A DNA stretch of 64,000 bases from Haloarcula pelagica (GTDB lineage Archaea; Halobacteriota; Halobacteria; Halobacteriales; Haloarculaceae). The stretch is from contig NZ_CP126163.1 in NCBI RefSeq assembly GCF_030127105.1, forward strand, positions 62,001-126,000. The letters run 5' to 3'. Positions 1-64,000 of this stretch are shown here, in pieces; the first letter of the stretch is position 1, and each line of letters opens with the position of its first letter. The notes below the pieces were generated by a model that did not search any database, was not told the DNA's origin, and saw only the letters and a list, made by a program, of their open reading frames with translations. The translations under genes were made by a program, and so were the position numbers.

Positions 1-363
1 CCGATGCAACCGCAGCACGGTTCCATCGGCGATCATCACGTCTTTGAATCGGTCGATATCGATGTCAACAGCGTCAGGAACAGCGACCTCGTCGATGCCG
101 TGCTCGACGAGGTCGCGGAGGTACTCCGCAAAAGCTGGCGTCAACCGCTGATGGAATCCGCCGGGAGAGAGCGTCTCATCGGCAGTGGCGTTGTAGCTAC
201 GCCGGAAGCCAGCAAGTGTTCGGCTCTCGCCTGCGGCGAAGCCGAACACGAATGACCACACGAGGGCGGGCATCTGCGCCTTTCTGTTTCGTTCGACTAC
301 GCCGAGTTCCTCGGCGTGCTCTTCGAGGAACTCGGAGGGAAACAGTGTAGTGAGCCGACGCAT
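1..363 (-). CDS. IS4-family transposase, N-terminal part
   Basis: Reading the minus strand from the ATG at 363 gives an uninterrupted 121-codon frame to the window edge, starting MRRLTTLFPSEFLEEHAEELG and containing FGFAAGESRTLAGFRRSYN and a segment ending VMIADGTVLRLHR. The last part resembles the first catalytic Asp region (IADGT) of the DDE transposases of the ISH8 branch of IS4. The C-terminal two thirds, with the remaining acidic residues, is outside the window. It catalyses cut-and-paste transposition of its own element. Identification is from recognised sequence style only. Confidence 0.75.
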   Translation of the reverse strand, partial: MRRLTTLFPSEFLEEHAEELGVVERNRKAQMPALVWSFVFGFAAGESRTLAGFRRSYNATADETLSPGGFHQRLTPAFAEYLRDLVEHGIDEVAVPDAVDIDIDRFKDVMIADGTVLRLHR

Positions 364-478
364 GATTCTCGATGAGGAGGCTTTGGTGTGCACAGCCGTT
401 GCCTCCTCATTCCTCTCGAAAAGAAGCCTCGATAAGCCGTCGCTGTCACGCGGTTTCTCGACTAACTAAAGACGGATG
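1..478 (-). mobile_element. IS4-family (ISH8-like) insertion sequence, partial
   Basis: The left edge of the window lies inside an insertion sequence whose transposase reads leftward. The right end is placed near 478 because the outward sequence there, read on the minus strand, begins CATCCGTCTTTAGTTA, which resembles from memory the terminal inverted repeat of ISH8-type elements; this is inference. Between the transposase start and that end is an inverted repeat, GATGAGGAGGC at 372 and GCCTCCTCAT near 400. The element abuts the conjugation gene that follows, which appears to lack its 5' part. The other end and target duplication are outside the window. Confidence 0.6.
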
Positions 479-503
479 CACCTGGGGACTCCCGCCGAAA
501 TTT

Positions 504-2399
504 ATGGTCTACGTCAACCTCCTAATTCTGTTCTTGGCCGCCAAATCCCAGCGGATAATGGTTGAAAAGACTAGCTCCTATGCGACCAAAGGCGCGGACA
601 TGTTCTCGGGGACAGCCAAGACCGGACTAGTCCTCGGAGCTACTGCAGTTGGAGGAACTGCCACTGGCTCGATGGTCTCGGCCGGCATGAAAGCCAAGGA
701 GGGGAAGGCCGCCAGTATGGAGGCCTACCAGCTCCATCGGAGCCTCTCGTCGAAGCAGCCTCCGCAAGCTGAGTCTTCTACGGACGATGACTCTGAATCA
801 GCCGAGACGCCACCGAGTAGTGGGAGTTCAGCTGACGCAGCGTCTAATGATGGCAGCTCGAATTCCAGTGACTCTGGGACTAGCGGGTCGTCAGAAGAGA
901 GTGTCTCTGGTGGCAACCTCTGGGAGGATAACGAGAATATCGACTCGATGAAAGATCTCTTCCAGACTGATCGAAAGGACATCCCCACAGACGGGGCCGA
1001 CGGACCGTCGTCGCCTGACCCCTCGACCAACGGGATCGACGGTCCCAAGTCAGGTCAAACCGCGGACGCCGGGGGTGGGTCATCCCCCTCGAACGGTGAT
1101 TCGCCAACGGGATGGTACAGTATCACCAGCCACGGCGAGACACCAGATGGGGCGGCGATGGTCGATGCGTCACAGGACGACTATTCCCAGGGAGATCGTG
1201 TGGTGGTCGACAACGAAGACTTCGACTATGCGGAAAAACGCGCCATCGTCACTGACGCTGCCGACGGTGAACTTAAGGTCCACCCCGAGACGCGTGACCT
1301 GGACGAAAACATGACCGTCGATCCCGACGATGTCGTGATGTACGAGCACGGCCCGGAGGTCGACCGGACATTCAGCGAAGGCACTGCAGTCCGAATCACC
1401 GCTGACGACTTCGAAGGATCTGACGCCCGTGCGACCGTGACAAAACCGCCAGTGCCAGGAAAAGAAGCCACCGTACGGCCGGTCAATATGCCAGGGGAAG
1501 TGAAAGTCCCAGCCGAGAAGCTCGCTGCTTCCCCCACGGGTAGCACACCGCGGTCAATAGATAACAGCGATGTTGAACCCGTCGTCCCGCCAGGATGGGG
1601 CAAAGGTGGTACCCCTGACTCCGAGCCACCAACGGTAGAGCCTGAACCACTGCACTCCGGCGACTCCAGCGCCGACATGGAACCCGAACAACCGACTCCA
1701 GTAGGAGGCGTCAGTGCAGACTCCGATACCCAGGCCGAGTCCCCAACTGATACCTGGGGGTCGGAATCGGTTCCCGACAGACCGACAGACACTGGCGAGT
1801 CGGACTCACCTACGGTAGAGTCTGAACCCCTCCACTCCGGCGAGTCCGGCGCTGACATGGACCCCGAACCACTGCAGGGGTCCTCGACAAACAGTGGTGG
1901 CTCAGACCCAGTATCTGCTGATCCGCCACAACCAGGCGATGAGGTGCCGGATACCGACGGCGTCGACACACCTGGCCGCTCGCCCGCTGAGATTACAGAC
2001 TCCTCGCCAGGCGATCAGCCTCCACAGGGTCGAGCTGCGGACTCCACTACCTCGACTACAGAACTAACCCCGTCAGATATCGTCGAGAACCCAGACGCAG
2101 ACAAATATCAGCAGGGGTTCTCCGACGGCTCTCCAGACACGAGCCAGCCTCCAACCTCACAGACAACAGCACAGCCTGACTCTAACTCGGCCCCACAATC
2201 GACTAGTTCCTCCTCACCAGGGGCGTCCGAAGGGGGCTCCCAGCAGCCCGATTCCGCGACCACAGACACAGAGGAGAGCACTGTCGGGTCTGACTCCGGC
2301 CAAAGCATCAAGGACGCACTAGCGACCGATGACGAAGTCCTCGGTCCCGAAGCCTACGCAGAGCCGTTCACGACAGAAAACACGGAGAGTGATGACTAA
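504..2399 (+). CDS. Conjugation-associated membrane/low-complexity protein, probably 5'-truncated by IS
   Basis: From the ATG at 504 the product is 631 residues. The start carries a hydrophobic segment (VNLLILFLAA) and a Gly/Ala-rich stretch (residues about 30-60) like the last membrane part of VirB6/TrbL-type proteins. The open frame continues upstream to about 480, next to the proposed IS end, so this is probably the 3' part of a longer gene. Residues about 240-360 hold SH3/KOW-like units (GDRVVVDNEDFDYAEKRAIV and a second copy). The rest is Ser/Pro/Asp-rich with an internal repeat PTVE-EPLHSG-S-ADM-PE at 1631 and 1810. Its stop overlaps the VirB4-like start by one base, so the two are co-translated. 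Function inferred from operon position. Confidence 0.6.
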   Translation: MVYVNLLILFLAAKSQRIMVEKTSSYATKGADMFSGTAKTGLVLGATAVGGTATGSMVSAGMKAKEGKAASMEAYQLHRSLSSKQPPQAESSTDDDSESAETPPSSGSSADAASNDGSSNSSDSGTSGSSEESVSGGNLWEDNENIDSMKDLFQTDRKDIPTDGADGPSSPDPSTNGIDGPKSGQTADAGGGSSPSNGDSPTGWYSITSHGETPDGAAMVDASQDDYSQGDRVVVDNEDFDYAEKRAIVTDAADGELKVHPETRDLDENMTVDPDDVVMYEHGPEVDRTFSEGTAVRITADDFEGSDARATVTKPPVPGKEATVRPVNMPGEVKVPAEKLAASPTGSTPRSIDNSDVEPVVPPGWGKGGTPDSEPPTVEPEPLHSGDSSADMEPEQPTPVGGVSADSDTQAESPTDTWGSESVPDRPTDTGESDSPTVESEPLHSGESGADMDPEPLQGSSTNSGGSDPVSADPPQPGDEVPDTDGVDTPGRSPAEITDSSPGDQPPQGRAADSTTSTTELTPSDIVENPDADKYQQGFSDGSPDTSQPPTSQTTAQPDSNSAPQSTSSSSPGASEGGSQQPDSATTDTEESTVGSDSGQSIKDALATDDEVLGPEAYAEPFTTENTESDD

Positions 2400-5300
2400 T
2401 GAGTAACACAAACCGCGAATATAGCACGAACATCATCCACGAATCGCTTGACGGAAAAACAAAGTTCTGGGGACAGTACACGCTCGGTGAACTGTTCCTG
2501 TTCCTCGCCCCAGTCTTCGCCTGGCTGGTCGTCATGGGCCTCCCGTTCGTCCCCGCGGGGGCGTTCCTCCCGGCGACGGGTGCCCTGATCGCTTCCGAAG
2601 TGCTCCTGTACGCACTCTTCCAAATTCGACCGCGCTACTACCGGCTGACAGAGTGGCTGATGGTCCGACTCCGGTTTGCCACCCGCAAGGAAGAGTACAC
2701 CGTCGATGAAGGCAACCAGGACACCCGCCACGTCACCCGCCTCAAGCGCATCATGCCCCACGGGATCGAGCGCGTCGATGGAGCTCACGTCGGGGCCGTC
2801 GAGGTCCGCCCGGCCAACATGGCCCTCGAAGACGGCCAGCAGTGGGCCAAAGCCGTCTCCTCGCTCACCGACCTCGTCAACTCCCTCGAAGGGACCACCG
2901 AAATCTTCGTCACGACCAGAGACGTAAGCAACCAGTCACACATCCAGGCCCACATCGACCGGTTGGATGATCCAGACGTCCAGGACCTCCCCATCCTTCG
3001 GGGTGTGCTTTCGGAGTGGGTCAACCGCTACACGGACGGTGATAGTGATATCGAGGACTCCACCGAGATGCAGCGAGAGTACTACATCATCGTCACAGTC
3101 ACCGATAGCGACATCGACGATCTCGAACGGGAGTCAACATCGCTGCTGGGCTACTTCGAGGACCTGCCCGGAATTGGCCGAGTCGTCTCGAAGGTCGCGC
3201 CAGAGACGTTCACCGACGCCGAGCGTGAACACTACAAGGCAAAGAAACTGAACGACCGGCTGGGCAACGTCTCGCGGGCGGTCGACAACCTCTACCGTTG
3301 CCGTGGGTCCGCAGTCTCGCCGTTCGAACTCGCCCAACTCACCAAGGACTTCTGGGCCTGTGAGTCCCGTCCCCACTCCGACTGGCAGTCGACAGCTAGC
3401 ATCTCGCCGATCAGCTACTCCAAAGGGCAGGACAACGGCGGCACCGAGGTCGACGAAGCCCTCTCTGCCCAGGACCTCGCCGACGATGCCGACGCCGATG
3501 CTGATCCGTCGGCTGACAGTGAGAGCGAACCCTGGGAAACCGACGACAAAGAGGACGCAGACTCAGACTCAGACTCAGATTCCGACGACTTCGACGATAT
3601 GGAGGAGCTGGCACACGACGACATCGAGGACGAAGAGATCGAATACATCTCGCCGGACGTCAACCAGCCCGGACGTAAGCACAAGTCCATCGTCTCACCG
3701 ACGGCAATAGACTGGAAGACCGACTACACCGTCATCGAGAACGAGACCTACGCCCGGACGTTCTGGATCGAGACGTTCCCCGAGCATCCGACCAACGGCC
3801 TCTTCGAGCGGCTGCTACTGGACACGGACCTGCGGGCCGACGTAAACATCCACATCGACCCCTACGAGTCGCAAGAAGCCATTCAAGTCATGTCCGAGTG
3901 GATTACCTCGCTGCGGATGGTCCAAGAGGATCAAGGCGAACTCGAAGCCGAGGACATCAGCGACGATATCAACCGCGCGAAGCACCTCCGGCAACTGGTC
4001 CGGCGGAACCGAGCCTCGCTCTACCAAGCCGGCGTCTTCGTCCGCGTGACGGCCGACTCGAAAGAGGAGCTGCGGACTCAGACCAACCAGCTCGAAACAA
4101 TCCTGCGTGACGCGCCGGCGAACTGCTCGGTGAAACGGACCACCCGGCGGCAGGAACAGGGGATGGTCACTGTCTCGCCGCTCGGCGGGAACGAACTGGG
4201 CCGTGGTCGCCTCTCGGCGATGACCGGCGAAGCCCTGGGGTCGATGTTCCCCTTCTCGTCGAACTACCTCCGCATGGAGGACGGCATCGAATACGGGACC
4301 CACGGCCACAACGGCTCGTCGCTGCTGATCGACCCGTGGGAACTGGAGACCGGCCACTCCGAACTGGTCACGGGAATGCCCGGTGGTGGGAAGTCCCACG
4401 GAACCCAGGCCCGCTCGATCCGGATGATGAAAAAGCGGTCGGACGTCAAGCAGGTGTTCATCGACCCCGTGGCTGGAATGCGTGGATCGGCGAAGATGCT
4501 CGACGCCAAGACGATTACGGTCAGTGGGGAGACACCGCTGAACCCGTGTGAGATGCATCCCACGCCCAAACACATCCTCCGGAAGTCCCCTGACATGCAA
4601 CCCGTGGCCTCGAAGAAAGACGAAGTCTACGGGGTGATCGAGAACTTCCTGAAGAGTCGGGATATCGACCTGGAGATGCACTCGGGCCTGATCACGTTCC
4701 TGATCGACGCGATCTTCGAGCAGTCAGATATCGACCCTGATGATCCCTCGACGCACACCCCAGAGAACTCGCCCAGCATGGCAGACTTCCTGGATCTGAT
4801 CGACAAGATCCAGGAGGACCCCTCGCTGTTCCCCGGTGCGACCACCGAATCCTCACAGAAGAAGATCCGCGAGTACGCCAACGAACTCTCTGTGGCGCTG
4901 CACCCGTTCCGGCAGGGCTCGACCTACGGGAACCTCTCGGAAGAGTCGAACCTGAAGCTGATCGACGACAACAGCAAGGCGGTCTACCTGGACCTCCAGC
5001 AAATCGAGGGGTCCGGTAGCGGCCTCGGCAAGCAGTCATTCATCATGCAGCTGCTGCTGAGCAATCTCTACCAGCAGGCCAAGAACATGGACCAGAAGGT
5101 GGAGATCATCATCGACGAAGCCCACTACCTGTTCAACGACGCAGCTAATCTGGCGTTCCTCAACCAGATTGCGCGTCACCAGCGCCACGCCGGGCTCCGG
5201 TTGGTGATGCTCTCCCAGACGCTCCAGGAATTCTACGATGAAGGGGTGGCCGAGGAAATCGCGGGCATGTGTCCGATTATGGTCCACCACCGCGAGCCGG

Positions 5301-5776
5301 ACCTGGGCGAGAAAACAGCCAATCGAGCGGGGCTGACGAACGAACAGCAACACTACATCAACACGGCCGAGGCCGGGAAAGAGTCGATAGGACAGGGCCA
5401 GGGGTACTCACAGGCGCTGGTTCGCGTCGACGAGTACGGTGACTACCCACTGACGATTCGCACGTCCTGGGAGGAAAAGCGGGTAATCGACCTCGACGAT
5501 CACGGCCGGGATGCACTGGCAGCGCTGGTCGACAAACAACCAGAGCAGATCAAGGAATTCGAGCAGTTCGTCTACGCCCACGGCCTCCGCCACGAGTTGA
5601 CCGAACGGTTCGGCCTGGAGCCACAGCAGGCCGAGAAAGTGCTGTCTGGACTCTCCCAGGAAGAGCTGATGGACTCGGTACGAGTGGCCCTCGAACGGAA
5701 CGGAGCGGCGGCAGCAGTCGCTGACGGCGGTTCAGAGAATGGAGACTCGACAACCACCGGAGGGAACGCAGAATGA
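2399..5776 (+). CDS. VirB4/TraC-like type IV secretion ATPase with PrgI-like N-terminus
   Basis: 1125 residues. Residues about 30-75 form two hydrophobic segments (LGELFLFLAPVFAWLVVM and a second), resembling PrgI/VirB3-type domains fused to VirB4. Residues about 355-415 are a very acidic insert (runs of SD) typical of haloarchaeal adaptation. The C-terminal half has a Walker A motif GMPGGGKS (about 659-666) and a Walker B motif KVEIIIDEAHYLF (about 900), followed by HQRHAGLRLVMLSQT, as in VirB4/HerA-FtsK ATPases. It should power assembly of, or transport through, a conjugation apparatus at the membrane. It is the second gene of an operon, one base overlapping upstream and four bases overlapping the next gene. 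Confidence 0.85.
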   Translation: MSNTNREYSTNIIHESLDGKTKFWGQYTLGELFLFLAPVFAWLVVMGLPFVPAGAFLPATGALIASEVLLYALFQIRPRYYRLTEWLMVRLRFATRKEEYTVDEGNQDTRHVTRLKRIMPHGIERVDGAHVGAVEVRPANMALEDGQQWAKAVSSLTDLVNSLEGTTEIFVTTRDVSNQSHIQAHIDRLDDPDVQDLPILRGVLSEWVNRYTDGDSDIEDSTEMQREYYIIVTVTDSDIDDLERESTSLLGYFEDLPGIGRVVSKVAPETFTDAEREHYKAKKLNDRLGNVSRAVDNLYRCRGSAVSPFELAQLTKDFWACESRPHSDWQSTASISPISYSKGQDNGGTEVDEALSAQDLADDADADADPSADSESEPWETDDKEDADSDSDSDSDDFDDMEELAHDDIEDEEIEYISPDVNQPGRKHKSIVSPTAIDWKTDYTVIENETYARTFWIETFPEHPTNGLFERLLLDTDLRADVNIHIDPYESQEAIQVMSEWITSLRMVQEDQGELEAEDISDDINRAKHLRQLVRRNRASLYQAGVFVRVTADSKEELRTQTNQLETILRDAPANCSVKRTTRRQEQGMVTVSPLGGNELGRGRLSAMTGEALGSMFPFSSNYLRMEDGIEYGTHGHNGSSLLIDPWELETGHSELVTGMPGGGKSHGTQARSIRMMKKRSDVKQVFIDPVAGMRGSAKMLDAKTITVSGETPLNPCEMHPTPKHILRKSPDMQPVASKKDEVYGVIENFLKSRDIDLEMHSGLITFLIDAIFEQSDIDPDDPSTHTPENSPSMADFLDLIDKIQEDPSLFPGATTESSQKKIREYANELSVALHPFRQGSTYGNLSEESNLKLIDDNSKAVYLDLQQIEGSGSGLGKQSFIMQLLLSNLYQQAKNMDQKVEIIIDEAHYLFNDAANLAFLNQIARHQRHAGLRLVMLSQTLQEFYDEGVAEEIAGMCPIMVHHREPDLGEKTANRAGLTNEQQHYINTAEAGKESIGQGQGYSQALVRVDEYGDYPLTIRTSWEEKRVIDLDDHGRDALAALVDKQPEQIKEFEQFVYAHGLRHELTERFGLEPQQAEKVLSGLSQEELMDSVRVALERNGAAAAVADGGSENGDSTTTGGNAE

Positions 5777-6156
5777 CTCGCAAGAAAATCACGATGTACG
5801 GGACGCAAGAGCAGAAAGATAGGATCGAAGAGCGGGCGGATGAGTGTGGTGTGAGTGTCTCTGAATACTGTCTTGAAGCGGTCGAACAACGAATCGCCCG
5901 GGAACTACAGCAGAAACGGATGTCGGATCTGGGAATTGAGGACCAAATCAATGACATCACTCAGAAACTTAACACCAGGGCGACTCGGGTTTTTGGTGGT
6001 TCTACCGAACAAGAGCAGCTCTATGGCATAGCCTTGTGGGAACTGCTTGGAGACGAGTTCTCCAAAGAAGCTCGGAAAGAATCAATGGAATCAGCATCCG
6101 AACGGCTGGATAAAGGCGTTGAGAAACTGAAAAACAAGCGGAGTGAAGCACAATGA
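5773..6156 (+). CDS. Ribbon-helix-helix protein, putative relaxosome accessory factor (copy 1)
   Basis: 127 residues. The N-terminus KKITMYGTQEQKDRIEERADECGVSVSEYCLEAV fits a ribbon-helix-helix fold: a short strand followed by two helices with a turn at GVSVSEY. The C-terminal half (YGIALWELLGDEFSKEARKESMESASERL) is repeated in the next gene. It overlaps the VirB4-like gene and the following gene by four bases each (ATGA), so it is translationally coupled. Small RHH proteins placed before a relaxase usually bind the transfer origin and recruit the relaxase (MobC-like); that role is inferred from context. It could equally be an autoregulator of the operon. Confidence 0.75.
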   Translation: MTRKKITMYGTQEQKDRIEERADECGVSVSEYCLEAVEQRIARELQQKRMSDLGIEDQINDITQKLNTRATRVFGGSTEQEQLYGIALWELLGDEFSKEARKESMESASERLDKGVEKLKNKRSEAQ

Positions 6157-6578
6157 GTCGCGACAATCGAATTCAACTCTATCCGTCCGACGAACTGGCT
6201 GAAAAGATAGAAAGAAAGGCAGAGAATGCAGGACTCAGCATTTCGGATTTCTGTTCACAGGCCTTAGAAAATCATCTTGAAACTGAGGATGAGAAAGCCG
6301 AGGAGAATCGGTATAATCCAAGTAAGCGATTAGAATTGAAGATTGAACAAGCCCGGCAGGAGGTGATGGAAACTCTCGACGAACTTGAGCCAGAAACGGG
6401 GGAAGAGATCAAACATCTTCAATCACTTCGGACGATGTATGTGATTTCGCTGTGGGAGCTTCTCAAGGAAGACTATGGGCCCGCTCAGCGAAAAGAAGCA
6501 ATGAAGCGAGCTTCGGAGCGTCTTGCTGATCAGCATTCGACTGGTAACCAGTCTGAGTCAGCAATAAGTGATGAATAA
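6153..6578 (+). CDS. Ribbon-helix-helix protein, putative relaxosome accessory factor (copy 2)
   Basis: 141 residues. RIQLYPSDELAEKIERKAENAGLSISDFCSQALENHL fits an RHH domain. The C-terminal block MYVISLWELLKEDYGPAQRKEAMKRASERL matches the upstream protein's C-terminal block, so the two are tandem paralogues. The base composition is more AT-rich than in the flanking ATPase genes, as it is in copy 1 and the relaxase, suggesting that this processing block was acquired together. The relaxase start follows 22 bases downstream. Two different RHH proteins could form heterodimers on an asymmetric transfer origin; this is inference. Confidence 0.75.
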   Translation: MSRDNRIQLYPSDELAEKIERKAENAGLSISDFCSQALENHLETEDEKAEENRYNPSKRLELKIEQARQEVMETLDELEPETGEEIKHLQSLRTMYVISLWELLKEDYGPAQRKEAMKRASERLADQHSTGNQSESAISDE

Positions 6579-6600
6579 TCTCGTTTTCTGAGAGCGACTG

Positions 6601-7266
6601 ATGATTACAAAAACAGATTTCCAGCGAGGGGGTGCAGGCAATCTGGTCAAGTATGTCCGTAGAAACCGGGCACAAGATACGGGCCATAAAGTCCCGGTTC
6701 GGGGACCAGCAGGACGTACACTCACTGATCAGCAGGTGTCTGATTTTGTGGAGAAGAGCCGCGACTTTGGGTTTGAAAGGCATATTATCGTCTCCCCCGA
6801 CCCACGAGCAGGTTATTCTCCTTCCGAGATTGACCAGCACACCCAGCAGTTGATGCAGCAAGAGCTCACCTCAAACCCGACAATGGACTACCTATACGGG
6901 GTACACAGCGAAGATTGCCATCCTCATTCGCATATAGTTGCGACGGGAAGAGAGGCTGAATTGCGGATGGATCGTCAAGAGATTCAGCGATTCCGTTCGC
7001 GAGCTCGATCACAGTTCCGCGAAGAAGAACGCCTCAAAGAGCGCGACGTCGACCGAGAGCAGGAACGCGCTGAGGAACGTCGCAAGGAAGCTCACGAGAA
7101 AGAGCTAGATCGGGAGGCTCGGAAAGAAGCGCAACCCGATCGGGAGCTCTCGCCTGAACCAGACCGAGAGCAAGAGCCTGAGATGGATCGTGAACCAGAC
7201 CGAGAGCCGGAGCCGGAACGGGAACCAGAACCAGAGCGTGACTTCGGGATGGGTGGTGCGCAGTGA
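6601..7266 (+). CDS. Small HUH-type relaxase (MobA/VirD2-like)
   Basis: 221 residues. The diagnostic motif is H102-S-E-D105-C-H107-P-H109-S-H111, matching the metal-binding triad (HxxDxHPHxH) of MOB relaxases. Upstream are ERHIIVSPD (residues 59-67), like relaxase motif II, and a candidate nicking tyrosine Y18 in GNLVKYVRRN. From about residue 130 the chain is charged coiled-coil, then a Pro-Glu/Asp-Arg repeat, EPDREPE style. It should nick one strand at the transfer origin and stay covalently attached for export. At 221 residues it is much shorter than bacterial relaxases, lacking a helicase or primase part. It overlaps the coupling-protein gene by four bases (GTGA). Confidence 0.8.
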   Translation: MITKTDFQRGGAGNLVKYVRRNRAQDTGHKVPVRGPAGRTLTDQQVSDFVEKSRDFGFERHIIVSPDPRAGYSPSEIDQHTQQLMQQELTSNPTMDYLYGVHSEDCHPHSHIVATGREAELRMDRQEIQRFRSRARSQFREEERLKERDVDREQERAEERRKEAHEKELDREARKEAQPDRELSPEPDREQEPEMDREPDREPEPEREPEPERDFGMGGAQ

Positions 7267-9821
7267 GTTCTGATCCGAGCACCCAGCCAGGCCAGAAGAA
7301 CACAGAGGTCCCGACGCAGCTGCGCGACGACGGCGTCGTGATGATCTTCTGGGCGTTCTTCATGTTCATGTTCCCAGCGATGTGGGTAGACGCCGACAAG
7401 CCACTACACAAGCGCTTCTGGGCCTGGCGGTATCTCTATCTCGGCTTCACAGTGGTCACGGCTATTTTTTTCCTCCCGGCGCTACTGAACGGGGAAATTA
7501 TCTGGCTGCTGCTGGGACCGTTCGCCCACATCGTCGCAGGGCTCTCACTCGTCGGAATCTTCGCTGGCTTCCAGTTCCCCGGCATCGCGCTGCCGTTTGT
7601 CTCCTACGAGGTCTCGGCAGGACTGTACGTGGCGTCGATCGGGGTAGTGGCCGGGGGAGATTTGCTTCGGCGGACGTCGCCGGCAATGCTGGCACTGGAC
7701 CCCTACGACAGTGACGACGATGAGCTAGTCGTCCCCCTGGAGCACGTCGACGACAAGAGCGACGATGCCCCGACGCCGCCGACAATCGACCAGGATGTCT
7801 CGACAGCCGTAATCGGCGAGACCGGCTCGGGCAAGACTTCGGCTATGCAGCTGCTGGCCTACCAGTTCCCGTATCATCGGGACACAGCGGTCATCGCACA
7901 CGACGCCGGCGAAGATTTCCAGCGCTTCTATGAGGATCTTGGTTTCGACGTCAAGCGGATCAGCGCCAACGGCGGGGATGTGGTCTGGAATCTGTTCAAA
8001 GACGCTGACAGCCGGCGTGACTTCCGAGAGATTGCCCGTACGATCTTCGGCGAACCCGATGGGCACAACCCCTTCCACACACCAGCCAAGCAGGTCTTCG
8101 AGGACGTCCTGATGTACCTCCACCTGGAGGCGCAAAAAAACAACCGTCGCGACGAACTCTGCCATCTCGATCTCGTGCAACTGCTTGAGGAAGGCCATAT
8201 CGAACTATATCAGAAACTCAGTGAATACGACCAACGGCTGGACGCTGGCCACCTCGACCCAGACCAGGGGAAGGGCGCACGGAACGTCTACCAGACGCTT
8301 CGCGAGCACACTCGGCCAGTGTTCGTCGACGACTTCGCGGAGTACGGCGAGTTCTCGCTGAACGAGTACATCGAGAATCCCGACGGGCGCGTCCTGATCA
8401 TCGACTCCGAACCCTCGCGGATGGCGACCCTCGGGCCGATGTTCCAGTTGCTGCTGGATTGGTCGATCCGCTACGCAATGGAAGCCCCGAATCCCACAGT
8501 CAATATCCTCGACGAAATCGACCAACTCCCACCGTTGACCCAAGTGACGAACCTCACCGCCCGTGGCCGGAAGGAGAAAGCCCGTGCGCTGGTGGGCGTC
8601 CAGACGGTCGGCCAGCTGAAGGACACCTATTCGAACGTTTCTGGTATCCTGGGCAACTGCCCGCAGGGGGTGTACTTCGGCCCCGGTGACCGAGAGACCA
8701 CGCAGTTCGTCCTCGACGAGGTTGGCGACCACCGGACCTTCGAGACGCAGGAGATGGTTGCTGTCTCTAGATCGACCGGCGATCGCTCCCAAAGCGAACA
8801 GAATCGTCGACGCCACCAGGAGAAAGATCAGAATCCGCTGACTCCCGGACAGCTCAGGAAGTTCGGGCCAGGGGAATGTGTCACCGTCCGCCGGACTGAC
8901 TGGTGGCATGGACAGGCTCACGAACTCCACGAGGTCCGTGATAACCTCCCTGAGAGGGGCGTCGAGTCGCCGGTGTCGCTGGACGACACGAAGGATGATC
9001 TCGAAGACACTGACAGCTGGCTCGCACTGCTTCGGTCCCGGCTCGGACGGTCAGAGTCCGACAGTGGATCGTCGGACCAGAGCGAGTCCGACGGGGACGA
9101 CGCGGTCGACCCAGATGTGTGGGCTGCTGATGACGTTGAGTCTCCGTCGCTGGCGTTCTCCTATGCGAAGTGGGACGAGGCGCTCGACCGGCTCGATCTC
9201 GACCAGCCACCGATCTCTGATCCGAAACATATCGACGCCTTCGAGGATGTCTGCTCGATGCTCGACGATCGGGTCCTCTCACTTCAGATCGGCGCCGACG
9301 CAACCATCGAGATCAAGGAGCTCCTCATCGACCTCCATGACCAGACTGGCCTGACTCCCCAGGAGGTTCTCAACGAAGTAACGGCCCACACTGAAGCCCT
9401 CCAGATGGGCGACGAGTTCCGCACCGAGTTCCTCAACCAAGTCGACGGCGAGGACCGACAGGAGACATCTGATGACGGATCGGGTTTGTTCGATAATGAC
9501 AATACTGATGGGGCGGATGACTCCACTGATTCCGAGGGTGGGAAAGAGACTGACCCCGACGAAGTGGCCGATGAATCCGAGCCAGCTGGCACACCCGAGG
9601 CTGACGCTGGTGAGGAAGAGAACCCAACTCGCGACACCGATCGCCAGTCTGTAGCGGGGTCCGATCACTCCCCAGATGACGGGCCTGTTCACACTGACGA
9701 AGATATCGAGAAAGTGTTAGAAGCGGACACGGAGAAAGACACTGATGGTGAAGCGGCTGATCTCGATGACGATGAAGATACCGACGGTGACGACGATATC
9801 GACGCTGCAAACTTCATGTGA
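7263..9821 (+). CDS. VirD4/TraG-like coupling ATPase
   Basis: 852 residues from a GTG start that overlaps the relaxase stop. The N-terminal about 140 residues contain four hydrophobic segments (for example DDGVVMIFWAFFMFMFPAMW and IIWLLLGPFAHIVAGLSLVG). Walker A is AVIGETGSGKT (about 182-192) and Walker B is VNILDEIDQLP (about 413), followed by the TraD/VirD4-type RGRKEKARALVGVQTVGQL helix and sensor. The last 220 residues are highly acidic, ending DDDEDTDGDDDIDAANFM. It should link the relaxase-DNA complex to the VirB4-like channel at the membrane. Placement directly behind the relaxase supports this. It ends the operon. Confidence 0.85.
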   Translation: MSSDPSTQPGQKNTEVPTQLRDDGVVMIFWAFFMFMFPAMWVDADKPLHKRFWAWRYLYLGFTVVTAIFFLPALLNGEIIWLLLGPFAHIVAGLSLVGIFAGFQFPGIALPFVSYEVSAGLYVASIGVVAGGDLLRRTSPAMLALDPYDSDDDELVVPLEHVDDKSDDAPTPPTIDQDVSTAVIGETGSGKTSAMQLLAYQFPYHRDTAVIAHDAGEDFQRFYEDLGFDVKRISANGGDVVWNLFKDADSRRDFREIARTIFGEPDGHNPFHTPAKQVFEDVLMYLHLEAQKNNRRDELCHLDLVQLLEEGHIELYQKLSEYDQRLDAGHLDPDQGKGARNVYQTLREHTRPVFVDDFAEYGEFSLNEYIENPDGRVLIIDSEPSRMATLGPMFQLLLDWSIRYAMEAPNPTVNILDEIDQLPPLTQVTNLTARGRKEKARALVGVQTVGQLKDTYSNVSGILGNCPQGVYFGPGDRETTQFVLDEVGDHRTFETQEMVAVSRSTGDRSQSEQNRRRHQEKDQNPLTPGQLRKFGPGECVTVRRTDWWHGQAHELHEVRDNLPERGVESPVSLDDTKDDLEDTDSWLALLRSRLGRSESDSGSSDQSESDGDDAVDPDVWAADDVESPSLAFSYAKWDEALDRLDLDQPPISDPKHIDAFEDVCSMLDDRVLSLQIGADATIEIKELLIDLHDQTGLTPQEVLNEVTAHTEALQMGDEFRTEFLNQVDGEDRQETSDDGSGLFDNDNTDGADDSTDSEGGKETDPDEVADESEPAGTPEADAGEEENPTRDTDRQSVAGSDHSPDDGPVHTDEDIEKVLEADTEKDTDGEAADLDDDEDTDGDDDIDAANFM

Positions 9822-10323
9822 GTCTGCATCGGTCTGAGCTATTCGTTTTTGTTTCGTCCACTGTCCGTTAGGGAGAACACCCTTTCTGGACTGCTATCGA
9901 ACGTATATTCTATCTCTAACAGGTTTAGGTGAACTGAGAGCAGAGACTTGGAATCCAAGCTGGGGAGGGATCTGTTTAACCGCCCTTTGCTGCTGTACAT
10001 TATATCATATATCTAGTAAAGTATTTAATTCCTATATATAATTGCATGAAATCGCAAGACAGCGAAGGTCTAACTCACAAACACGGTGTGAGAAATCCAT
10101 CTAACTCACACCAAATCGCAAGAGGGCGGCCGGATTTTTCGCTCACACCGTGTCTCTTTATCTTGCCCCACGACTTTCGGCGGTAGCGCGCACCCTAAGC
10201 GTTCATGAATTACCACGAAACTGACCATCAATTGCGGCGGCGTCTAGCCCTGGGGTCCCCGTTCGATGCACCCCAGCCTGCCCGGCCCACTGGCTGTGTT
10301 AGCAACTCAAGAAGAACCAGTGG
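9822..10323. other. AT-rich intergenic region with nested direct and inverted repeats; candidate oriT
   Basis: No gene is seen. After an AT-rich tract (about 9998-10045, with TATATCATATATC and CTATATATAATT) comes an ordered set of repeats: AAATCGCAAGA at 10049 and 10113; CTAACTCACA at 10070 and 10101; and a perfect 12-base inverted repeat ACACGGTGTGAG at 10081 with CTCACACCGTGT at 10142. The position next to relaxase and RHH genes, and the mix of direct and inverted repeats beside AT-rich DNA, fit a transfer origin. A second replication origin with iterons is the main alternative. Confidence 0.5.
10049..10153. repeat. Nested repeat cluster (two direct-repeat pairs plus 12-bp inverted repeat)
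   Basis: Order of units: AAATCGCAAGA (10049-10059), CTAACTCACA (10070-10079), ACACGGTGTGAG (10081-10092), CTAACTCACA (10101-10110), AAATCGCAAGA (10113-10123), CTCACACCGTGT (10142-10153). The first and last elements of the direct pairs are arranged A-B-C-B-A-C', so the cluster has partial symmetry about 10090. It looks like a multi-protein binding site; the partner proteins could be the RHH pair. Confidence 0.7.
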
Positions 10324-10737
10324 CTACGCCTCGTCGGCTGGCGGGGCGATCAGCGAGATCTCCTCGCGACCTCGCTCGACCACTCCCTCGTCCTCGTCGA
10401 ACGCGATCAGGAACTCGCCCCCCGCGTTGTCGGCCCCGACCACCTCGCCGTCGACGTAGCCAGCCCGCGTTTCATCCAGTACACGATCACCTTCGGAATA
10501 CAACACATCTGGCGACTCGACATCGTCGGCTCGAGTCACCAGTTCCAGATCAGCTCGCTCGAACCACAGCCCATCCGGCACCGGATCAGGATGCACTGCG
10601 ACCTCCTCGCTCTCTTGGTCCGTCTCGGTCACCGTTCCGAGCGCCTCGCCATCGAAGCCCTCGCGATGAATCCGCACTCGATCTCCCTCTTCCAATGGCT
10701 CCAGTTCTTCGCCAGTCTCGAAATTATCCTCTGCCAT
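10324..10737 (-). CDS. Small acidic protein with two KOW/SH3-like units
   Basis: The frame is open further upstream, but the ATG at 10737 (MAEDNFETGEELEPLEEGDRV) gives a 137-residue acidic protein. It has two similar halves, GDRVRIHREGFDGEALGTVTETDQ near residue 15 and GDRVLDETRAGYVDGEVVGADNAGGEF near residue 75. Each resembles the beta-barrel start of KOW/SH3-like domains (GDRV-x-G-v-x-g). The same style occurs in the middle of the conjugation protein at 504-2399, suggesting a related domain. Function unknown; these folds often bind protein or RNA. It is separated from the transfer operon by the repeat region and reads toward it. Confidence 0.65.
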   Translation of the reverse strand: MAEDNFETGEELEPLEEGDRVRIHREGFDGEALGTVTETDQESEEVAVHPDPVPDGLWFERADLELVTRADDVESPDVLYSEGDRVLDETRAGYVDGEVVGADNAGGEFLIAFDEDEGVVERGREEISLIAPPADEA

Positions 10738-12031
10738 GTTCACTGACACTCCACCTCGTGCTGCTTCCTCATGAGCGCCATCGCCTTCGCTGTGGCGACA
10801 CAAAATCTCCCCCGACGTCCACCCCGTCAGCGCCTCGATCACCCCCCACTCCTCCCCCGCTGTCAGCGGGGATCGCGCGCAACGAAGTGAGCACGATTGG
10901 ACCGACCGCGAGGCGCGCGATCGCGCCGAGCGCAGCGCCCCGTCGGCGCCGCGCGTAATCCGCGCCACCCAGCCACCCACCTGGCTCAGCCACGACCGGC
11001 AGACCCACGCTCGCGACACGCCAGACGACAGGCTCGCTTCGAGACCACAAGACAGAGCGAGCGAAAAAATGAGAGAGAACCGTCGGGCCGCCCAGCCTGG
11101 CTACCGCAGGTGGTGGACGACCGTCACGGCGTTCAAGAGCGCGGTCGTGACCATCACGACCCACTTCAGGACCGTCGTGACGACAGCCCGACGTTTTTTA
11201 TTCGACAATACCTTTTTGACGAACGGCCGAATAGACTGCATTGCTTGGTGTTGGTGGGGCGTGTTTCTGCGTCCCCACTTCTTCGTCGCTGAGTGCCAAC
11301 TGGGTCGCCCCACGCCCCGAGGGCAAGACATCGCGTCCGGCCAGTGGGGCGAACCGATACCGACACCCCCACCGCAGGGGGTGGTGGGTCCGTGAAGACC
11401 CAAGAGACAGGTTCGAGGCGCTTCTGGAGTGATGGCGCTCGTCCAAGCGCTGACCGACGTCGACGGGCAAGCTCGCCTCAGCGAGCAGTCCGTCGCCGGA
11501 CCGAAGCGCGCCGGATGCCTGCAGTCGCGGGCGCTGCGTGCGAGCCCGCGACCGACGCCTTCACCCAGAAGCGCCGAAGCAGTTCCGCGGCACCGCCCGC
11601 GATGGGAAGTCTTCGACAGCGCGGGGTCCCGTCCGTCGACGGTGTGGGAAGCTCACCGTCAGGTGAGGAGTCCCACGCCGGCGGCGCCAACGGAAACACC
11701 GCGCCGAGAAGAAGCCTGGAGGGTCGGTGGGACGGTGACGGTGAGCGTCCCACCGGGTGTCCCGCCCGTCCCGCGCTCGCTGCCCAGCCGCCCAGGACGT
11801 CCCCCGGCCAGCAGCTGTCTCGCCCGGCCGTCTGCCCCATCCTGAGAGCGACCGACTGCCAACGCCAGTGCAGTCGTGTCCCTCTCGTCTCCAACCGCGC
11901 GCGACTCCGACGTGCGCGAGGTCTCTCTGTTGATCGTCGACGATCGGCGCCGGCGTCGAGCCGGTCCTGATCCTGGTCCTGGACCCAAGCGATTTAACCG
12001 ATGCCGATAAAGAGCGAATGAAGCGATTTTC
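10738..12031. other. GC-rich intergenic region with dispersed repeats
   Basis: About 1.3 kb with long open frames on both strands but Arg/Ser/Pro-rich translations with no recognisable domain; I treat them as artefacts of GC-rich DNA. It holds one copy of a repeat (10866-10915, CGGGGATCGCGCGCAACG then GTGAGCACGAT) that recurs at 12781, and a 56-bp block (11820-11875) that recurs at 15448. At 11143-11161 there is a perfect hairpin GGTCGTGA-CCA-TCACGACC, and at about 11193 a T-run (GTTTTTTATT). A short + strand frame (from 11069) covers this and cannot be excluded. Confidence 0.5.
11820..11875. repeat. Dispersed 56-bp GC-rich repeat, copy 1
   Basis: Starts TCGCCCGGCCGTCTGCCCCA and ends CGCCAGTGCAGTC. 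It is nearly identical (three differences seen) to 15448-15503. Both copies lie in gene-poor GC-rich DNA. Confidence 0.75.
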
Positions 12032-12403
12032 ATGTCAAAGACACATCCATCTCCAGAGCGACGGCTACCCAACGAGCAAATCGTCCCGTCTATGGCGACT
12101 ATCGGCCCGGCTGTTGACGAAGTCGTCTCGATCGCACAGCAACACCTCAAGCGTCCGATCTCGGTCAAGACTTGGACCTGGGAAGACGGGACATTCAAAG
12201 TTCGCGCCAAACACTGGTACCCAGCGGGGACCACGACCCGATACGGCCACCGGTCAGTAATCCAGTATCACAGTGACCGCGAGGTCGTCAAAGGATATCT
12301 CCTAGAGAAAGACACGGAAACTGACGAAGAATCACTCCTCCTAGAAACGAAACTCGACGAAATCCCAGATCCGGTCCCACGAAAAAATGAGAGGGGTGAC
12401 TAA
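12032..12403 (+). CDS. Conserved-looking hypothetical protein
   Basis: 123 residues, MSKTHPSPERRLPNEQIVPS to DPVPRKNERGD, with no domain I recognise. A TATA-like element (GATTTAACC, about 11989) sits 40 bases upstream, giving a short leader as usual in haloarchaea. Codon choice favours G/C in third positions in a way the neighbouring GC-rich shadow frames do not, and the amino-acid composition is balanced (VVSIAQQHLKRPISVKTWTWEDGTFKVRAKHWYP contains aromatic residues in beta-strand-like spacing). It could be a small beta-rich accessory protein. Convergent with the zinc protein that follows three bases after its stop. Confidence 0.7.
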   Translation: MSKTHPSPERRLPNEQIVPSMATIGPAVDEVVSIAQQHLKRPISVKTWTWEDGTFKVRAKHWYPAGTTTRYGHRSVIQYHSDREVVKGYLLEKDTETDEESLLLETKLDEIPDPVPRKNERGD

Positions 12404-12405
12404 CC

Positions 12406-12558
12406 CTACTTATCCATCACGACCCGATAGCACTTCTCGCACAGCTGCTCAAACGATTCCTTGCGCTCGCTATCGTAGAACGACCCCGAGCGCATCCGCT
12501 CGTCATCGAGAAAGGTATTGAATACCTTCTCACACCGTGGACACTGAACGTTTCCCAT
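12406..12558 (-). CDS. Zinc-finger microprotein (CxxC...CxxC), 50 aa
   Basis: Minus-strand frame MGNVQCPRCEKVFNTFLDDE to LCEKCYRVVMDK. Two CxxC pairs (C6/C9 and about C40/C43) 31 residues apart predict one zinc site. A strong Shine-Dalgarno sequence, GGAGGTGA, lies 4 bases before the ATG, which fixes the start. Such microproteins are common in haloarchaea and are mostly uncharacterised; nucleic-acid or protein binding is likely. It is convergent with the gene at 12032. Confidence 0.85.
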   Translation of the reverse strand: MGNVQCPRCEKVFNTFLDDERMRSGSFYDSERKESFEQLCEKCYRVVMDK

Positions 12559-13227
12559 ATCTCTCACCTCCTGGAGCCCCTTCTCGGGCTGCCACCTGCA
12601 TGCAGCCGCACAAAATCCACGCCCGCGAGCAGCGGGACAGGAGCGCTCTCCCAGCGCTTAACCAACACACCCGCGATCACCCGACCCAGCGTTGGTTAAG
12701 ACCGGCGTCACCCCCCACCCACGTCCAGATCTCGACGACCCAGCTACGAATGCGGATTCCGTCTCCCCTCCCCGCGGTCGGCGGGGATCGCGCGCAACGC
12801 AGTGAGCACGATGGACCGACCGCGAACGCGCGCCAGCGCTGAGCGCAGCGATCCGTCATCCTCGTGAGCGACAGCGAACGAGGGCTCGGAAGACGAGCAG
12901 CGCGAGTCTTCCGGTGGCGCCGCGCGCTGACACGACCATCCGACCAGGCCACCGGCTTCGCCCGGCTGGCTGGCCCAGGCCGACGTCCACCCAGCTGTCC
13001 GTCGCGACCAGCACCCGGCCAGACTGACCCACGTCGGCGCGCTGTGCGGCCCGGCTGCCCAGTCCGTGCGCGCGGTTGTCTCGCCGCCGCCCTGGCGTGC
13101 CGGTGGGCGGCGGCGAGGCCGCGTGCGCGAGGTGGCTCCGCGCCGACGGGGGTGGGGCCGCTTCCCCCACCCGCCGGGCGTGCCAGTCGTCGAGGAGAGG
13201 AGAGAAGAGGCGAGGAACTCCCCGGCG
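12559..13227. other. GC-rich intergenic region containing a TTAACCAAC dyad
   Basis: About 670 bases without a convincing gene. It contains a perfect 10-bp inverted repeat CTTAACCAAC (12657-12666) and GTTGGTTAAG (12691-12700) with a 24-base spacer, and a copy of the repeat CGGGGATCGCGCGCAACG (12782 onward) shared with 10866. The remaining GC-rich DNA has only low-information frames. Confidence 0.6.
12657..12700. promoter_or_regulatory. TTAACCAAC-N-GTTGGTTAA dyad, site 1
   Basis: CTTAACCAAC at 12657 and GTTGGTTAAG at 12691 are perfect reverse complements, with half-sites about 34 bases apart centre to centre. The same half-sites with a 23-base spacer occur at 45090-45130 and 48032-48074. The fixed geometry suggests a dimeric or tetrameric DNA-binding protein spanning three helical turns. 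Confidence 0.65.
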
Positions 13228-14310
13228 CTACGTCTGCTGTTTGAGGGTGATCGTCGTCACCGGGCCGTCGCCGTCACCAGTGACCACCGTAACCCGCTCG
13301 GTGTCGTGCGCCCACTGGTGGGTGTCACTCTTGGGGTCCCACGGCGCCGTCCGCGGGCTGTCACCCGAACAGCCCCACGAAGACCGCCGGTCACCAGTCG
13401 GCGCCGGGCCGTCGCCGTCTTCGAGGATGCACATGGTCGACTTGCTCGTGACCGCGACGGTCGTGGTGCCGCGGTACTCGCCGGGCTTGCCCGCGTAGAT
13501 CCGCACTCGGTCGCCTTCGTGGAGCGTACGAACCATCGGGCCAGCCACCGCCTTGTCCCAGATCGTGACCTTCGCGCTGGTGCCAGCGTCGTCTTCGAGG
13601 TACAGAACTTGGTACTGGCTCCGGCTGTTGGGGTCCTTGATGATGTGGGTCACTTCACCCTCGACAGTCACCTCACCGCCGTCTGCGTCGACTTCCGCGA
13701 ACGGGACCGGCGAGTTCATGCGATCACGGGCAGCCATCAGCGCGTCGAGTTCGCCGTCCAGGGGACTGCCGCCGTTGGCGACGGTCTCCGCGATACAGCG
13801 GCCCGCTGCGGCGGCCGTCATGGTCGTCTGGCGGGCGACGCGCCGGGCGCGTTCGTTGACCTGCGCGAGCGTCTCGGCCTCCATGCCCTCGCGGGGGTCA
13901 GCCTGACGCTTGGCGATATCCTCGTGGTCGAGGTCCGTGTCGGCGTCGGTCAGCTGGCGGCTGGATCGAGCGCGTTCCACACCGTCGGCGTGTGCGGCGC
14001 GTGCCGTCTCCGAGTGCCGTGCCTGTTCGGCCTCCTCGCCTAGCCGTTGCTCCTGCATGGCGAGCGTCTCGCCGTGGCGACGGTTCGGGCCGACCTCGGT
14101 GTCCCGCGTCCAGTCGTAGTCGTTCTGACGCTCGTAAAAGTTGCCGCGGGAGTCCAGCCCCTTGTTGGGCCTAAAGTCGAGTTCGTCCCCGTTTTTGGTC
14201 TCTGCGACCTGCTGAAGCAGATGCTCGGGGCCGTCAACACGCGCGCCGAGCTGAACCGTCTGGTCAAAGTCTGCCGATGCCTTCTTACCGCTGGAATTGC
14301 TAGCGTACAT
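13228..14310 (-). CDS. OB-fold nucleic-acid-binding protein (RPA/SSB-like)
   Basis: From the ATG at 14310 (MYASNSSGKKASADFDQTVQ) the product is 360 residues. Residues about 15-175 are a charged helical region (ERQNDYDWTRDTEVGPNRRHGETLAMQEQRLGEEAEQARH). Residues about 215-310 read as an OB fold: VPFAEVDADGGEVTVEGEVTHIIK, YQVLYLEDDAGTSAKVTIWDKA and LHEGDRVRIYAGKPGEYRGTTTVAVTSKS, a pattern known in haloarchaeal RPA-like single-strand binding proteins. It ends with a second beta-rich stretch. A longer frame upstream to 14427 is less likely. The leader holds two hairpins (CCGAGTG/CACTCGG near 14342 and GGTTTC/GAAACC near 14360). Role in plasmid DNA replication or transfer is plausible. Confidence 0.75.
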   Translation of the reverse strand: MYASNSSGKKASADFDQTVQLGARVDGPEHLLQQVAETKNGDELDFRPNKGLDSRGNFYERQNDYDWTRDTEVGPNRRHGETLAMQEQRLGEEAEQARHSETARAAHADGVERARSSRQLTDADTDLDHEDIAKRQADPREGMEAETLAQVNERARRVARQTTMTAAAAGRCIAETVANGGSPLDGELDALMAARDRMNSPVPFAEVDADGGEVTVEGEVTHIIKDPNSRSQYQVLYLEDDAGTSAKVTIWDKAVAGPMVRTLHEGDRVRIYAGKPGEYRGTTTVAVTSKSTMCILEDGDGPAPTGDRRSSWGCSGDSPRTAPWDPKSDTHQWAHDTERVTVVTGDGDGPVTTITLKQQT

Positions 14311-15640
14311 TGTCTTACTCGTACCCACGGGAAGACACTTGCCGAGTGCTCCTACACTCGGTTTCCTGCGGCGTGAAACCGCTTCGTGAGTGCCGCGTGT
14401 GTCGTGCCTTCCCGTACATAAGGCCATGGGTGCCTATCACTTAAAGGCTGTGGTTGAATAGCTTCGCTTCAAGTGCGATATTCGGATGTCTTGGTGGTGT
14501 CTGCGCGGCGTTTAGGTTTTCGCGTTTCGTCCCGGAATAGCATATAAAGACCGGCGCGTGCTTGACATCCCGGCGGGCGGGGGATATCCCGTGCGGTTGC
14601 GGTTGGGTGAGCATCCCGCGCGGCCAAGCGAGTGCCGGATGCCGAAAGCCCGGAATGGCGCTCGGGCGGTGCTGAGAGAGCGCCACATGCCCGTGAACGG
14701 AGGAGCAACAGAGAGTCGCCAGCGTCGGCGGCAGGGCGACGATGCCGCCAAGGCTGACTCCGGTCAGCCGCCGGCGGATCGGCGGCCTGCCGTCGTAAGC
14801 AAGACTCTCCGCCGCGACGCGCTCGTTCCGGCGAGGGAGCGCAGGCCAAGCGGGTTCCTCGTTCAGAACCGTGCGCGAGAAACGCGCGCGCCGTCTCCGC
14901 TGTGCTGTGCTGTCGCGGTGCCGTGCTGTCGGGTGGGACTGAAAGGGGCACGCCGCTGGCGCTTGCTGTGGTCTGGTCAGCGACCCCTATCGCGCGCGGT
15001 TTGTGCGATATGTCGCTGAGCGACCGCCAGCGGCGTGGGGCTTTCAAGGAGTGCTGGCCCGACTCCCTCGTCGACGTCGTCCTGGAAGACCTGACCACTG
15101 CAGTAATCCCGACAGTCCCACCAGCACACTGGGTGAAGATCCTCCCGTCACCAGGAGTGTCGACAGACCCAGTAGTGCTGAGAAAGTCCGTCGTACCGGT
15201 GGTTCCAGTCCCGTGGTGACCGTCCCATCCGAGACACCCGTTCAACCCTCTCCCGGCACCGATCACCCACCCGGCGCCAGCGGCAGACAGACAGCCGCCC
15301 AGCGGCGGCTGCGCGGCCAGCAGGCGACACCCAGCCAGCCGACCTTCCAGCCCGGCCCGTCAGTCCCACGCCGACACACGCCCTTCTCTCGGCCGCTGCT
15401 CCCGGCTGCCAGCCCCACGCCAGGTTCCATCGGAGAGCCGGGTCGCTTCGCCCGGCCGTCTGCCCCACCCTGAGAGGGACCGACTGCCAACGCTAGTGCA
15501 GTCTAATTATCGTGCATGGTTTCGAGAACACTACTCTTCAAATCCAGTTTCGAACTCGGTGAAGAGATTGCGATGAAAGTCACCAATATACGGGGGTCGA
15601 TAGGGTTTGTCGAACTGGAATCCGACACCAAAACACCGTC
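14311..15640. other. GC-rich intergenic region with repeats
   Basis: About 1.3 kb. Long frames exist on both strands (14469-15266 minus, 14558-15019 plus) but translate to Arg/Ser/Pro/Ala-rich sequence without domains, so I do not call them. A good TATA-like box, CATATAAAG (14540-14548), points right into a GC-rich stretch with the palindrome GGGATATCCC, so a short RNA could start near 14570. The segment 15297-15423 is similar to 44879-45000, and 15448-15503 repeats 11820-11875. Confidence 0.5.
15448..15503. repeat. Dispersed 56-bp GC-rich repeat, copy 2
   Basis: Near-identical to 11820-11875. The DNA just before it (15297-15423, GCCCAGCGGC-GCTGCGCGG-CAGCAGG) is also similar to 44879-45000, so several GC-rich repeat families overlap here. 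Confidence 0.75.
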
Positions 15641-15763
15641 CTACTCGTCGGTCGAACCGCAAGCCATCTCCGACGCTGCCTCACGGTCTTTCAAGAGTTG
15701 CTCCGTCGACTGGCCTGTCGTTTCGGCCAGTTCTTCGACCGATGGGATATTCTCCAGCGTCAT
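15641..15763 (-). CDS. Possible 40-aa microprotein
   Basis: Minus-strand frame MTLENIPSVEELAETTGQST continuing to MACGSTDE, an acidic, helix-prone peptide with balanced composition. A TATA-like ACTATAATT lies about 35 bases upstream of the ATG at 15763. No domain is recognised and no strong ribosome site is seen. The overlapping + strand frame (15516-15800) is Ser-rich and less convincing. Confidence 0.45.
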   Translation of the reverse strand: MTLENIPSVEELAETTGQSTEQLLKDREAASEMACGSTDE

Positions 15764-15874
15764 CTTTGTACTTCAGAGCAGCTACTTGTATCAATTATAG
15801 TTTTCGTACGATGCAGTACCAAGCACGGGGGTTCTGTAGCCCCCCGAAGTTGTCACGCTGTGCTGGATAGGCAG

Positions 15875-16040
15875 CTATCGGTACTGTTTCCCGTATCCGC
15901 GGCTCTGGAACGGCTCGCTGGTTGCCTGTGCCTGCCGGTTTTGGAGTTCAACAGCGGGCCCGAGAGCATTTCTCCGGAGCTTCATCGCTACAGCAACTGC
16001 GCGACCATCGCACGCTGATACCCAGCGAGAAATTATAGCT
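15875..16040 (-). pseudogene. 3' remnant of an unidentified gene
   Basis: A minus-strand frame without a good start reads WVSACDGRAVAVAMKLRRN, then VELQNRQAQATSEPFQSRG and KQYR before a TAG at 15875. The part around RQAQATSEPFQ is similar at DNA level to the small ORF at 20151-20285 (REAQATGEVFE). It is probably a gene fragment left by rearrangement. The 5' side runs into the promoter of the gene at 16090. Confidence 0.35.
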
Positions 16041-16089
16041 TGTTACCCCACAACTATTTTTACACTATCGTCCGTAGGACAGGACACAT

Positions 16090-16662
16090 ATGTCCCCTGA
16101 GTCACGCTGGACTGGCGACCTAAACGACGCCGTCGTCGAGGAGTGGGTCACAGAAACGACCCCGTTCGAGCGGGTCCGAGAGGTACTCGTCACGACAGCC
16201 TCGTTCCAGTACGCAAGCGAGATCGCCGAGCGGGCCCAGGTGAGCGAGCCAAGCGCACGGAAGCACCTGACGACACTTGCAGAGAGCGGCCTGGCCACCA
16301 CCGAAACTACCGGGCAGGGGACGCGGTTCAAACGCTCGGCTGAATCGATGGCAATGCAACGAATCAAAGAACTCCATACGACGCTCTCTCGGGCCGAGCT
16401 AGTCGATGGGATTCAGGATCTCAAGACACAAATCCAGTCGTATCAGGACGACTACGGCGTGACTGATCCGGACGATCTCGCCCTTGAGCTTGGCCCAGAC
16501 GACGATGGGTGGGACGAGATTTCCCATTGGCGGGCGCTCGAAGAGAATCTCGACGTGGCCCAGGCTGCGCTTGCACTGTATGATTTCGATCCTGACGTGA
16601 CCGGAGAACACACCGGCAGCGGAGCGTTTGCCGACTCATCGGACGATATATCCGCAGACTGA
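16090..16662 (+). CDS. Winged-helix regulator/antitoxin partner of TumE-like protein (DUF7342-like), copy 1
   Basis: 190 residues. Residues about 25-85 (RVREVLVTTASFQYASEIAERAQVSEPSARKHLTTLAESGLATTETTGQGTRFKRS) form a winged helix with recognition helix SEPSARKHLTTLAE. The rest is helical and acidic (TLSRAELVDGIQDLKTQIQSYQDDYGVTDP). A TATA-like ATTTTTACACTA is about 35 bases upstream. The stop is one base past the start of the next gene (ATGA-type junction). The same two-gene arrangement occurs at 46941-47921. In haloarchaea such wHTH genes commonly precede TumE-type proteins, where the wHTH protein would act as antitoxin and autoregulator; this is family knowledge, not shown here. Confidence 0.75.
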   Translation: MSPESRWTGDLNDAVVEEWVTETTPFERVREVLVTTASFQYASEIAERAQVSEPSARKHLTTLAESGLATTETTGQGTRFKRSAESMAMQRIKELHTTLSRAELVDGIQDLKTQIQSYQDDYGVTDPDDLALELGPDDDGWDEISHWRALEENLDVAQAALALYDFDPDVTGEHTGSGAFADSSDDISAD

Positions 16663-17141
16663 TGCCCGGTGGTAACCAGTCGATTGGGATTCCAGCTGGG
16701 GAACTGACCGGTGACGTTGGGCCACCAGATGTGCCGATCATGCGGGCGATCAGAAGCGTGTTTCAGCGAGATGAGCCTCTTGTTGATGACGCCAGTTTCG
16801 ACAACGTCCTACAGCCCCAAGAACTCCAGCTCCAGTTTCGCGATGGAATTGGGACGGCTGAGACATGCCGACTCGATATCACCTGGTTTCGATCCGGTGC
16901 GTATCGATTCCACTATAGCGATTCTGCGGACAGACACTGGCGATTCGATAGACATCCGAATCCGCATTCACCTGAGCGCCATTTCCACCCACCGCCGGAT
17001 GCACCAGCACACACAGCCGCTGGATCCTGTATCGAAGTGGTCGAGCCCGCGCTGGTTGCTCGGGCTGTCCACCAACTGTGGCGACGCGCCTACGAAACTG
17101 AGTCGCTTGCAAACTTGAATACGGCGAACAATCCGCCTTAG
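16662..17141 (+). CDS. TumE-like (DUF6516-type) putative toxin, copy 1
   Basis: 159 residues. The core CRLDITWFRSGAYRFHYSDSADRHWRFDRHPNPHSPERHFHPPPDA matches the hallmark of TumE-like proteins: an aromatic beta-sheet followed by DRHPNPH and a HFHPP element. About 35 residues of N-terminal extension (MPGGNQSIGIPAGELTG) precede it. It directly follows and overlaps the winged-helix gene, as in the second module at 46941-47921, and a more divergent relative is at 23487. The toxic activity of haloarchaeal members is untested. It ends 10 bases from a convergent gene. Confidence 0.7.
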   Translation: MPGGNQSIGIPAGELTGDVGPPDVPIMRAIRSVFQRDEPLVDDASFDNVLQPQELQLQFRDGIGTAETCRLDITWFRSGAYRFHYSDSADRHWRFDRHPNPHSPERHFHPPPDAPAHTAAGSCIEVVEPALVARAVHQLWRRAYETESLANLNTANNPP

Positions 17142-17151
17142 TGCGTGATCT

Positions 17152-17817
17152 TCAGAAAGAATCCCTTCGATAGTCAGCAGTAATTTCGACATCGTCGTAC
17201 ATCCGATCAAGCATATCGAGCGCCGACTGGAACGTCGCGTAGTGATCCCGTGCGAACGCAAGTGTCTCATCAAGCGAGATGACTGGGCGACCGTCGACGG
17301 AGTCGGCCTCGACTGTCTCACGAGCTTCCAAGACGTACTGAATCGGTCCGGCGACCTCCTCTGGTGGGTGGCGCTCCTGCCCGACTGGGAGTCCGAATCG
17401 ATCGAAGAACCGCTCCCACTCCGCAAGATCAGTCTCGTCAACGGCGATGAAGAGGGGATAATCCGCAGGGTCACGAGCGACTTGATATCCCCCGCGCGTC
17501 CAGACGTACACGGCGTCGATCGAGGTGTATGCGAAGTCCAGACCAGCGAAGTGCGGAATGACGTACGCCTCTGGAATCGACGGTGGAGACACCGCTGCCG
17601 ATGCGGCCAAAAGCGAGAGTCCCGCCTCACGGACAGCCGGGGAGACGACGGAGAGCCCCTGGTCATACTCCACGTAGCCCCCTTCTTCGAGTGAATTGAC
17701 GACACGGCGGATCGTCTCCCTGTTCTCATCGATTTTGCGAGCGACTCCCGAGATCGAGTCACCAGACTTGATTGCAAGGAGTGTCTTGAGCGCTTTTTCA
17801 GTACAGGGCTCGAACAT
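17152..17817 (-). CDS. Winged-helix protein with C-terminal sensing domain
   Basis: 221 residues from ATG 17817 (MFEPCTEKALKTLLAIKSGD). Residues 5-65 form a winged helix (SGDSISGVARKIDENRETIRRVVNSLEEGGYVEY). The C-terminal 150 residues (IPHFAGLDFAYTSIDAVYVWTRGGYQVARDPADYPLFIAVDETDLAEWERFFDRFGLPVG) are unfamiliar; the two-part layout recalls AbiEi-type antitoxins, but no nucleotidyltransferase toxin is adjacent. The upstream 60 bases are AT-rich (AAAGTATTTTACTATTGC) and provide a TATA element. A longer frame to 18081 would run through the neighbour zinc gene and is rejected. Confidence 0.7.
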   Translation of the reverse strand: MFEPCTEKALKTLLAIKSGDSISGVARKIDENRETIRRVVNSLEEGGYVEYDQGLSVVSPAVREAGLSLLAASAAVSPPSIPEAYVIPHFAGLDFAYTSIDAVYVWTRGGYQVARDPADYPLFIAVDETDLAEWERFFDRFGLPVGQERHPPEEVAGPIQYVLEARETVEADSVDGRPVISLDETLAFARDHYATFQSALDMLDRMYDDVEITADYRRDSF

Positions 17818-17960
17818 CACTTTCTCTATGATTACACAAATACGTGCAATAGTAAAATACTTTACTTTTTGTAGGTGCTGAGATAACCTCTGGGACGCTC
17901 CGGAAAGCGAATGCTCCAGCTCACGATATCGAAACCTCCCCCGAGAACGGACCAGCGGGC

Positions 17961-18116
17961 TTAGACGACCCGCTGGTGACCCTCCGCGCAGGTGACGACG
18001 GGTTCGGTTCGTGGATCGCGAGCGCGCGGGTCGAGCGTCCCGACCGTGGCGATCTCGCTGTCGACGATTTCGGCACTGCATTCCTCGACTGGACAGGACT
18101 CTGGCAGGTCTGGCAT
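17961..18116 (-). CDS. Zinc-binding microprotein CPxEECSAEIV family, copy 1
   Basis: 51 residues, MPDLPESCPVEECSAEIVDS to CAEGHQRVV. It has C-P-V-E-E-C near the start and C-x-x-G-H near the end, predicting a single C2-C-H zinc site. The next gene upstream (18237-18404) encodes a paralogue with the identical core EECSAEIV, so the pair arose by tandem duplication. It is preceded by the conserved leader hairpin at 18120-18160. An in-frame GTG lies 18 bases earlier but the ATG is preferred. Confidence 0.75.
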   Translation of the reverse strand: MPDLPESCPVEECSAEIVDSEIATVGTLDPRARDPRTEPVVTCAEGHQRVV

Positions 18117-18117
18117 C

Positions 18118-18160
18118 GAATGTCCCTCACCCACTGGGGACGCAGAAAATCGCCGTCGGT
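18118..18160 (-). promoter_or_regulatory. Conserved leader hairpin, copy 1
   Basis: Read on the minus strand: GACGGCGATTTTCTGC, then GTCCC-CAGTGGGTGA-GGGAC. Stem GTCCC/GGGAC, loop containing GGGTGA, and an upstream ATTTTCTG block shared with five other sites. It ends about 6 bases before the ATG at 18116. Confidence 0.65.
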
Positions 18161-18236
18161 GTCGCGATCAGCTACCAGGAGTCGCGTGTCTGCCGGGCGA
18201 CCCTGGGGGCAACTGACGGTCGCCCGGCAGCGGGTC

Positions 18237-18404
18237 TCAGAGCGATTCGGGGACGTCCTCGACTTCGAGGTGGCCGTTCGCGCATGTCGCCGCGTAGCGG
18301 CCGACAGTCGCGGTCTCTGGGTACTCACCGTCGACGCAGGCGACCCGGTCGGACTTGACGATTTCGGCGCTGCACTCCTCGCGTGGGCAGGTGTTCTCGG
18401 ACAT
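18237..18404 (-). CDS. Zinc-binding microprotein CPxEECSAEIV family, copy 2
   Basis: 55 residues, MSENTCPREECSAEIVKSDR to ANGHLEVEDVPESL. C-P-R-E-E-C and C-A-N-G-H match copy 1, plus an additional Cys in VACVDGEYPETATVG. The preceding leader (18405-18442) is the conserved hairpin element. Function unknown; such proteins may bind nucleic acid or a partner enzyme. Confidence 0.8.
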   Translation of the reverse strand: MSENTCPREECSAEIVKSDRVACVDGEYPETATVGRYAATCANGHLEVEDVPESL

Positions 18405-18442
18405 AGTCTCTCACCCGCTGGGGACGCACAAAGCCACGCCAG
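18405..18442 (-). promoter_or_regulatory. Conserved leader hairpin, copy 2 (weaker stem)
   Basis: Minus-strand reading CTTTGTGC, then GTCCCCAGCGGGTGAGAGAC directly before the ATG at 18404. The stem GTC-C/G-GAC has one mismatch compared with the other copies; the loop keeps GGGTGA. Confidence 0.55.
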
Positions 18443-18890
18443 GCCGACGCTCCAGCTATCCCAGCTGGCCCAGGAGCCTGGCCAGAGGTTTCTCCGTGGA
18501 AAGACGACTGCCACAAAACGTATTCCAAGACTGCCCAGTGATACGAATCGGGCGGCGGTCCCTGGACGCCAGTACGAAGGGGTACCGTCCGATTGGGACC
18601 CGCCCCCATCTGGCAGCGAGGGAATACACCGCACGTCCAGAGGCCATTGTGGCAGGGTACTCCACTGACATCGATGTAACTCCCCTGCTTATGTCAGGCA
18701 AGCCAGTAGTGTGAATGCAGCGTCGCTGCGAACTGTCAGAGGCATGCCGGTCGGGTAAGCATCACCGACCTGGCTTTTCCACATCATTTGCTGAAGGTCC
18801 TCCCCACCCAATAGCGTTGAGAGAAGCAGGAAATTTAACTAGTGCTCGACAGACCGACTACATTATACAGTCGCTGAGAGAGCAACGGTG
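18443..18890. other. Intergenic region with 3'-end remnant of a neighbouring gene type
   Basis: About 450 bases without a convincing gene. A minus-strand frame ending at 18456 finishes PLARLLGQLG, matching the last residues (HLAKLLGQLR) of the gene at 19703-20149, and the DNA CAGCTGGCCCAGGAGCCTGG resembles that gene's 3' end. So a duplicate of that gene was lost here except for its tail. Confidence 0.5.
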
Positions 18891-19379
18891 CTACTCTCCC
18901 TTAGAAAGAATCTTCGAATAGAGCTCATCAGAAATCCAAAATCCAGCCTCACGAAGGGCATCCAGTTCCTGCTGTAGGTCCAGATCATCTTCGTTGGCCG
19001 CCCGAAGGAGGATACCGATGACACCAGTCACGCTCAAGTCGTGTCTACGGGCGACTTGACGGCCATCCTTCTCATCAAGAAGGAGGAGGTCAGCATCCTG
19101 CTCGATGGCATAGCAGATCGCGGCTGTTTCACCAAGGTCTAGTTCATGGAAAATCTCAGTGAACAGGTCAGATCACTCCACTTCGACCACCGTGAGGAAC
19201 TCTGTATCGCGGAGGTCTCGGAGCGCGTCTAGCCCTGCGTCTCCGTTGGTGAGTTCGTCCCAGACCTGTGTCGGGATTGTGAGACCTGAGAACTGTGATG
19301 TAAGCAGGTCAAGTTGATCAATGAGTGCAAGATTGAGAAGCGGTGAGGTGTCCGAGACGACAACCTCGCTATTCGGCAT
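18891..19379 (-). pseudogene. PIN-domain toxin (DUF3368-type) interrupted by a nonsense codon
   Basis: Starting at ATG 19379, MPNSEVVVSDTSPLLNLALI and PTQVWDELTNG are the N-terminal half of a DUF3368 PIN nuclease (D at SDTSPL, E at WDEL). A TGA at 19173-19175 (codon 69) stops it, but the same frame continues without a shift: SDLFTEIFHELDLGETAAIC, then LLLLDEKDGRQVARR and LSVTGVIGILLRA, ending at TAG 18891. These contain the other conserved acidic residues (E in GETAAI, D in LLDEKDGR). One base change therefore separates it from an intact 162-residue toxin. It overlaps its antitoxin gene by 11 bases. Confidence 0.8.
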
Positions 19380-19614
19380 AGTCGAGGTCTTCAGCGAGTT
19401 CGGTTTCGGTGTAGTGACGCGGAATTTCGCGCTCACCAAGCAGTGCTTGGAACTCTCGGGTAGAGAGCTCTGCGAGAGCGCGAGCCTTCCCGAACGAAAG
19501 AACATCGCGAGCATACAGCGAGACGGCTAATTCTTCTTTCATAGCTTGTGACCGCTCATGTTCAGGTAGTCGTAATGCCTCGTACACCTCCTCGTCAATT
19601 TCGATTGTAGCCAT
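19369..19614 (-). CDS. UPF0175-type antitoxin
   Basis: 81 residues from ATG 19614 (MATIEIDEEVYEALRLPEHE). The segment AVSLYARDVLSFGKARALAELSTREFQALLGEREIPRHYTETELAEDLDYAE matches the UPF0175 pattern (sfGKArelaglsr-FqelL-ergIpv-Yt-eeleeDl). UPF0175 proteins pair with DUF3368 PIN toxins, and here that toxin follows with an 11-base overlap but is broken. If the toxin is dead the antitoxin is retained without its target. Confidence 0.8.
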   Translation of the reverse strand: MATIEIDEEVYEALRLPEHERSQAMKEELAVSLYARDVLSFGKARALAELSTREFQALLGEREIPRHYTETELAEDLDYAE

Positions 19615-19702
19615 GTGTACCTGTTTGATGACACGAGTATTGAGTGTTTGGCCGCTGGACTCTTGTCCTACCGACCGGTAATCGTCGGGGACCAAGGTGT
19701 AG

Positions 19703-20149
19703 CTATCTGAGCTGGCCCAAGAGCTTGGCCAGGTGTCCCTGGCTGCTGGCGTCGGCCTGGACCTGCTCGTGGTCTGTGATCTCGATGTCGATCTCACAGG
19801 GACAGATCAGGGGCTGTCCGCCACAGGCGGGGCATTCTTCGTAGTCACAGAGGTGATGATGGTACTCGCCTTGCTCGACGCCACAGGCGGGACAGGAGCG
19901 GCTGTTCCACGCCTCGGGGTCAGTCGTCGCGACGAAGCGCTCGAGTTCCTGGCGGACGTCGGCTTTCGAGAGACGGCCTCGACCGCCGGAGAGGACCTCC
20001 GTTTCGAGTGTGGTGACCTGCTGCTCGTAGGTTAGGAACTGTGCTTCCTCGCCCCATGGGATCGGATCGTAGCTCGCTCCGTCAATCTGGTAGCGCTTGC
20101 CGATGCAGGCCGTCGACGGGTACGGACGCTCGCAGTCCGGACAGACCAT
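19703..20149 (-). CDS. Zinc-ribbon protein with three or more Cys pairs
   Basis: 148 residues from ATG 20149 (MVCPDCERPYPSTACIGKRY), preceded by GGAGGTCGGTAAG, a Shine-Dalgarno sequence inside the end of the upstream small ORF. Cys pairs occur at CPDC, CPAC (SRSCPACGVEQG), CPAC (EECPACGGQPLICPC). This suggests two or three zinc ribbons. Its C-terminus HLAKLLGQLR is duplicated as a remnant at 18456. The longer frame to 20227 overlaps the small ORF in another frame and is rejected. Function unknown; the family style is common on haloarchaeal plasmids. Confidence 0.8.
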   Translation of the reverse strand: MVCPDCERPYPSTACIGKRYQIDGASYDPIPWGEEAQFLTYEQQVTTLETEVLSGGRGRLSKADVRQELERFVATTDPEAWNSRSCPACGVEQGEYHHHLCDYEECPACGGQPLICPCEIDIEITDHEQVQADASSQGHLAKLLGQLR

Positions 20150-20150
20150 C

Positions 20151-20285
20151 TTACCGACCTCCTCGCTGCTGGCCCTCGAAGACCTCGCCGGTTGCCTGTG
20201 CCTCCCGGTGTTCGGCGTCGATGTCAACGTCGTCGGTGGTGTGTTCTGGCGGCTGTTCGTCGACGGCTTGGTGTTCAGTGCTCAT
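20151..20285 (-). CDS. 44-aa acidic microprotein coupled to zinc-ribbon gene
   Basis: Frame MSTEHQAVDEQPPEHTTDDV continuing to GEVFEGQQRGGR, stopping one base before the ATG of the zinc-ribbon gene. Its last codons encode the GGAGGT ribosome site of that gene, which implies translational coupling. It follows the conserved leader hairpin (20290-20330). Its DNA is related to the remnant at 15875. Confidence 0.65.
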   Translation of the reverse strand: MSTEHQAVDEQPPEHTTDDVDIDAEHREAQATGEVFEGQQRGGR

Positions 20286-20289
20286 ATCG

Positions 20290-20330
20290 GGTAACCCCTC
20301 ACCCTCCGGGGGTGCAGAAAATAGCCGTCA
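20290..20330 (-). promoter_or_regulatory. Conserved leader hairpin, copy 3
   Basis: Minus-strand reading TGACGGCTATTTTCTGC, then ACCCC-CGGAGGGTGA-GGGGT. The stem ACCCC/GGGGT differs from copies 1, 4 and 5 yet still pairs, which is covariation. It ends about 8 bases before the ATG at 20285. Confidence 0.7.
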
Positions 20331-20374
20331 GCACCAACCGAGTAACCTGAGGCAGTTTCTGGATGTGCTATCGA

Positions 20375-20770
20375 TCAATATGTTTCGACGGGGACACCTA
20401 ACGCCTCGAAGTCATCGACGTTGTCAGTCAGGACTGCATCGTCAAGAACGTCAGCCATCGCGGCGATGTACGCATCATTCGCCCCAACGCCTGCATCCCC
20501 TCCTTCAGCCTCGTCTGCATTGGCGAGTAGCTCCCCAGCGGTTCGGGCGATCTCCTCATCGATGTCGAGCCGTGGGTATCCGAGCAGGTGGTTCCGTAAC
20601 TCCGCTTCGGTCGTATCACTCTGGGCTGCAGCGACGCCATAGTATGCCTCAGCAACTACTGGAACCGGTAACCACTGTAACTCACCCCGATCGACCAGCT
20701 CGGACCCTTTCGAGAATGCGGCTGGGTCTTCAGCCATCAGGTCAAACAGGAACGAGGAATCGATGATCAT
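20375..20770 (-). CDS. vapC: VapC-type PIN ribonuclease toxin
   Basis: 131 residues. The PIN acidic residues are visible: D4 (MIIDSSFLFD), E41 (VVAEAYYG), D99 (GANDAYIAA) and D116 (LTDNVDDF). Length is typical for VapC. VapC toxins cleave RNA, often tRNA, when released from VapB. The gene overlaps its antitoxin by four bases. Unlike the DUF3368 toxin 1 kb away, this one is intact. Confidence 0.88.
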   Translation of the reverse strand: MIIDSSFLFDLMAEDPAAFSKGSELVDRGELQWLPVPVVAEAYYGVAAAQSDTTEAELRNHLLGYPRLDIDEEIARTAGELLANADEAEGGDAGVGANDAYIAAMADVLDDAVLTDNVDDFEALGVPVETY

Positions 20771-21015
20771 TCGTTGCCATCCGTTGTTTCGAAGGCGTCT
20801 CGGGCAGCAGTGAGACGATCTCGATCCCTGTCTCGGAGATCCGAAACTGCTTCCTTGGCGTCCTTGGCCTCTTCATCGGTCAGCAGGCCAGCAACGTCAC
20901 TCGGGTGTGGCCCGCGTGTCATCCGGCGCAACGCCTCTTCCATCGTCTCCTCGTCGTCCTTGTGAGCAGTCAACCATGCGTGGTATTCCTCGGAAACCCG
21001 GATCGTCTTGACCAT
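20767..21015 (-). CDS. vapB: VapB-type antitoxin
   Basis: 82 residues, MVKTIRVSEEYHAWLTAHKD, with a short strand-helix-helix N-terminus, then ETMEEALRRM and an acidic helical tail that would wrap the toxin. It directly precedes the PIN gene with a four-base overlap. A palindrome (ATATATC-AG-GATATAT, 21019-21034) abuts the start codon and is the likely site of autorepression. Confidence 0.85.
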   Translation of the reverse strand: MVKTIRVSEEYHAWLTAHKDDEETMEEALRRMTRGPHPSDVAGLLTDEEAKDAKEAVSDLRDRDRDRLTAARDAFETTDGNE

Positions 21016-21018
21016 ACA

Positions 21019-21034
21019 ATATATCAGGATATAT
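21019..21034. promoter_or_regulatory. Palindromic operator/TATA region of vapBC
   Basis: ATATATC-AG-GATATAT is a perfect 7-bp inverted repeat four bases upstream of the vapB start. The location suggests that VapB binds here to block transcription initiation, and the mRNA would be leaderless or nearly so. Confidence 0.6.
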
Positions 21035-21071
21035 GCGTCTAAGAGTGTTACGCTGCCTTTTTAAACTGCTT

Positions 21072-21305
21072 CTATTTCAGATCCTCGATTCTCTGGCGAT
21101 CGGTTTTCTGCAGCTGCTCGTGGGCGTCGGGATTGACCACGGGGACGACGCCGTCGACGTCCTTGTCGTAGTCCTCCTGGAGCAGCTCGAAGATATCGTC
21201 CGCCAGCGCGACCGCCTCGTCGCGCTTGTTCGGATTGGTCTCGTGGACAGGGAAGTCAGCAGGACCGACGCCCTTGACGACGAGAATGAGTCGCTCGTCA
21301 GCCAT
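21072..21305 (-). CDS. Small hypothetical protein, second gene of a pair
   Basis: 77 residues from ATG 21305 (MADERLILVVKGVGPADFPV). VALADDIFELLQEDYDKDVDGVVPVVNPDAHEQLQ has alternating strand and helix character, but no family is recognised. It overlaps the upstream gene by 8 bases, so they are coupled and share the leader hairpin at 21535-21580. Confidence 0.7.
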   Translation of the reverse strand: MADERLILVVKGVGPADFPVHETNPNKRDEAVALADDIFELLQEDYDKDVDGVVPVVNPDAHEQLQKTDRQRIEDLK

Positions 21306-21510
21306 CGCGATCGGCCTCCTCAACGATCAGGACGGGATCCTCACTGCCGAGCAGTTCGGTGCTGAGGAACTCGGATGTCTCGAGCGTTTCGGCAACGAGC
21401 TGGCGGAACTCCGCGTCGACGTCGCCGAACTCAACGATCGCCTCGGGATCTGGCTGCTTGGTGGCCTGGGACTGCTGTGCAACACGCGCTGGAGTGTCGT
21501 CATCGGACAT
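21298..21510 (-). CDS. Small acidic hypothetical protein behind leader hairpin
   Basis: 70 residues from ATG 21510 (MSDDDTPARVAQQSQATKQP), with a helical section EFGDVDAEFRQLVAETLETSEFLSTELLGSED. No domain is recognised. It is the first gene of a two-gene unit. Its 5' region carries the conserved hairpin about 30 bases before the ATG, with a GTTCCACAGAGAGCG block also present before the gene at 61848-62453. Confidence 0.7.
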   Translation of the reverse strand: MSDDDTPARVAQQSQATKQPDPEAIVEFGDVDAEFRQLVAETLETSEFLSTELLGSEDPVLIVEEADRDG

Positions 21511-21534
21511 GGATCTGTGATGGGACGCTCTCTG

Positions 21535-21580
21535 TGGAACGCCCCTCACCCACCTGGGGCGCACAAAATCGCCGTCAGCA
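21535..21580 (-). promoter_or_regulatory. Conserved leader hairpin, copy 4
   Basis: Minus-strand reading TGACGGCGATTTTGTG, then CGCCCC-AGGTGGGTGA-GGGGCG. Perfect 6-bp stem. It is the best match to copy 5 at 62480-62520, including the following GTTCCA-AGAGAGCG. Confidence 0.7.
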
Positions 21581-21641
21581 ACAGCTGGCTGGTGGGTAGT
21601 GACGGATTTGAGCAATCCCTTAGACCGTAGTCAATCCAGCG

Positions 21642-22001
21642 TTACTCTTGGAAACCATCGCCCGTATCACCGACCGGTGCTTCAGATTCTCGTTGCCGAC
21701 GAATCTCAGCGAGCACATCTTCAAGTGTCGCCGAATCCTCGATTCCCGCGATTTCATTGGTAATCTCGTCAACAAGTGAGGCTCGCTCGATGGCAGCCAC
21801 GTCGCCAGCGGTTGTATCGATCGATTCGACTCGAAGCTCTCGTGTTTCATGCCACCCGCAGTTCCAGCAGTCCGTTGTCATCTCGATGCGCTCGTCTTCC
21901 TCCGCTCCAAGAATCGCGTCGGAGAGAGGCGTTGAAATCGGCCGTTCTGGCCCAACCTCAAGGGTAACTGGGGTGCCACAAGCAGGGCAGTCCATTGTCA
22001 T
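21642..22001 (-). CDS. Zinc-ribbon protein
   Basis: 119 residues from ATG 22001 (MTMDCPACGTPVTLEVGPER). CPAC at the start and CWNCGWHETREL near residue 45 form one zinc ribbon. The C-terminal half (DVAAIERASLVDEITNEIAGIEDSATLEDVLAEIRRQRE) is helical. It reads away from the Mrr-like gene across a divergent promoter of about 115 bases. Function unknown. Confidence 0.75.
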   Translation of the reverse strand: MTMDCPACGTPVTLEVGPERPISTPLSDAILGAEEDERIEMTTDCWNCGWHETRELRVESIDTTAGDVAAIERASLVDEITNEIAGIEDSATLEDVLAEIRRQRESEAPVGDTGDGFQE

Positions 22002-22117
22002 CCTATGGCACCCCCATCTGTTGAAGGTAGTGTTGCCACGAGGCAATCTCACACGCGTTTGTCGCTGGGCGCGGTAACGTATTTGGTTGTCGCAAAATAC
22101 AGTCCAATTACATTCGG

Positions 22118-23482
22118 ATGGCTGTACTGGACGACCTCTCAGGATTCGAGTTCGAGGACTTGATGGAAGACGTGTTCCGCAACCTCGGCTACGAGAACGT
22201 CCGGCAGGCCGAGCGGACAGCCGACGAGGGCCGGGACGTCCTGATGGAAGAGGTCGTCGACGGAACACGGCGGGCGATCGTCGTCGAGTGCAAACACACG
22301 GGAACTGTCGGCCGCCCGGTTGTCCAGAAGCTCCACTCGGCGATCGCAACGTTCGACTTCGGTGGTCCGAAGCGAGGGATAGTGGTGACGACCGGCCGGT
22401 TCACGGGCCCCGCCGAAGAGTACGCAGACCGACTCCAGCAGAACGACGATCCATATCCCATCGAACTGATCGACGGCGAGGACCTTCGAGAGATTGCCGA
22501 CGAGATCGGACTCGACCTCTATAACGGCCGGATCGAGATCCTCTGTGACGAGACCCTGCGACCGTACGACCCGGCCACAGATGTCGATGCGCCTGTGCAG
22601 GAAGCGTTCCGCGACATCGAGAACATCGAGGCTACGGATATCCCGAGGCCTCACTCGCAGGTGACCTTCCGCCCAGTAGTTGCGATCACCGCCGATGCCG
22701 ACGCCGTCTTCGAGACATCCGTCGGCGTCATCCACCGAATCGACGACCGCACGGGGTTCGTCGTCCACGCCGAACGTGGGCACCCACAGGTCGCCGACGA
22801 CACGGTCGCAACACTGGTCACCGAGAACCTCCATGCGACGGTTGATCTTGATGTCGACCAGTTCGGGGCGACATTCGACGACGTCGAGGAACGCCGGTTC
22901 GGCCAGACCCAGACGGAGTACAAGGAGTGGGCCGTCGAGCGGCTCCAGGACTATCACACGACGACGGTGACCTACACCGGCGATAACAACGTCACGTACG
23001 AGAAGACCTGCGAACCGAATCGCTCGGACATCTCCGTCCAGTCGATCGAACCGGTGTTCCTCCCCCAGGTTCGACAGACAACCGACCTCGAAGAGTACAC
23101 CTATTCCTATGAGTACTACGCCGCGGGCCCGTCCAGAGTGACTGAAGAGGACGGCATCCATCGGTGCGTCCACTGCGAGACGAGTGGCGTCGACGAGACG
23201 TACACCTACTGCCCGAACTGCGGGGCGATCGCCTGCGACAGCCACAGCAAGACCGAACGGCTCGAAGGTGAACCGGTTTGTACGGGCTGTGCGGTGACCG
23301 AACGGTTCGCGCTGAAGACGAAGTACTTCTACGACGAACAGAACCTTGAGGCGTTCCGCGAGGAGTACGCCGACATGCCGATTCACGAGAAGGCCATGGA
23401 GAACAAGTGGCTAGCCAGCGGTAGCGTGGTCGCGACGCTGCTGCTCCTCATCGGTCTCCTCGTGATTGGCGGCATCATCTAA
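22118..23482 (+). CDS. Membrane-anchored Mrr-type (PD-(D/E)xK) endonuclease with zinc ribbon
   Basis: 454 residues. Residues 1-110 are an Mrr_cat domain: GFEFEDLMEDVFRNLGYENV, then DEGRDVLMEE and AIVVECKHTG (D..ExK catalytic motif), followed by VQKLHSAIATFDFGGPKRGI. Residues about 345-400 hold a double zinc ribbon (CVHCETSG, YCPNCGAIACDSHS, VCTGCAV). The last 25 residues are a transmembrane helix (VVATLLLLIGLLVIGGII). Mrr enzymes cut modified or foreign DNA; a C-terminal membrane anchor would place the nuclease at the envelope, for example to meet incoming DNA. The location role is inference. Confidence 0.8.
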   Translation: MAVLDDLSGFEFEDLMEDVFRNLGYENVRQAERTADEGRDVLMEEVVDGTRRAIVVECKHTGTVGRPVVQKLHSAIATFDFGGPKRGIVVTTGRFTGPAEEYADRLQQNDDPYPIELIDGEDLREIADEIGLDLYNGRIEILCDETLRPYDPATDVDAPVQEAFRDIENIEATDIPRPHSQVTFRPVVAITADADAVFETSVGVIHRIDDRTGFVVHAERGHPQVADDTVATLVTENLHATVDLDVDQFGATFDDVEERRFGQTQTEYKEWAVERLQDYHTTTVTYTGDNNVTYEKTCEPNRSDISVQSIEPVFLPQVRQTTDLEEYTYSYEYYAAGPSRVTEEDGIHRCVHCETSGVDETYTYCPNCGAIACDSHSKTERLEGEPVCTGCAVTERFALKTKYFYDEQNLEAFREEYADMPIHEKAMENKWLASGSVVATLLLLIGLLVIGGII

Positions 23483-23486
23483 CCTG

Positions 23487-23930
23487 ATGCGGCCTCCACT
23501 TGTTGTAGGCGCAGCTGGTAGGACACAGGCTGGGTGTGAGGACGTACGCTATCGTCCGTCTCGACGCAGACCTCGGTACGTCATCGCGGATGTCGATCCG
23601 ACAACGTTCCTGAGTGACTCCTACGACGTGGCGATCGCACGACTGGAGATTCGCTTCTGGTATCCCGCCGGCGTCGACCACGAATACTACTGCATCAATT
23701 GGGTGGAGCCGGACCGAAGCCTGATGCTCGGTTTCCACCAGGACGCTGACCATCCGGAGCTCGGGCCCTGTCATATCCAACTCAATTACGAAGACACGCC
23801 CGTCAACCGGCATGAGGCGACGTTTCTCGACGCGCACCCACTCTCCGTCCTCGATACCCGTCTGCAGCAACTTCCGGCGGCGCTAGAGGCGATTCGCTGG
23901 GAGAATGGCAGGCCCTCGCTTCCCACCTAG
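23487..23930 (+). CDS. TumE-like (DUF6516-related) protein, divergent copy
   Basis: 147 residues from ATG 23487; the frame is open slightly upstream, overlapping the nuclease stop. DVAIARLEIRFWYPAGVDHEYYCINWVEPD followed by HIQLNYEDTPVNRHEATFLDAHPLSVLDTRLQQLPAALEAI aligns in layout with the proteins at 16662 and 46941 (ldIrwf-g--fhY, then a His-rich segment, then LDVv--rL). No winged-helix partner precedes it; it directly follows the Mrr-type gene instead. N-terminus uncertain. Confidence 0.6.
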   Translation: MRPPLVVGAAGRTQAGCEDVRYRPSRRRPRYVIADVDPTTFLSDSYDVAIARLEIRFWYPAGVDHEYYCINWVEPDRSLMLGFHQDADHPELGPCHIQLNYEDTPVNRHEATFLDAHPLSVLDTRLQQLPAALEAIRWENGRPSLPT

Positions 23931-23979
23931 CCGGTCTAGACAGCCAGATATCGCCCAGCGATGCGTAACTAGACCCCAA

Positions 23980-24381
23980 TTACACGCGCTCGAAGCCCTC
24001 AAGCCGGCCATGCGTGAACGTCACTCGATATTTCAGCAGTGACTCCATCTCGTCGGGCAAGTGCGTGATCACGAACCGCCCGTGGAAGTCATCGCGTTCT
24101 GTCCACCCCTCGTGGACTCGCTTTCTGGCGCCGACGAGATAGCGGAAATCGCCGGGTTCGATATCATCTCGACTGGCAAAGGGGCGATCGTCTGGTGGGA
24201 CTGACTCGGCGTGCCACTCCTCTTCGAGCAGTCGCCCATCAGCTGTAATACGGAAGGTCGTCATCCTGGGTCGGGCAATCCCCTTCGTCTGCCAGTCGAT
24301 CGTCTCTGCAGGCGCGACTCCATCCGGGTACTCCGGAAGATGGACATCGTCGTATAGTGTGACAGTATCGAAGAGTCCCAT
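23980..24381 (-). CDS. Hypothetical protein (MGLFDTVTLYDDVHLPEYP family)
   Basis: 133 residues from ATG 24381, preceded by GGAGGTAACACAG, a clear Shine-Dalgarno sequence. Sequence features: LPEYPDGVAPAETIDWQTKGIARPRMTTFRITADGRLLEEEWHAES, then a charged segment, then FHGRFVITHLPDEMESLLKYRVTFTHGRL. It looks like a small all-beta domain; similar phage/plasmid proteins in haloarchaea begin with MGLFDT. Function unknown. Confidence 0.75.
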   Translation of the reverse strand: MGLFDTVTLYDDVHLPEYPDGVAPAETIDWQTKGIARPRMTTFRITADGRLLEEEWHAESVPPDDRPFASRDDIEPGDFRYLVGARKRVHEGWTERDDFHGRFVITHLPDEMESLLKYRVTFTHGRLEGFERV

Positions 24382-24622
24382 CTGTGTTACCTCCACTTGG
24401 AGAGCCAGGGAACCGATAGCACCACAAATGCGGGGTACCAGAACCGTTTGCGGAACGACGTAGTTGGTTCCAGGAGTATATCGCACAGCACTTGCATTCA
24501 GAGTATCGGCGGTGTGCTATATGATGACAGGACAGGGTCTCCGCAGCGTGAAGTTGGCTCAGTCGAACCATCCTGTCCGGGAAAACCGTTACCGAGTAGG
24601 GCACCGTCAGTATGACTTACGT

Positions 24623-25084
24623 ATGGAGCAAGAGCCAGTCTTTCAGGAGGTACAGCGATTTCGCCAGCAGTGGCTCTGGGCGGTGCTTGGGGGCGCAGCA
24701 TTGTTGCTGCTGGCATTAGGCCCAATTTCCTGGGCCGGCCTCATAATCCTCATCCTGGCCGCTGGCCTGATCTACAGTCTCCGTCTCCAGACTGAGGTGA
24801 GAGCTGACGGCATCTATGTCGAGATGTGGCCGTTGCACCGGTCGTTTCGTCGCATTTCGTGGGCAGAAATCGAGTCATATGAGTCGACGGAGTACAACCC
24901 GATCGGTGAGTTCGGTGGCTGGGGCATTCGGTGGGTTCCCGGGAGAATCGCATACAACGTCAGCGGTAATCGTGGTGTCTGGATCGAGCGGACGGACGGA
25001 CGTACGGTGATGATCGGCTCCCAACGCCCGGAGGAGTTTGTCAGGGCCATCGAGGAGATATCCCCAGCCCTTCATGGGGGATAA
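24623..25084 (+). CDS. Membrane protein with two TM helices and PH-like domain (DUF6141-like)
   Basis: 153 residues from ATG 24623 (MEQEPVFQEVQRFRQQWLWA). Two adjacent transmembrane segments (WAVLGGAALLLLALGPISWAGLIILILAAGLIYSL) are followed by a soluble beta-rich domain with RADGIYVEMWPLHRSFRRISWAEIESYESTEYNPIGEFGGWGIR and VWIERTDGRTVMIGSQRPEEF, as in PH-like DUF6141 proteins. Role unknown. Confidence 0.75.
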   Translation: MEQEPVFQEVQRFRQQWLWAVLGGAALLLLALGPISWAGLIILILAAGLIYSLRLQTEVRADGIYVEMWPLHRSFRRISWAEIESYESTEYNPIGEFGGWGIRWVPGRIAYNVSGNRGVWIERTDGRTVMIGSQRPEEFVRAIEEISPALHGG

Positions 25085-25374
25085 CTAACCGTGAGTCAGC
25101 TTCGAAACGCTGCAAAAATCTATCAATAGATACTGGGCCTTCCCCGCTAAGACCCGGGTGATCTGTTTGACCACCTCTGCCGCCTCACACTGCTGTGAGG
25201 GACAGAACCTGTCCGTTCCAAGGAATTCTGTGCGGACACCCGTTGACACGACTGTCCGGCACAAGCGGTTCCCGGGTGCTGCTGCTATCGAATGGGGGAG
25301 AGCACGGCGGTGCGGCCGGTGGTTAGCGTTGGCCTGGCCAGGGTCCTGGCGGAATCGTGGCGCTCCTCACATTC
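25085..25374. other. Intergenic region between convergent genes
   Basis: About 290 bases. A short inverted repeat CCTCACA-CTGC-TGTGAGG lies at 25182-25200 and may be a terminator for either flanking gene. Nothing else recognised. Confidence 0.4.
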
Positions 25375-26094
25375 CTATGCCGGTGCGGTCCTCACACCGT
25401 CGTGAGCCTGCTGCCGTTCGATACGTCGCACGAGATCCTCGTCGAAGACGATGCGTTTCTCGCCCCGTCGCTTCCGGACGGTCGCCGCGTCGTCGCCAAG
25501 ATCCCCAAGGATCTGGAGCACTCGTCGGACGGTCTCGCTGTGTGGCGTGATGTCCAAGCCGGCTTTCAACACTTTCCCGACCTGGCCGGCAGTGAGACAC
25601 CACCCAGCTGGGGCCTTGTCGGCGTAGTCGCGCACGTCCCTCGCGATGAATCTGGCACGCTGCTGGTTGGCCGAGAGCTCGGTTTCGGCGACCGATTCGG
25701 GCAAGGAAACGATATCCTCCAGTGGTGTCTTGGTCTCGATCGTCGGTGACGCTGGCTTTGGCTCTGTCTCCGCGAGGTCGCCTTCGGCGAGTCGATCCCG
25801 AAGCTCGTCGAGGCGCTCCTGAAGATCGGTCTCTGCGACTTTCGTTTTCACTGCTCGCCCGAGCGGGTACCGAGTTCCATCGCTTGCGACGATCTGGATA
25901 TCACGCTCGTCGCCACTGTCCCAGTCGATGTAGGCACGGGATTCGAGTTCGTCGACGCGTTCCTGGAGGCGATCGCGTTCGGCCTCGGCTGCTTTGCGTT
26001 GCTCGCGTTCCGCTTCGAGTTCTGCTCGAAGTTCAGCTGTCTCCTCAGCGACGATCGCTTCGACCTCCTCGCGGGTCAGACAGTCTTCACACAT
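25375..26094 (-). CDS. Coiled-coil protein with C-terminal winged helix
   Basis: 239 residues. It starts MCEDCLTREEVEAIVAEETA, with a CEDC pair, then a long coiled coil (EAEREQRKAAEAERDRLQERVDELESR). The C-terminal 100 residues (RARFIARDVRDYADKAPAGWCLTAGQVGKVLKAGLDITPHSETVRRVLQILGDLGDDAATVRKRRGEKRIVFDEDLVRRI) form a winged helix with recognition helix HSETVRRVLQIL. This layout suits a plasmid partition or replication regulator; function inferred only. A degenerate copy of the leader element (TTCGCCGGGGGTGAGGG) lies just before the ATG. Confidence 0.75.
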   Translation of the reverse strand: MCEDCLTREEVEAIVAEETAELRAELEAEREQRKAAEAERDRLQERVDELESRAYIDWDSGDERDIQIVASDGTRYPLGRAVKTKVAETDLQERLDELRDRLAEGDLAETEPKPASPTIETKTPLEDIVSLPESVAETELSANQQRARFIARDVRDYADKAPAGWCLTAGQVGKVLKAGLDITPHSETVRRVLQILGDLGDDAATVRKRRGEKRIVFDEDLVRRIERQQAHDGVRTAPA

Positions 26095-26448
26095 CGGCCC
26101 TCACCCCCGGCGAAATCGAGGTGTCTCGGGGACCGGTGTGGTGTCGATCCGACTGCGTGCTGTGGAACATCTGTTCGGGCATCTGCAGACCCGTCCCCGG
26201 ACTCGAACCGGGACAAACCGACCTCGGAACGGGCATCGCGATATGGCTGTAGCTCGCGAGTGGTCGCTGCGCTGGCCGTTCATCACTGCGCGGGTGGTAA
26301 CTACCCGCCTAAGCGTGGATTCGGTGGTCGCTCATTGGCGGGACGAGACGGGACCATCACTGGAGGAGCCCCGCTTTGGGGCAGCAGCGGCGACCGGGGC
26401 TCGACCAAGATCGGAAACGTTCCATCCCCCGCATAATCTTGATCGGGC
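26095..26448. other. Intergenic region containing a tRNA-like mini-fold
   Basis: About 350 bases without a gene. It contains the tRNA-like element at 26189-26234, described separately. The rest shows no recognised feature. Confidence 0.45.
26189..26234 (-). other. tRNA-like T-arm/acceptor mini-fold or tRNA relic
   Basis: Minus strand: GCCCGTT, then CCGAGGTCGG-TTTGT, then CCCGG-TTCGAGT-CCGGG, then GACGGGT. The T-arm is perfect (5-bp stem, 7-base loop TTCGAGT) and the flanks can pair as a 7-bp acceptor-like stem with two G-T wobbles. There is no anticodon arm. It could be a tRNA 3'-end left from element integration, or a small tRNA-like RNA element. Confidence 0.45.
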
Positions 26449-26730
26449 TCAGTGTGACGCACAGCTGCATTGCTCCTTGTCGAGTCGCTCGATTGCCTGT
26501 CGTGGGATCGCTAAGACCTGCAAGTCAGTCTGGCGGAGTGCGTGGACGAGCTCCCGTCGTCCTGCTGGGTCACCCGCAGTCTCTCGCAGGCGTCGCTGGT
26601 GCCTAGGTGGTAACTCCGCACAGAGGACCGCTCGGAGAGACTCTTCGCGGACTTCGGTGACCAACAGCCAGGGGTCGCTGTCGTAGTCGGCGAGTGTGAT
26701 GCACTCGCCCAGTTCGGGCAGGCGACTCAT
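26449..26730 (-). CDS. Hypothetical protein, 93 aa
   Basis: MSRLPELGECITLADYDSDP, then LLVTEVREESLRAVLCAELPPRHQRRLRE and DLQVLAIPRQAIERLDKEQ. A Shine-Dalgarno sequence GGAGGTGG lies six bases before the ATG at 26730. The first 40 residues look beta-rich. It may be the downstream gene of the weak frame at 26727-27065, whose stop overlaps this start. Confidence 0.65.
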   Translation of the reverse strand: MSRLPELGECITLADYDSDPWLLVTEVREESLRAVLCAELPPRHQRRLRETAGDPAGRRELVHALRQTDLQVLAIPRQAIERLDKEQCSCASH

Positions 26731-27065
26731 CGGCCACCTCCGAGATGGCCGCCCTCGGGCGGTCCAGAAAGCTTATTCCGGGCCTGCCCACACCGACCGA
26801 GTGGGTCCCGGTTCCCGCTTCGCAGTCCCCTCTCACTTGCCCCAAGCGCATCCACCGGGGCCCGATTGCCCACCTGTTTCAGCGCCGACCGCGGGTCTGA
26901 CATGGTGCCCCGCGGGTCGGCGATCCCTCTTTGGGTTTCCAGTATGTTTGGTAGGGATGACTCTCGGTGCGGGGGCGTTCGCTTTCGAGGTCCAGGTAGG
27001 TGCTCACCCAGGCGTGTAAGGACAAATGGGTGTGTGAGTCCAGACGAGTTGTTGACGATGCCCAT
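26727..27065 (-). CDS. Doubtful 112-aa ORF coupled to downstream gene
   Basis: From ATG 27065 (MGIVNNSSGLTHPFVLTRLG), with a strong GGGAGGTGG six bases upstream and a stop overlapping the next start. These translation signals favour a real gene, but the second half is Gly/Arg-rich (NRAPVDALGASERGLRSGNRDPLG) and overlaps strong hairpins on the opposite strand at 26803-26922. It may be only a short leader peptide or an artefact. Confidence 0.3.
   Translation of the reverse strand: MGIVNNSSGLTHPFVLTRLGEHLPGPRKRTPPHRESSLPNILETQRGIADPRGTMSDPRSALKQVGNRAPVDALGASERGLRSGNRDPLGRCGQARNKLSGPPEGGHLGGGR
26803..26922 (+). ncRNA. Hairpin-rich segment at left end of structured cluster
   Basis: GGGTCCCGG (26803-26811) can pair with CCGGGGCCC (26855-26863), and CGCCGACC-GCGGG (26883-26895) pairs with CCCGC-GGGTCGGCG (26909-26922) with a single bulge. 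A TTATTCC element lies about 28 bases before the first stem. This resembles the units further right, but a coding frame exists on the other strand, so confidence is low. Confidence 0.3.
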
Positions 27066-27091
27066 CAGGAACCACCTCCCGAATGAGTGGA

Positions 27092-27132
27092 AACCGCAGT
27101 ACAGCGCTCGATATCGACCGACGGTTTATCAC
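27092..27132 (+). promoter_or_regulatory. Duplicated promoter box, copy 1
   Basis: A 25-base block starting AACCGCAGTACAGCGCT and ending CGATATCG, followed by a TATA-like TTTATCAC (27125-27132). The block recurs with one difference at 27266, again followed by TTTATTAG. It precedes stem-closed segment 1. Confidence 0.6.
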
Positions 27133-27149
27133 GACTCTGCCCTATCTCG

Positions 27150-27222
27150 TTGGTGGGGCCCTGTTTGACCCCGTGCTCACTCCTGAGCATTGACCCATCA
27201 ATTGCCCCAGGGCCCCGTTTTT
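27150..27222 (+). ncRNA. Candidate small RNA 1 (long-range stem, internal hairpin, T-run)
   Basis: GGGGCCCTG (27155-27163) is a perfect complement of CAGGGCCCC (27208-27216), followed by GTTTTT as a possible terminator. Inside is a perfect hairpin TGCTCA-CTCC-TGAGCA (27174-27189). The closing stem starts about 25 bases after the TATA-like element of the duplicated promoter box, which is where transcription should begin. No plausible protein is encoded. Product and role unknown. Confidence 0.5.
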
Positions 27223-27265
27223 GCATGAGCTGGAACGTGGTCGTAGACACAGTAGACCCAGAGAG

Positions 27266-27306
27266 AACCGCAGTACAGCGCTTGATATCGGACCACCGTT
27301 TATTAG
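27266..27306 (+). promoter_or_regulatory. Duplicated promoter box, copy 2
   Basis: Same 25-base block as at 27092 with one T/C difference (AACCGCAGTACAGCGCT then TGATATCG without shift), followed by TTTATTAG (27299-27306). Confidence 0.6.
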
Positions 27307-27326
27307 GCAGCCGTGTGGGAAGTTTC

Positions 27327-27392
27327 GTGGGGCCCTGGATACCCTCGCTCTCTTCCCCGTGAGTACTCGCCACACTCGCACCGGGGCCCCAG
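27327..27392 (+). ncRNA. Candidate small RNA 2 (paralogue of RNA 1)
   Basis: GGGGCCCTGG (27329-27338) pairs with CCGGGGCCCC (27381-27390), ten pairs with one G-T wobble. The stem sequence GTGGGGCCCTG is identical to the 5' stem of candidate RNA 1, and the promoter box is duplicated too. The interior differs. A stem kept by different 3' strands in the two units supports RNA function. Confidence 0.5.
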
Positions 27393-27485
27393 TTCTGGCT
27401 TGCAGCTGTAGCCGAATCCAATAGCATGTGTGTTGGTAGCATCGTGATGCAACAATTACATCTACAACCGACAGCGTAGGGAATG

Positions 27486-27597
27486 GTGCCGGCGTAGCAA
27501 GGTCCGCTTTGTCCGGCACGATTGTCAGAGGCACGCGACGACTGGCCTCGTCGCCTGGGTCGATGGGGCCAGCTGTCGCATAGAGACATACGACAGC
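27486..27597. repeat. Three consecutive perfect hairpins
   Basis: GTGCCGG (27486-27492) with CCGGCAC (27513-27519); GCGACGA (27535-27541) with TCGTCGC (27548-27554); GCTGTCG (27572-27578) with CGACAGC (27591-27597). Each has a perfect 7-bp stem, within 112 bases of DNA that encodes nothing recognisable. They continue the structured cluster between candidate RNAs 2 and 3. Confidence 0.6.
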
Positions 27598-27625
27598 GGT
27601 TCTCACAGCGGTAGTTATGCTGGAT

Positions 27626-27705
27626 TCCTACGTAGGACTGCGCAGGGACCCGGTTCGCCACCCGTTCGGTGGCAGTATGCCTCTGACACCATCCATCCGG
27701 GTCCC
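27626..27705 (+). ncRNA. Candidate small RNA 3 with upstream palindrome
   Basis: GGGACCCGG (27645-27653) is a perfect complement of CCGGGTCCC (27697-27705); nested inside is GCCACC-CGTTC-GGTGGC (27657-27673), also perfect. Just upstream is the palindrome TCCTACGTAGGA (27626-27637). The fold is a long closing stem with an internal hairpin, like candidate RNA 1. No terminal T-run is seen. Confidence 0.45.
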
Positions 27706-27738
27706 GGTTCTGTCCTGCCGAGTGCCGACGGTGCCAGC

Positions 27739-28059
27739 TCATTGCCGATCACCACCGTCGGCGACGACCTGGCGGGTGTCACAGACGCTCGCGAGCGTTT
27801 CGGCCTGAGCCTGGAGGCAGCTCTCGCCAGCGTCGGTCAGGCGATAGGCGTTCGTGCGCTCGTCCAGGGACTCTCGGCTGACGAGCCCGGCCTCGACCAG
27901 CTCGTCGAGGTTCTGGTAGAGCCGACTGTGGTTGATCGGCTTGGGATAGTGCTCGTCGAGGTAGTCTTTGAGCGCGAGGCCGTAGGGCTCGTCCGCGACG
28001 CCGGCGATGGCCGTCAGCAGATCCCGCTGGAAGCCCGTGAGTTCGTGGTAGGTCGTCAT
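27739..28059 (-). CDS. PadR-like winged-helix regulator
   Basis: 106 residues, MTTYHELTGFQRDLLTAIAG, then GLALKDYLDEHYPKPINHSRLYQNLDELVEAGLVSRESLDERTNAYRLTDAG, the PadR-type winged helix in which a recognition helix (INHSRLYQNLDELV) is followed by the wing. GGGTGAG lies 5 bases upstream of the ATG as ribosome site. It is transcribed toward the structured RNA cluster and may regulate it. The TGAACGGGAG repeats upstream are candidate operators. Confidence 0.8.
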   Translation of the reverse strand: MTTYHELTGFQRDLLTAIAGVADEPYGLALKDYLDEHYPKPINHSRLYQNLDELVEAGLVSRESLDERTNAYRLTDAGESCLQAQAETLASVCDTRQVVADGGDRQ

Positions 28060-28459
28060 GCGTGCTCACCCACGAGCGAGGGGTCGGCGGTGGCTAGGAT
28101 AAGCCTGAGCCGGCGGTGTGAACGGGAGCCCATTTGCGGGGTTCGATTCTCGTCTGTGGGCCGCTGTGGGTGGTTCGTGGGCCGCTCGGTCGATGAACGG
28201 GAGATGAACGGGAGTGAACGGGAGCCGCGCTGTCTGGTGGGTTCGACCGTGAACGGGAGCGGTCGCGAGCGATGCCTCTCGTCGTGAGTGGGCGTGGTCG
28301 TTCTCATGGCTTCGGTGCGACGCCGCGGTGGGTGGACGTCGCTCTATCTGCCCATGTTCGGCTATGTCTACTTAATACTTTCCGCACGACAACTAATTAC
28401 CGTCCGTATATTAAAACAGACCGCCGATATTTTCTAAGTCGGTCGCCACACCAGAGATA
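28060..28459. other. Divergent intergenic region with TGAACGGGAG repeats
   Basis: About 400 bases between divergent HTH genes. It holds five copies of TGAACGGGAG (28119, 28194, 28205, 28215, 28250), two GTGGGCCGCT copies (28157 and 28178), and an AT-rich promoter part (28365-28440, ACTTAATACTTTCC and GTATATTAAAAC). A minus-strand frame (28056-28307) overlaps the PadR start but its translation just reflects the repeats. Confidence 0.6.
28119..28259. repeat. Five TGAACGGGAG direct repeats (iteron-like)
   Basis: Starts: 28119, 28194, 28205, 28215, 28250. The three middle copies are spaced 10-11 bases apart, one helical turn, so a protein could bind them cooperatively on one face. All have the same orientation. 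Candidate operator for the adjacent regulators or small origin iterons. Confidence 0.7.
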
Positions 28460-28705
28460 ATGTCTGATCCGGGCCGGAAGCCGACAGTTTCTGATGTGGA
28501 GATACTGCGTGAGTTCGCTCTCTGCCCGGATCCGTTCATGCACGCTACAGAGCTGGCCGAAGTTGTTGGTCTGTCCCGCCAGGGCGTCCACAAACGGTTA
28601 GAGCAACTGCAGGACGAGGGATATTTAGACAGCAAGATGACTGGGGGAACTCGCAACTGGTGGCTCACTGATGAAGGACGAACTTATCTTTCCGAAGAGT
28701 CCTGA
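28460..28705 (+). CDS. Winged-helix DNA-binding protein
   Basis: 81 residues: VSDVEILREFALCPDPFMHATELAEVVGLSRQGVHKRLEQLQDEGYLDSKMTGGTRNWWLTDEGRTYL. The recognition helix is SRQGVHKRLEQLQ. Its 3' end overlaps the convergent gene by 22 bases, and that gene encodes a related winged helix. The AT-rich leader fits a promoter. Probably a small regulator of phage/plasmid type. Confidence 0.8.
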   Translation: MSDPGRKPTVSDVEILREFALCPDPFMHATELAEVVGLSRQGVHKRLEQLQDEGYLDSKMTGGTRNWWLTDEGRTYLSEES

Positions 28706-28923
28706 CTCTCGCAGCGCCACCAACCGACCATAGTCGAGGTTGGCTTCTTTCTGTGAATACGGCCCTCATTCCACAGTTGCTTGAGCCTCTTGTTGATGGC
28801 TGTTCGGCTGATCGGGAGGTGTGTCTCTAATTCGCCTGCTGTGACGAATGGGCCCTCAATCTCCTCGAAAGTGTCTAGGAGCTCCTGATCGCTGACTTGC
28901 TCATTTCCATGTGTGGTACTCAT
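28684..28923 (-). CDS. Winged-helix DNA-binding protein
   Basis: 79 residues from ATG 28923 (MSTTHGNEQVSDQELLDTFE): TAGELETHLPISRTAINKRLKQLWNEGRIHRKKPTSTMVGWWR. Recognition helix SRTAINKRLKQLW is similar to SRQGVHKRLEQLQ in the convergent neighbour. The overlapping 3' ends make the two mRNAs antisense over at least 22 bases. Confidence 0.8.
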   Translation of the reverse strand: MSTTHGNEQVSDQELLDTFEEIEGPFVTAGELETHLPISRTAINKRLKQLWNEGRIHRKKPTSTMVGWWRCESQDSSER

Positions 28924-29075
28924 ACAGCATCCCGATATTAGTTTCCGCATGGAAAGAATTTATGGTGGTTGCGTAACATAGAATGAGACAGGAACATACG
29001 CGCCGCTGGCCGGTTTCTCACGAAATCGCCCCGGTGCTTGGAACACCGAGGCGCGTGGTTCCGTTCCAAGAACCA

Positions 29076-29414
29076 ATGGCAACTACGCAATCCAGTTCAC
29101 AAGAACGTACCGGCCTCCCGTATGGGACTGCGCTCATCGGGATCGACACCAACGGACACGAGCATCGGTTTGCTGGCGCCGTGGCTGATCACCGCGTGTT
29201 CATCTGCGACGGTAGCGAGGTCCTGGAAGTCCACGATCTCGACGCGCTCGCTGCGGCAGGCGTGCTCGAACCTGTGACGTATGACGGAGAGCCATACGAC
29301 GCGACCACGCCGCGAGCGTGGATCGAGGCGTGGGCAGCTGACTGTGGTGGCTGGTCCGAGGTTCGACTCGACGAGTCGCTGGTCGGGCAGCTCGTTCGTG
29401 AGGTGGACGGATGA
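29076..29414 (+). CDS. Hypothetical protein, first gene of a pair
   Basis: 112 residues from ATG 29076 (MATTQSSSQERTGLPYGTAL): a beta-rich acidic domain (IGIDTNGHEHRFAGAVADHRVFICDGSEVLEVHDLDALAAAGVLEPV) and a short C-terminal helix. The frame runs farther upstream but the composition changes there. Overlaps the next small gene by four bases (ATGA). Function unknown. Confidence 0.7.
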   Translation: MATTQSSSQERTGLPYGTALIGIDTNGHEHRFAGAVADHRVFICDGSEVLEVHDLDALAAAGVLEPVTYDGEPYDATTPRAWIEAWAADCGGWSEVRLDESLVGQLVREVDG

Positions 29415-29590
29415 CCCAGTCCATCGCCGATGCGAAGGGGTTCGTGTGGGAACCGGTGCGTGGCCCCAAGCGGAAGATCGAGTTCGAGCCGCGATCCGAC
29501 GGGAGTTTCGAGCGGGTTGAATCGGTCTGGAACGGGTGCAAGTGGCGGGTGACCGGGCGGGAGGTCGTGACGACGATGCGGCGGATTTGA
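29411..29590 (+). CDS. Small hypothetical protein, 59 aa
   Basis: MTQSIADAKGFVWEPVRGPK to WRVTGREVVTTMRRI. Beta-rich and basic at the C-terminus. Four-base overlap with the upstream gene supports a two-gene unit. A mutated copy of its 3' end (VTGREVV then frameshift) lies at 31459-31505. Confidence 0.75.
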   Translation: MTQSIADAKGFVWEPVRGPKRKIEFEPRSDGSFERVESVWNGCKWRVTGREVVTTMRRI

Positions 29591-29690
29591 GTCAGGCAAA
29601 GAGCTTCGGAACACGCGTTTTTATTTCTCAACTTAATTGATGGTGAGAGTAGGCAATACCCGAGTTCAATCAATTGATATAAGTGGTCTA

Positions 29691-30587
29691 TTATTCCCAC
29701 ATTACACGAAGATTCTCAAGGGAGCCACCCCGGGATTCCATGATGATCCGTTGAGCGTCGTTCACTCGTTCTAGTGTTTTTTCGACGTCGTTCTGGCTTT
29801 GGATCAGTGTCCGGTTTGAGTGCATCACGCTGTTCCGGAGCTGATTGAGACTTCCGAGACGGTCCTCTACTTCATCAGCATCATCAAACCCGAACGCCCC
29901 CCAAAGATGTTGACGGCCTTTTAACAATCCGATCATGTCGCCAAGATTCATGTATTCAGCTGTGTGAAGCCCTACATCTCTAAGTTTGTCTTTCTCTCGT
30001 CGACCAACGACGTGGTCTGGGGCGTTATGGTATAAGTCTTCAGGTTCGTCAACATCTTCCCTGATTGCGTCCGCTATCTTTGACTCAAGTTCTGCTACCA
30101 CAGGGTACAGGGCCTCTCGGATTTCTCGACGGTTGAGGTCAGCAAGGTCAACGAACCAGTAACGGGTCTTAGCGATTTCGGCCACAATCTCTGAGTGCTG
30201 TTCTTCCAATTCTTCAAGATCCTTCTTGACTGCGTCTTCTGGCGGATTTTCGCTCTTAAAATAGTATTCCCCGTCGTCGTCAACGTATGCCTCAAGTCCT
30301 GATAGGCGATCGTGGAGGAGGAAAGGGTACGTGGATAGGAGATCGAACAGTTTTCGGACGCTAAGGTGCTTTTCGACGTACTGGTTTTCATGGAGGTCTT
30401 CGAGTGATTCCGTGTTCAAATTGTAGTATTTGTCAGCTTCAGGGATGGGTACGTAGGAGAAATCTTTCTCTCTGTATCGTTCTAGGTTTTCTTCGTAGCT
30501 GTCCAGAGTTTCGAATTCTGCACTTCTGAACAGCATTGATGCAGATTTGCTGAATTTGGGGAAGTTTGCTTGGTCTTCAGGTTGCAT
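29691..30587 (-). CDS. HEPN-like domain protein
   Basis: 298 residues, mostly helical and acidic. Near the C-terminus LRNSVMHSNRTL (residues 250-261) matches the HEPN active-site pattern R-x4-H (R251, H256; typically RNxVxH), the signature of HEPN ribonucleases in toxin-antitoxin and abortive infection systems. No adjacent nucleotidyltransferase is seen, so it would act alone or is an inactive sensor. Base composition is more AT-rich than the backbone. Confidence 0.6.
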   Translation of the reverse strand: MQPEDQANFPKFSKSASMLFRSAEFETLDSYEENLERYREKDFSYVPIPEADKYYNLNTESLEDLHENQYVEKHLSVRKLFDLLSTYPFLLHDRLSGLEAYVDDDGEYYFKSENPPEDAVKKDLEELEEQHSEIVAEIAKTRYWFVDLADLNRREIREALYPVVAELESKIADAIREDVDEPEDLYHNAPDHVVGRREKDKLRDVGLHTAEYMNLGDMIGLLKGRQHLWGAFGFDDADEVEDRLGSLNQLRNSVMHSNRTLIQSQNDVEKTLERVNDAQRIIMESRGGSLENLRVMWE

Positions 30588-30887
30588 CGGCTATAAGATG
30601 TGTTTGTTTATCATTGATTTAATTTTGATGTAGAGAGATCAGGGGGTTGTGGAGCCTGCACCATGAGTCTCAGAGTATCGATCGATGCGATGGCTGACTT
30701 AGCAACCCTTCAGGGGGATAATTGAATGGAATCGAGCCACTGAGCTGACTAGAACCACTGTATCGGCCAGACCCCATCTGACAGACTACTAATATTCCCC
30801 TGTTACGAGGCCAGAACCAACTCTACCGCCGTTTTGACCCTCCAGAAAACTATTATCCGGACCTGCTGACAGAACGACCAGACAGCC
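30588..30887. other. Intergenic region between divergent genes
   Basis: About 300 bases; an AT-rich part next to 30588 (GTTTATCATTGATTTAATTTTG) can serve as promoter for the HEPN gene. A 20-codon frame at 30664 is not convincing. Nothing else seen. Confidence 0.4.
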
Positions 30888-31451
30888 ATGCACACCCGAG
30901 CCCTCCTCACTGCTGTCCTCGCAACGACCGTCCTATTCGCGGGCTGTAGCGGTCCCGCCAACCCTCCATCACCCAGCGCAGACGAGCCGACGCCCACGGC
31001 AACGCCAGCGCCGGTGGAATCGCTGCCCGCCCCCGCGGCGTGTGGGACGGCTGCCGTCCCACGCCCCGATCGTGTCGACGAGGTCGCTCCTTCGACCTAC
31101 CCGGCGCCACCGGATACGGTGACTCGCTCGAGTGTGGTGAACTGGACACGGGCCTTCGAGACGGCGTTCTTCCGGAACGAACTGATCGCCGGCGCCGCCG
31201 GTGACGACGAGCAAACGCTGACGAAAGTCACCGCCAGCGTGGAGATCCGGCGCGTGAACCACACGATGCGCGGGTATCTGCTCCGGCTGAGCGATTTCGG
31301 GGCCACACACTACGCCTCGGGCATCCATGGTGATCACTGGCTGGACGTCGGCTACGTCGTCACCGAGACACGTGTGGTGCGGGTGCCGCTGGACGATCGC
31401 GACGAGCGGATTCGGGCGACCGATGGGACTGTCGTTGTTGGCTGTCAGTAG
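30888..31451 (+). CDS. Secreted lipoprotein, 187 aa
   Basis: Signal peptide MHTRALLTAVLATTVLFAGC with lipobox LFAGC (Cys20), then a Thr/Pro-rich linker (PSADEPTPTATPAPVES) and a globular domain (VNWTRAFETAFFRNELIAGAAGDDEQTLTKVTASVEIRRVNHTMRGYLLRLSDFG). It should be lipid-anchored to the outside of the cell membrane. Family not recognised. Probably exported by Sec because no twin-arginine is present. Confidence 0.8.
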   Translation: MHTRALLTAVLATTVLFAGCSGPANPPSPSADEPTPTATPAPVESLPAPAACGTAAVPRPDRVDEVAPSTYPAPPDTVTRSSVVNWTRAFETAFFRNELIAGAAGDDEQTLTKVTASVEIRRVNHTMRGYLLRLSDFGATHYASGIHGDHWLDVGYVVTETRVVRVPLDDRDERIRATDGTVVVGCQ

Positions 31452-31458
31452 GGACTTG

Positions 31459-31505
31459 TTGCGAGTGACTGGGCGGGAGGTCGTGCGACGATGCGGCGGG
31501 TCTGA
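31459..31505 (+). pseudogene. 3' fragment of the 59-aa gene type at 29411
   Basis: GTGACTGGGCGGGAGGTCGT followed by GCGACGATGCGGCGGGTCTGA matches the 3' end of 29411-29590 (GTGACCGGGCGGGAGGTCGT then GACGACGATGCGGCGGATTTGA) with a two-base difference that shifts the frame. It shows a duplication or recombination end just behind the lipoprotein gene. Confidence 0.6.
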
Positions 31506-31625
31506 GACTGACGACTGTTCAAGCTAGTAACACTCACCCACCGTTCAACGATTCTCCGGCCATCTGCCCTGATCTGATAGCACCAGTATTTATATGGATC
31601 CAATACGGTACTCTAGTTGGACGTA

Positions 31626-32210
31626 ATGAGACCAAGATTGCCAGATCAGTTGACCGAACGAGTCGAAGCCGTTGCTGAGGAAGGGGGGTATTCGACTGCT
31701 GCAGAGCTGGTCCGAGCAGCAACCCGTGAAGAGGTTAATCGGTTGGAGAAACGCCCCTCTGGTGAAAAGATCCAGTCCTGGATCTCACAGGACGATCATC
31801 TCGAACTCGAAGCTACGAACACTACCCCGGCGATTAGCTATGATCAAGAAAGCGGCGAGCGGATCACTGACCGGAGCCTGGATATGCTCTTGTCGGCCTT
31901 TGATATTCCCCTATACCTCATGCAGGGGTTTCAGTGGACCCCGATCACCGCAAGTATAGATATTCCAATGGCCTTCGTCCCAGACGAGGGAAAAGGCGAG
32001 TTCGTTGAAGCGCCAGGGTATTCTATGTATATCGAAGACGCCGACCAAGCAGATCTATGGTCCCGCTGTGTCCGGTTGGAGAAGCAATTCAGTCCAGTTA
32101 GTCTGTCTCGCGTAGACCTTCTTAACACGTTGCTTGAAATGGCTAGTGTAACTCATGATCAAGTAGTAGGCGAGCCTACGATGGAAGAATTGCTCACCGG
32201 CTCTGAATAG
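31626..32210 (+). CDS. RHH-type protein with unknown C-terminal domain
   Basis: 194 residues from ATG 31626. LPDQLTERVEAVAEEGGYSTAAELVRAATREEVNRLE looks like a ribbon-helix-helix domain. The rest (SAFDIPLYLMQGFQWTPITASIDIPMAFVPDEGKGEFVEAPGYSMYIEDADQADLWSRCV) is unfamiliar. A TTG codon nine bases earlier is in frame. Its stop is five bases from the convergent DUF4238 gene. Confidence 0.7.
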   Translation: MRPRLPDQLTERVEAVAEEGGYSTAAELVRAATREEVNRLEKRPSGEKIQSWISQDDHLELEATNTTPAISYDQESGERITDRSLDMLLSAFDIPLYLMQGFQWTPITASIDIPMAFVPDEGKGEFVEAPGYSMYIEDADQADLWSRCVRLEKQFSPVSLSRVDLLNTLLEMASVTHDQVVGEPTMEELLTGSE

Positions 32211-32215
32211 GGCTC

Positions 32216-33361
32216 TTACTGCCCAAATTGCTCAAGAGCAATTCCAATCGCACGGATTGCCGCCCCAGCAGTCGACTCTGAATCATCCAGTAGCTCATGC
32301 ACGATCTTCTCCGAGGCCTTGCTCAATTTCGGGCTCCGTCTCTTCGAGAAGGATATCCCCTGATTCACATGCATCATCTGGAATGGATTCTCCGAATCAG
32401 GTAGTGGTTGACTCGGTGGGATTTCGTACTCGATACGTTCAAAAGAGGTTTCAATTTGCTTCGGAATTGTCTCATATCGTCTGAAATCCTGGGCTCGCTC
32501 ATCCATTTCCAACAGCTTCTCACGGAAAGGAGTGGAGGCGTACACAGCGATATCTCCAGCATTCATAACCTGCATCTGGTTCAGCAGTTGCGCTGTGCTC
32601 ACGTCGGTAATCTGAATCCGACGCTCGGTATCGTACTCAAACTCATAGACAAATGGATCATACAGTATAAGATACTTATTTGGAGAAATTGGGCAGTAAG
32701 CAAGGAAGCCACGATTCGCTGCTCCAGGGTAATACTGCTCCCTTTCGTGTTTGAATCGAATGTTGTCAAACACGACGGGCGCATCACTACAAACAAACTG
32801 CTCTTCGGTCTTGTTCACCGCCAGCACGATATCGAGATCGCGGAGTACCAATCCTAGGAAGCCGTGCATCATCAAATAATTCTGCAGCTCTCTTGCCATG
32901 GCCTTGATTTTACCATCTCGGACGGCACTGTATGTTTTCTCATCAAGACTGAGAGAACTTGTGCGATCCAGCAACGATTCGAAATCCCTCCGAAGCGGAA
33001 TATCGTACACCTGATCGCCACTCTCAAGCAACTCTCCTCGATAGACACGGGTCCGCAGCCGTTGAGTGAAAATGAACGAACAGAGTGCCTGCATGTCTTG
33101 GGTGGACAAATCTTCCGGAGTACCGCCTTTGCGCAAGGTTTTGATCGGAACCGCTTGCCGCCCCTCTAAGTTTCCGAGTTCCTCTTCCAAAGCAGTGTCA
33201 TGCGGCAGTGTATACAGATAATTCCTCGAACAAATGTCTGAGATCGATTGAGAGGGTTCCTCGTGCCCGGATTCGAAGTGTAGCGTAACGACTCGACCCT
33301 CTGTAGCCCACCCCTCAAGTAAAAATTCAGGAACGTAGTGTTGGTTGCGGTATTCGACCAC
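32216..33361 (-). CDS. DUF4238 family protein
   Basis: 381 residues. The start, MVEYRNQHYVPEFLLEGWAT, is the DUF4238 signature (QHYVPrfLLk-fa), followed by ISDICSRNYLYTLP and later EQFVCSDAPVVFDN, also typical (iTSDnPv). Length matches the family. DUF4238 proteins are of unknown function, often in mobile or defence regions. Moderately AT-rich compared with the conjugation genes. Confidence 0.8.
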   Translation of the reverse strand: MVEYRNQHYVPEFLLEGWATEGRVVTLHFESGHEEPSQSISDICSRNYLYTLPHDTALEEELGNLEGRQAVPIKTLRKGGTPEDLSTQDMQALCSFIFTQRLRTRVYRGELLESGDQVYDIPLRRDFESLLDRTSSLSLDEKTYSAVRDGKIKAMARELQNYLMMHGFLGLVLRDLDIVLAVNKTEEQFVCSDAPVVFDNIRFKHEREQYYPGAANRGFLAYCPISPNKYLILYDPFVYEFEYDTERRIQITDVSTAQLLNQMQVMNAGDIAVYASTPFREKLLEMDERAQDFRRYETIPKQIETSFERIEYEIPPSQPLPDSENPFQMMHVNQGISFSKRRSPKLSKASEKIVHELLDDSESTAGAAIRAIGIALEQFGQ

Positions 33362-33444
33362 TCTAGCTAATAATCATTCCAAAATCTATTTAGTCAATTC
33401 GATAAGCACCGACATTCAAAACTATTTATTTATCTACATTCCGG

Positions 33445-33672
33445 TTAGATATACGTCGTCTCATCTTTATCGGCCGTTGAGTCCAGCGGACCCCAGTGGT
33501 AGAAGCTATCTTGTCCCCACTCCTCGTAAGCAAACTGAGCAGTGTTGACTGCCAGTTCTGTAAAAGGGTCACCTGTACCGATTCCTGTTACTGCACTTTC
33601 AACTAAGACTTCTGAAGTCTTATCTTTGATGTCAGTACTAGTCTCATAAAACTGGATCTCGCCTTCCTCCAT
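33445..33672 (-). CDS. Hypothetical protein, 75 aa
   Basis: MEEGEIQFYETSTDIKDKTS to DSTADKDETTYI; acidic, with FTELAVNTAQFAYEEWGQDSFYHWGP in the middle. No domain recognised. It stands alone between DUF4238 and the nuclease module with AT-rich flanks. Confidence 0.6.
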   Translation of the reverse strand: MEEGEIQFYETSTDIKDKTSEVLVESAVTGIGTGDPFTELAVNTAQFAYEEWGQDSFYHWGPLDSTADKDETTYI

Positions 33673-33776
33673 ATGTTCTGAACTTCACGAATTCGAACGT
33701 AATAAGCCTTCTACCGCATAAACCCCTGTATTTTTACGGGATCCGGACCCGACCACACTTTCCAGAATCAAGATCT

Positions 33777-34703
33777 TCATTCAAACTCGTCCGTCAACGA
33801 CGTCTGCTCAGACCCGTGCAGGTAGTCCTCGACTGATTCGGACATCACCTGCGGCTCGACATCGAGCACCGCATCGTAGCGGTCCCTAGTGAACCGATAG
33901 GTATGGTTCTCGACCTGCTCACAAGCACCGATCTCGACGAGGAACTCGAACACCAGATCCAGATCTGAGGGTTGGACGTTATGCTGTGGCGAGAAGTAGT
34001 CCCGAACTGCTGTCCGACTCACCTCGGCGCCGTCGTCGTGATCCAGTGCCTTCTCGCCCCATACGTCGGCGATGGCGATCGCGAGGATCTCGTGTTCCAT
34101 CCCCTCGGTGAGCATGATCTGGTCCGGCGGGTTCTGTGGCAACTCCACACCACGGCGAAGCAGTGACTGGAGATTCCCCGACTCGTTGAACTCGCCCCGC
34201 AAGGGTCGGAGCTGTCCACCGTAGTCCTGTGTCAGCAAGACGGCGTAGTTGGTCAACTCTTCGACCCGGTCCCGAAACTGAGTCGACTCCTCGGCGGCCT
34301 CCTCGATATAACCTTCATCCAGATCCTGATAGACGATGACCGGCTCAACGGCAGTTACTGTTCCTGTGTATCCCAACCGCTCGCGTACCTGGGCGTCTTT
34401 CAATGCTGCCTCGGCCGTCTCGATATCGACGGCATCACACTTTCGCATCTGCTTGATATCCCGACCTTCGATGTTGTTCCCGCTCTTGATCTCGGCGAGA
34501 ACACACGTTTCGCCGTCGTAGAGGACGAAGTCCGGTTCGGCAGTTACGTCTGCAGTGCGGTCTTCGATGACCGGGAAGAACATGGGAATCCGAACGCCAT
34601 GAGTATGCAAGGCCGGCTGTGCTCGATCGGTGACGGTCGAATAGAACAGGTTGTACGCGTTGACTTCCCGCCGTTGTCGGACTCCCTCCGTCACCTCGTC
34701 CAT
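33777..34703 (-). CDS. PD-(D/E)xK-like nuclease, module component B
   Basis: 308 residues. EPDFVLYDGETCVLAEIKSGNNIEGRDIKQMRKCD (residues about 57-90) reads as a PD-(D/E)xK core: D in PDF, E-x-K in AEIKSG. The start MDEVTEGVRQRREVNAYNLFYS and a C-terminal winged-helix-like part (SRTAVRDYFSPQHNVQPSDLDLVFEFLVEIGACEQVENHTYRFTRDRYDAVLD) surround it. It follows component A by two bases. A DNA-cleaving or Cas4-like role is likely by fold; biological target unknown. Confidence 0.7.
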   Translation of the reverse strand: MDEVTEGVRQRREVNAYNLFYSTVTDRAQPALHTHGVRIPMFFPVIEDRTADVTAEPDFVLYDGETCVLAEIKSGNNIEGRDIKQMRKCDAVDIETAEAALKDAQVRERLGYTGTVTAVEPVIVYQDLDEGYIEEAAEESTQFRDRVEELTNYAVLLTQDYGGQLRPLRGEFNESGNLQSLLRRGVELPQNPPDQIMLTEGMEHEILAIAIADVWGEKALDHDDGAEVSRTAVRDYFSPQHNVQPSDLDLVFEFLVEIGACEQVENHTYRFTRDRYDAVLDVEPQVMSESVEDYLHGSEQTSLTDEFE

Positions 34704-34705
34704 GG

Positions 34706-35863
34706 TTACTGTATTGCCACCGGATTCGCCGACTTGCTCAGTGAGTAGGTCGAGTCGAGATTGTCGTAGACATCACGAACGAAGTCCCGTAGCGAGAGCG
34801 CGGTCGTCGACTCACGGGCATAGAGGATCAGGTCCGGCGGTTCCAGAGCTACATCGAACGTCTCCTGGTGGTTGGTGTCGTAGACGCGAAGCTTGCTGCC
34901 CAGATCACGGACCCCATAGCGGTACTGGTTGCTATTCAGGACGTTCTCCTCGAGGTCAGTGATGAGTTCCTCCGTTGTCGCTTCGTCGCGATCGGGATTC
35001 GTCAGCTCGACTGCGGTGAACCCATCGACTGTGAAACCGGAATCCAACTCGTGGCGCTCCGGTGGATGCTTGACCTCGAAGCTCTGCCGATCGAGCTCCT
35101 GGTAGCCTTCGGTGAGACCGAGCAGTGTTTCCACCGCTTTGGCCTCCGAGCCCTTACGCACGGATCGCATCGTCAACCGACCCTCGTTGGTGTTCGACCC
35201 CTGGATCGCGGTCGCCGGTGAGTTCGTCTGGTCGAACTCGATGCGTGTCGGTTTGGCATCGAAGGCCTCTTCGGCCGTCTGAAGATCGTCTTCCTCGGCG
35301 CCCGAGAACATCAGCGTCGCATCCCGATCCCGATTCGGGGCGTGGTACTTTGCGGTGAATCCAGAGACTCGCGAGTCCTGTACTCGCCCAGTCAGTTCCT
35401 CCAAGTCTTCGGCGGAGAGATAGAGTCGCTCGACACACGGCAGATACTCGAGCAGGTTCTCGATGGTCTTCTTTCGCCAGTCGCTGTGGACGGTCGTCAG
35501 CACCCACAAGTAGCCGTTGGTGGTCACGAAGACAAATTCGTCTTCGCGGTTCTTGGCCGGTGTCTTGATGGTGACCAGCGAGATGTCGTCGTCAGCAGTC
35601 GTTTCCGAAAAAGTATGCTCGGCGACGTAGCTCTCGGCGTAGCTGGTGATATGATCACCCTCTGCCAGACGTGTGATCCACGTCTCTAAGTCGCCGATTT
35701 CGTAGCCCTGGTTGTCGCACAAATAGATATTTAGATCCGTCCGGCCCCCGCTACGTGTATCCTTTGCTGCCATCTCTTCGTCGGTTGTAATGACGTACTG
35801 GATGAGCTCGTGGAGGACCTCCCGCGTTGTTTTGTCCTCGATGTCTGATATGGAGAGATCCAT
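34706..35863 (-). CDS. Unknown protein, module component A (385 aa)
   Basis: 385 residues, MDLSISDIEDKTTREVLHEL to SLSKSANPVAIQ. No domain recognised with certainty. Segments such as VFVTTNGYLWVLTTVHSDWRKKTIENLLEYLPCVERLYLSAEDLEEL and VSGFTAKYHAPNRDRDATLMFSGAEEDDLQ look like alternating strands and helices. It is the first gene of a two-gene operon with the nuclease, which follows after two bases, so they very likely form one system. The promoter is in the AT-rich stretch after 35870. Confidence 0.65.
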   Translation of the reverse strand: MDLSISDIEDKTTREVLHELIQYVITTDEEMAAKDTRSGGRTDLNIYLCDNQGYEIGDLETWITRLAEGDHITSYAESYVAEHTFSETTADDDISLVTIKTPAKNREDEFVFVTTNGYLWVLTTVHSDWRKKTIENLLEYLPCVERLYLSAEDLEELTGRVQDSRVSGFTAKYHAPNRDRDATLMFSGAEEDDLQTAEEAFDAKPTRIEFDQTNSPATAIQGSNTNEGRLTMRSVRKGSEAKAVETLLGLTEGYQELDRQSFEVKHPPERHELDSGFTVDGFTAVELTNPDRDEATTEELITDLEENVLNSNQYRYGVRDLGSKLRVYDTNHQETFDVALEPPDLILYARESTTALSLRDFVRDVYDNLDSTYSLSKSANPVAIQ

Positions 35864-36563
35864 TCTGGAATGAGACTCCGTGTTGTTCGAATCGGGGCCG
35901 GGCCGATTCTATCCTGCGATTCTGTCTTACACATGGACACTAAATTGATAACAAATTTTTTCATATACTGCTGACACTACCTCGGGAGAACGCCCAACTT
36001 ACAGGCTATTTCGAAGGGGACCAGGTTCGTTCTGCGTAGCCTCGAAGTGAGCGGAATAAAGAAGGGGATCAGCTCGTATTCACCAGCGAAAACGAGACCG
36101 ACAAAGCACAGTCACAGGTCCAAATTAGGACCGGAAGTGGGCTAACACTTTTTATGTAGTCTACTTACCTCCGATACAGACACTCCCCGCGAGCGGCGGG
36201 CTGTTGCCCGCCAGCGCCCTGTCCTCGCCGGACCACGCCGTCGAGAGTCATCGCTATCGCTCGCGAGCGTCGAACCAGTGTCCGCCGTGCCTGACCAACG
36301 CCACAGGCGGACACCAGGAACACCCATCGGCCACCGGGGTGTGCCGGCTGCCGACGGACACACGCCCGTTCACACCGGGCGCCTGTGTGTTTATCGGTGC
36401 CGGGCAATCGGTGGCCGCCAGCGACAGCTATGCACACGACTGACACCCCACCCGACGGAGTCGTCCGATGAACACCGACCAGCATGGCATCCTCGCGATC
36501 GCGACCGTCTCCGCGGTCGCCTGGATGTAACAAATAGGTCGGTTTCTCAAATTTAAAATAGGA
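35864..36563. other. Intergenic region with candidate microprotein and shared 27-bp repeat
   Basis: About 700 bases. The left part is AT-rich promoter DNA. From 36165 it is GC-rich and repetitive. A 27-base block (36502-36528, starting CGACCGTCTCCGCGGTCG) recurs at 45038-45064. A 20-codon frame at 36468-36530 ends in this block and is listed separately. Confidence 0.5.
36468..36530 (+). CDS. Candidate 20-aa microprotein ending TVSAVAWM
   Basis: Reads MNTDQHGILAIA-TVSAVAWM. The last eight residues recur in a second short frame at 45001-45069 (CTTVSAVAWMS), where the preceding sequence differs. Hydrophobic tail suits a membrane peptide. The conservation could be at the DNA level only. Confidence 0.3.
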   Translation: MNTDQHGILAIATVSAVAWM

Positions 36564-37376
36564 CTATACAGCCTTTTCGACCATCTCAAGAATGACGCTC
36601 CAATACTCTTCTCGTGCTTCGGTAACTGATTCGGATTCGACGGCGTCAACATGCCTTATTCTATTCAGGAACCGATTCTCGGAGAAGTGGTATGATGGTA
36701 TTAGTTTCCCAGAATAAACTCCGGAAATCTGGTTATCATCAAATTCAATGTCAAACACTTTTCTAGCGTTGATAGACGATTTTAATTTGGGCACAGACAT
36801 ACCGAGTAGATCATATACTTCACTGACCATCTTCTCTCCGCCAAATGGAACAATAGCTGAGGGCTGTAATCTAATCAATTCAGAAATTAGATAATTTTCA
36901 CACTGTTGTTTACCAACTTTGTTTAGTTGACTCACGCTGGATATATCTCCTTCTTGTTCATCGATAATTTTAGCAGGCAACCACGAATCCCCTTTGTTTG
37001 GAGTTGCTAATTTATTACATTTCAATAAATTTGTATAGTAAACATCGTATTTTTGCTGGAGTGCTTCAGTGAATGGGTGTAAGTGTGGGCTGTTTCCATT
37101 AAATGATGATGCTATATTGTTTTCCCATGACTTATCGAAGTCTTTTTTATTCGAGTGTCCTCCGAAGGGGCCATCATTCTGTGAGGCTGTGCCTGGCGAC
37201 TCCCCAATCAACATGACATCAACCTCGCCGTTCTGATCAAATGTGCCGGACCCGAAGAAGGGAGACCGACAACCCCTTTCATCCCGGATTGGACAGTCTT
37301 TACAGTGTTCTTGAAAGCCACCATCTTGCGGATTCCAGCTTGAATAAATCTCTTCAATCTTACCAGGTCGAGGCAT
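36564..37376 (-). CDS. Uracil-DNA-glycosylase superfamily protein (type A of two)
   Basis: 270 residues, AT-rich codons. An N-terminal cluster CKDCPIRDERGC (C25, C28, C36) resembles the Fe-S ligands of family 4/5 glycosylases. VDVMLIGESPGT (residues 52-63) matches motif A (GEaPG), YYTNLLKCNK follows, IVPFGGEKM resembles the core beta-alpha unit, and LIPSYHFSENRFLNRIRH resembles motif B with a His. It should remove damaged or modified bases. Its location among orphan accessory genes hints at a defensive or mobile-element role. Confidence 0.7.
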   Translation of the reverse strand: MPRPGKIEEIYSSWNPQDGGFQEHCKDCPIRDERGCRSPFFGSGTFDQNGEVDVMLIGESPGTASQNDGPFGGHSNKKDFDKSWENNIASSFNGNSPHLHPFTEALQQKYDVYYTNLLKCNKLATPNKGDSWLPAKIIDEQEGDISSVSQLNKVGKQQCENYLISELIRLQPSAIVPFGGEKMVSEVYDLLGMSVPKLKSSINARKVFDIEFDDNQISGVYSGKLIPSYHFSENRFLNRIRHVDAVESESVTEAREEYWSVILEMVEKAV

Positions 37377-37499
37377 CCCCCTTAATAAACTACCTGCTAA
37401 TAATTATATTTACTGTTGGTTCCATGTCTAGATTTTCCGCATAACATAATGAAAATGATTCAGTTAGTTTTAATTATAATATTAATGCAATTCCGACTC

Positions 37500-38075
37500 T
37501 TACATCCATTCCATCTCTCGTGCGATTTTGATATAATGCATCCGATCCCGATAGACACACTCATCGATCTCGACCTTGGCCCGCTCGGACAGCGGCCGTG
37601 TCGTCACGATCAACCACTCGGGACCCGCGGGCAGTGCGCTGGCATCTTCCTGAATCCGTTCCCACGATACCTCGCCGAACCCACGGCAGTACGGCAGGAT
37701 CCGCAGCGTCTTCGACGGCAGCTTCAGATCGATATACTCGCCGACCACGACCTCCGCATTCCAGACCGGGACGCCGATCGCCGGGCAGTCACGAACCAGT
37801 GCCAACACGACTCCCCCAACGTCCTCGTCGGACAGCCGATCGAACGATTCCCGAAGCAGCACCCGCCCCGGCGAGTCGGGGAGCGATGTCGTTTGCACAG
37901 TGAAGCGTCTCTCGGAGTTGGAATCGTCAGAACCCACAGGACCACCACCCACGGAGTATCGATTATTTAAAAACTCCGTTTTATTTAGCAGAATAGTTCG
38001 TCCTACTGCAGTCCCTCGGTTAACTGCGAAACTATCAGAATTTATATCAGAAAGATCGCGGTAAAATTGGGCCAC
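37500..38075 (-). CDS. Hypothetical protein, 191 aa
   Basis: MAQFYRDLSDINSDSFAVNR, then SLPDSPGRVLLRESFDRLSDEDVGGVVLALVRDCPAIGVPVWNAEVVVGEYIDLKLPSKTLRILPYCRGFGEVSWERIQEDASALPAGPEWLIVTTRPL. Alternating alpha/beta pattern; family not recognised. The first 45 codons are AT-rich compared with the rest, so the start may be internal or the gene a fusion. AT-rich gaps flank it. Confidence 0.6.
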   Translation of the reverse strand: MAQFYRDLSDINSDSFAVNRGTAVGRTILLNKTEFLNNRYSVGGGPVGSDDSNSERRFTVQTTSLPDSPGRVLLRESFDRLSDEDVGGVVLALVRDCPAIGVPVWNAEVVVGEYIDLKLPSKTLRILPYCRGFGEVSWERIQEDASALPAGPEWLIVTTRPLSERAKVEIDECVYRDRMHYIKIAREMEWM

Positions 38076-38233
38076 TGGATAGACCCGATGCTGAATGGAA
38101 GTTGGAAATCGCTGTATATACTACCAGCGGTTTAGGTGGTTTTCAATTTTGTAGAGTTTTATTAAATCATATACTTAAGAACACTGTTAAAACCTGCTAA
38201 ACCGGTACCCTCTTCTGTGGTGTTTCCATCAGA

Positions 38234-38605
38234 ATGAACTCCATGTCGAGCCCGACTTCTTCGACCCAGACCGACGACGCCACTGTATGCTGGGAACTGT
38301 CCGTCGATGGCGAGCGATACTGCTATGCAACCACGCCGGACGAGAGCGCTACGGCCTTGGACATGGTGATTCTGATGTTCCTCGACGAGACCAAGACCGA
38401 TTCCTGGGACGATGTGGGTCGGTTCGCCGCGATCGCTCGTGACTATTCGACACTGGGACCACGTGAGATCGCTGGAATCCTTGGGATCGATCTCCTGCGG
38501 GTTGTCTCCGCTCCGGACCCGTCGGATCCGCCCTGGACGTTCTCCGATCCCCGCGGCGGGGATGTGGCCACGCTTCGGACGTGGACAGAGAATAATGCGT
38601 GCTGA
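38234..38605 (+). CDS. Hypothetical protein, 123 aa
   Basis: MNSMSSPTSSTQTDDATVCW, then ELSVDGERYCYATTPDESATALDMVILMFLDETKTDSWDDVGRFAAIARDYSTLGPREIAGILGI. Acidic, with a helical middle. Divergent from the gene at 37500 across an AT-rich 160-base promoter region. Function unknown. Confidence 0.65.
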   Translation: MNSMSSPTSSTQTDDATVCWELSVDGERYCYATTPDESATALDMVILMFLDETKTDSWDDVGRFAAIARDYSTLGPREIAGILGIDLLRVVSAPDPSDPPWTFSDPRGGDVATLRTWTENNAC

Positions 38606-38755
38606 GATCCCTCTCGGCGGCGAATAGATACTGAGTCACGATTGAACGGAACAAGTGGATATGAAAAAGCAGCATACATCTGACCATTGGCTAGGAGAAT
38701 TGCTCCATTGCAGTACGGTGGGAATAGTCCAGTGTCAAATTGTCGGGAAATATCG

Positions 38756-39814
38756 ATGAGTTGGTCTCCATTCTGGGGGTTGGTAGAATACGGAGATCTG
38801 GAAGGATGGATTCCGTCTGCGTTCCAAGAGCTCGTTGGATGTGATTCTCGGCTAGAACCACATCTGATTGGGGCCATGGCGTACTGGCTCTGGGAGTATG
38901 ATGAATCTGCGCCAGCGAGATCCAAATCACCGGGTCGCCTCCTTTGGCAAAATAATGTCGATGAAGGCCTCAGCTACCAGTACACAGAAATGGCAGTATA
39001 TATGGGAGCGTACGCTTCGAAATATCCTGAGGTCATTCGTCCCACCGTTGACATGCTGTATCGAATGGGTGGCAACCCGCGGATTGAACCATCAGTGCCA
39101 GCGGTTGAAGCACTCGCCAAACTGGCTGCTGCTGATGTGGTTGATACAGAGTCGCTTGTATCGGAACTTGCTTTAGTACTTGACAGAGCTACCTCTCGAC
39201 GACAGTTGCTTGCGACGAATGGATTGATTATACTCAAGTTAACGGGTGATATTTCACTCAGTTCATTCGTCAACCGGTTCCGTCAGATGCTTGTCGTAGA
39301 TCCGAATCAGCGACAAGTCCACAGCCGGGGCACAGCATCGATACCGGATAGAATCACACGGGCACGGAGGGGGCATGCTGTTGAAGCGTTGGCGTTGATC
39401 GAAGCGACTGAATCAGTATCAATTTTCGACGAATCACAAGATATCGCATCCCTCATCAAACAACAAGAATGGGGTCAAATTGCTGCTCTTGCCATCGCTA
39501 CTGTCGTTTCTCCTGACATGGTCCCAGAGCCGGGATTAAACGGTGACGTGACTTTCACCTCTCTCGAACTTCTATCCGGGTCACTGGACAACCCGAGAGT
39601 TCACATCGAAGAACGCAAACCACACGGAGTATGGGAACCAGTCCGCGATGCGATTACTGAATATGCTGGCAATGGTAGCAGGGAATTCCGGGTCGCCGCA
39701 GCAGTGTTGTTTATGTTGATTTCCGTCCGTGACCCTGAGAAGGTCGATTTGGGTTCCGTTGTGACTGAGGTTGACAATATAAAGTCGATAATTGAACCGG
39801 AAACAAATATCTAA
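38756..39814 (+). CDS. Helical-repeat (HEAT-like) protein, 352 aa
   Basis: From ATG 38756 (MSWSPFWGLVEYGDLEGWIP). The chain is nearly all helical with repeated Leu/Ala patterns (VEALAKLAAADVVDTESLVSELALVLDRATSRRQLLATNGLIILKLTGDISL; GHAVEALALIEATESVSIFDESQDIASLI), similar to HEAT-type repeats. No enzyme motif. It lies directly before the second glycosylase-like gene and could scaffold a complex with it; inference from proximity only. Confidence 0.6.
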   Translation: MSWSPFWGLVEYGDLEGWIPSAFQELVGCDSRLEPHLIGAMAYWLWEYDESAPARSKSPGRLLWQNNVDEGLSYQYTEMAVYMGAYASKYPEVIRPTVDMLYRMGGNPRIEPSVPAVEALAKLAAADVVDTESLVSELALVLDRATSRRQLLATNGLIILKLTGDISLSSFVNRFRQMLVVDPNQRQVHSRGTASIPDRITRARRGHAVEALALIEATESVSIFDESQDIASLIKQQEWGQIAALAIATVVSPDMVPEPGLNGDVTFTSLELLSGSLDNPRVHIEERKPHGVWEPVRDAITEYAGNGSREFRVAAAVLFMLISVRDPEKVDLGSVVTEVDNIKSIIEPETNI

Positions 39815-39871
39815 ACACTCAGTACCTCACAAAGCGTCGCCAGAATTATACATGAGGACTTATGATGCTTC

Positions 39872-40915
39872 ATGTATAATCCCATTTGGATGGTAATAGA
39901 TTTTCATCAGACACTGTGGGAGAGTTGGAACTCTGATAATAGTCAACTCAATTGGACTGATTTCGATTTTGCTCAGATTGAGTCCCCGATAATCGAAGAC
40001 AAGTGGTTAGAGGATCAAGAGTGGATCCTCAAGGACCCGAACCAATTCTATTATCCACTGTTTGGGTTAGGTAACCTTGACAGCTCAGTAGCGTTCGTAG
40101 CTACCGGACCAGGCCACAACGTGACTGAACCTTGGAACGGCTGTGTGGATACGGCTAGGTATCGGGAGAGCCTTGCTGGACCATGCAAAAATAAGAGTCG
40201 ATGGGAAACATCGGATGACAGCCCTTACGAGTCCAATTTTAAAGAACAAAAGAATGAATGGGAAGCGCAACGGGGCCAAAGTAAATCGCTATACGAAAAT
40301 GTAGATCATGTTACCGATGGAGAACTGTGGGACGGGGAAATATACTATACTAACTTCATGAAAGATGGTGAGTTCATAAAGAATGGAGATAGTAAAATCG
40401 GAGTCACCGAATTGAAAAATAGACTGGATTCGAACACTGTAGATAAGTTACTATCTGATGATTTGAACCACAATCTCAAATCGGATCGCTGGACAAACGT
40501 AGGGATGCCAGATGATATCGAATCTGGGGCAGGTGAGTTCGCTGAAATAATAAGTCGGGAATTTTGGCTTCCTGTGCTCGGTGCAGAGCTATCGGCTGTC
40601 AATCCAGATGTGATTGTCCCTCTCGGCGAAAAGGCATGGGAAGCCGTATATGACCTATATGAACCCAAGTCAGACCTGAATGACATCAGTGAAGCTGCGT
40701 TACATAGATACACTACAGCCCATTTTGACGGGGAAATAATACCATCAGTTCATCTTTCAAGAGCAAATAACTATTGGATTTCAAAGAAAAACGAAATATA
40801 CAATAGACGTGTAAAATCGGATAGTGGTGAATCAAACGGAACTAATGTAGAAAAACATTTACAAATACTTAGTGATCAGATAAAATCTAGTCTGAGTGTT
40901 TCTGAAGGCGTGTGA
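39872..40915 (+). CDS. Uracil-DNA-glycosylase superfamily-like protein (type B of two)
   Basis: 347 residues, AT-rich codons. SSVAFVATGPGHNV resembles motif A of the glycosylase fold, GEIYYTNFMKDGEF resembles the YYTNLLKC segment of the protein at 36564, NPDVIVPLGEKAWEAVYDLYEP resembles PSAIVPFGGEKMVSEVYDLLGM, and EIIPSVHLSRANNYW matches LIPSYHFSENRFLN. So the two proteins are divergent members of one fold. It lacks the N-terminal Cys cluster and has a 70-residue insert (GPCKNKSRWETSDDSP to LYENV). Substrate unknown. Confidence 0.6.
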   Translation: MYNPIWMVIDFHQTLWESWNSDNSQLNWTDFDFAQIESPIIEDKWLEDQEWILKDPNQFYYPLFGLGNLDSSVAFVATGPGHNVTEPWNGCVDTARYRESLAGPCKNKSRWETSDDSPYESNFKEQKNEWEAQRGQSKSLYENVDHVTDGELWDGEIYYTNFMKDGEFIKNGDSKIGVTELKNRLDSNTVDKLLSDDLNHNLKSDRWTNVGMPDDIESGAGEFAEIISREFWLPVLGAELSAVNPDVIVPLGEKAWEAVYDLYEPKSDLNDISEAALHRYTTAHFDGEIIPSVHLSRANNYWISKKNEIYNRRVKSDSGESNGTNVEKHLQILSDQIKSSLSVSEGV

Positions 40916-41083
40916 GGTTTATTTTCTCTCAATGCATCGATTGTGATTTCACATACCCTGAACTTCGCTACGACCAGTGAGTGACTGCTGTGCTCATGAG
41001 GGCGTCATAGAAAGCGTCACACATGAGGACGCAGGGAATGGAAACTGTGACCAAGAGCTTCTGTCGACGAGTTCTCTAATGTC

Positions 41084-41567
41084 ATGGCTGCCGAGACACT
41101 GGCGCTGTTGGAGCCTCTTGAGTTCGCGTTTCTCTACGAATTCGATATGTTCGCCTCTCCGTGACAGGCTCCCCGCCGAAATCCGTGGTGGATGGTGGGT
41201 GACTCCGAGTTTGACATGCAGGAGTGGCACGACCACCTAGTGGTGCAGGCGGTCGTTCCGATTGCTCCGTACGACTCACGGAACACGAACGATCCGCTCG
41301 ATATCGACTACCGCGTTGAGGAACGGATCAAAGAGCACAGCGACATGGTACGTCTCTGGCAGAAACGGCTCGAAGAGACGTATTCGTACCGTTCAGAGGT
41401 TGAAACAGCGATCGGTGTCTGTAAGGACCTCAGCCTCGGGTCCCCAGGTCCGAGGCCGAGTGAGAGTCAAAACACACATCTTCCTCCCTCATTGTCTCCG
41501 CTTGACCGTTGGACTCGCTAATCACTATAGAGGAAAGGATAACGCTACCCCCACAGTCACGCTATGA
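41084..41567 (+). pseudogene. Decayed DDE transposase (IS5-like)
   Basis: MAAETLALLEPLEFAFLYEF is followed by a stop near 41160. Another frame gives DYRVEERIKEHSDMVRLWQKRLEETYSYRSEVETAIG then VCKDLSLGSPGPR, and after a frameshift near 41457 a third frame gives GRVRVKTHIFLPHCLRLTV then GLANHYRG. Together they resemble the N- and C-terminal parts of haloarchaeal IS5-type transposases, with the catalytic middle deleted. It is an old insertion between cargo blocks. Confidence 0.65.
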
Positions 41568-41779
41568 GAATCCTTCTGCCCCGCTGCCCACCCTTCATTT
41601 GAAGTTTTGTTGGTTAGAAAGCGGTGCCACGCCATGGACAACGAAGGAAGTCCTTCCATTAGAGCGAATGCCAGACTGACTATCAACTACAAGGGAGAGA
41701 CTTCCACACTAAATCGACGGCTGCATAGTACCAGAACGTCTGACAAAAATTGATACACTCAGGGCCGATCGGACCGAGT
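41568..41779. other. Short intergenic region
   Basis: About 210 bases between the decayed transposase and the SIMPL gene. Nothing recognised apart from a possible end of the old insertion element near 41570. Confidence 0.4.
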
Positions 41780-42394
41780 ATGCAATCGCCAACAGTGACC
41801 GTCGACGCCGTTGGCCGAGCTGGGGCAGTCCCGGACGTCGCGATCGTAGAAGCCTACGTAACCGGTCCAGGTGACACTGCAAGAGATGCGCGTGCCGTCG
41901 TCGAAGATCGAGCGGCCACGCTGCAGGAGTCGATCACCACAGTCGCACCCGAGCAGGTCACGACTGTCGAGATGCAGGTGCAAGATACGACCGATGCGTT
42001 CGACCCCGATACTGATGCGCCGTTCGAAGCGACCGAGCGGTTCCAGATCGAATGTGCGCCGGACCGCGCCGAGTCCGTTGTACTGGACGTGGCGAGCGGC
42101 GGCGGCCAGGTACAGACCGTCCAGTTTCAGCTCCGCGAGGCCACCCGGCGCAGCCTCCAAGCCGACGCCCTCGAAACAGCGATGGACCACGCTCGCGAGA
42201 AAGCCGAACGGATCGCAGCTGCCGAGGGCCTCACCGTGACAGCGATGGACGAGGCGACGACGAAAGACGTGAGCTCTGGGTTCGAGAGCATCGTTGACGA
42301 GGCACTGGCCTCGACTCCCGACACAGACGTCCATCCGGCGCCGGTGACTGTCGCTGAACGTGTCGAAGTCGTGTACGACTGCACCGAACGGTGA
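41780..42394 (+). CDS. SIMPL (DUF541) domain protein
   Basis: 204 residues from ATG 41780 (MQSPTVTVDAVGRAGAVPDV). The order VTVDAVGRAGAVPDVAIVEAYV, RDARAVVEDRAATLQESI, EQVTTVEMQVQD, then EATRRSLQADALETAMDHAREKAERIAAAEGLTV is the SIMPL/DUF541 pattern (A-x-A-x-DA--kA--lA---G). No signal peptide, unlike many bacterial members. Function of the family is poorly defined. A broken phosphatase gene follows after 9 bases. Confidence 0.85.
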   Translation: MQSPTVTVDAVGRAGAVPDVAIVEAYVTGPGDTARDARAVVEDRAATLQESITTVAPEQVTTVEMQVQDTTDAFDPDTDAPFEATERFQIECAPDRAESVVLDVASGGGQVQTVQFQLREATRRSLQADALETAMDHAREKAERIAAAEGLTVTAMDEATTKDVSSGFESIVDEALASTPDTDVHPAPVTVAERVEVVYDCTER

Positions 42395-42403
42395 GTTACC
42401 CCC

Positions 42404-42821
42404 ATGGACGGGGTTGCAGCTGAGTTGTTCGTCGGGGACGACCGAGGATGCCAGTGACGAGACGTTACTTCAGGAGCACAACATCGCGACCGTCGTCTCG
42501 TTGACACACGGGGAACCACGCAGTGGGTTTCTATCCGATGTGACGGTCGAAAGCGTCCCGATGATGGATGGGCCACAGAACGACCCTGAGACGTTTGCCG
42601 AGGCTGTGCGGATCGTCCTCACCCATCTCGACGCCGGCGACCGTGTTCTAGTTCACTGTTCGGCTGGTGCGTCCTGCAGTCCGGCAGTCGCTGCGACGGC
42701 GATTACCTGCCGCTCGGAGAAGACACTTGACGACTCGTTCACCCAGGTTCTCGAACGGCGGCCGGAAGCCGACCCCCACGATGCGTTGGCCCGCCACGCG
42801 GTCGCAGTCACGGAGGAGTGA
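42404..42821 (+). pseudogene. Dual-specificity phosphatase, frameshifted and active-site mutated
   Basis: Frame 1 from ATG 42404 reads MDGVAAELFVGDDRG, the usual start of haloarchaeal dual-specificity phosphatases, then stops. One base out of frame the protein continues: DASDETLLQEHNIATVVSLT, then VPMMDGPQND and VLVHCSAGASCSPAVAATAI. So there is a single-base shift near 42447. The P-loop, normally HCxAGxSRS, reads HCSAGASCS: the essential Arg codon CGC has become TGC (Cys). Both changes point to loss of function. Confidence 0.75.
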
Positions 42822-43027
42822 CCGGGCCCACACACTCTGTTGCATTCGTGGGACTCTCAAGCGCGTATCTGCAGTATTCCTCTGGGCAGCATCACGGACT
42901 CAGATGCAGGACTTTCCCAATCGCGCACGGTCTGGACGTGACCCTTTTTCTCGTCATCGACGTCGATTGAGGACGTCATCTCCTGTGACCACGTTAGATT
43001 TAATTGATTACCATCTGACCAGCAGAT
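42822..43027. other. Intergenic region
   Basis: About 205 bases. A TATA-like TTAGATTTAATTG (42991-43003) is the probable promoter of the membrane operon that starts at 43028. Nothing else seen. Confidence 0.4.
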
Positions 43028-43369
43028 ATGTGCTGGCCGGCAACCGGTTTGTGTCTGGCACTCTCGCTTCCGTTCGTGTTCGTGGTAATGATTGGTGGCT
43101 CCGCGCTAGCATTCCTTAACGCTGAAACCGAGAATTCTGAGGCCCGGAAGATCGCCCTCATCGGCGGCATCGGCATGCCCGTCATGACCGGGCTAGCAAT
43201 GATGAACCTTATTCCAGGCCCGTTTGAAGGGCCGTATCTTGGATTCACAATCTCGATTGGCTACATCGGACTTGTGCTGATGGGGCCACTCATGCTGGCA
43301 GGATTGCTGGTTGGATTCGGACTTCTCACGGCAGGGCTCACGAGAGAACTCATCGTAGAGTATGCTTGA
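43028..43369 (+). CDS. Small membrane protein, operon gene 1
   Basis: 113 residues with three hydrophobic segments (ALSLPFVFVVMIGGSALAFL, IGGIGMPVMTGLAMMNLI, SIGYIGLVLMGPLMLAGLLVGFGLL). No family recognised. Overlaps the next gene by 8 bases. The three genes to 44793 form a membrane-protein operon. Confidence 0.7.
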   Translation: MCWPATGLCLALSLPFVFVVMIGGSALAFLNAETENSEARKIALIGGIGMPVMTGLAMMNLIPGPFEGPYLGFTISIGYIGLVLMGPLMLAGLLVGFGLLTAGLTRELIVEYA

Positions 43370-44189
43370 TCCACTCATCACGCCCGGATTCATCCCGGTC
43401 GACTGGCTTCTCGATTACGAGCCATCATGGCTGGGACCGGCCATCATGCTTCTCGGAGCAGCATTACTCATACTCTCCTATCTCTTCTATCAAAAATCAC
43501 ATACGCTTCAACTGGGGGTTATCGTCGCGATTGCAACCGTTGCAGCGTTGCCCTGGGCGTGGCAGAATAGCCAACTCATCGTCATCTTGCTCTCGTTTAC
43601 CGGCAGCTGGTTTCAAGGAGTGGGGACTGTCCGTGGATATCTCAAGCTCAAACACTATGCTGGCAAACTAAAAGGCGGACTCACAGGGCTGCGGTCACGT
43701 CTTGGATCACAATCCGCCCAAGAGAGCACATCCACCGCCGCACGCTCGGGGAACAGTAGTCTGCTCGGGTCGATGCCCAAAAAAGCACTCTGGTGGCTTG
43801 TCTTCCAACTGCTTGGCTTACTTGCTGTCGTGACGAGTGTCTGGGTAGGTGTCGGACTGTCTACGATCGGCCCACTGACGATCCCAACACTCACCACAGA
43901 CATCGTCATCGTCTGGACGCTTCTCACGGCGTTCGGTGCCATTCTCGGCCTTGGATGGCGGTTTTGGAGCGTGCGCGGTGCATTCCCAGCGACATCTCTG
44001 GTTGGCGTTATCTGCATTGCTGCAGGGGCTGAGATTTACAACTTCCGTACGCTCGAAACCGAAATTGCCCTCTTTCTCGCTGCAAAGGGCGTCTATGTTC
44101 TTGGGTTCCTTGGTGCGGTTGCCCTTGTTATATTAGTGAACCAGTCCCCAGAAAGCTACACCGATCAGGAGGGGGTTAGCAGTGACTAA
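43362..44189 (+). CDS. Polytopic membrane protein, operon gene 2
   Basis: 275 residues, about seven hydrophobic segments with a central basic-Ser loop (GLRSRLGSQSAQESTSTAARSGN). Start MLDPLITPGFIPVDWLLDYE. No transporter motif seen. It is flanked by overlapping genes, so it is probably part of a membrane complex. Confidence 0.7.
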   Translation: MLDPLITPGFIPVDWLLDYEPSWLGPAIMLLGAALLILSYLFYQKSHTLQLGVIVAIATVAALPWAWQNSQLIVILLSFTGSWFQGVGTVRGYLKLKHYAGKLKGGLTGLRSRLGSQSAQESTSTAARSGNSSLLGSMPKKALWWLVFQLLGLLAVVTSVWVGVGLSTIGPLTIPTLTTDIVIVWTLLTAFGAILGLGWRFWSVRGAFPATSLVGVICIAAGAEIYNFRTLETEIALFLAAKGVYVLGFLGAVALVILVNQSPESYTDQEGVSSD

Positions 44190-44793
44190 ACTCATGTTCG
44201 TACAAGCAAGCCCACGACAGAGCCTCGTTGAGTGGGTGAATCGATTACGTGAGCTATTCTGGAACAGCCTCGCCGCTGACCAATCGTCCATTGATGCAGC
44301 GTGGCAGTGGTTGACGAAGCCTGCCCCACCGCCAACGGATATGAGTGATCCCGGGTTGTGGATATACGGCCTTCGACACGAGCCAGTTGCAATCGGGCTT
44401 GCAGTGATCGGACTCACTGCTGCGATTGGAACAACATTGAGCACGTGTCAGGAACTGCGTGCCGCTGCCGAGAAGGGGTATTTAGACGACGTTGATGGCG
44501 TGGAGTGGGTTCGGGTCGCTGCAACTGTGATGGGCGAGGTGGAACTACAGAGCGGACAGCGGTTGTTCAGTGTCATTATGGGACTTGGAGCACTGAGTGC
44601 TCTCGGTGGCTTACTTCAGTATTACTTCCTTGTGATCTCGCCAGGGCTTCGGGTCGCTTTCCGTGCCCTCCTGATCGATATCTTCGCGGGTCTTTTCGTG
44701 GTATTCCTGGTGGGTATACTACTGCTGCCCGTCGTTGGTGGCCCGACTGCGTACCTGTATACACTGTATCAGGCAGCGAAGGCACTCCAGTGA
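44182..44793 (+). CDS. Membrane protein, operon gene 3
   Basis: 203 residues from GTG 44182, with GGAGGGGG upstream. It has an amphipathic N-terminus (LVEWVNRLRELFWNSLAADQ) and three or four hydrophobic segments (VAIGLAVIGLTAAIGTTL, VIMGLGALSALGGLLQYYFLVI, LFVVFLVGILLLPVVGG). Overlaps gene 2 by 8 bases. Function unknown. Confidence 0.7.
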   Translation: MTKLMFVQASPRQSLVEWVNRLRELFWNSLAADQSSIDAAWQWLTKPAPPPTDMSDPGLWIYGLRHEPVAIGLAVIGLTAAIGTTLSTCQELRAAAEKGYLDDVDGVEWVRVAATVMGEVELQSGQRLFSVIMGLGALSALGGLLQYYFLVISPGLRVAFRALLIDIFAGLFVVFLVGILLLPVVGGPTAYLYTLYQAAKALQ

Positions 44794-45160
44794 CGGGATA
44801 GAATCGGGAACCCATATTCAAGATATGAGGTGACCAGGTTACGGGCCCCTATCTGCGCTCTTCGCTGGGAGGTGACAGCCGCCCAGCGGCAGCTGCGCGG
44901 TCAGCAGGTTCCACCCGTCCATCGGCCCCCATCCAGCTAACCGTTAGTCCCACACCCGCCACACGCCGTGCGCTCGGCCTCCCAGCCCAGCCCCGACGTC
45001 GTGCTCGAGGGCTATCTCGCGCTGGCGGTTGGCTGCACGACCGTCTCCGCGGTCGCCTGGATGTCGTAGTGAACGCCGGCGTCGACCGTTTAACCAACGA
45101 CGGCAATTCGCACCCGATTCTGTTGGTTAAGACCACATCGACAAGAGCCAGCCCATTCCA
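44794..45160. other. GC-rich intergenic region with repeats and TTAACCAAC dyad
   Basis: About 370 bases. The part 44879-45000 is similar to 15297-15423. A 27-base block at 45038-45064 matches 36502-36528 and ends a short frame (45001-45069, ...CTTVSAVAWMS). The dyad site 2 follows at 45090-45130. Confidence 0.6.
45090..45130. promoter_or_regulatory. TTAACCAAC-N-GTTGGTTAA dyad, site 2
   Basis: TTAACCAAC (45090-45098) and GTTGGTTAA (45122-45130), 23-base spacer, perfect 9-bp complementarity. Matches sites 1 and 3 in sequence and geometry. Confidence 0.65.
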
Positions 45161-45877
45161 TCAACTCCACCAAGCTCTCGCGATTCCGTACCCAACCCCA
45201 CAGATGAGCCCCACCAGATGTCCGATCACGTCGGTCCGCCCGGCCTCCACAACGCCACCGAATTGCAGCACTGTGATCACACCGACCCCGATCGGCAAGA
45301 GCAGTACCGCGGCCTGCCAGTACGCTCGAAGTGCTCGCGGATCGACAGTCCCGTACTTGCCGCCATGCAGTTCCAGGTCGCCCCAGTGACCGACCACCAG
45401 ATGGGCCCCGAGAAACCCAACGAACGCGAGCACACTCCCACTGGCGCCGAGCGTGTTCGTACCCGTCAGCGCAGTACTGATCGTCACCGAGCACAGCCCC
45501 GCCACGACGAAGATCGCCAGCACCTCACTGGTGTGCATGTGTTGTTCGCTCTCGCCGGCGAACAGCCAGAGGAACGCAGCATTCCCCGGCAGGTGCGTCA
45601 CGTTCGGCGGGAACGCATGCGAGATGACCGCCAGAAACAGCCCTGGCGAGAGCTGCGGGAACGACTCTGTTGTGAAGAGCCACAACGCCCGGTCAGTCTC
45701 CCAGCCCGTAGCGAGTGTGCCCAGTTGGATCAAGTACCACCCCACGATCACGGCGAGGATGACCTCTGTCCCCGGTCGGTCTTCGAAGGCAAGTCGTCGA
45801 CGAGCCACGCCAGCAAGCAACGCCCATCGCGACAGGTCGGCGTCGAACGCCGGCGGGCCCCACTCACACCCAGCCAT
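45161..45877 (-). CDS. Rhomboid-family intramembrane serine protease
   Basis: 238 residues from ATG 45877 (MAGCEWGPPAFDADLSRWAL). Six or so hydrophobic segments. The rhomboid signatures are present: HLPGN (H95..N99), GASGS with nucleophile S146, and the catalytic H220 in DVIGHLVGL. Rhomboids cut transmembrane substrates inside the membrane. It overlaps the upstream winged-helix gene by 14 bases, suggesting control by it. Confidence 0.85.
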   Translation of the reverse strand: MAGCEWGPPAFDADLSRWALLAGVARRRLAFEDRPGTEVILAVIVGWYLIQLGTLATGWETDRALWLFTTESFPQLSPGLFLAVISHAFPPNVTHLPGNAAFLWLFAGESEQHMHTSEVLAIFVVAGLCSVTISTALTGTNTLGASGSVLAFVGFLGAHLVVGHWGDLELHGGKYGTVDPRALRAYWQAAVLLLPIGVGVITVLQFGGVVEAGRTDVIGHLVGLICGVGYGIARAWWS

Positions 45878-46184
45878 CCGGCAGCACCTCACTCTCTGTC
45901 TGGACGAATGCAAGGACGGCCTGGATCTCGTCGAACCGCGGACCCTGACTGATCGTCCCCGCGTCACGGTCCCAGTCGATATAGTCGGCCTCGGCCAGGA
46001 TTGGCAAGTGGATGTGTACCCACTCGGTCTGGCTGATCGCCTCCACCGATGTCTCTGTGGCGAGCGCCTCCGTGAGCTGTGTCGTCGCCATCTGTTCCTG
46101 GGTTGACAGTGCGGTCAGGAGTCGGCGCCGTGCCCGAGCTCGCAAGCTCTCGAACAGCGTCGGCCACGTATGCTGGTCCGTCAT
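45864..46184 (-). CDS. Winged-helix protein (DUF7344-like)
   Basis: 106 residues from ATG 46184 (MTDQHTWPTLFESLRARARR). RRLLTALSTQEQMATTQLTEALATETSVEAISQTEWVHIHLPILAEADYIDWDRDAGTISQGPRFDEI is typical of the haloarchaeal winged-helix DUF7344 family (hv-LP-La-ag-idwd). Probably a regulator of the overlapping rhomboid gene. Confidence 0.8.
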   Translation of the reverse strand: MTDQHTWPTLFESLRARARRRLLTALSTQEQMATTQLTEALATETSVEAISQTEWVHIHLPILAEADYIDWDRDAGTISQGPRFDEIQAVLAFVQTESEVLPDGWV

Positions 46185-46320
46185 ACACAGACTGGACAAG
46201 AGCTGGGTGTAAAAGCCGGAAACACCGTTTAGAGGGGCCAATAGGGGGATTGAAAGTCATCAACACCCACCTTGCTGGCCGTCAACCCCCTTTATTCACC
46301 TGCCTACTCTACACGATGGC

Positions 46321-46884
46321 ATGGCCCAGGTGCCCGCCGACTTCGCCGAGGAGTTCGCGGCGAAAGGCGAGACCTTCTTCGCGATAGCTGAACTCCTCTA
46401 TGCGAACCCGGATCGCCAGTACACCCAAGGTGAACTCGCCGACCGGTTCGACTGCTCAAGGACGACCATTAGCAACCACACCAGCGCGATGAGCGAGTGG
46501 CTCGAACGTCGTGAGGACCAGACGACGTTTGCGTGGGATCCCGCTGCGCACAATCCGGCAGCAACCGAGGGCGTAACGGCAGTGAGACAGTTCTACAGCG
46601 ACCTCTGGAAACTGCTCAAGAAACACTCGAACACGGCGCCGGGCACGTTCGCGATCATGGGTGCAGTGATGTTCCTCGCTGGGGTGGTGTTGTTCGGCTT
46701 CTACGTTGGATTTTCGTTGAGCATCACCGCGGACTCGGGGATTCCACTCGCTGTCTATCTCGTAATTTCCTTTGGCTCGTTCGTTACCGGCGTCATCGTT
46801 ACATTTCTCTCGCCGTTCCAGGCCTGGATCAACGGACTGCTCTGGCCACGACTGCCTGAGAATCCGTTCGGAAAGAACGAGTAA
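46321..46884 (+). CDS. HTH protein with two C-terminal TM helices
   Basis: 187 residues. AELLYANPDRQYTQGELADRFDCSRTTISNHTSAMSEWLERR is a helix-turn-helix (recognition SRTTISNHTSAM). The C-terminus has two transmembrane segments (FAIMGAVMFLAGVVLFGFYVGFSL and LAVYLVISFGSFVTGVIVTFL). Membrane-tethered transcription factors of this kind are common in haloarchaea; a membrane rhomboid next door could release it, an untested idea. Confidence 0.8.
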   Translation: MAQVPADFAEEFAAKGETFFAIAELLYANPDRQYTQGELADRFDCSRTTISNHTSAMSEWLERREDQTTFAWDPAAHNPAATEGVTAVRQFYSDLWKLLKKHSNTAPGTFAIMGAVMFLAGVVLFGFYVGFSLSITADSGIPLAVYLVISFGSFVTGVIVTFLSPFQAWINGLLWPRLPENPFGKNE

Positions 46885-46940
46885 GAGCTACTTCTACTCG
46901 TGGTAGCCTGTGACTCATCAATAGCGAGCCCGTGGAAAGC

Positions 46941-47387
46941 TCAATTCTCCCAAAGCGATTTGATACGTCCCTCGATAGCATCAAGCACAGTAGAATAGAC
47001 GTCCAGCGGATGGCGCGATGACAGTGACAAATCGGTAGCCTCTACTGCAGTTGGTGGTTGGTGGAAGTGCAGTCGTGCATTGTGTGGATTGGGATGACGA
47101 TCCCAGCGACACTCCCATCGGCTATTATCCTGATTCGTTTCGATGTAGTGGAATGAAAAATCCCCCGTCGTGAACCAGCGAATATCGATTCGAGCAGCTA
47201 CGACGGTCTCGGGATACTGTCCTGCGTCAAGTAGGGCGTGAAGGAGGCGAGGTTCATAGGTGTCCGGATCGAATTCCGTCTCCATAATGAGTGTCTCAGT
47301 TCGAAGGTGCCGGTCTAGGAGCTGTAGCGTCTGTCGGTCGGGTGGACCTGGCGACCCTGCATTCGAATCTGCTGGGTCTGGCTCCAT
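46941..47387 (-). CDS. TumE-like (DUF6516-type) putative toxin, copy 2
   Basis: 148 residues. VVAARIDIRWFTTGDFSFHYIETNQDNSRWECRWDRHPNPHNARLHFHQPPTAVEATDLSLSSRHPLDVYSTVLDAIE aligns with the protein at 16662 (DRHPNPH and HFHPP shared). The start follows directly, without gap, the stop of the winged-helix gene. Confidence 0.75.
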   Translation of the reverse strand: MEPDPADSNAGSPGPPDRQTLQLLDRHLRTETLIMETEFDPDTYEPRLLHALLDAGQYPETVVAARIDIRWFTTGDFSFHYIETNQDNSRWECRWDRHPNPHNARLHFHQPPTAVEATDLSLSSRHPLDVYSTVLDAIEGRIKSLWEN

Positions 47388-47921
47388 CTATGCTGGGATG
47401 AGATGTCCATCGTTCTCTGCGAGCTGACGGGCGAGTTCGTACAGTCGAATGTCTCGAATGACACCACGCCACTCACTGACTGCAGCCATCCGGTCATGAA
47501 TCGTCTCGTGGCTGGCGTCATCGTACACGCTCACAGCAGCTGGATCGGTAGCTTCAAATTCTTCTTCATAATTGGCCCGTTCGTCTTCAAGTTCACCAAC
47601 CCGGTCGATAATCTCCTCGACAGTCAGTTCGTTCGCAATCCGGCTGGCGTCTTGCCATTCTAGATATCCCTCGTTACGTTCGTACTGCGCGGATCGACCA
47701 ATACGGGTCACACTGACGATGCCCATGTCTACCAACCGGTCAAGGTGCTTTTTTGCAGTGTTTGGAGAGCAACCTGCGATATCTGCAATCTCGGCTGCAG
47801 GGGTGGGAGAGGTAATTCCCATGGCAACATCGTAGACACGACTAAACGTATCTTCTCCCTGCTGCCACCGCCGCTCGGTGGCTGATGGCTCCGGCGCCGG
47901 GTCAAACTCCATCATAGGCAC
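47388..47921 (-). CDS. Winged-helix partner of TumE-like protein (DUF7342-like), copy 2
   Basis: 177 residues. SRVYDVAMGITSPTPAAEIADIAGCSPNTAKKHLDRLVDMGIVSVTRIGRSAQYERN is a winged helix with recognition helix SPNTAKKHLDRLV, followed by LTVEEIIDRVGELEDERANYEEEFEATDPAAVSVYDD, matching the layout of the protein at 16090 (SRAELVDGIQDLKTQIQSYQDDYGVTDPDDL). The dyad site 3 lies about 110 bases upstream and may be its operator. Confidence 0.75.
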   Translation of the reverse strand: MPMMEFDPAPEPSATERRWQQGEDTFSRVYDVAMGITSPTPAAEIADIAGCSPNTAKKHLDRLVDMGIVSVTRIGRSAQYERNEGYLEWQDASRIANELTVEEIIDRVGELEDERANYEEEFEATDPAAVSVYDDASHETIHDRMAAVSEWRGVIRDIRLYELARQLAENDGHLIPA

Positions 47922-48224
47922 TACTACGATTTCAAGCGAAATATATCTTTGTGAATTTCATATATTTGCGTTCAGTTGAGTGATACGGCTTCGACGGAGG
48001 AGACTTCATCGCTGGGAATAGCCGGTGATTTGTTAACCAACAATACTCTGCTGTTGGCCACTTTGTTGGTTAACAAAGTCGAGTCAGCACATCGCCCACA
48101 CCGGGTTCCGGTGAATTCCGGAGTCTACAGTCAAATATCAGTGGCAGACGGTCGTACCGATGCTGGGGTGTTGAGACCGTCAACACAACCCTTCGAAGGG
48201 CCCATGAGGGACCGACACTGTCAC
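47922..48224. other. Intergenic region with extended TTAACCAAC dyad
   Basis: About 300 bases. Holds dyad site 3. A TATA-like AATTTCATATATTTGC (47955-47970) serves the winged-helix gene on the minus strand as AAATATATG. Nothing else seen. Confidence 0.5.
48029..48077. promoter_or_regulatory. TTAACCAAC-N-GTTGGTTAA dyad, site 3 (extended to 15 bp)
   Basis: TTTGTTAACCAACAA (48029-48043) and TTGTTGGTTAACAAA (48063-48077) are perfect complements. The core half-sites have a 23-base spacer as at site 2. Each half-site itself contains GTTAAC, a palindrome. Confidence 0.75.
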
Positions 48225-48923
48225 CTATTCCTGCTGGACCACGGTATACCGAGCGTAGACCGGTGCCGCCAATTGCACCCCTTGGTCGCTGAGCCGATAT
48301 GTCACGTCGACACTCGCGGGCGTCACTGCCACGAGTTCCTCAAACGAGACAGACGCCTCACTGACGACATCTCCCTCCCGATCCAGAACCGTCTGCACTG
48401 AGACGATAGGGGCCAACTCCTTCCCGTCAATGGTGCTCGTAATCCCACCCCCGACCTCGTCGACCCCAAGTTCGGCGTTGGCGTGCTCGGCAGCAGCTTT
48501 GGCGGCAGCCACGAACGCTTCTGTCCGCGCCCACTCGTCGAATGGAGTCGTCTCATACACCGGTTTGTGTTCCGGCTTGGCACCCTCCTGGACTTCGTCG
48601 TGGTTCGTGTGCTTCCAGGCAGCAACGTACCGAACGGTATCGTTCTCAGCAATGTACTCGACGTTCTCGTCGGTCTCGACGACCTCGGTCGACACATCGG
48701 CATCACTCTCTCCGCGAGCGGGGCCCCGAGAATCCGATAACGTCGGCTTATCGTCCATGGGTGTGTCTGTTGGGGTGGGCGTCACTGTCGGAGACTGGGT
48801 TGTCCGGTCCTGCGACGTCGCTGTGGGCTCGGTAGCCCGCGTGTCGGCAGGCTGACTCGTGAGACACCCACAGAGGGACGTCAGGGCGGTCCCAGTGGCA
48901 GCGAGGAGGGCACGGCGCTTCAT
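48225..48923 (-). CDS. Secreted lipoprotein, 232 aa
   Basis: From ATG 48923: MKRRALLAATGTALTSLCGC, a signal peptide with lipobox LCGC, then a Thr/Pro-rich linker (TATSQDRTTQSPTVTPTPTDTP) and a globular domain (VEYIAENDTVRYVAAWKHTNHDEVQEGAKPEHKPVYETTPFDEWARTEAFVAAAKAAAEHANAELGVDEVGGGI). Exposed on the cell surface by a lipid anchor. Family not recognised. Confidence 0.75.
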   Translation of the reverse strand: MKRRALLAATGTALTSLCGCLTSQPADTRATEPTATSQDRTTQSPTVTPTPTDTPMDDKPTLSDSRGPARGESDADVSTEVVETDENVEYIAENDTVRYVAAWKHTNHDEVQEGAKPEHKPVYETTPFDEWARTEAFVAAAKAAAEHANAELGVDEVGGGITSTIDGKELAPIVSVQTVLDREGDVVSEASVSFEELVAVTPASVDVTYRLSDQGVQLAAPVYARYTVVQQE

Positions 48924-49002
48924 ATGGTAACTGCCTGCCGAGTATCTCAAGTGTCTTGTGTAGGGTCAAAACCCCACTAACTAGTAGTTCGAAGGCACCA
49001 AA

Positions 49003-49299
49003 CTACGACTCCTCATCCGATGGTGGCCGACTTGAGAGTCGATCAAATCGACTCTGCGCAGCGTCTTGGCGCGACTCCGTCGTGTCCGCATCAGATTCCC
49101 AATCTGTGATCGACCCGGACTCGATTTCGACGGCGAAAATCGTATCTTGTCTCGCGGCGTCAGGCACGGTCGCTTCCTCCAGGACCGCATGCCCGACCTC
49201 TGATCCATCGCGTTCGAAAAACACCGTCGCGAACCCGTCCTCAATTGTATCGACGACCGCCGTATACACGCCGTCGTCGAGGTCGATAGTCTCACTCAT
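49003..49299 (-). CDS. DUF3006-type small protein
   Basis: 98 residues. The start DDGVYTAVVDTIEDGFATVFFERDGSEVGHAVLEEATVPDAARQDTIFAVEIESG matches the DUF3006 pattern (a-vdrieg--AvlllE--g--v-vp---lP-ga--G-v). DUF3006 genes commonly sit next to ComEC-type metallo-beta-lactamase genes, as here with a four-base overlap. The last 35 residues are an acidic tail. Confidence 0.75.
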   Translation of the reverse strand: MSETIDLDDGVYTAVVDTIEDGFATVFFERDGSEVGHAVLEEATVPDAARQDTIFAVEIESGSITDWESDADTTESRQDAAQSRFDRLSSRPPSDEES

Positions 49300-50702
49300 T
49301 CGTATTGTTCTGTTAGCACAGTATCATTATCACTGTTGCGTACGATCACCGTATCGCCGCCGTTGTTCCAGATCGGCGACCCCGATCCCCAGTACAGATC
49401 CGTCGCTGTATCTGTCCCCGACCCAGTGTGCAACGTCACCGTCGCCCCGGACGCCAGCTTGTAGCCCTCTGGGAACGTGTAGGTCCGGCCAGCGGCATCT
49501 GCGACTGTCCATCCAGACAAGTCAAGCGGCTCGTCGCCACCGTTGCGGAACGTGACCGTCTCGCCGGTGAGGTTCCGACGATCATCACCCGCTGGGTCAG
49601 CTGTGATCGACACAATTTCTAGCGCATTCGAATTCCCATCGGTATCAGCGACCGTCGCTGGTGACGCACCAGCCTGTCCACCATAGCGATCTTGTTCGAC
49701 CACGTCTCCACTGGTGCCCGGAGCAATCGCCGTCCCCTCTCGCAGCGCTGTCGGATCTGTCGTGGCTGACTGCTGTGTCCGGACAGCAACACTGGAGCCA
49801 TCGCTCACGAGAACGATGTTCCCGTGCGTGGCCGTCCAGTAGGCCGGAATCGATCGATCAGCCAGCCGTTCCAACACCGCCTCGGCCGGGTGCCCATACT
49901 GTGACTCGTAGGCACTGGAGATGATGACTGCCTGGGGTTGAACCGTATCAAGGAGCGACCCACTCGTCGAACTGGCCGAGCCGTGATGGCCGGCTTTCAG
50001 AACCGTCGCCTGTAACTGCTCCCCGTAGGTGTCGACGAGATAGGCTTCCTGATCATCCTCGGCATCTCCAGTCAGGAGGAAGCTCGTCTCCCCGTGGGTG
50101 AGTTTGAGCACGATACTGTTCTCGTTTCGAGCGGCGTTTTCGAGATAGGGCTGGGGCGGACCTAGCACAGCGACATCAACGCCCTCCATCTGAATCTGGT
50201 CTCCTTCCCGAGTTTCGTACAACGTCACACCGTGTTCCTCGACGGCATCCAAGTATTCCGAATAGGTCTGTGTACTGGCAGCAATACCAGGGTCGTAGAT
50301 CGCACCGATGCCGTCGGCTTCGGTCTCGTAGTAGTCGATGATTCCTGCGTTTCCTCCGATGTGATCAGCATCATTGTGCGAGACAACCAGATGATCCAGC
50401 CGCTCGATGCCGTGGGCTTGGAGATACTGCAGGACGTACTCGCCATCGTCGGTGAAATGCCCTGTATCGACGAGCATCGTCTCGCCAGAAGGTCCGATTA
50501 CGAGCGTACTCACCGACTGCCCAACGTTGATGAAATGGACCTCGACAGTCCCCTCTGCTGCCGTCTGTGTGGCCCCCGCCGTCGTGGTTTCCTCCACCGG
50601 TGACTGTGTGGGTGACTCGATCGGCCCACCTGAGACACAGCCGGCGAGGACAAGCAGCGTGACCAGAAAGATCGCAAGGATAGACCGAGGCGAGCCAGGC
50701 AT
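49296..50702 (-). CDS. ComEC-type metallo-beta-lactamase with lamin-tail domain, lipoprotein
   Basis: 468 residues. Signal peptide with lipobox VLAGC (Cys22). Residues about 52-310 form the extracellular metallo-beta-lactamase domain of ComEC type, with H109-N-D111-A-D113-H114 as metal motif and TGDAEDDQE and KAGHHGSASS further on. The last 110 residues (LEIVSITADPAGDDRRNLTGETVTFRNGGDEPLDLSGWTVADAAGRTYTFPEGYKL) are a lamin-tail domain. It is probably a surface-anchored nuclease or phosphodiesterase, able to degrade DNA outside the cell. It is coupled to the DUF3006 gene. Confidence 0.85.
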   Translation of the reverse strand: MPGSPRSILAIFLVTLLVLAGCVSGGPIESPTQSPVEETTTAGATQTAAEGTVEVHFINVGQSVSTLVIGPSGETMLVDTGHFTDDGEYVLQYLQAHGIERLDHLVVSHNDADHIGGNAGIIDYYETEADGIGAIYDPGIAASTQTYSEYLDAVEEHGVTLYETREGDQIQMEGVDVAVLGPPQPYLENAARNENSIVLKLTHGETSFLLTGDAEDDQEAYLVDTYGEQLQATVLKAGHHGSASSTSGSLLDTVQPQAVIISSAYESQYGHPAEAVLERLADRSIPAYWTATHGNIVLVSDGSSVAVRTQQSATTDPTALREGTAIAPGTSGDVVEQDRYGGQAGASPATVADTDGNSNALEIVSITADPAGDDRRNLTGETVTFRNGGDEPLDLSGWTVADAAGRTYTFPEGYKLASGATVTLHTGSGTDTATDLYWGSGSPIWNNGGDTVIVRNSDNDTVLTEQYE

Positions 50703-51185
50703 ACACTCCAGTTAGGACTGTGCATGCATAGGCACACGTATTGGTGGACACCTCTGTATCGGAGACCGTTGGGCGGATCAGAGTACATCTGCCGGTGAGT
50801 GATGGTGATCACCTACCCCCAGAACTGTCAGTCGTTGTGTCCCTCCTCAATGGAAACGCTCCCGGCACCGATCTGGACAGCGATCGTTCGTTCCGGCGTG
50901 CCTCCGACGCGAACCGTTGCAGTTGATTCAGGGCCATTATCGAGTGCCGCAGTAACGGTATAGTTACAGAAGGTTGTCACAGAGAGAAATTACAGACGAA
51001 GACAGGAAACTGTGCCTGGTTTCCCATTCACCAGCTGTATCATCGTCTCACAAGCGAACATTCGAGTACGTTGGCTGGTCGTCCATGGATTCGAACGTTG
51101 TACCAGTCAGCCTGCTCAGTGTAGCCATTGGTGACTATCCGATATCCTGAAAACTCCCCAACATCTCAACACAGCACAGTTGATC
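50703..51185. other. Intergenic region with possible remnant of a secreted protein
   Basis: About 480 bases. On the minus strand 50845-50950 reads NYTVTAALDNGPESTATVRV, then ERTIAVQIGAGSVSIEEGHN and a stop, typical of a beta-sandwich surface protein tail, but upstream the frame is broken by stops. It is probably the decayed end of a lost gene. No other feature seen. Confidence 0.35.
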
Positions 51186-52379
51186 TCACCGCACGATCGT
51201 TATGTTCCCGGAGAACACATCGTACGTAATCGGTCGTTCCTGACTTGGGGCTTCTGTTTGTTTTCTGAGTTTATGAACGCCATCTTCAGTGACTAATCCG
51301 CAGTTCGGATATTCGACACCGTTGTTAGAACTATCATACGGGCCGAGAGTGGATTCTAGGTAGTCCTCATTGAGGAACGCGGGGTGGAAGGTCCATCGCG
51401 TCTGCGAAATCACTTTTTGAGCGTGGCGAGTCGCGTACTCCGAGTCAACCCAACTCGTGACTGTGGCACTTAGATTCTCATCTGGGACGTTGACGATGAC
51501 ATCGTATGCTTCGTGTGAATCGATAGGGTAGTCACCAAGCCGTGTTTCACGGTACTGGAAATCATCGTCTTCGTATTTGGAATCATCGTACCATTCCAGA
51601 ACGAGTTCCTTTGCTTGCTCTTTGGAGAAGCCTTCCATCGGCGTGCTTGCGGCGTTGTTCGTCGAAAGATCGAGTGCCTCATGCCCGTACTGCTCGTCAA
51701 ATAGCGGCACAATGTCCCACGGGTTTTGCGCCATCCCACCACCTTCGGGCTGCTCCCCGGTCCGAAGCTGGTCGAGAAGGGTTTGCTTGGGATCCATGTA
51801 ATTGTCTTTGTCGATACTCCCACCGGCGATGAGTCCCCCTGCCCGCGTGAGTGCGAATAAATCCAGGTCACTCTCAAGGATGCATACCGTGTTCGGATAC
51901 CCTTCGACCTCGATTTTGTCTGTTAGTTCCAGAGTGTCCACGTGATATGTCTCCAACATGTCCCCGACATCAACTCGCAACCGCTCCTTGGCTGCATAGG
52001 CTGTCTGGTACTCTTCATAATACCCGGCACCCGATACCATACTAACCACGCCCAGATCAAGCGCTCTCTGCGGGGCGTCTTCAGCTGTCGCGACGAGTAG
52101 AGTTTCCTCCGATAGGGATGGGAGGGCATTTTTAAAGTAGTTCACCCAGTTTAGCGTTATTCGCGGATAGCCATCAGGCGTCAACTGTTCCTCGTTGAGT
52201 GTCGGCGTTTGATTGGTCTCAACCGGCTCCACCGATTCCACCTCAGTTTGCTCCTCAACATCCGGCGGGTCAGGGTCAGTTACTGATTCATCTTCGCCGC
52301 TACAGCCCGCGATTGCGAGCATGCTAGCGAGTCCACCTGTTCGAACGAATTGCCGTCGGGTGTACGAGTTGTCAGACAT
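51186..52379 (-). CDS. Tat-exported lipoprotein, 397 aa
   Basis: Signal MSDNSYTRRQFVRTGGLASM with twin-arginine (TRRQF) and lipobox IAGC. Acidic linker (VTDPDPPDVEEQTEVESVEPVE) and a large domain of unknown family (YPRITLNWVNYFKNALPSLSEETLLVATAEDAPQRALDLGVVSMVSG). Exported folded through the twin-arginine route and lipid-anchored. First of several surface genes. Confidence 0.8.
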   Translation of the reverse strand: MSDNSYTRRQFVRTGGLASMLAIAGCSGEDESVTDPDPPDVEEQTEVESVEPVETNQTPTLNEEQLTPDGYPRITLNWVNYFKNALPSLSEETLLVATAEDAPQRALDLGVVSMVSGAGYYEEYQTAYAAKERLRVDVGDMLETYHVDTLELTDKIEVEGYPNTVCILESDLDLFALTRAGGLIAGGSIDKDNYMDPKQTLLDQLRTGEQPEGGGMAQNPWDIVPLFDEQYGHEALDLSTNNAASTPMEGFSKEQAKELVLEWYDDSKYEDDDFQYRETRLGDYPIDSHEAYDVIVNVPDENLSATVTSWVDSEYATRHAQKVISQTRWTFHPAFLNEDYLESTLGPYDSSNNGVEYPNCGLVTEDGVHKLRKQTEAPSQERPITYDVFSGNITIVR

Positions 52380-52419
52380 TATGGATTCTTTGGTGACGAT
52401 AGTAGTTGCTCAGTACAGT

Positions 52420-53283
52420 TCACTCCGTATCGACTTCGACTCGCCCAATCGGAACATAGTGGTTTGCTCCCGGTGAAAACTGCTCAGCAGTCGATACAGT
52501 GAACAGATATGTTCCGTCTTCAGTGGTCTCGAAGACGTATGTACGCCGGAGTTCGCCCCCGGGTTCAATCCGGGGACTCACTTCACCGACAGAGACTCCT
52601 GTGTACTCTCCATCAGATGGGATATCACTGCTTACCTCTGTTGCGGACTGGTACACCTCATCATCCTCGGTCACGACCGCCAGATCGTCTTTCCAGACTG
52701 TGACTGGGTCGTCACCCAAATTTTCCATGCGGACGACGACGAGTATGTTTGTTTCACCGTCCTGGCCGTCGGTTTCACCTGGCTGGAGTGTTGAGACTGT
52801 TCGAACTTTCTCAACCGTGAACGCAACGGAACTGGTCGTTCCCTCAACGGTGAATTGTTCACCTGCATCGTGCTGTTTGATCGTTGGCGGCTCTGACTGG
52901 CTTTCCTGGACATAGATGGCACCGAACGACGCCCCAGCGACGAGCAGTACGATAGTGGCCATGATAGCCCGTTCAAATCTGAGTTCCACACGGCTAGTCA
53001 ACAGATCTCTGGCCGGTGGCAGTGCTAACAGTCCGCTGAGGATACCGAGTACACCTCCGATCACTGTCGAACTCAGGAACAGTAGTCCCAGCAGGATGAG
53101 TACGATACCGCCGAGCCAGAACAGTGCCTCAACGATCTGGAAATTAAATTCGATTGCAGGAAGCAAGTACAGCCCCGCCACTATCAGAACAATCCCGATA
53201 GGTGGGGCGCCAAACAGAAACACAACGCCGAGAAGTAGCAACAAGAGACTGCCAATCCACAAGAGAACCGATTTGACGTTCAC
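52420..53283 (-). CDS. Membrane protein with extracellular DUF4352-like domain
   Basis: 287 residues. Four or five hydrophobic segments in the first 125 residues (SVLLWIGSLLLLLLGVVFLFG and PIGIVLIVAGLYLLPAIEF) precede a beta-rich domain (GTTSSVAFTVEKVRTVSTLQPGETDGQDGETNILVVVRMENLGDDPVTVWKDDLAVV) that resembles DUF4352/telomeric-like immunoglobulin folds. Separated by 40 bases from the lipoprotein gene at 51186. Confidence 0.75.
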   Translation of the reverse strand: MNVKSVLLWIGSLLLLLLGVVFLFGAPPIGIVLIVAGLYLLPAIEFNFQIVEALFWLGGIVLILLGLLFLSSTVIGGVLGILSGLLALPPARDLLTSRVELRFERAIMATIVLLVAGASFGAIYVQESQSEPPTIKQHDAGEQFTVEGTTSSVAFTVEKVRTVSTLQPGETDGQDGETNILVVVRMENLGDDPVTVWKDDLAVVTEDDEVYQSATEVSSDIPSDGEYTGVSVGEVSPRIEPGGELRRTYVFETTEDGTYLFTVSTAEQFSPGANHYVPIGRVEVDTE

Positions 53284-53411
53284 ACGTCGGAGCTAATATG
53301 TCGGTAGGTAATATAATTACCGTATCCATTCAGCTTTTGTATTGGAATTTCCCAATAATTTATCAGATGGATTGTCAACGAGGTGTCGCGGTGGCTGGAG
53401 TGAATAGATAA
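53284..53411. promoter_or_regulatory. Divergent promoter with 15-bp palindrome
   Basis: GGTAAT-ATA-ATTACC (53307-53321) is a perfect palindrome midway between the divergent surface genes, with TATA character on both strands. It could control both operons. Confidence 0.5.
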
Positions 53412-54194
53412 ATGTCTAACAGCATGTTCAGACGGGAGTTTGCCATATCAGGTGCTGGTATAGTTAGTGCATCGGTTGCAGGATGTTCCAGTTTTGGAGG
53501 CCCAAATATTTCAGAGGAAGAGTACCCCACTGGAACCTCACAAGACGGGATTACTGACCCTGCTACCATTGTTGATTCAACACGTACTGCGTTGGCTAAC
53601 AATGGGTACAATGTCAAACTAGAACATGACGGGACAACGTTACGCTTTCACAGTGGTCTCAAGGATAAGCGCCACTACCGGAAAGTCGGGGACTCTGATT
53701 TTGCCAATGAAGTGTATTTTGATGGTGAGACATTATATATAAAATACGAAACGCATAGTGGTTATGAATACTACACAGGAAAAACAGAGAGATCTTTCAG
53801 CGACTTTCACGCATCAAACAGTTATTATAGAGAAGACCTCCCAGGCGATGAAGAGATTTTGTGGGCGAATATTATCAAACATATCCGAGGATACCATCTC
53901 CGGAATATTCTCGAAATTTCAGAATTTACTCCAGTACGGACCACCGATCGTAGTGGTCGGCCAGTTGTTGAATTCAAGATAGAAAGCGTAAGCCAGAGTG
54001 CCTTTGACGATACTGTTGCGGATTCAACTGGATCACTTCTAGTCGACCCGGAAAGTATAGCTCGCTCTGTAGATATCAAGGTGAAAACTTCATCATCGGG
54101 CGAGACCAGCATGGCTGAAAACAGAAGCTACCAAATCCAGGAACTGGGAAGTACCGCTGTTTCCCAGCCTTCCTGGGTTGAGGAAGAATTTTAA
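53412..54194 (+). CDS. Lipoprotein, 260 aa
   Basis: MSNSMFRREFAISGAGIVSA, then SVAGCSSFGG: lipobox VAGC, with RREF as a twin-arginine-like motif. The domain (TIVDSTRTALANNGYNVKLEHDGTTLRFHSGLKDKRHYRKVGDSDFANEVYFDGETLYIKYETHSGYEYYTGKTERSF) is beta-rich with many Tyr. More AT-rich than the genes around. Family not recognised. Upstream neighbour of another lipoprotein by 24 bases. Confidence 0.75.
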   Translation: MSNSMFRREFAISGAGIVSASVAGCSSFGGPNISEEEYPTGTSQDGITDPATIVDSTRTALANNGYNVKLEHDGTTLRFHSGLKDKRHYRKVGDSDFANEVYFDGETLYIKYETHSGYEYYTGKTERSFSDFHASNSYYREDLPGDEEILWANIIKHIRGYHLRNILEISEFTPVRTTDRSGRPVVEFKIESVSQSAFDDTVADSTGSLLVDPESIARSVDIKVKTSSSGETSMAENRSYQIQELGSTAVSQPSWVEEEF

Positions 54195-54218
54195 TGACCG
54201 CCTTGTGCTTATCAAGAA

Positions 54219-55322
54219 ATGACCAAGGACTTGTTCAATAGTTCACGTATAGATCGGAGAGCGATGCTACGTACGTTAGGTGGCGTAGCTGCGAGTGCTA
54301 GTTTGACGGGATGTCTGGGGGCGTTCGATGAAGAAGAGCGCGACGTGACTCTCCGCGGTTCGAACTGGGTCAAACCGTCCGAAAACGGTCCCGGAATTTC
54401 ATCCGGATATGCGGAACCCTACAATCTCTATAGCCACGTGAAAACGATGAACGGTGTCACGTGGCCTGAGTTCGTGTCATGGCTGTCTGCGCCCGCAGCA
54501 TACGTGAATGAACAGGGACGACTGCCACTCATTCCAAAAGATGTGGTAGCTGGTGGCGAGCCATTTGTCGTTGGGCAGGAGGGGAGTGATTGGCACCATA
54601 GCCGAGATATTCCTGCCATGGCTGCGCTCACGATCGACAAGACCGGTGAAGCAGAAGAGCAACGTCATGTGGCTGTGTTCCAACTACCAGAGTCATCTTC
54701 GAAACCAGAATTGAAACAACGTTTGAAGGACCTGACATCAGCTAACGGACGTGAAGTGAATGGTATGACTGTGCTGGAGGGAGGTGGGGGAGGGCTCAGT
54801 GATAATGGACAACTAATCAACAAAGTGACTGTAATCGAAGATGGACTATTGCTCGTAGAAGTTGGGTCAAATGGCGACTTGACAGGAGACGAGAGTGACT
54901 ATCACCTACAGGAAACACTAGAGCGAGCCGGAACAGAGCGTAATCTGGATGATCACCCTGTCAGGCATGTATCGGACATGGATATCGTGACGACATACGG
55001 GCCGGCATACATCGAAGACGGTGAGACAGCCCCACGTTCACAGTCCGTTGGTATCGACTTTGAGGAGCAAACAAAAACAGTGGTGGCTGCGTATCCAGAT
55101 TCAGACAAGGCAGCCCAGACCGGAGAACGATTCAGTGTCGATGACGGCAGTATTCGGTTCACAGCTGGCGAAGGGGCTGCTCGATTCACGCCTATGGCCG
55201 TCGAGTATCGGGCAGTTCGACAGGAAGGTCGAGCTCTGCTCTTCCAGGCAGAGATTCCCGACCTTGTTGGGACGATCAAAGAAGGCCCTCCCACGTGGTC
55301 GTACGGGATTGTCGATCGATAA
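54219..55322 (+). CDS. Tat-exported lipoprotein, 367 aa
   Basis: MTKDLFNSSRIDRRAMLRTL, then GGVAASASLTGC: twin-arginine DRRAML and lipobox LTGC. The large soluble domain (LPLIPKDVVAGGEPFVVGQEGSDWHHSRDIPAMAALTIDKTGEAEEQRHVAVFQLPESSSKPELKQRLKDLTSANG) is unknown. Together with 51186, 52420 and 53412 it builds a surface-protein block. Confidence 0.8.
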   Translation: MTKDLFNSSRIDRRAMLRTLGGVAASASLTGCLGAFDEEERDVTLRGSNWVKPSENGPGISSGYAEPYNLYSHVKTMNGVTWPEFVSWLSAPAAYVNEQGRLPLIPKDVVAGGEPFVVGQEGSDWHHSRDIPAMAALTIDKTGEAEEQRHVAVFQLPESSSKPELKQRLKDLTSANGREVNGMTVLEGGGGGLSDNGQLINKVTVIEDGLLLVEVGSNGDLTGDESDYHLQETLERAGTERNLDDHPVRHVSDMDIVTTYGPAYIEDGETAPRSQSVGIDFEEQTKTVVAAYPDSDKAAQTGERFSVDDGSIRFTAGEGAARFTPMAVEYRAVRQEGRALLFQAEIPDLVGTIKEGPPTWSYGIVDR

Positions 55323-55389
55323 ATTCTCAGCTCTTGGCTATCCTTTGTCCGGCCAACAAACTCAGCAAACTCGCCGTCAGCGAGATTTT

Positions 55390-55575
55390 CTATGTCGACG
55401 GCTGGTCGACGACGACGTCACCACAGCGGGGACAGAGGAGTCGCTCGCGATGGACGGCATCGTCCATGATCCAGTCGCCCTCGATCGGGCTGGCGTGCTC
55501 GCAGGTCGGGCAGAACAGCGTCGTCTTGCTGAACTGCTGCTCTGTATCGTGGGTGGTGGACATTGCGAGGCTCAT
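55390..55575 (-). CDS. Zinc-binding microprotein, 61 aa
   Basis: MSLAMSTTHDTEQQFSKTTL, then FCPTCEHASPIEGDW and LLCPRCGDVVVDQPST. Two CPxC pairs form one zinc ribbon. The ATG overlaps the upstream membrane gene's stop by four bases; an internal ATG (MSTTHD) is the alternative start. Confidence 0.8.
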   Translation of the reverse strand: MSLAMSTTHDTEQQFSKTTLFCPTCEHASPIEGDWIMDDAVHRERLLCPRCGDVVVDQPST

Positions 55576-55829
55576 GCGTTCGGCGAGTAGTTGTGGCCGA
55601 GGGCGGCACAGACAATATTCAGGACGACCAGGCCACCGACCAGGAGCGGGCGGGTCGCGACGACGTTGGTCGCGAGCGTGCCTGCGATGACCAGCGGCAG
55701 CGGGATCGTCGCCCAGAAGGCGATGCCCTGGAAGACGGACACGATCGTCTCGACGACCGTCGCCAGGAGTTCCTGGAGGTTCGATGCGACCGCGGGCGGG
55801 CGTGGAATGGAGGGATCAGCAGTGGACAT
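55572..55829 (-). CDS. Small membrane protein, 85 aa
   Basis: From ATG 55829 (MSTADPSIPRPPAVASNLQE). Two hydrophobic segments: IVSVFQGIAFWATIPLPLVIAGTLA and RPLLVGGLVVLNIVCAALG. A TATA box CTTTATATG (minus strand, about 55867-55875) is 38 bases upstream. Coupled to the zinc microprotein gene. Function unknown. Confidence 0.75.
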   Translation of the reverse strand: MSTADPSIPRPPAVASNLQELLATVVETIVSVFQGIAFWATIPLPLVIAGTLATNVVATRPLLVGGLVVLNIVCAALGHNYSPNA

Positions 55830-56868
55830 GACTGGATCGCGTACTTCATCCATGCACTGGCACCCCCATATAAAGCGCAGATCATCAGTATGGATTCGGC
55901 TCGCTTCACTGTTTACCCAGTGGGTTTCACACCTTTCACGGGGTCGGGAAACCGGTCTGAAACCGATGGAAAATGCACGAGAGGTTTTAGAACAGCAAAT
56001 AAATCGATACAAAGAGCTCAGCTGGATACCCGCGGCGTGTTGGCATTCCCTGGGGAACAAACCCAACAAAGAGGGGTTCCAGCCGCATTCGGTAGCCGCT
56101 GTTGGAGCCGGCACGCGAAGTGGGAAGTTACGCTTTCCGGGAAGCGGTAGTTACCTCAGTGTAAGTCGTGGGGATTGTACTGGCGCTTGGGTCATTCATG
56201 CACGAGAAGTGTTCTGTAGACAAATTACCGAATACTGATGTCCCCTGATTTTTCAGGGGAGCAACAATCGTAGACGACTCAATCAAGAAAGCAGACCACG
56301 AACCCTGGTTGAGTGTGGCGAATTACAGACGAAGAGGTTGAGCTGACAATGCAATGGAGTCGAACACCCACCCCCCATTTGCAATATGAGCTTCACCGAT
56401 ACGGCGTTGGAAGACGAGATAGGGGAAAGGCAGGCATCGAGCGGAAACACCTGTACAAGAGCCTCAAGTGCGGAAAGTGGATGAATAGGATCATCACTGG
56501 GAAAAGTTATCAAAAAATACTCTAGATACTCATACACTATCTACATCTAGATCTAATTGTGGTACGGATATAGTTTTAGCAGGAGATATAAAAATATTTC
56601 CTAGTCTAGTATATGATTTGTAAATCAGTGGTTCAGAACCTCTTGCCATGAATTTCCCGAAAAGCAGGCCTCTCGATGGGTGATTGTGAAATCAACCCCC
56701 TTCCTTCGATGTCCCCGCTCATATTGCAAATGGGGGGAGGGTGTGAATTCTATCGTTCCCTGAAAGAGGATCAGGAGAACTATTCAAGAGAAGTGTATCT
56801 TGTCACACTCTCTTCTTGCAGGTGGTGGGAAAGGTATTTGCAAGATGCGGCTGAAACAACCGACTATC
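55830..56868. other. Origin-proximal region, AT-rich, with two origin repeats
   Basis: About 1 kb without a convincing gene; a + strand frame (55966-56238, MENAREVLEQQINRYKELSW) is possible but weak. Repeat CCCCATTTGCAATATGAGC (56373-56391, inverted) and GCTCATATTGCAAATGGGG (56717-56735, direct) flank an AT-rich stretch (56520-56640, with AGATATAAAAATATTTCC), a likely duplex-unwinding element. Confidence 0.6.
56373..56735. other. Candidate replication origin (left arm) with AT-rich unwinding element
   Basis: An inverted and a direct copy of the Orc1/Cdc6-associated repeat, 325 bases apart, facing each other around a strongly AT-rich segment. This is the usual layout of archaeal origins: oppositely oriented origin recognition boxes around an unwinding element, just upstream of the initiator gene. 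Confidence 0.7.
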
Positions 56869-58233
56869 ATGAATCAGGAGTCGGGGGATGGCGACTCGCA
56901 GCAACTATCTATCACCGATCAGCTCACGAGCGAGTACAATACTGTCTTCAAAAACAAGGATCTCATTGAGCCGGACACCATCGTTGACGAGGACCGAATT
57001 GTCGGACGAGACGAACAGCTTAACAAAGTCATCAACATCATCAAACCTGCTCTCCATGGAGACCAGCCCGAGGATATGCTGCTTCGTGGTCCTTCCGGTA
57101 CCGGGAAAACTCTTATCGCCGGGACTGTCGCGACGAAGGCTATCAATATCGGTGAAACACGGGATATCGAGATGGAGTTCGTAGAGATAAACGGCAAACA
57201 CAAGAAGTCGGAACACGAGGCTGTCCACCAGATTACTCACGAGTTTGAACGAGCGCTGGACCTGAGATACACCTCGAAAACTGGCGTCTCGACGAGTTCC
57301 CGCTACGACCGTCTCTTCGAGATTGTCGACGATCATCTTGACTTCGGAATCGTGATTCTTGACGAATTAGACCTCCTCGTGGGGGACAACCGAAACAAAG
57401 ACAAAGCGCCTGCGTTCTCGGATATTCTCTACAAACTCTCACGAGCAAAACGGATCGGCAAGATGGACAGCGCATTCACGCTCATCGTCACGACAAACAG
57501 TCCGAACAACTTGATGAACGGACTCAATTCCCGAACCGACAGTACGTTCAATCCAACCGAGGTCTCGTTCGCGGACTACAACGCTGAGGAACTACGAGAA
57601 ATCTTGGAACACCGTCAGGATGCTTTCTACGAAGAAGCTCTGGACACGGAAGTGATCCCGTACGTCGCAGCGATCGCCGCTCAGGGCGAAGGAGACGCCC
57701 GTTTTGCGATTGACCTCCTTCGGGAGGCCGGAAATATCGCGAACCGACGTGAAGAAACCATCGTCACCACTGAGCACGTGGAGCAAGCGAAAAATCAAGT
57801 CGAGAAAAACTATGTCGTCGATATAATCGAAAATGTTTCCGTCCAGAAGCAAGTCTCGCTCTTCGCGGCTGCTATTGTCAATCAATATGGCCAGCAGCAA
57901 CTCAAGCAATCAGATTTGTTCACTGAACAGTCTGTGCCTGCTCCCGTCGCGCATACGCTTTACAACTGGATCACCGAGCACAAAGATATTGAGCAGCGTT
58001 CGAAGCACAGTTTTCTACGGTGGATGCGGGAGTTGGATACCTACGAGGTCATCGAGTTGAACCGGAAGGGACGGGGCAACGAGAGAGGTGTCTTCGCTGA
58101 GTATATTTTCCACAATCTCTCTGCTGAGGTGATGGTCGAGACACTAGCCGACAAGGACGATCGGCTTGCTGATATCTTGGAGGAAGAGGACATGATCAAA
58201 CCGGTCGTTCGGAACAATCTCAAGAATTTCTGA
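56869..58233 (+). CDS. Orc1/Cdc6-type replication initiator
   Basis: 454 residues from ATG 56869 (MNQESGDGDSQQLSITDQLT); ATGs at 56800 and 56845 are in frame alternatives. AAA+ motifs: Walker A GPSGTGKT (residues 74-81), Walker B FGIVILDELDLL, sensor 1 FTLIVTTNSPN, and GDARFAIDLLREAGNIA (sensor 2 region). The last 110 residues form a winged helix. It binds the flanking GCTCATATTGCAAA-GGGG repeats to open the origin of this replicon. Its codon use is close to that of the other accessory genes. Confidence 0.9.
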   Translation: MNQESGDGDSQQLSITDQLTSEYNTVFKNKDLIEPDTIVDEDRIVGRDEQLNKVINIIKPALHGDQPEDMLLRGPSGTGKTLIAGTVATKAINIGETRDIEMEFVEINGKHKKSEHEAVHQITHEFERALDLRYTSKTGVSTSSRYDRLFEIVDDHLDFGIVILDELDLLVGDNRNKDKAPAFSDILYKLSRAKRIGKMDSAFTLIVTTNSPNNLMNGLNSRTDSTFNPTEVSFADYNAEELREILEHRQDAFYEEALDTEVIPYVAAIAAQGEGDARFAIDLLREAGNIANRREETIVTTEHVEQAKNQVEKNYVVDIIENVSVQKQVSLFAAAIVNQYGQQQLKQSDLFTEQSVPAPVAHTLYNWITEHKDIEQRSKHSFLRWMRELDTYEVIELNRKGRGNERGVFAEYIFHNLSAEVMVETLADKDDRLADILEEEDMIKPVVRNNLKNF

Positions 58234-58896
58234 ACGAGATCCAATAGGGGATATGGGTATGGTCAATTTGGGAAGCTCATATTGCAAACGGGGTGTCGCT
58301 TCGCCTTCAAACATGTTCAATACGTTAGGTGCTCATATTGCAAATGGGGTGTCGGTACCCAGTCGTTCCCCGAGAATTCGCAAGCAGCGAGCGTGACCCA
58401 TAACTAAATCTTGAGAGTGAAGTTGTCTCTTTGATATTTTATACTTCTAATTTACAATCCATCAGGTTACGATAGCTCATATTGCAAAAGGGGGGCTGTG
58501 GAGGATCGGCAGTGAAACGGAAGTCTCTGACTTCAAGCTCATATTGCAAAAGGGGAGTCTGTAGTGGGGCAATTGTTCATGCGCTCATATTGCAAACGGG
58601 GTGGGTGGTGGAGCAGCTGTACATAAACTGATATTGTAAGCGGGGGAGTAGATAGTAGGGCAACTGTTCATGAGCTCATATTGCAAACGGGGTGTGGTAC
58701 AGACCGGTAGCGCATACTTCCGTCTTCAGGTCTAGGGGAGGTCAACTAACTCGGAATCAAGTGTGTATCCAGTCGTATCCGTCGGATCCCAGAGCAAACT
58801 ACTACCAGAGAGTAGGACAGTTCAGTCACGAAGGCAGGTTCTTTATTGACAATAATTAACAAAGGGGCGTGCATACAACCATCTACGACGCCCTCC
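58234..58896. other. Origin repeat region, right arm
   Basis: No gene. Contains the seven repeats (58275-58692). The rest, to 58896, includes a TATA-like TTTATTGACAATAATTAAC (58840-58860), likely promoter of the zinc genes that follow. Confidence 0.6.
58275..58692 (+). repeat. Seven direct origin repeats downstream of orc1/cdc6
   Basis: Copies of GCTCATATTGCAAANGGGG at 58275, 58331, 58475, 58537, 58583 and 58674, with a degenerate copy near 58627 (CTGATATTGTAAGCGGGG). All have the same orientation. The N position is C, T or A. The 3' G-run matches the G-string known in origin recognition boxes. Together with the two left copies these are nine sites; high copy number suggests copy-number control or incompatibility. 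Confidence 0.9.
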
Positions 58897-59076
58897 ATGT
58901 CCCATATGTCATCCACTACCGACGGAATCGGGCGGTGTCCGGAATGCGAGACGGTCCTGACTCGATTCCATATCCTACTGGAGTACGAAAATGCAGATGG
59001 CGAGGACGCTATCTGGGCCGATTGTCCCAACTGTGGGACAGTCGTTCATCCCGAACCCACTGACGATGATACGTGA
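58897..59076 (+). CDS. Zinc-ribbon microprotein, 59 aa
   Basis: From ATG 58897 (MSHMSSTTDGIGRCPECETV); the second ATG (MSSTT) is equally possible. CPEC and CPNCG pairs, 25 residues apart, with an acidic stretch between, predict a zinc ribbon. It overlaps the next small gene by 11 bases. Confidence 0.75.
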   Translation: MSHMSSTTDGIGRCPECETVLTRFHILLEYENADGEDAIWADCPNCGTVVHPEPTDDDT

Positions 59077-59209
59077 GCGTATCCGGGAGTTCGTGACTTC
59101 ATCAGAACCGGTATTTGAGTGCCGACAGTGTGGCTATACCGTCGAACAGTCGGCAGAAACCTGTCCGGAATGTGGGTCCTCAAGTATTGCTCAGTACAGA
59201 GTCCAATAG
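59066..59209 (+). CDS. Zinc-ribbon microprotein, 47 aa
   Basis: MIRERIREFVTSSEPVFECR, then CGYTVEQSAETCPECGSSSIAQY. CRQC and CPEC pairs. The start overlaps the preceding zinc gene. A classical rubredoxin-like or DZR-type small ribbon; function unknown. Confidence 0.75.
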   Translation: MIRERIREFVTSSEPVFECRQCGYTVEQSAETCPECGSSSIAQYRVQ

Positions 59210-59324
59210 CGACCTTCCAAACAGTCTCTGACGAACGGCATCACCAACTCTATCTATCATTTGTACAACTCCATAGCTGTCGCGGGAGCCTCCCGAACTC
59301 TCCCCCAGCAATACTCCCGCGAGG

Positions 59325-60368
59325 TTACTCCCACGGGTACCGGCCGTGGCGCTCGCGATAGGCATCGGCCCGTTTTTCGAACTCCTTGTCAGCCAAATCT
59401 TCGGGAGTCGGATCGTCGCCGTGGACGTCGTCTTTGGTGAGCCTGTCCGGGAAGTGATCGGGGGTGTCCTCCCCGCTGTCATCCGTGGTCGGTTCGTGAC
59501 GAGGCTGACAACAGCTGTTGCAGACCCAGATCGGGCGATCCATGTAAGGGTGACTCGCGAATCCGTCCGTTTCGATGTGCGTGTGGGTCCGCATGTCGGC
59601 ACAGGTTCGGCAGTAGTACTCGTACTCGACGCCGGACTCGCTGACCATCCGGGTGACAGCATCGCCATTGGGGTCGATTTCGTAGCGCTTGAGGAATCCT
59701 GGGACGACCCAGTACTCGTCCTCGGCGAGATCCATCGCTGCCGAGAGGGCTTCATAGGCTGTCGAGTCGGTCAGCGGTGTCCCGTCCTCGCGATAGATCA
59801 CAGGCTCTGTATCTGGGGCGTCCCAGGCGGTTGCCTGGACGGCGGTCTCTAGGATGGCCTGTCCTTCGGGCTGGTCGACCGGTGCTTCCGGGGGTAGATC
59901 CGGCCAGCCCTTCGTGAGCGTACTCGAGGGCTCTGAGTTGAACTCCGCTCGGGGCATGACCTCCGCGTAGGGGACGTCGAAGTCGCGGGCGAGATCGTCT
60001 TCACTCGCGACGGAGAAGGCCGCGGCCCCCAGCGCTCGTGCGTGGTAGTCGGAGTTGGCCTCGACGACGGCGATCACGACACGGCCGAACGACCAGGGCT
60101 CGACGGTCGCCTCCTGCATGCTTTCGGGGACTGACGATTCGCCGATCTCTTCGCTGGCGCAGAAGGGACACTCAAGCTCCCCCGTGGGGATGTCCCGCCA
60201 GCAGGTCGCACAGGTACTGGTGTCGTCCCCGTCGTGGGCCGGGTAGTTCCCAGGTGTCCGCTCCTCCTCGCGACGGTCAGCATCGGGGTCCGAGCTCGCA
60301 GCGCCGCGGATGTCAGCAGGATCGAAATCAGGGTTACGATCGGTCACACACCGTCTTCTACTCGTCAT
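59325..60368 (-). CDS. Multi-zinc-ribbon protein, 347 aa
   Basis: The N-terminal 45 residues are acidic and disordered; then CATCWRDIPTGELECPFCASEE (two Cys pairs), a helical middle domain (ALGAAAFSVASEDDLARDFDVPYAEVMPRAEFN) and a second zinc site CRTCADMRTHTHIE ... VCNSCCQPRHE. The C-terminus ends YRERHGRYPWE. Similar large zinc proteins accompany small zinc genes in haloarchaeal plasmids; function unknown. A TTTAAAAC box just before the start suggests a leaderless message. Confidence 0.7.
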   Translation of the reverse strand: MTSRRRCVTDRNPDFDPADIRGAASSDPDADRREEERTPGNYPAHDGDDTSTCATCWRDIPTGELECPFCASEEIGESSVPESMQEATVEPWSFGRVVIAVVEANSDYHARALGAAAFSVASEDDLARDFDVPYAEVMPRAEFNSEPSSTLTKGWPDLPPEAPVDQPEGQAILETAVQATAWDAPDTEPVIYREDGTPLTDSTAYEALSAAMDLAEDEYWVVPGFLKRYEIDPNGDAVTRMVSESGVEYEYYCRTCADMRTHTHIETDGFASHPYMDRPIWVCNSCCQPRHEPTTDDSGEDTPDHFPDRLTKDDVHGDDPTPEDLADKEFEKRADAYRERHGRYPWE

Positions 60369-60598
60369 GAGTTTTAAAGCCTCGGCCAGCGGGTGGAAAT
60401 AAAATTGAACAGTTCGATAAAGGGGTGTCCGGCCAAGCGTATAACGGAGACTGCCACTCTGATTTCCGCTTCAGTGAGGGTTGTGAGGGGACTACATCTC
60501 GGGCCTATTCTTGTCGTCGTCATCCAAGATATCTTGATTGAAGTCGGGTGCTGAGGAGAACTGTAAAGACTGTCAGCCCTGTAGGTCCGTATAGAACC

Positions 60599-60793
60599 GT
60601 GTCAGCGGACAAGTGGATCCCGGTGACCGAGGAAACGCGAAAGGAACTCCAGGAATTGAAAGAGCCAGGGCAGACGTACGATGAGTTCTTGCAAGAACTA
60701 GTCCAACAGCGACGAAGACGGGATCTGGAACAGCGCTTCCAGGAGCTGGAAGAGGCTGATAGTAACGACCTGATATCACTCTCGGATATTTGA
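60599..60793 (+). CDS. VapB/RHH-like small protein (DUF7557-like)
   Basis: 64 residues from GTG 60599: ADKWIPVTEETRKELQELKEPGQTYDEFLQELVQQRRRRDLEQRFQELEE. The pattern IPVteeTrkeL-elK-pgqTyDefL-elv matches haloarchaeal antitoxin-like DUF7557 proteins with an RHH-type N-terminus. No toxin gene is adjacent. Confidence 0.7.
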   Translation: MSADKWIPVTEETRKELQELKEPGQTYDEFLQELVQQRRRRDLEQRFQELEEADSNDLISLSDI

Positions 60794-60943
60794 AAGGGTT
60801 TGCCAGCACCGGACGCCGGTGTCAACTCCTAATCCGCTGGCAAACAACTCGATGGAGGGGTGTCTCGCTCCACCCATCAGAGCGCAGCCCACATCCTGTA
60901 GGAACATTGATTAGATGGGCGTGTGTCAGTTCTGCTGCTCTCC

Positions 60944-61783
60944 ATGAACTACGACATCGACAGCGGGAAACTGCTCTATGCACTCGGTGTGGTGTTTGCC
61001 ACGGCGGCGTTTCTCTACTTCATTCGGGACGTCGTGTTCGATCTCTCGATCACGGTGAAAGCTGCCCTGTTGTTCGTCGCATTTGTTGTCTTCTTCGTCG
61101 CCGGCGTCGCGCTACAGCGGGACGTCCTCGATGTGGTCGGATTTGCACTGGCTGGCATCGCCTACATCGTGTTCGTCGGCTATGTCGTCCTCCGGTACGA
61201 ACCGAGTGAAACCTGGACCTTCCTGTTACTGGCAGTCTCTGCGGGCCTGTTCGTAACGCTTGGTTATGCACTCCGCGAATGGAACCTGACACTCTCACGG
61301 CGGACGGCGATCGGGATCGCACTGGGGCTCGTCCTCGTGAGTACGGTGTTAGTCGGTATCGACGCGGTTGGCGGTGGCGTGACCTACGATCTGCAGACGA
61401 ACGAGTCGGTCACTGTCGAACCGCCGCGTGCGACCGGACAAGATCGTGGTGTTGTCTCGATGACGGAACGAGTCGGGACGATGACCGCCACGAACCAGTT
61501 CGTGTTCACAAGAGCACTGGATCTCCCACCGCTTCGGGGCTGCCTTCTCGGAACCGATTTCACCACCCATAGGGAAGTCTGGGTCGGATACGATCCCGCT
61601 CGTTTCGAGCAACCAAATGTCATTCGCGGGGACTCGATGCTTCAGTTTGGGGTGACGGCTGATCTGCTGATCGACGTCAACCAGACTGAACCGATAACCT
61701 ACACCATTGAGCGAGACGCCAACTGCGAAGGAGAGCGAGAAAGGCCAACGCTTGTCGTCAATACGCTCGAAGCAGATACCTAA
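60944..61783 (+). CDS. Membrane protein with extracellular domain, 279 aa
   Basis: From ATG 60944 (MNYDIDSGKLLYALGVVFAT). Five hydrophobic segments to residue 150 (for example AALLFVAFVVFFVAGVAL and AIGIALGLVLVSTVLVGI) precede an outside domain of about 130 residues (YDLQTNESVTVEPPRATGQDRGVVSMTERVGTMTATNQFVFTRALDLPPLRGCLLG). No family recognised. Strong G/C third-position use, like the backbone genes. Confidence 0.75.
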   Translation: MNYDIDSGKLLYALGVVFATAAFLYFIRDVVFDLSITVKAALLFVAFVVFFVAGVALQRDVLDVVGFALAGIAYIVFVGYVVLRYEPSETWTFLLLAVSAGLFVTLGYALREWNLTLSRRTAIGIALGLVLVSTVLVGIDAVGGGVTYDLQTNESVTVEPPRATGQDRGVVSMTERVGTMTATNQFVFTRALDLPPLRGCLLGTDFTTHREVWVGYDPARFEQPNVIRGDSMLQFGVTADLLIDVNQTEPITYTIERDANCEGERERPTLVVNTLEADT

Positions 61784-61847
61784 TCGGCGCACTGTAGCGT
61801 ACACTCATAGAGTGTGTGCTCCCCCCCAGTACGGTCGATAACCTTTC

Positions 61848-62453
61848 TTACTCGCCGTCCGCGTCGTCCTGCAGATCCTCGAGGAACTGGTCTTTCGAGT
61901 GGTCCAGATCGTACTCGTTGATCAGATCCAGCGCTGCCAGCGCTGCACCGTCGCTGGCGATATCCGCACCGAGAAGCTGGCTGAGATGCGCCACGGCGTG
62001 GTAGGCGTGCTCGTGCTCTTCGGCGCCGGTCTGATCGTACTCCATGAAGAACCGTCGCCACGCGGTCGCTGATCCGCTTACACTGAGCGTCCAGTGAGGT
62101 GGGTCGTCCGACGTTGACGATGGCCGTTCGTAGTGTTCCGAGAGCTGGTCGAACAGCCGGTCGACGATGTCGCCCTTCCAGACCGTGGGACGGTGCGGAT
62201 CGAAATCCGGAGCGATGAGGTCGGTCCACTCGCTGTAGGATTGGATCTTGTGGGAGAGCGAGAGTCGAATTTCCTGTGTCTCCAGGGCGTCGGTGTGCTC
62301 CCAATCGCCGACCCGGCGGAATCGCTCTGCAACGCCGCGGGCGTCGATGGTCAGGGAGGGGAACGCTTCGTCCCCAGTCGTCGACGTCGCCTTGTCGGTG
62401 TCCTGCTCGTCTGCGTCCTCTGCTGGCAGTGTTGGTTGGTCTTGTGTCGACAT
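61848..62453 (-). CDS. Hypothetical acidic protein behind leader hairpin, 201 aa
   Basis: From ATG 62453 (MSTQDQPTLPAEDADEQDTD). After an acidic start there is LTIDARGVAERFRRVGDWEHTDALETQEIRLSLSHKIQSYSEWTDLIAPDFDPHRPTVWKGDIVDRLFDQLSEHYER and a helical C-terminus. Family not recognised; appears plasmid-type. Its leader is the best copy of the conserved hairpin. Confidence 0.7.
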   Translation of the reverse strand: MSTQDQPTLPAEDADEQDTDKATSTTGDEAFPSLTIDARGVAERFRRVGDWEHTDALETQEIRLSLSHKIQSYSEWTDLIAPDFDPHRPTVWKGDIVDRLFDQLSEHYERPSSTSDDPPHWTLSVSGSATAWRRFFMEYDQTGAEEHEHAYHAVAHLSQLLGADIASDGAALAALDLINEYDLDHSKDQFLEDLQDDADGE

Positions 62454-62479
62454 AGTTCTCTGACGGGCCGCTCTCTCTG

Positions 62480-62520
62480 GAACGCCCCTCACCCACTAGG
62501 GGCGCAGAAAACCGCTGTCG
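62480..62520 (-). promoter_or_regulatory. Conserved leader hairpin, copy 5
   Basis: Minus-strand reading ACAGCGGTTTTCTG, then CGCCCC-TAGTGGGTGA-GGGGCG, then GTTCCAGAGAGAGCG. Stem and downstream block match copy 4 at 21535-21580. Confidence 0.7.
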
Positions 62521-62543
62521 ACAGCCAGCGGACGAAAGAGGAT

Positions 62544-63380
62544 CTAAAGCCCGTGGGCTTCCATCTCCTGGTCAGCTATCGCCTCGGCCTCGAAGGTCAG
62601 CAGGTGCGACCGGAGACGGGCGTGAGCACTGTCGGCATCGCTGGAAACGCAGAAGCGGTTCGGCTGGGCATCCCGCGGATTGCCCCCGCTGTCGATCCAC
62701 TCCTGTAGCGTAAACTCTCGTGCTTCCCGGTCGCCGTCAGCGGTTTCGAAGACGGCTGCGACCGACGGCGTATCGTGGTTCTGAGCGACGTATGCGACCT
62801 CGACGGCGTCGTGGCTGGCATCGAAGCGCTCCCAGCCGTCGACCTCGGCAGGCGGGTCCTCGGCAAACTGCTGGATCTCGCGTCGGACCAGTTCGTCCTC
62901 GGCGGCCTCGCGCCAGGCCTGCTCGATATCTTCGAGTTGGGACTGCTCGATGTCTTCGAGGACCTCAGCGTGGACGCAGTCGCCCGCCCAGGCCAGCACT
63001 GTCTGGGCTTTCTGGTAAACTACCTCCGGTTCGCCCGCCAACTGGCCGATGTTCCGCTCTCGGGGCGTCATCGAGAACACCTGGTACCGCCAGAAGCCGG
63101 GGTCATCTTCACGGTCCTCGTCGCGATCGGGCGCCCACTCCTCCATCGAGGTCCGGATGTCCTCGTGGTGGTGGAACCCGGTTCGGAAGCCAGCGGCACA
63201 GAGAATCCGTTCGGCGAGGTCGATGGCACGTTCCTGGTCGTCGGCAGGCACCTCGTCGGGGCGCTCGACGTCGACGTGGAATGGGAGTCCGACGTCGCTC
63301 GCGATGGCTCGCTGGAAGTCGGGTTCGAGCGGGAAGTCGTCGAGGAAGTACGGTTCGATCGGGGTGTCAGTCGTCTCCAT
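62544..63380 (-). CDS. Hypothetical protein, 278 aa
   Basis: METTDTPIEPYFLDDFPLEP, then ERAIDLAERILCAAGFRTGFHHHEDIRTSMEEW and ERNIGQLAGEPEVVYQKAQTVLAWAGDCVHAEVLEDIEQSQLEDIEQAWREAAEDEL. Mostly helical and acidic, no motif recognised. First gene behind leader copy 6; the gene at 61848 follows behind its own leader. It belongs with the plasmid-specific set that shares this leader. Confidence 0.7.
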   Translation of the reverse strand: METTDTPIEPYFLDDFPLEPDFQRAIASDVGLPFHVDVERPDEVPADDQERAIDLAERILCAAGFRTGFHHHEDIRTSMEEWAPDRDEDREDDPGFWRYQVFSMTPRERNIGQLAGEPEVVYQKAQTVLAWAGDCVHAEVLEDIEQSQLEDIEQAWREAAEDELVRREIQQFAEDPPAEVDGWERFDASHDAVEVAYVAQNHDTPSVAAVFETADGDREAREFTLQEWIDSGGNPRDAQPNRFCVSSDADSAHARLRSHLLTFEAEAIADQEMEAHGL

Positions 63381-63383
63381 TTT

Positions 63384-63422
63384 TCGAAGCCTCCACCCCG
63401 TGAGGCGACAGAAAATTGACGC
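63384..63422 (-). promoter_or_regulatory. Conserved leader hairpin, copy 6 (covaried stem)
   Basis: Minus-strand reading CGTCAATTTTCTGTC, then GCCTC-ACGGGGTG-GAGGC. The stem differs in sequence from all other copies but still pairs perfectly; the ATTTTCTG block is kept. Confidence 0.65.
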
Positions 63423-63437
63423 TGGTGTCAGCTGGAT

Positions 63438-63674
63438 CTAGAGGTACTGGTCGACAGTCTCGCCGTGCTTCATTTCGAGGATATCCCAGTCGACGGCTTC
63501 CTCGTACTCGGTGCGGATCTCGCCGTCGACGAGCATATCGTCGACGAAGGCGTCGACCTGAGTCTCAACGGGGGCGTCCTGCAGACAGCGCTCCTTGGCG
63601 GTGAACCGGATGCCGCAGAAGGTCCGGTCGTCGGCTGCAAGCTGCCAGAGCAGGAGTTTGCGGTTGCCATGACA
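63438..63674 (-). pseudogene. 3' part of a gene interrupted by the TnpB element
   Basis: The frame HGNRKLLLWQLAADDRTFCG to EMKHGETVDQYL is open at its 5' side up to about 63674, where the insertion element begins. The 5' part of the gene must be on the other side of the element, outside the window. It belongs to the same gene block as 62544 by strand and proximity. Family unknown. Confidence 0.6.
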
Positions 63675-63675
63675 T

Positions 63676-64000
63676 CCTCCCCGTCGTGAACGACGGGGTT
63701 TCCTCCGTGAGAGTCTCAGCCGGTCTAAGACTCGCCGGAAGCAACATTCCCGTTGTGGTGGACGGTACTCGGGTCTGTGCGCTGTTCTTTGGGACTTTCC
63801 CTCGCGGGAGAGCGTGGTGACTCCGACCAGTTGTGGTCGTCCCACTCGAACCGCACGGGCCGTGCCATCGGCCTGACTGCTTTCTCTGTGTGCCGCTTCA
63901 GAAACGTTTCTGACGCCGTAAGGTCGGCGTGTCCCTCGAACCCACACGGGCAGGTGAGCGTGTCTTGATGCCGTGTCGTCCGGTCTGTGCCGCCACACTG
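63676..64000 (-). mobile_element. IS200/IS605-type (IS1341-like) element, right end
   Basis: Begins with the hairpin CCCCGTCGT-GA-ACGACGGGG (63679-63698), the subterminal structure typical of haloarchaeal IS200/IS605 elements, followed by the 3' end of tnpB. The other end lies outside the window. It interrupts the gene whose tail is at 63438-63674. Confidence 0.7.
63725..64000 (-). CDS. tnpB: TnpB (OrfB) C-terminal part
   Basis: 92 codons are visible: [20 protein letters not shown], then [16 protein letters not shown]. The C-x-x-x and CPCG residues form the zinc ribbon of TnpB, followed by the conserved aDltAs segment (D of the RuvC domain). The C-terminal tail is Ser/Pro-rich. TnpB is an RNA-guided endonuclease whose guide comes from the element's right end, which here overlaps the hairpin at 63679. 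The N-terminal majority lies outside the window. Confidence 0.8.

Follow-up and report, generated by a model that had tools for sequence, protein, structure and literature searches.

The locus raises the question of whether a 0.9-kb stretch packed with hairpins encodes RNA and, if so, what such RNA might act on. The stretch (26,803-27,705) belongs to a window of 64,000 nucleotides, the whole piece of Haloarcula pelagica DNA that was analysed, carried by a 258-kb replicon within a 4.46-Mb genome; close matches of the window were Haloarcula plasmids. It is flanked by a conserved hypothetical gene (26449-26730, minus strand) and by a PadR-family gene. A first-pass annotation, made from the sequence alone, had read it as tandem small RNAs of a new family, possibly regulated by the adjacent PadR-like protein. 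The hairpin observation is real, and it is more interesting than first stated.

Anatomy and conservation of the RNA units

All hairpins originally pointed out were present, namely the closing stems (P1) of the units termed here U1 (GGGGCCCTG 27155-27163 / CAGGGCCCC 27208-27216), U2 (GGGGCCCTGG/CCGGGGCCCC) and U3 (GGGACCCGG 27645-27653 / CCGGGTCCC 27697-27705), three 7-bp hairpins at 27486, 27535 and 27572, and a bulged hairpin at 26883-26922; the TTTTT run was located at 27218-27222, in U1. Three features had been overlooked: a further closed unit, U0, at the start of the interval, a 38-bp upstream element, 87% identical, before both U1 and U2, and the arrangement of the three 7-bp hairpins as one minus-strand RNA, U4. 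As judged from sequence comparison, the interval is almost certainly a cluster of five intergenic small-RNA genes, U0-U3 on the plus strand and U4 on the minus strand (Table 1).

Table 1 Features of the interval and of one further candidate in the window
Feature	Position	Strand	Basis
U5, weaker candidate RNA	18680..18840	-	Architecture only
U0, putative type-A RNA gene	26772..26922	+	Homologues with conserved promoter, compensatory changes
U1, putative type-B RNA gene	27092..27222	+	Repeat pair with U2; homologues
U2, second putative type-B RNA gene	27266..27391	+	P1 27329-27338 / 27381-27390; repeat pair, homologues
U4, putative RNA gene divergent from U3	27486..27598	-	Hairpin-tag-hairpin architecture in seven loci
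Predicted anti-rosR tag of U4, GTGCCTCTGACA, exact	27523..27534	-	Complementary to nt 2-13 of the same-genome rosR mRNA
U3, putative RNA gene of the divergent pair	27615..27716	+	Homologues with compensatory stems
Predicted anti-rosR tag of U3, ATGCCTCTGACA	27677..27688	+	One mismatch to GTGCCTCTGACA
PadR-family gene, RosR paralogue	27739..28059	-	Pfam PadR E 2.5e-11

In a folding test against 200 dinucleotide shuffles, every unit folded better than its shuffles, with z-scores of -2.8 to -3.5 for units that were picked after being seen (U0 -2.98, U1 -3.51, U2 -2.80, U3 -3.10, and U4 on the minus strand -2.97). The high hairpin density claimed for the region held as an enrichment (mean z of 100-nt tiles, -0.93, compared with -0.26 for the remainder of the window), but the region as a block was not extreme. 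Folding by itself is suggestive only, and it is the comparison with homologues that settles the matter. Homologues of all five units were found in Haloarcula, where the stems were kept, most with compensatory changes and several of these two-sided. Because the homologues keep promoter, structure and compensatory changes, the units are regarded as RNA genes. P1 of U0-U3 begins 28-29 nt after a TATA box, which is the archaeal spacing, and the stem opens at, or close to, the position where transcription would be expected to begin; the promoter of U4 is less clear than those of the other four. The plasmid homologues overlap no annotated gene, apart from one match that meets the end of a gene with its first base, and those in named species lie at unannotated intergenic positions. 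The earlier reading of several small RNAs is therefore well supported by intergenic location, TATA spacing, conserved structure, compensatory changes and lack of annotation in named relatives. As for their novelty, a search of Rfam returned no match above the gathering score in 26,803-27,705 (best sub-threshold E 0.47, on the opposite strand), but the units represent several families rather than one. ARAGORN found no tRNA or tmRNA in the same interval, and the phage collection gave no match.

U0 (type A) comprises a TATA box, CTTATT (26772-26777), the closing stem GGGTCCCGG (26803-26811) / CCGGGGCCC (26855-26863), a linker, and a second hairpin, CGCCGACCGCGGG (26883-26895) / CCCGCGGGTCGGCG (26909-26922). 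Its homologues were located on C2 and C1 of the same genome, in H. halophila (3 copies) and on two plasmids of Haloarcula sp. GH36; the promoter and GGTCCCGGTTCCCGCT were invariant among them, and four pairs of the second hairpin showed changes on both sides.

U1 and U2 (type B) share the P1 form GGGGCCCTG(G)/C(C)GGGGCCCC and are preceded by the upstream elements at 27092-27129 and 27266-27303, which include the TATA sequences TTTAT at 27125-27129 and 27299-27303, respectively. U1 additionally contains an inner hairpin, TGCTCA/TGAGCA, and the invariant GACCCATCAATTGCC. Homologues of type B were found on the chromosome of the same genome (C1:3119736, 77%) and in GH36 (two), with a related unit in H. 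halophila. Four pairs displayed two-sided change, and in the GH36 homologue of U2 a G-C pair of P1 was replaced by A-U on both sides. A covariance model of U1/U2 with promoter, run on 392 genomes, gave true matches in H. halophila and in the genome under study but nowhere else; weak matches fitted the upstream element at best. When the upstream element GCAGTACAGCGCTCGATA was searched as a widespread promoter mark, only sporadic matches within the genus were obtained. Separately, a part of this element, AACCGCAGTACAGCG, recurred near a conserved gene start in several Haloarcula genomes (L022, L023, L026 and L029), where it may have a regulatory role independent of these RNAs.

U3, preceded by a TATA-like TTAT (27615-27618), preserves its closing stem through compensatory replacement of GGGACCCGG/CCGGGTCCC by GGAACCTGG/CCGGGTTCC in H. 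litorea and by GGGACACAG/CTGTGTCCC in GH36. The hairpins of U4 span 27598-27572, 27554-27535 and 27519-27486, and 7 of the 18 predicted pairs showed two-sided compensatory change across the seven loci of its family. Downstream of U4, an imperfect palindrome, GATGCAACAATTACATC (approximately 27443-27465 of the window), was observed, which recurs beside relatives in the own C2 and in H. litorea and is possibly a transcription-factor site.

A 12-nt tag shared across Halobacteriales

An exposed 12-nt segment, GUGCCUCUGACA (AUGCC... in U3), is common to U3 and U4 and missing from U0, U1 and U2; the GH36 homologue of U3 no longer carries it. In the U4 family it is the only long stretch without variation and lies between two hairpins whose sequences vary, a part of it being weakly paired in structure predictions of U4. 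The motifs of U3 and U4 are 154 bp apart, compared with 143-153 bp at other Haloarcula loci. A miniature inverted-repeat transposable element (MITE) was considered for this arrangement and rejected: a conserved interior with unrelated flanks was expected, and homologous flanks with a variable interior were found.

The wider occurrence of this segment emerged through the type-A covariance model, which matched two chromosomal copies and a divergent relative, L048 (E 0.013). The divergent relative opened a genus-wide P1-GGGUUCUGG family, to which a type-A pattern search also led by way of further Haloarcula species. Members consist of P1 (GGGTTCTGG/CCAGAACCC) and a second hairpin joined by a linker, GTGCCTCTGAC, that hardly varies, so that the tag forms the constant segment connecting two helices; the covariation of P1 taken alone was weak (2 pairs). 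The linker motif is exact in U4 and has one mismatch in U3. In the second-hairpin loop of the A5 alignment (L048-L107, L152), a nearly invariant TGCCCAT/TGCCCGT was also observed; its complement, ATGGGCA, could serve as a second anti-start tag.

The motif alone matched in 32 of 32 Haloarcula genomes, above a reversed control in most of them, and the tag GTGCCTCTGACA (the motif plus one base) was present in 336 of the 392 genomes of the order Halobacteriales. Summed over the per-genome table, in which the rosR start itself is part of every count, 149 tag matches were obtained in 27 Haloarcula genomes vs 12 for the reversed pattern (about 12-fold) and 117 vs 3 in ten f14 genomes, with a maximum of 40 copies in a single genome (G168). 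Haloarcula hispanica ATCC 33960 carries several tagged copies, one of which is located on plasmid pHH400. Scans of viral contigs with 14-mers around the tag gave a large number of probable chance matches.

The tagged sites lie in RNA-like elements that are mutually unrelated in sequence and structure. The tag occurs either in hairpin loops such as those closed by GCGGCAGT/ACTGCCGC, TGAGAGCGAC/GTCGCTCTCA and GACGTCCGAGCGC/GCGCTCGGACGTC, or, as in U4, in the stretch that separates two hairpins. A test of 70 instances outside rosR, drawn almost entirely from other genera, found a closing stem around 10 of them at p<0.01, where 0.7 would be expected, and around 15 at p<0.05, against an expectation of 3.5; the majority of these distant instances had no significant hairpin loop. 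Elsewhere in the window, U5 combines a hairpin GGTCGG/CCGACC, the tag ATGCCTCTGACA (18734-18745) and a hairpin GCAGCG/CGCTGC, with a TATA-like GTTAAATTT upstream, and is possibly a sixth tagged RNA of the replicon.

The rosR mRNA start as predicted target

In the opposite sense, the motif recurs at the start of a PadR-family gene, which was identified as rosR via the PDB entries of hsRosR (E about 1e-21). RosR, VNG0258H of Halobacterium salinarum, is a transcriptional regulator (PMC3443676; PDB 6qfd, 6ez1). The ATG of rosR is located about 25 nt behind a TATA box, TTAAATAG; given this distance, the rosR mRNA probably lacks a leader and opens with AUGUCAGAGGCACAA, with AUGUCAGAGG as its predicted start. 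The tag complement, AUGUCAGAGGCAC, corresponds to this putative 5′ end. Predicted duplexes with rosR reached -26.5 kcal/mol for U4 and -25.7 kcal/mol for U3, and an exposed seed against rosR was found in these two units and in none of U0-U2. Since the tag is missing from U0-U2, a rosR-directed function would cover only part of the cluster.

The Haloarcula rosR start, as far as the sequences tell, is frozen at the nucleotide level. Codons 2-5 were TCA GAG GCA CAA in 24 of the 24 Haloarcula genomes read, a test slightly circular for codons 2-3 because the gene-finding expression required ATGTCAGA; when rosR starts were read without ATGTCAGA in the pattern, ATGTCAGA again appeared at every locus read. 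The remaining conserved rosR codons had 2.36 synonyms on average, and TCA made up 5 of the 128 Ser codons elsewhere in the part of rosR examined.

Within Haloarculaceae, drifted rosR starts were found in g20 (GAGTCACAA or GAGACACAA), G102 (GAGGCGCAA), and G103 and G436 (GAGGCCCAA). The canonical motif matched only once in 20 genomes of g9, g20, g22, G036 and G102, a comparison for which some of the g9 rosR starts were read, and this single match was the rosR start of G112, itself canonical. In G076, where rosR begins ATGTCAGAGTCACAA, a co-varied GTGACTCTGACA is situated in the loop of the hairpin GCATGCCG/CGGCATGC. Co-varied tags were found neither in the g9 genomes searched nor in G102, and the apparent co-variation of G076 is one event, the only one found, and no proof. 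For G066, whose rosR start is ATGTCAGAAGCACAA, a tag GTGCTTCTGACA is predicted in hairpin loops.

A second gene starting with ATGTCAGAGGCAC (MSEAHRQTRSVTHTVISAVARYEGVDPAS...), presumably HalOD1-like, was observed at L122:1499 (plus strand), which corresponds to a site near 823,652 of the own C1, and rosR may accordingly not be the sole target of the tag.

These observations bear on several alternative explanations. The RNAs may be real and structured, with GUGCCUCUGACA as the place where an RNA-binding protein binds or acts in processing; the rosR match would then be a coincidence or another site of the same protein. That unrelated RNAs share an invariant segment between helices would fit such a role, as would some genomes (g21) that lack other copies despite a canonical rosR. 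Nevertheless, rosR mRNA carries the complement and not the motif itself, rare synonymous codons are fixed at the rosR start, and the tag loss and the one co-variation track the rosR sequence, which makes a protein site unlikely. A DNA element, either an operator (for example of RosR) or a mobile element with inverted ends, beside which the hairpins would be incidental, is a clearly poorer account: the inverted motif pairs, 143-154 bp apart, do resemble the ends of a small transposable element, and the motif is also present at the rosR gene start, but the sequence outside the pair is homologous between loci and that inside much more variable, the opposite of an inserted element. Moreover, the stems are kept through compensatory changes, and the motif is found in loops or in linkers and, wherever a TATA box was identified, downstream of it.

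Slightly less credible still are small RNAs that serve the plasmid itself, for instance in partitioning, the control of copy number or some other role of the replicon, and have no connection to rosR. In three strains, U0-U2 clusters are indeed carried by large plasmids or secondary replicons, and no U1 target was found in the own genome, where a search for GGCAATTGATGGGTC with up to 2 mismatches returned the RNA genes themselves only and the invariant GACCCATCAATTGCC had no near-complement elsewhere. However, types A and B also exist as single chromosomal copies, and tagged relatives are found on chromosomes throughout the order. Chance pairing in GC-rich DNA without RNA genes, as the self-complementarity of GGGNCCC and the only moderately raised tile-wise folding might suggest, can hardly be upheld when homologues keep promoters, and stems through compensatory changes.

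Proposed mechanism and relation to known systems

The reading favoured here is that U3, U4 and their relatives are probably trans-acting small RNAs on rosR. The tagged RNAs would be expressed from their own genes, and the tag would pair in trans with AUGUCAGAGGCAC, the first 12-13 nt of the rosR mRNA. Such pairing would cover the start codon of the leader-free mRNA, blocking initiation and/or triggering decay of the rosR mRNA, and many separately controlled RNA genes could thereby feed into one stress regulator. U0-U2 would probably act likewise on other mRNAs, with GACCCATCAATTGCC, CGTGCATCACTCGC and CCACCTGTTTCAG as candidate pairing segments. The recurrence of the tag across the order suggests a widespread, undescribed way of controlling rosR; in the open-access papers searched, no account was found of the tag or of small RNAs regulating rosR mRNA.

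As for the PadR-like neighbour, proposed earlier as a possible regulator of the RNAs, the sequences point to another link: its product, which shares 49% identity over 81 aa with RosR, is a paralogue of that regulator, and two RNAs of the cluster are apparently tagged against the chromosomal rosR. The paralogue itself starts with ATGACGACC... and has no tag site. No PadR or RosR-paralogue gene was annotated beside the related clusters of GH36 and H. halophila. A bolder and rather doubtful extension would make rosR of Halobacteriales a hub, addressed by up to dozens of unrelated tagged RNA genes per genome, with plasmids such as this one adding tagged RNAs together with a RosR paralogue that lacks the tag site. 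Under a hub arrangement, the first 13 nt of rosR would be frozen because the tagged RNA genes share the antisense tag. That a plasmid turns down the host rosR while supplying its own paralogue is speculation.

Targets are known for only a small number of archaeal small RNAs, and the tag bears on how RNAs could control mRNAs that open with their start codon. An order-wide tag fixed against the 5′ end of one transcription-factor mRNA offers a concrete, testable prediction, and it would mean that RNAs, too, take part in controlling the oxidative-stress network of haloarchaea. RosR, known elsewhere as a transcriptional regulator, appears here as a predicted target. A point against this reading is that rosR of Haloferax volcanii was not differentially expressed in oxidative stress (PMC5892119).

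Regulatory RNAs of haloarchaea have been described in H. volcanii. The SHOxi RNA (254 nt) destabilises the malic enzyme mRNA during oxidative stress (PMC12482152). The other, hvo_1211s, measures about 420 nt and overlaps cirA; RosR has been proposed as its repressor (PMC13286277). The tagged RNAs resemble both as haloarchaeal regulatory RNAs that would pair with mRNAs, and hvo_1211s further shares the connection to RosR. In contrast, neither report, as far as consulted, describes a shared tag, multi-copy family or rosR-mRNA target.

Among bacteria, Qrr1-5 and LhrC1-5 are multi-copy small RNAs that share an unpaired seed directed at a single hub mRNA. The likeness lies in several RNA genes, a shared seed and a single hub mRNA. 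Copies of Qrr1-5 and LhrC1-5 are alike overall, whereas the archaeal RNAs presented here are structurally unrelated and share only the 12-nt tag, which, unlike the bacterial seeds, is aimed at the first nucleotides of a predicted leaderless mRNA. In archaea, sRNA162 is encoded by a single gene and is not known as a multi-copy tag against a leaderless start. This trans-acting RNA of Methanosarcina mazei has a transcription-factor mRNA as its target (PMC5892119). It therefore parallels the proposed system as an archaeal trans-acting RNA on a transcription-factor mRNA, while belonging to another archaeal class.
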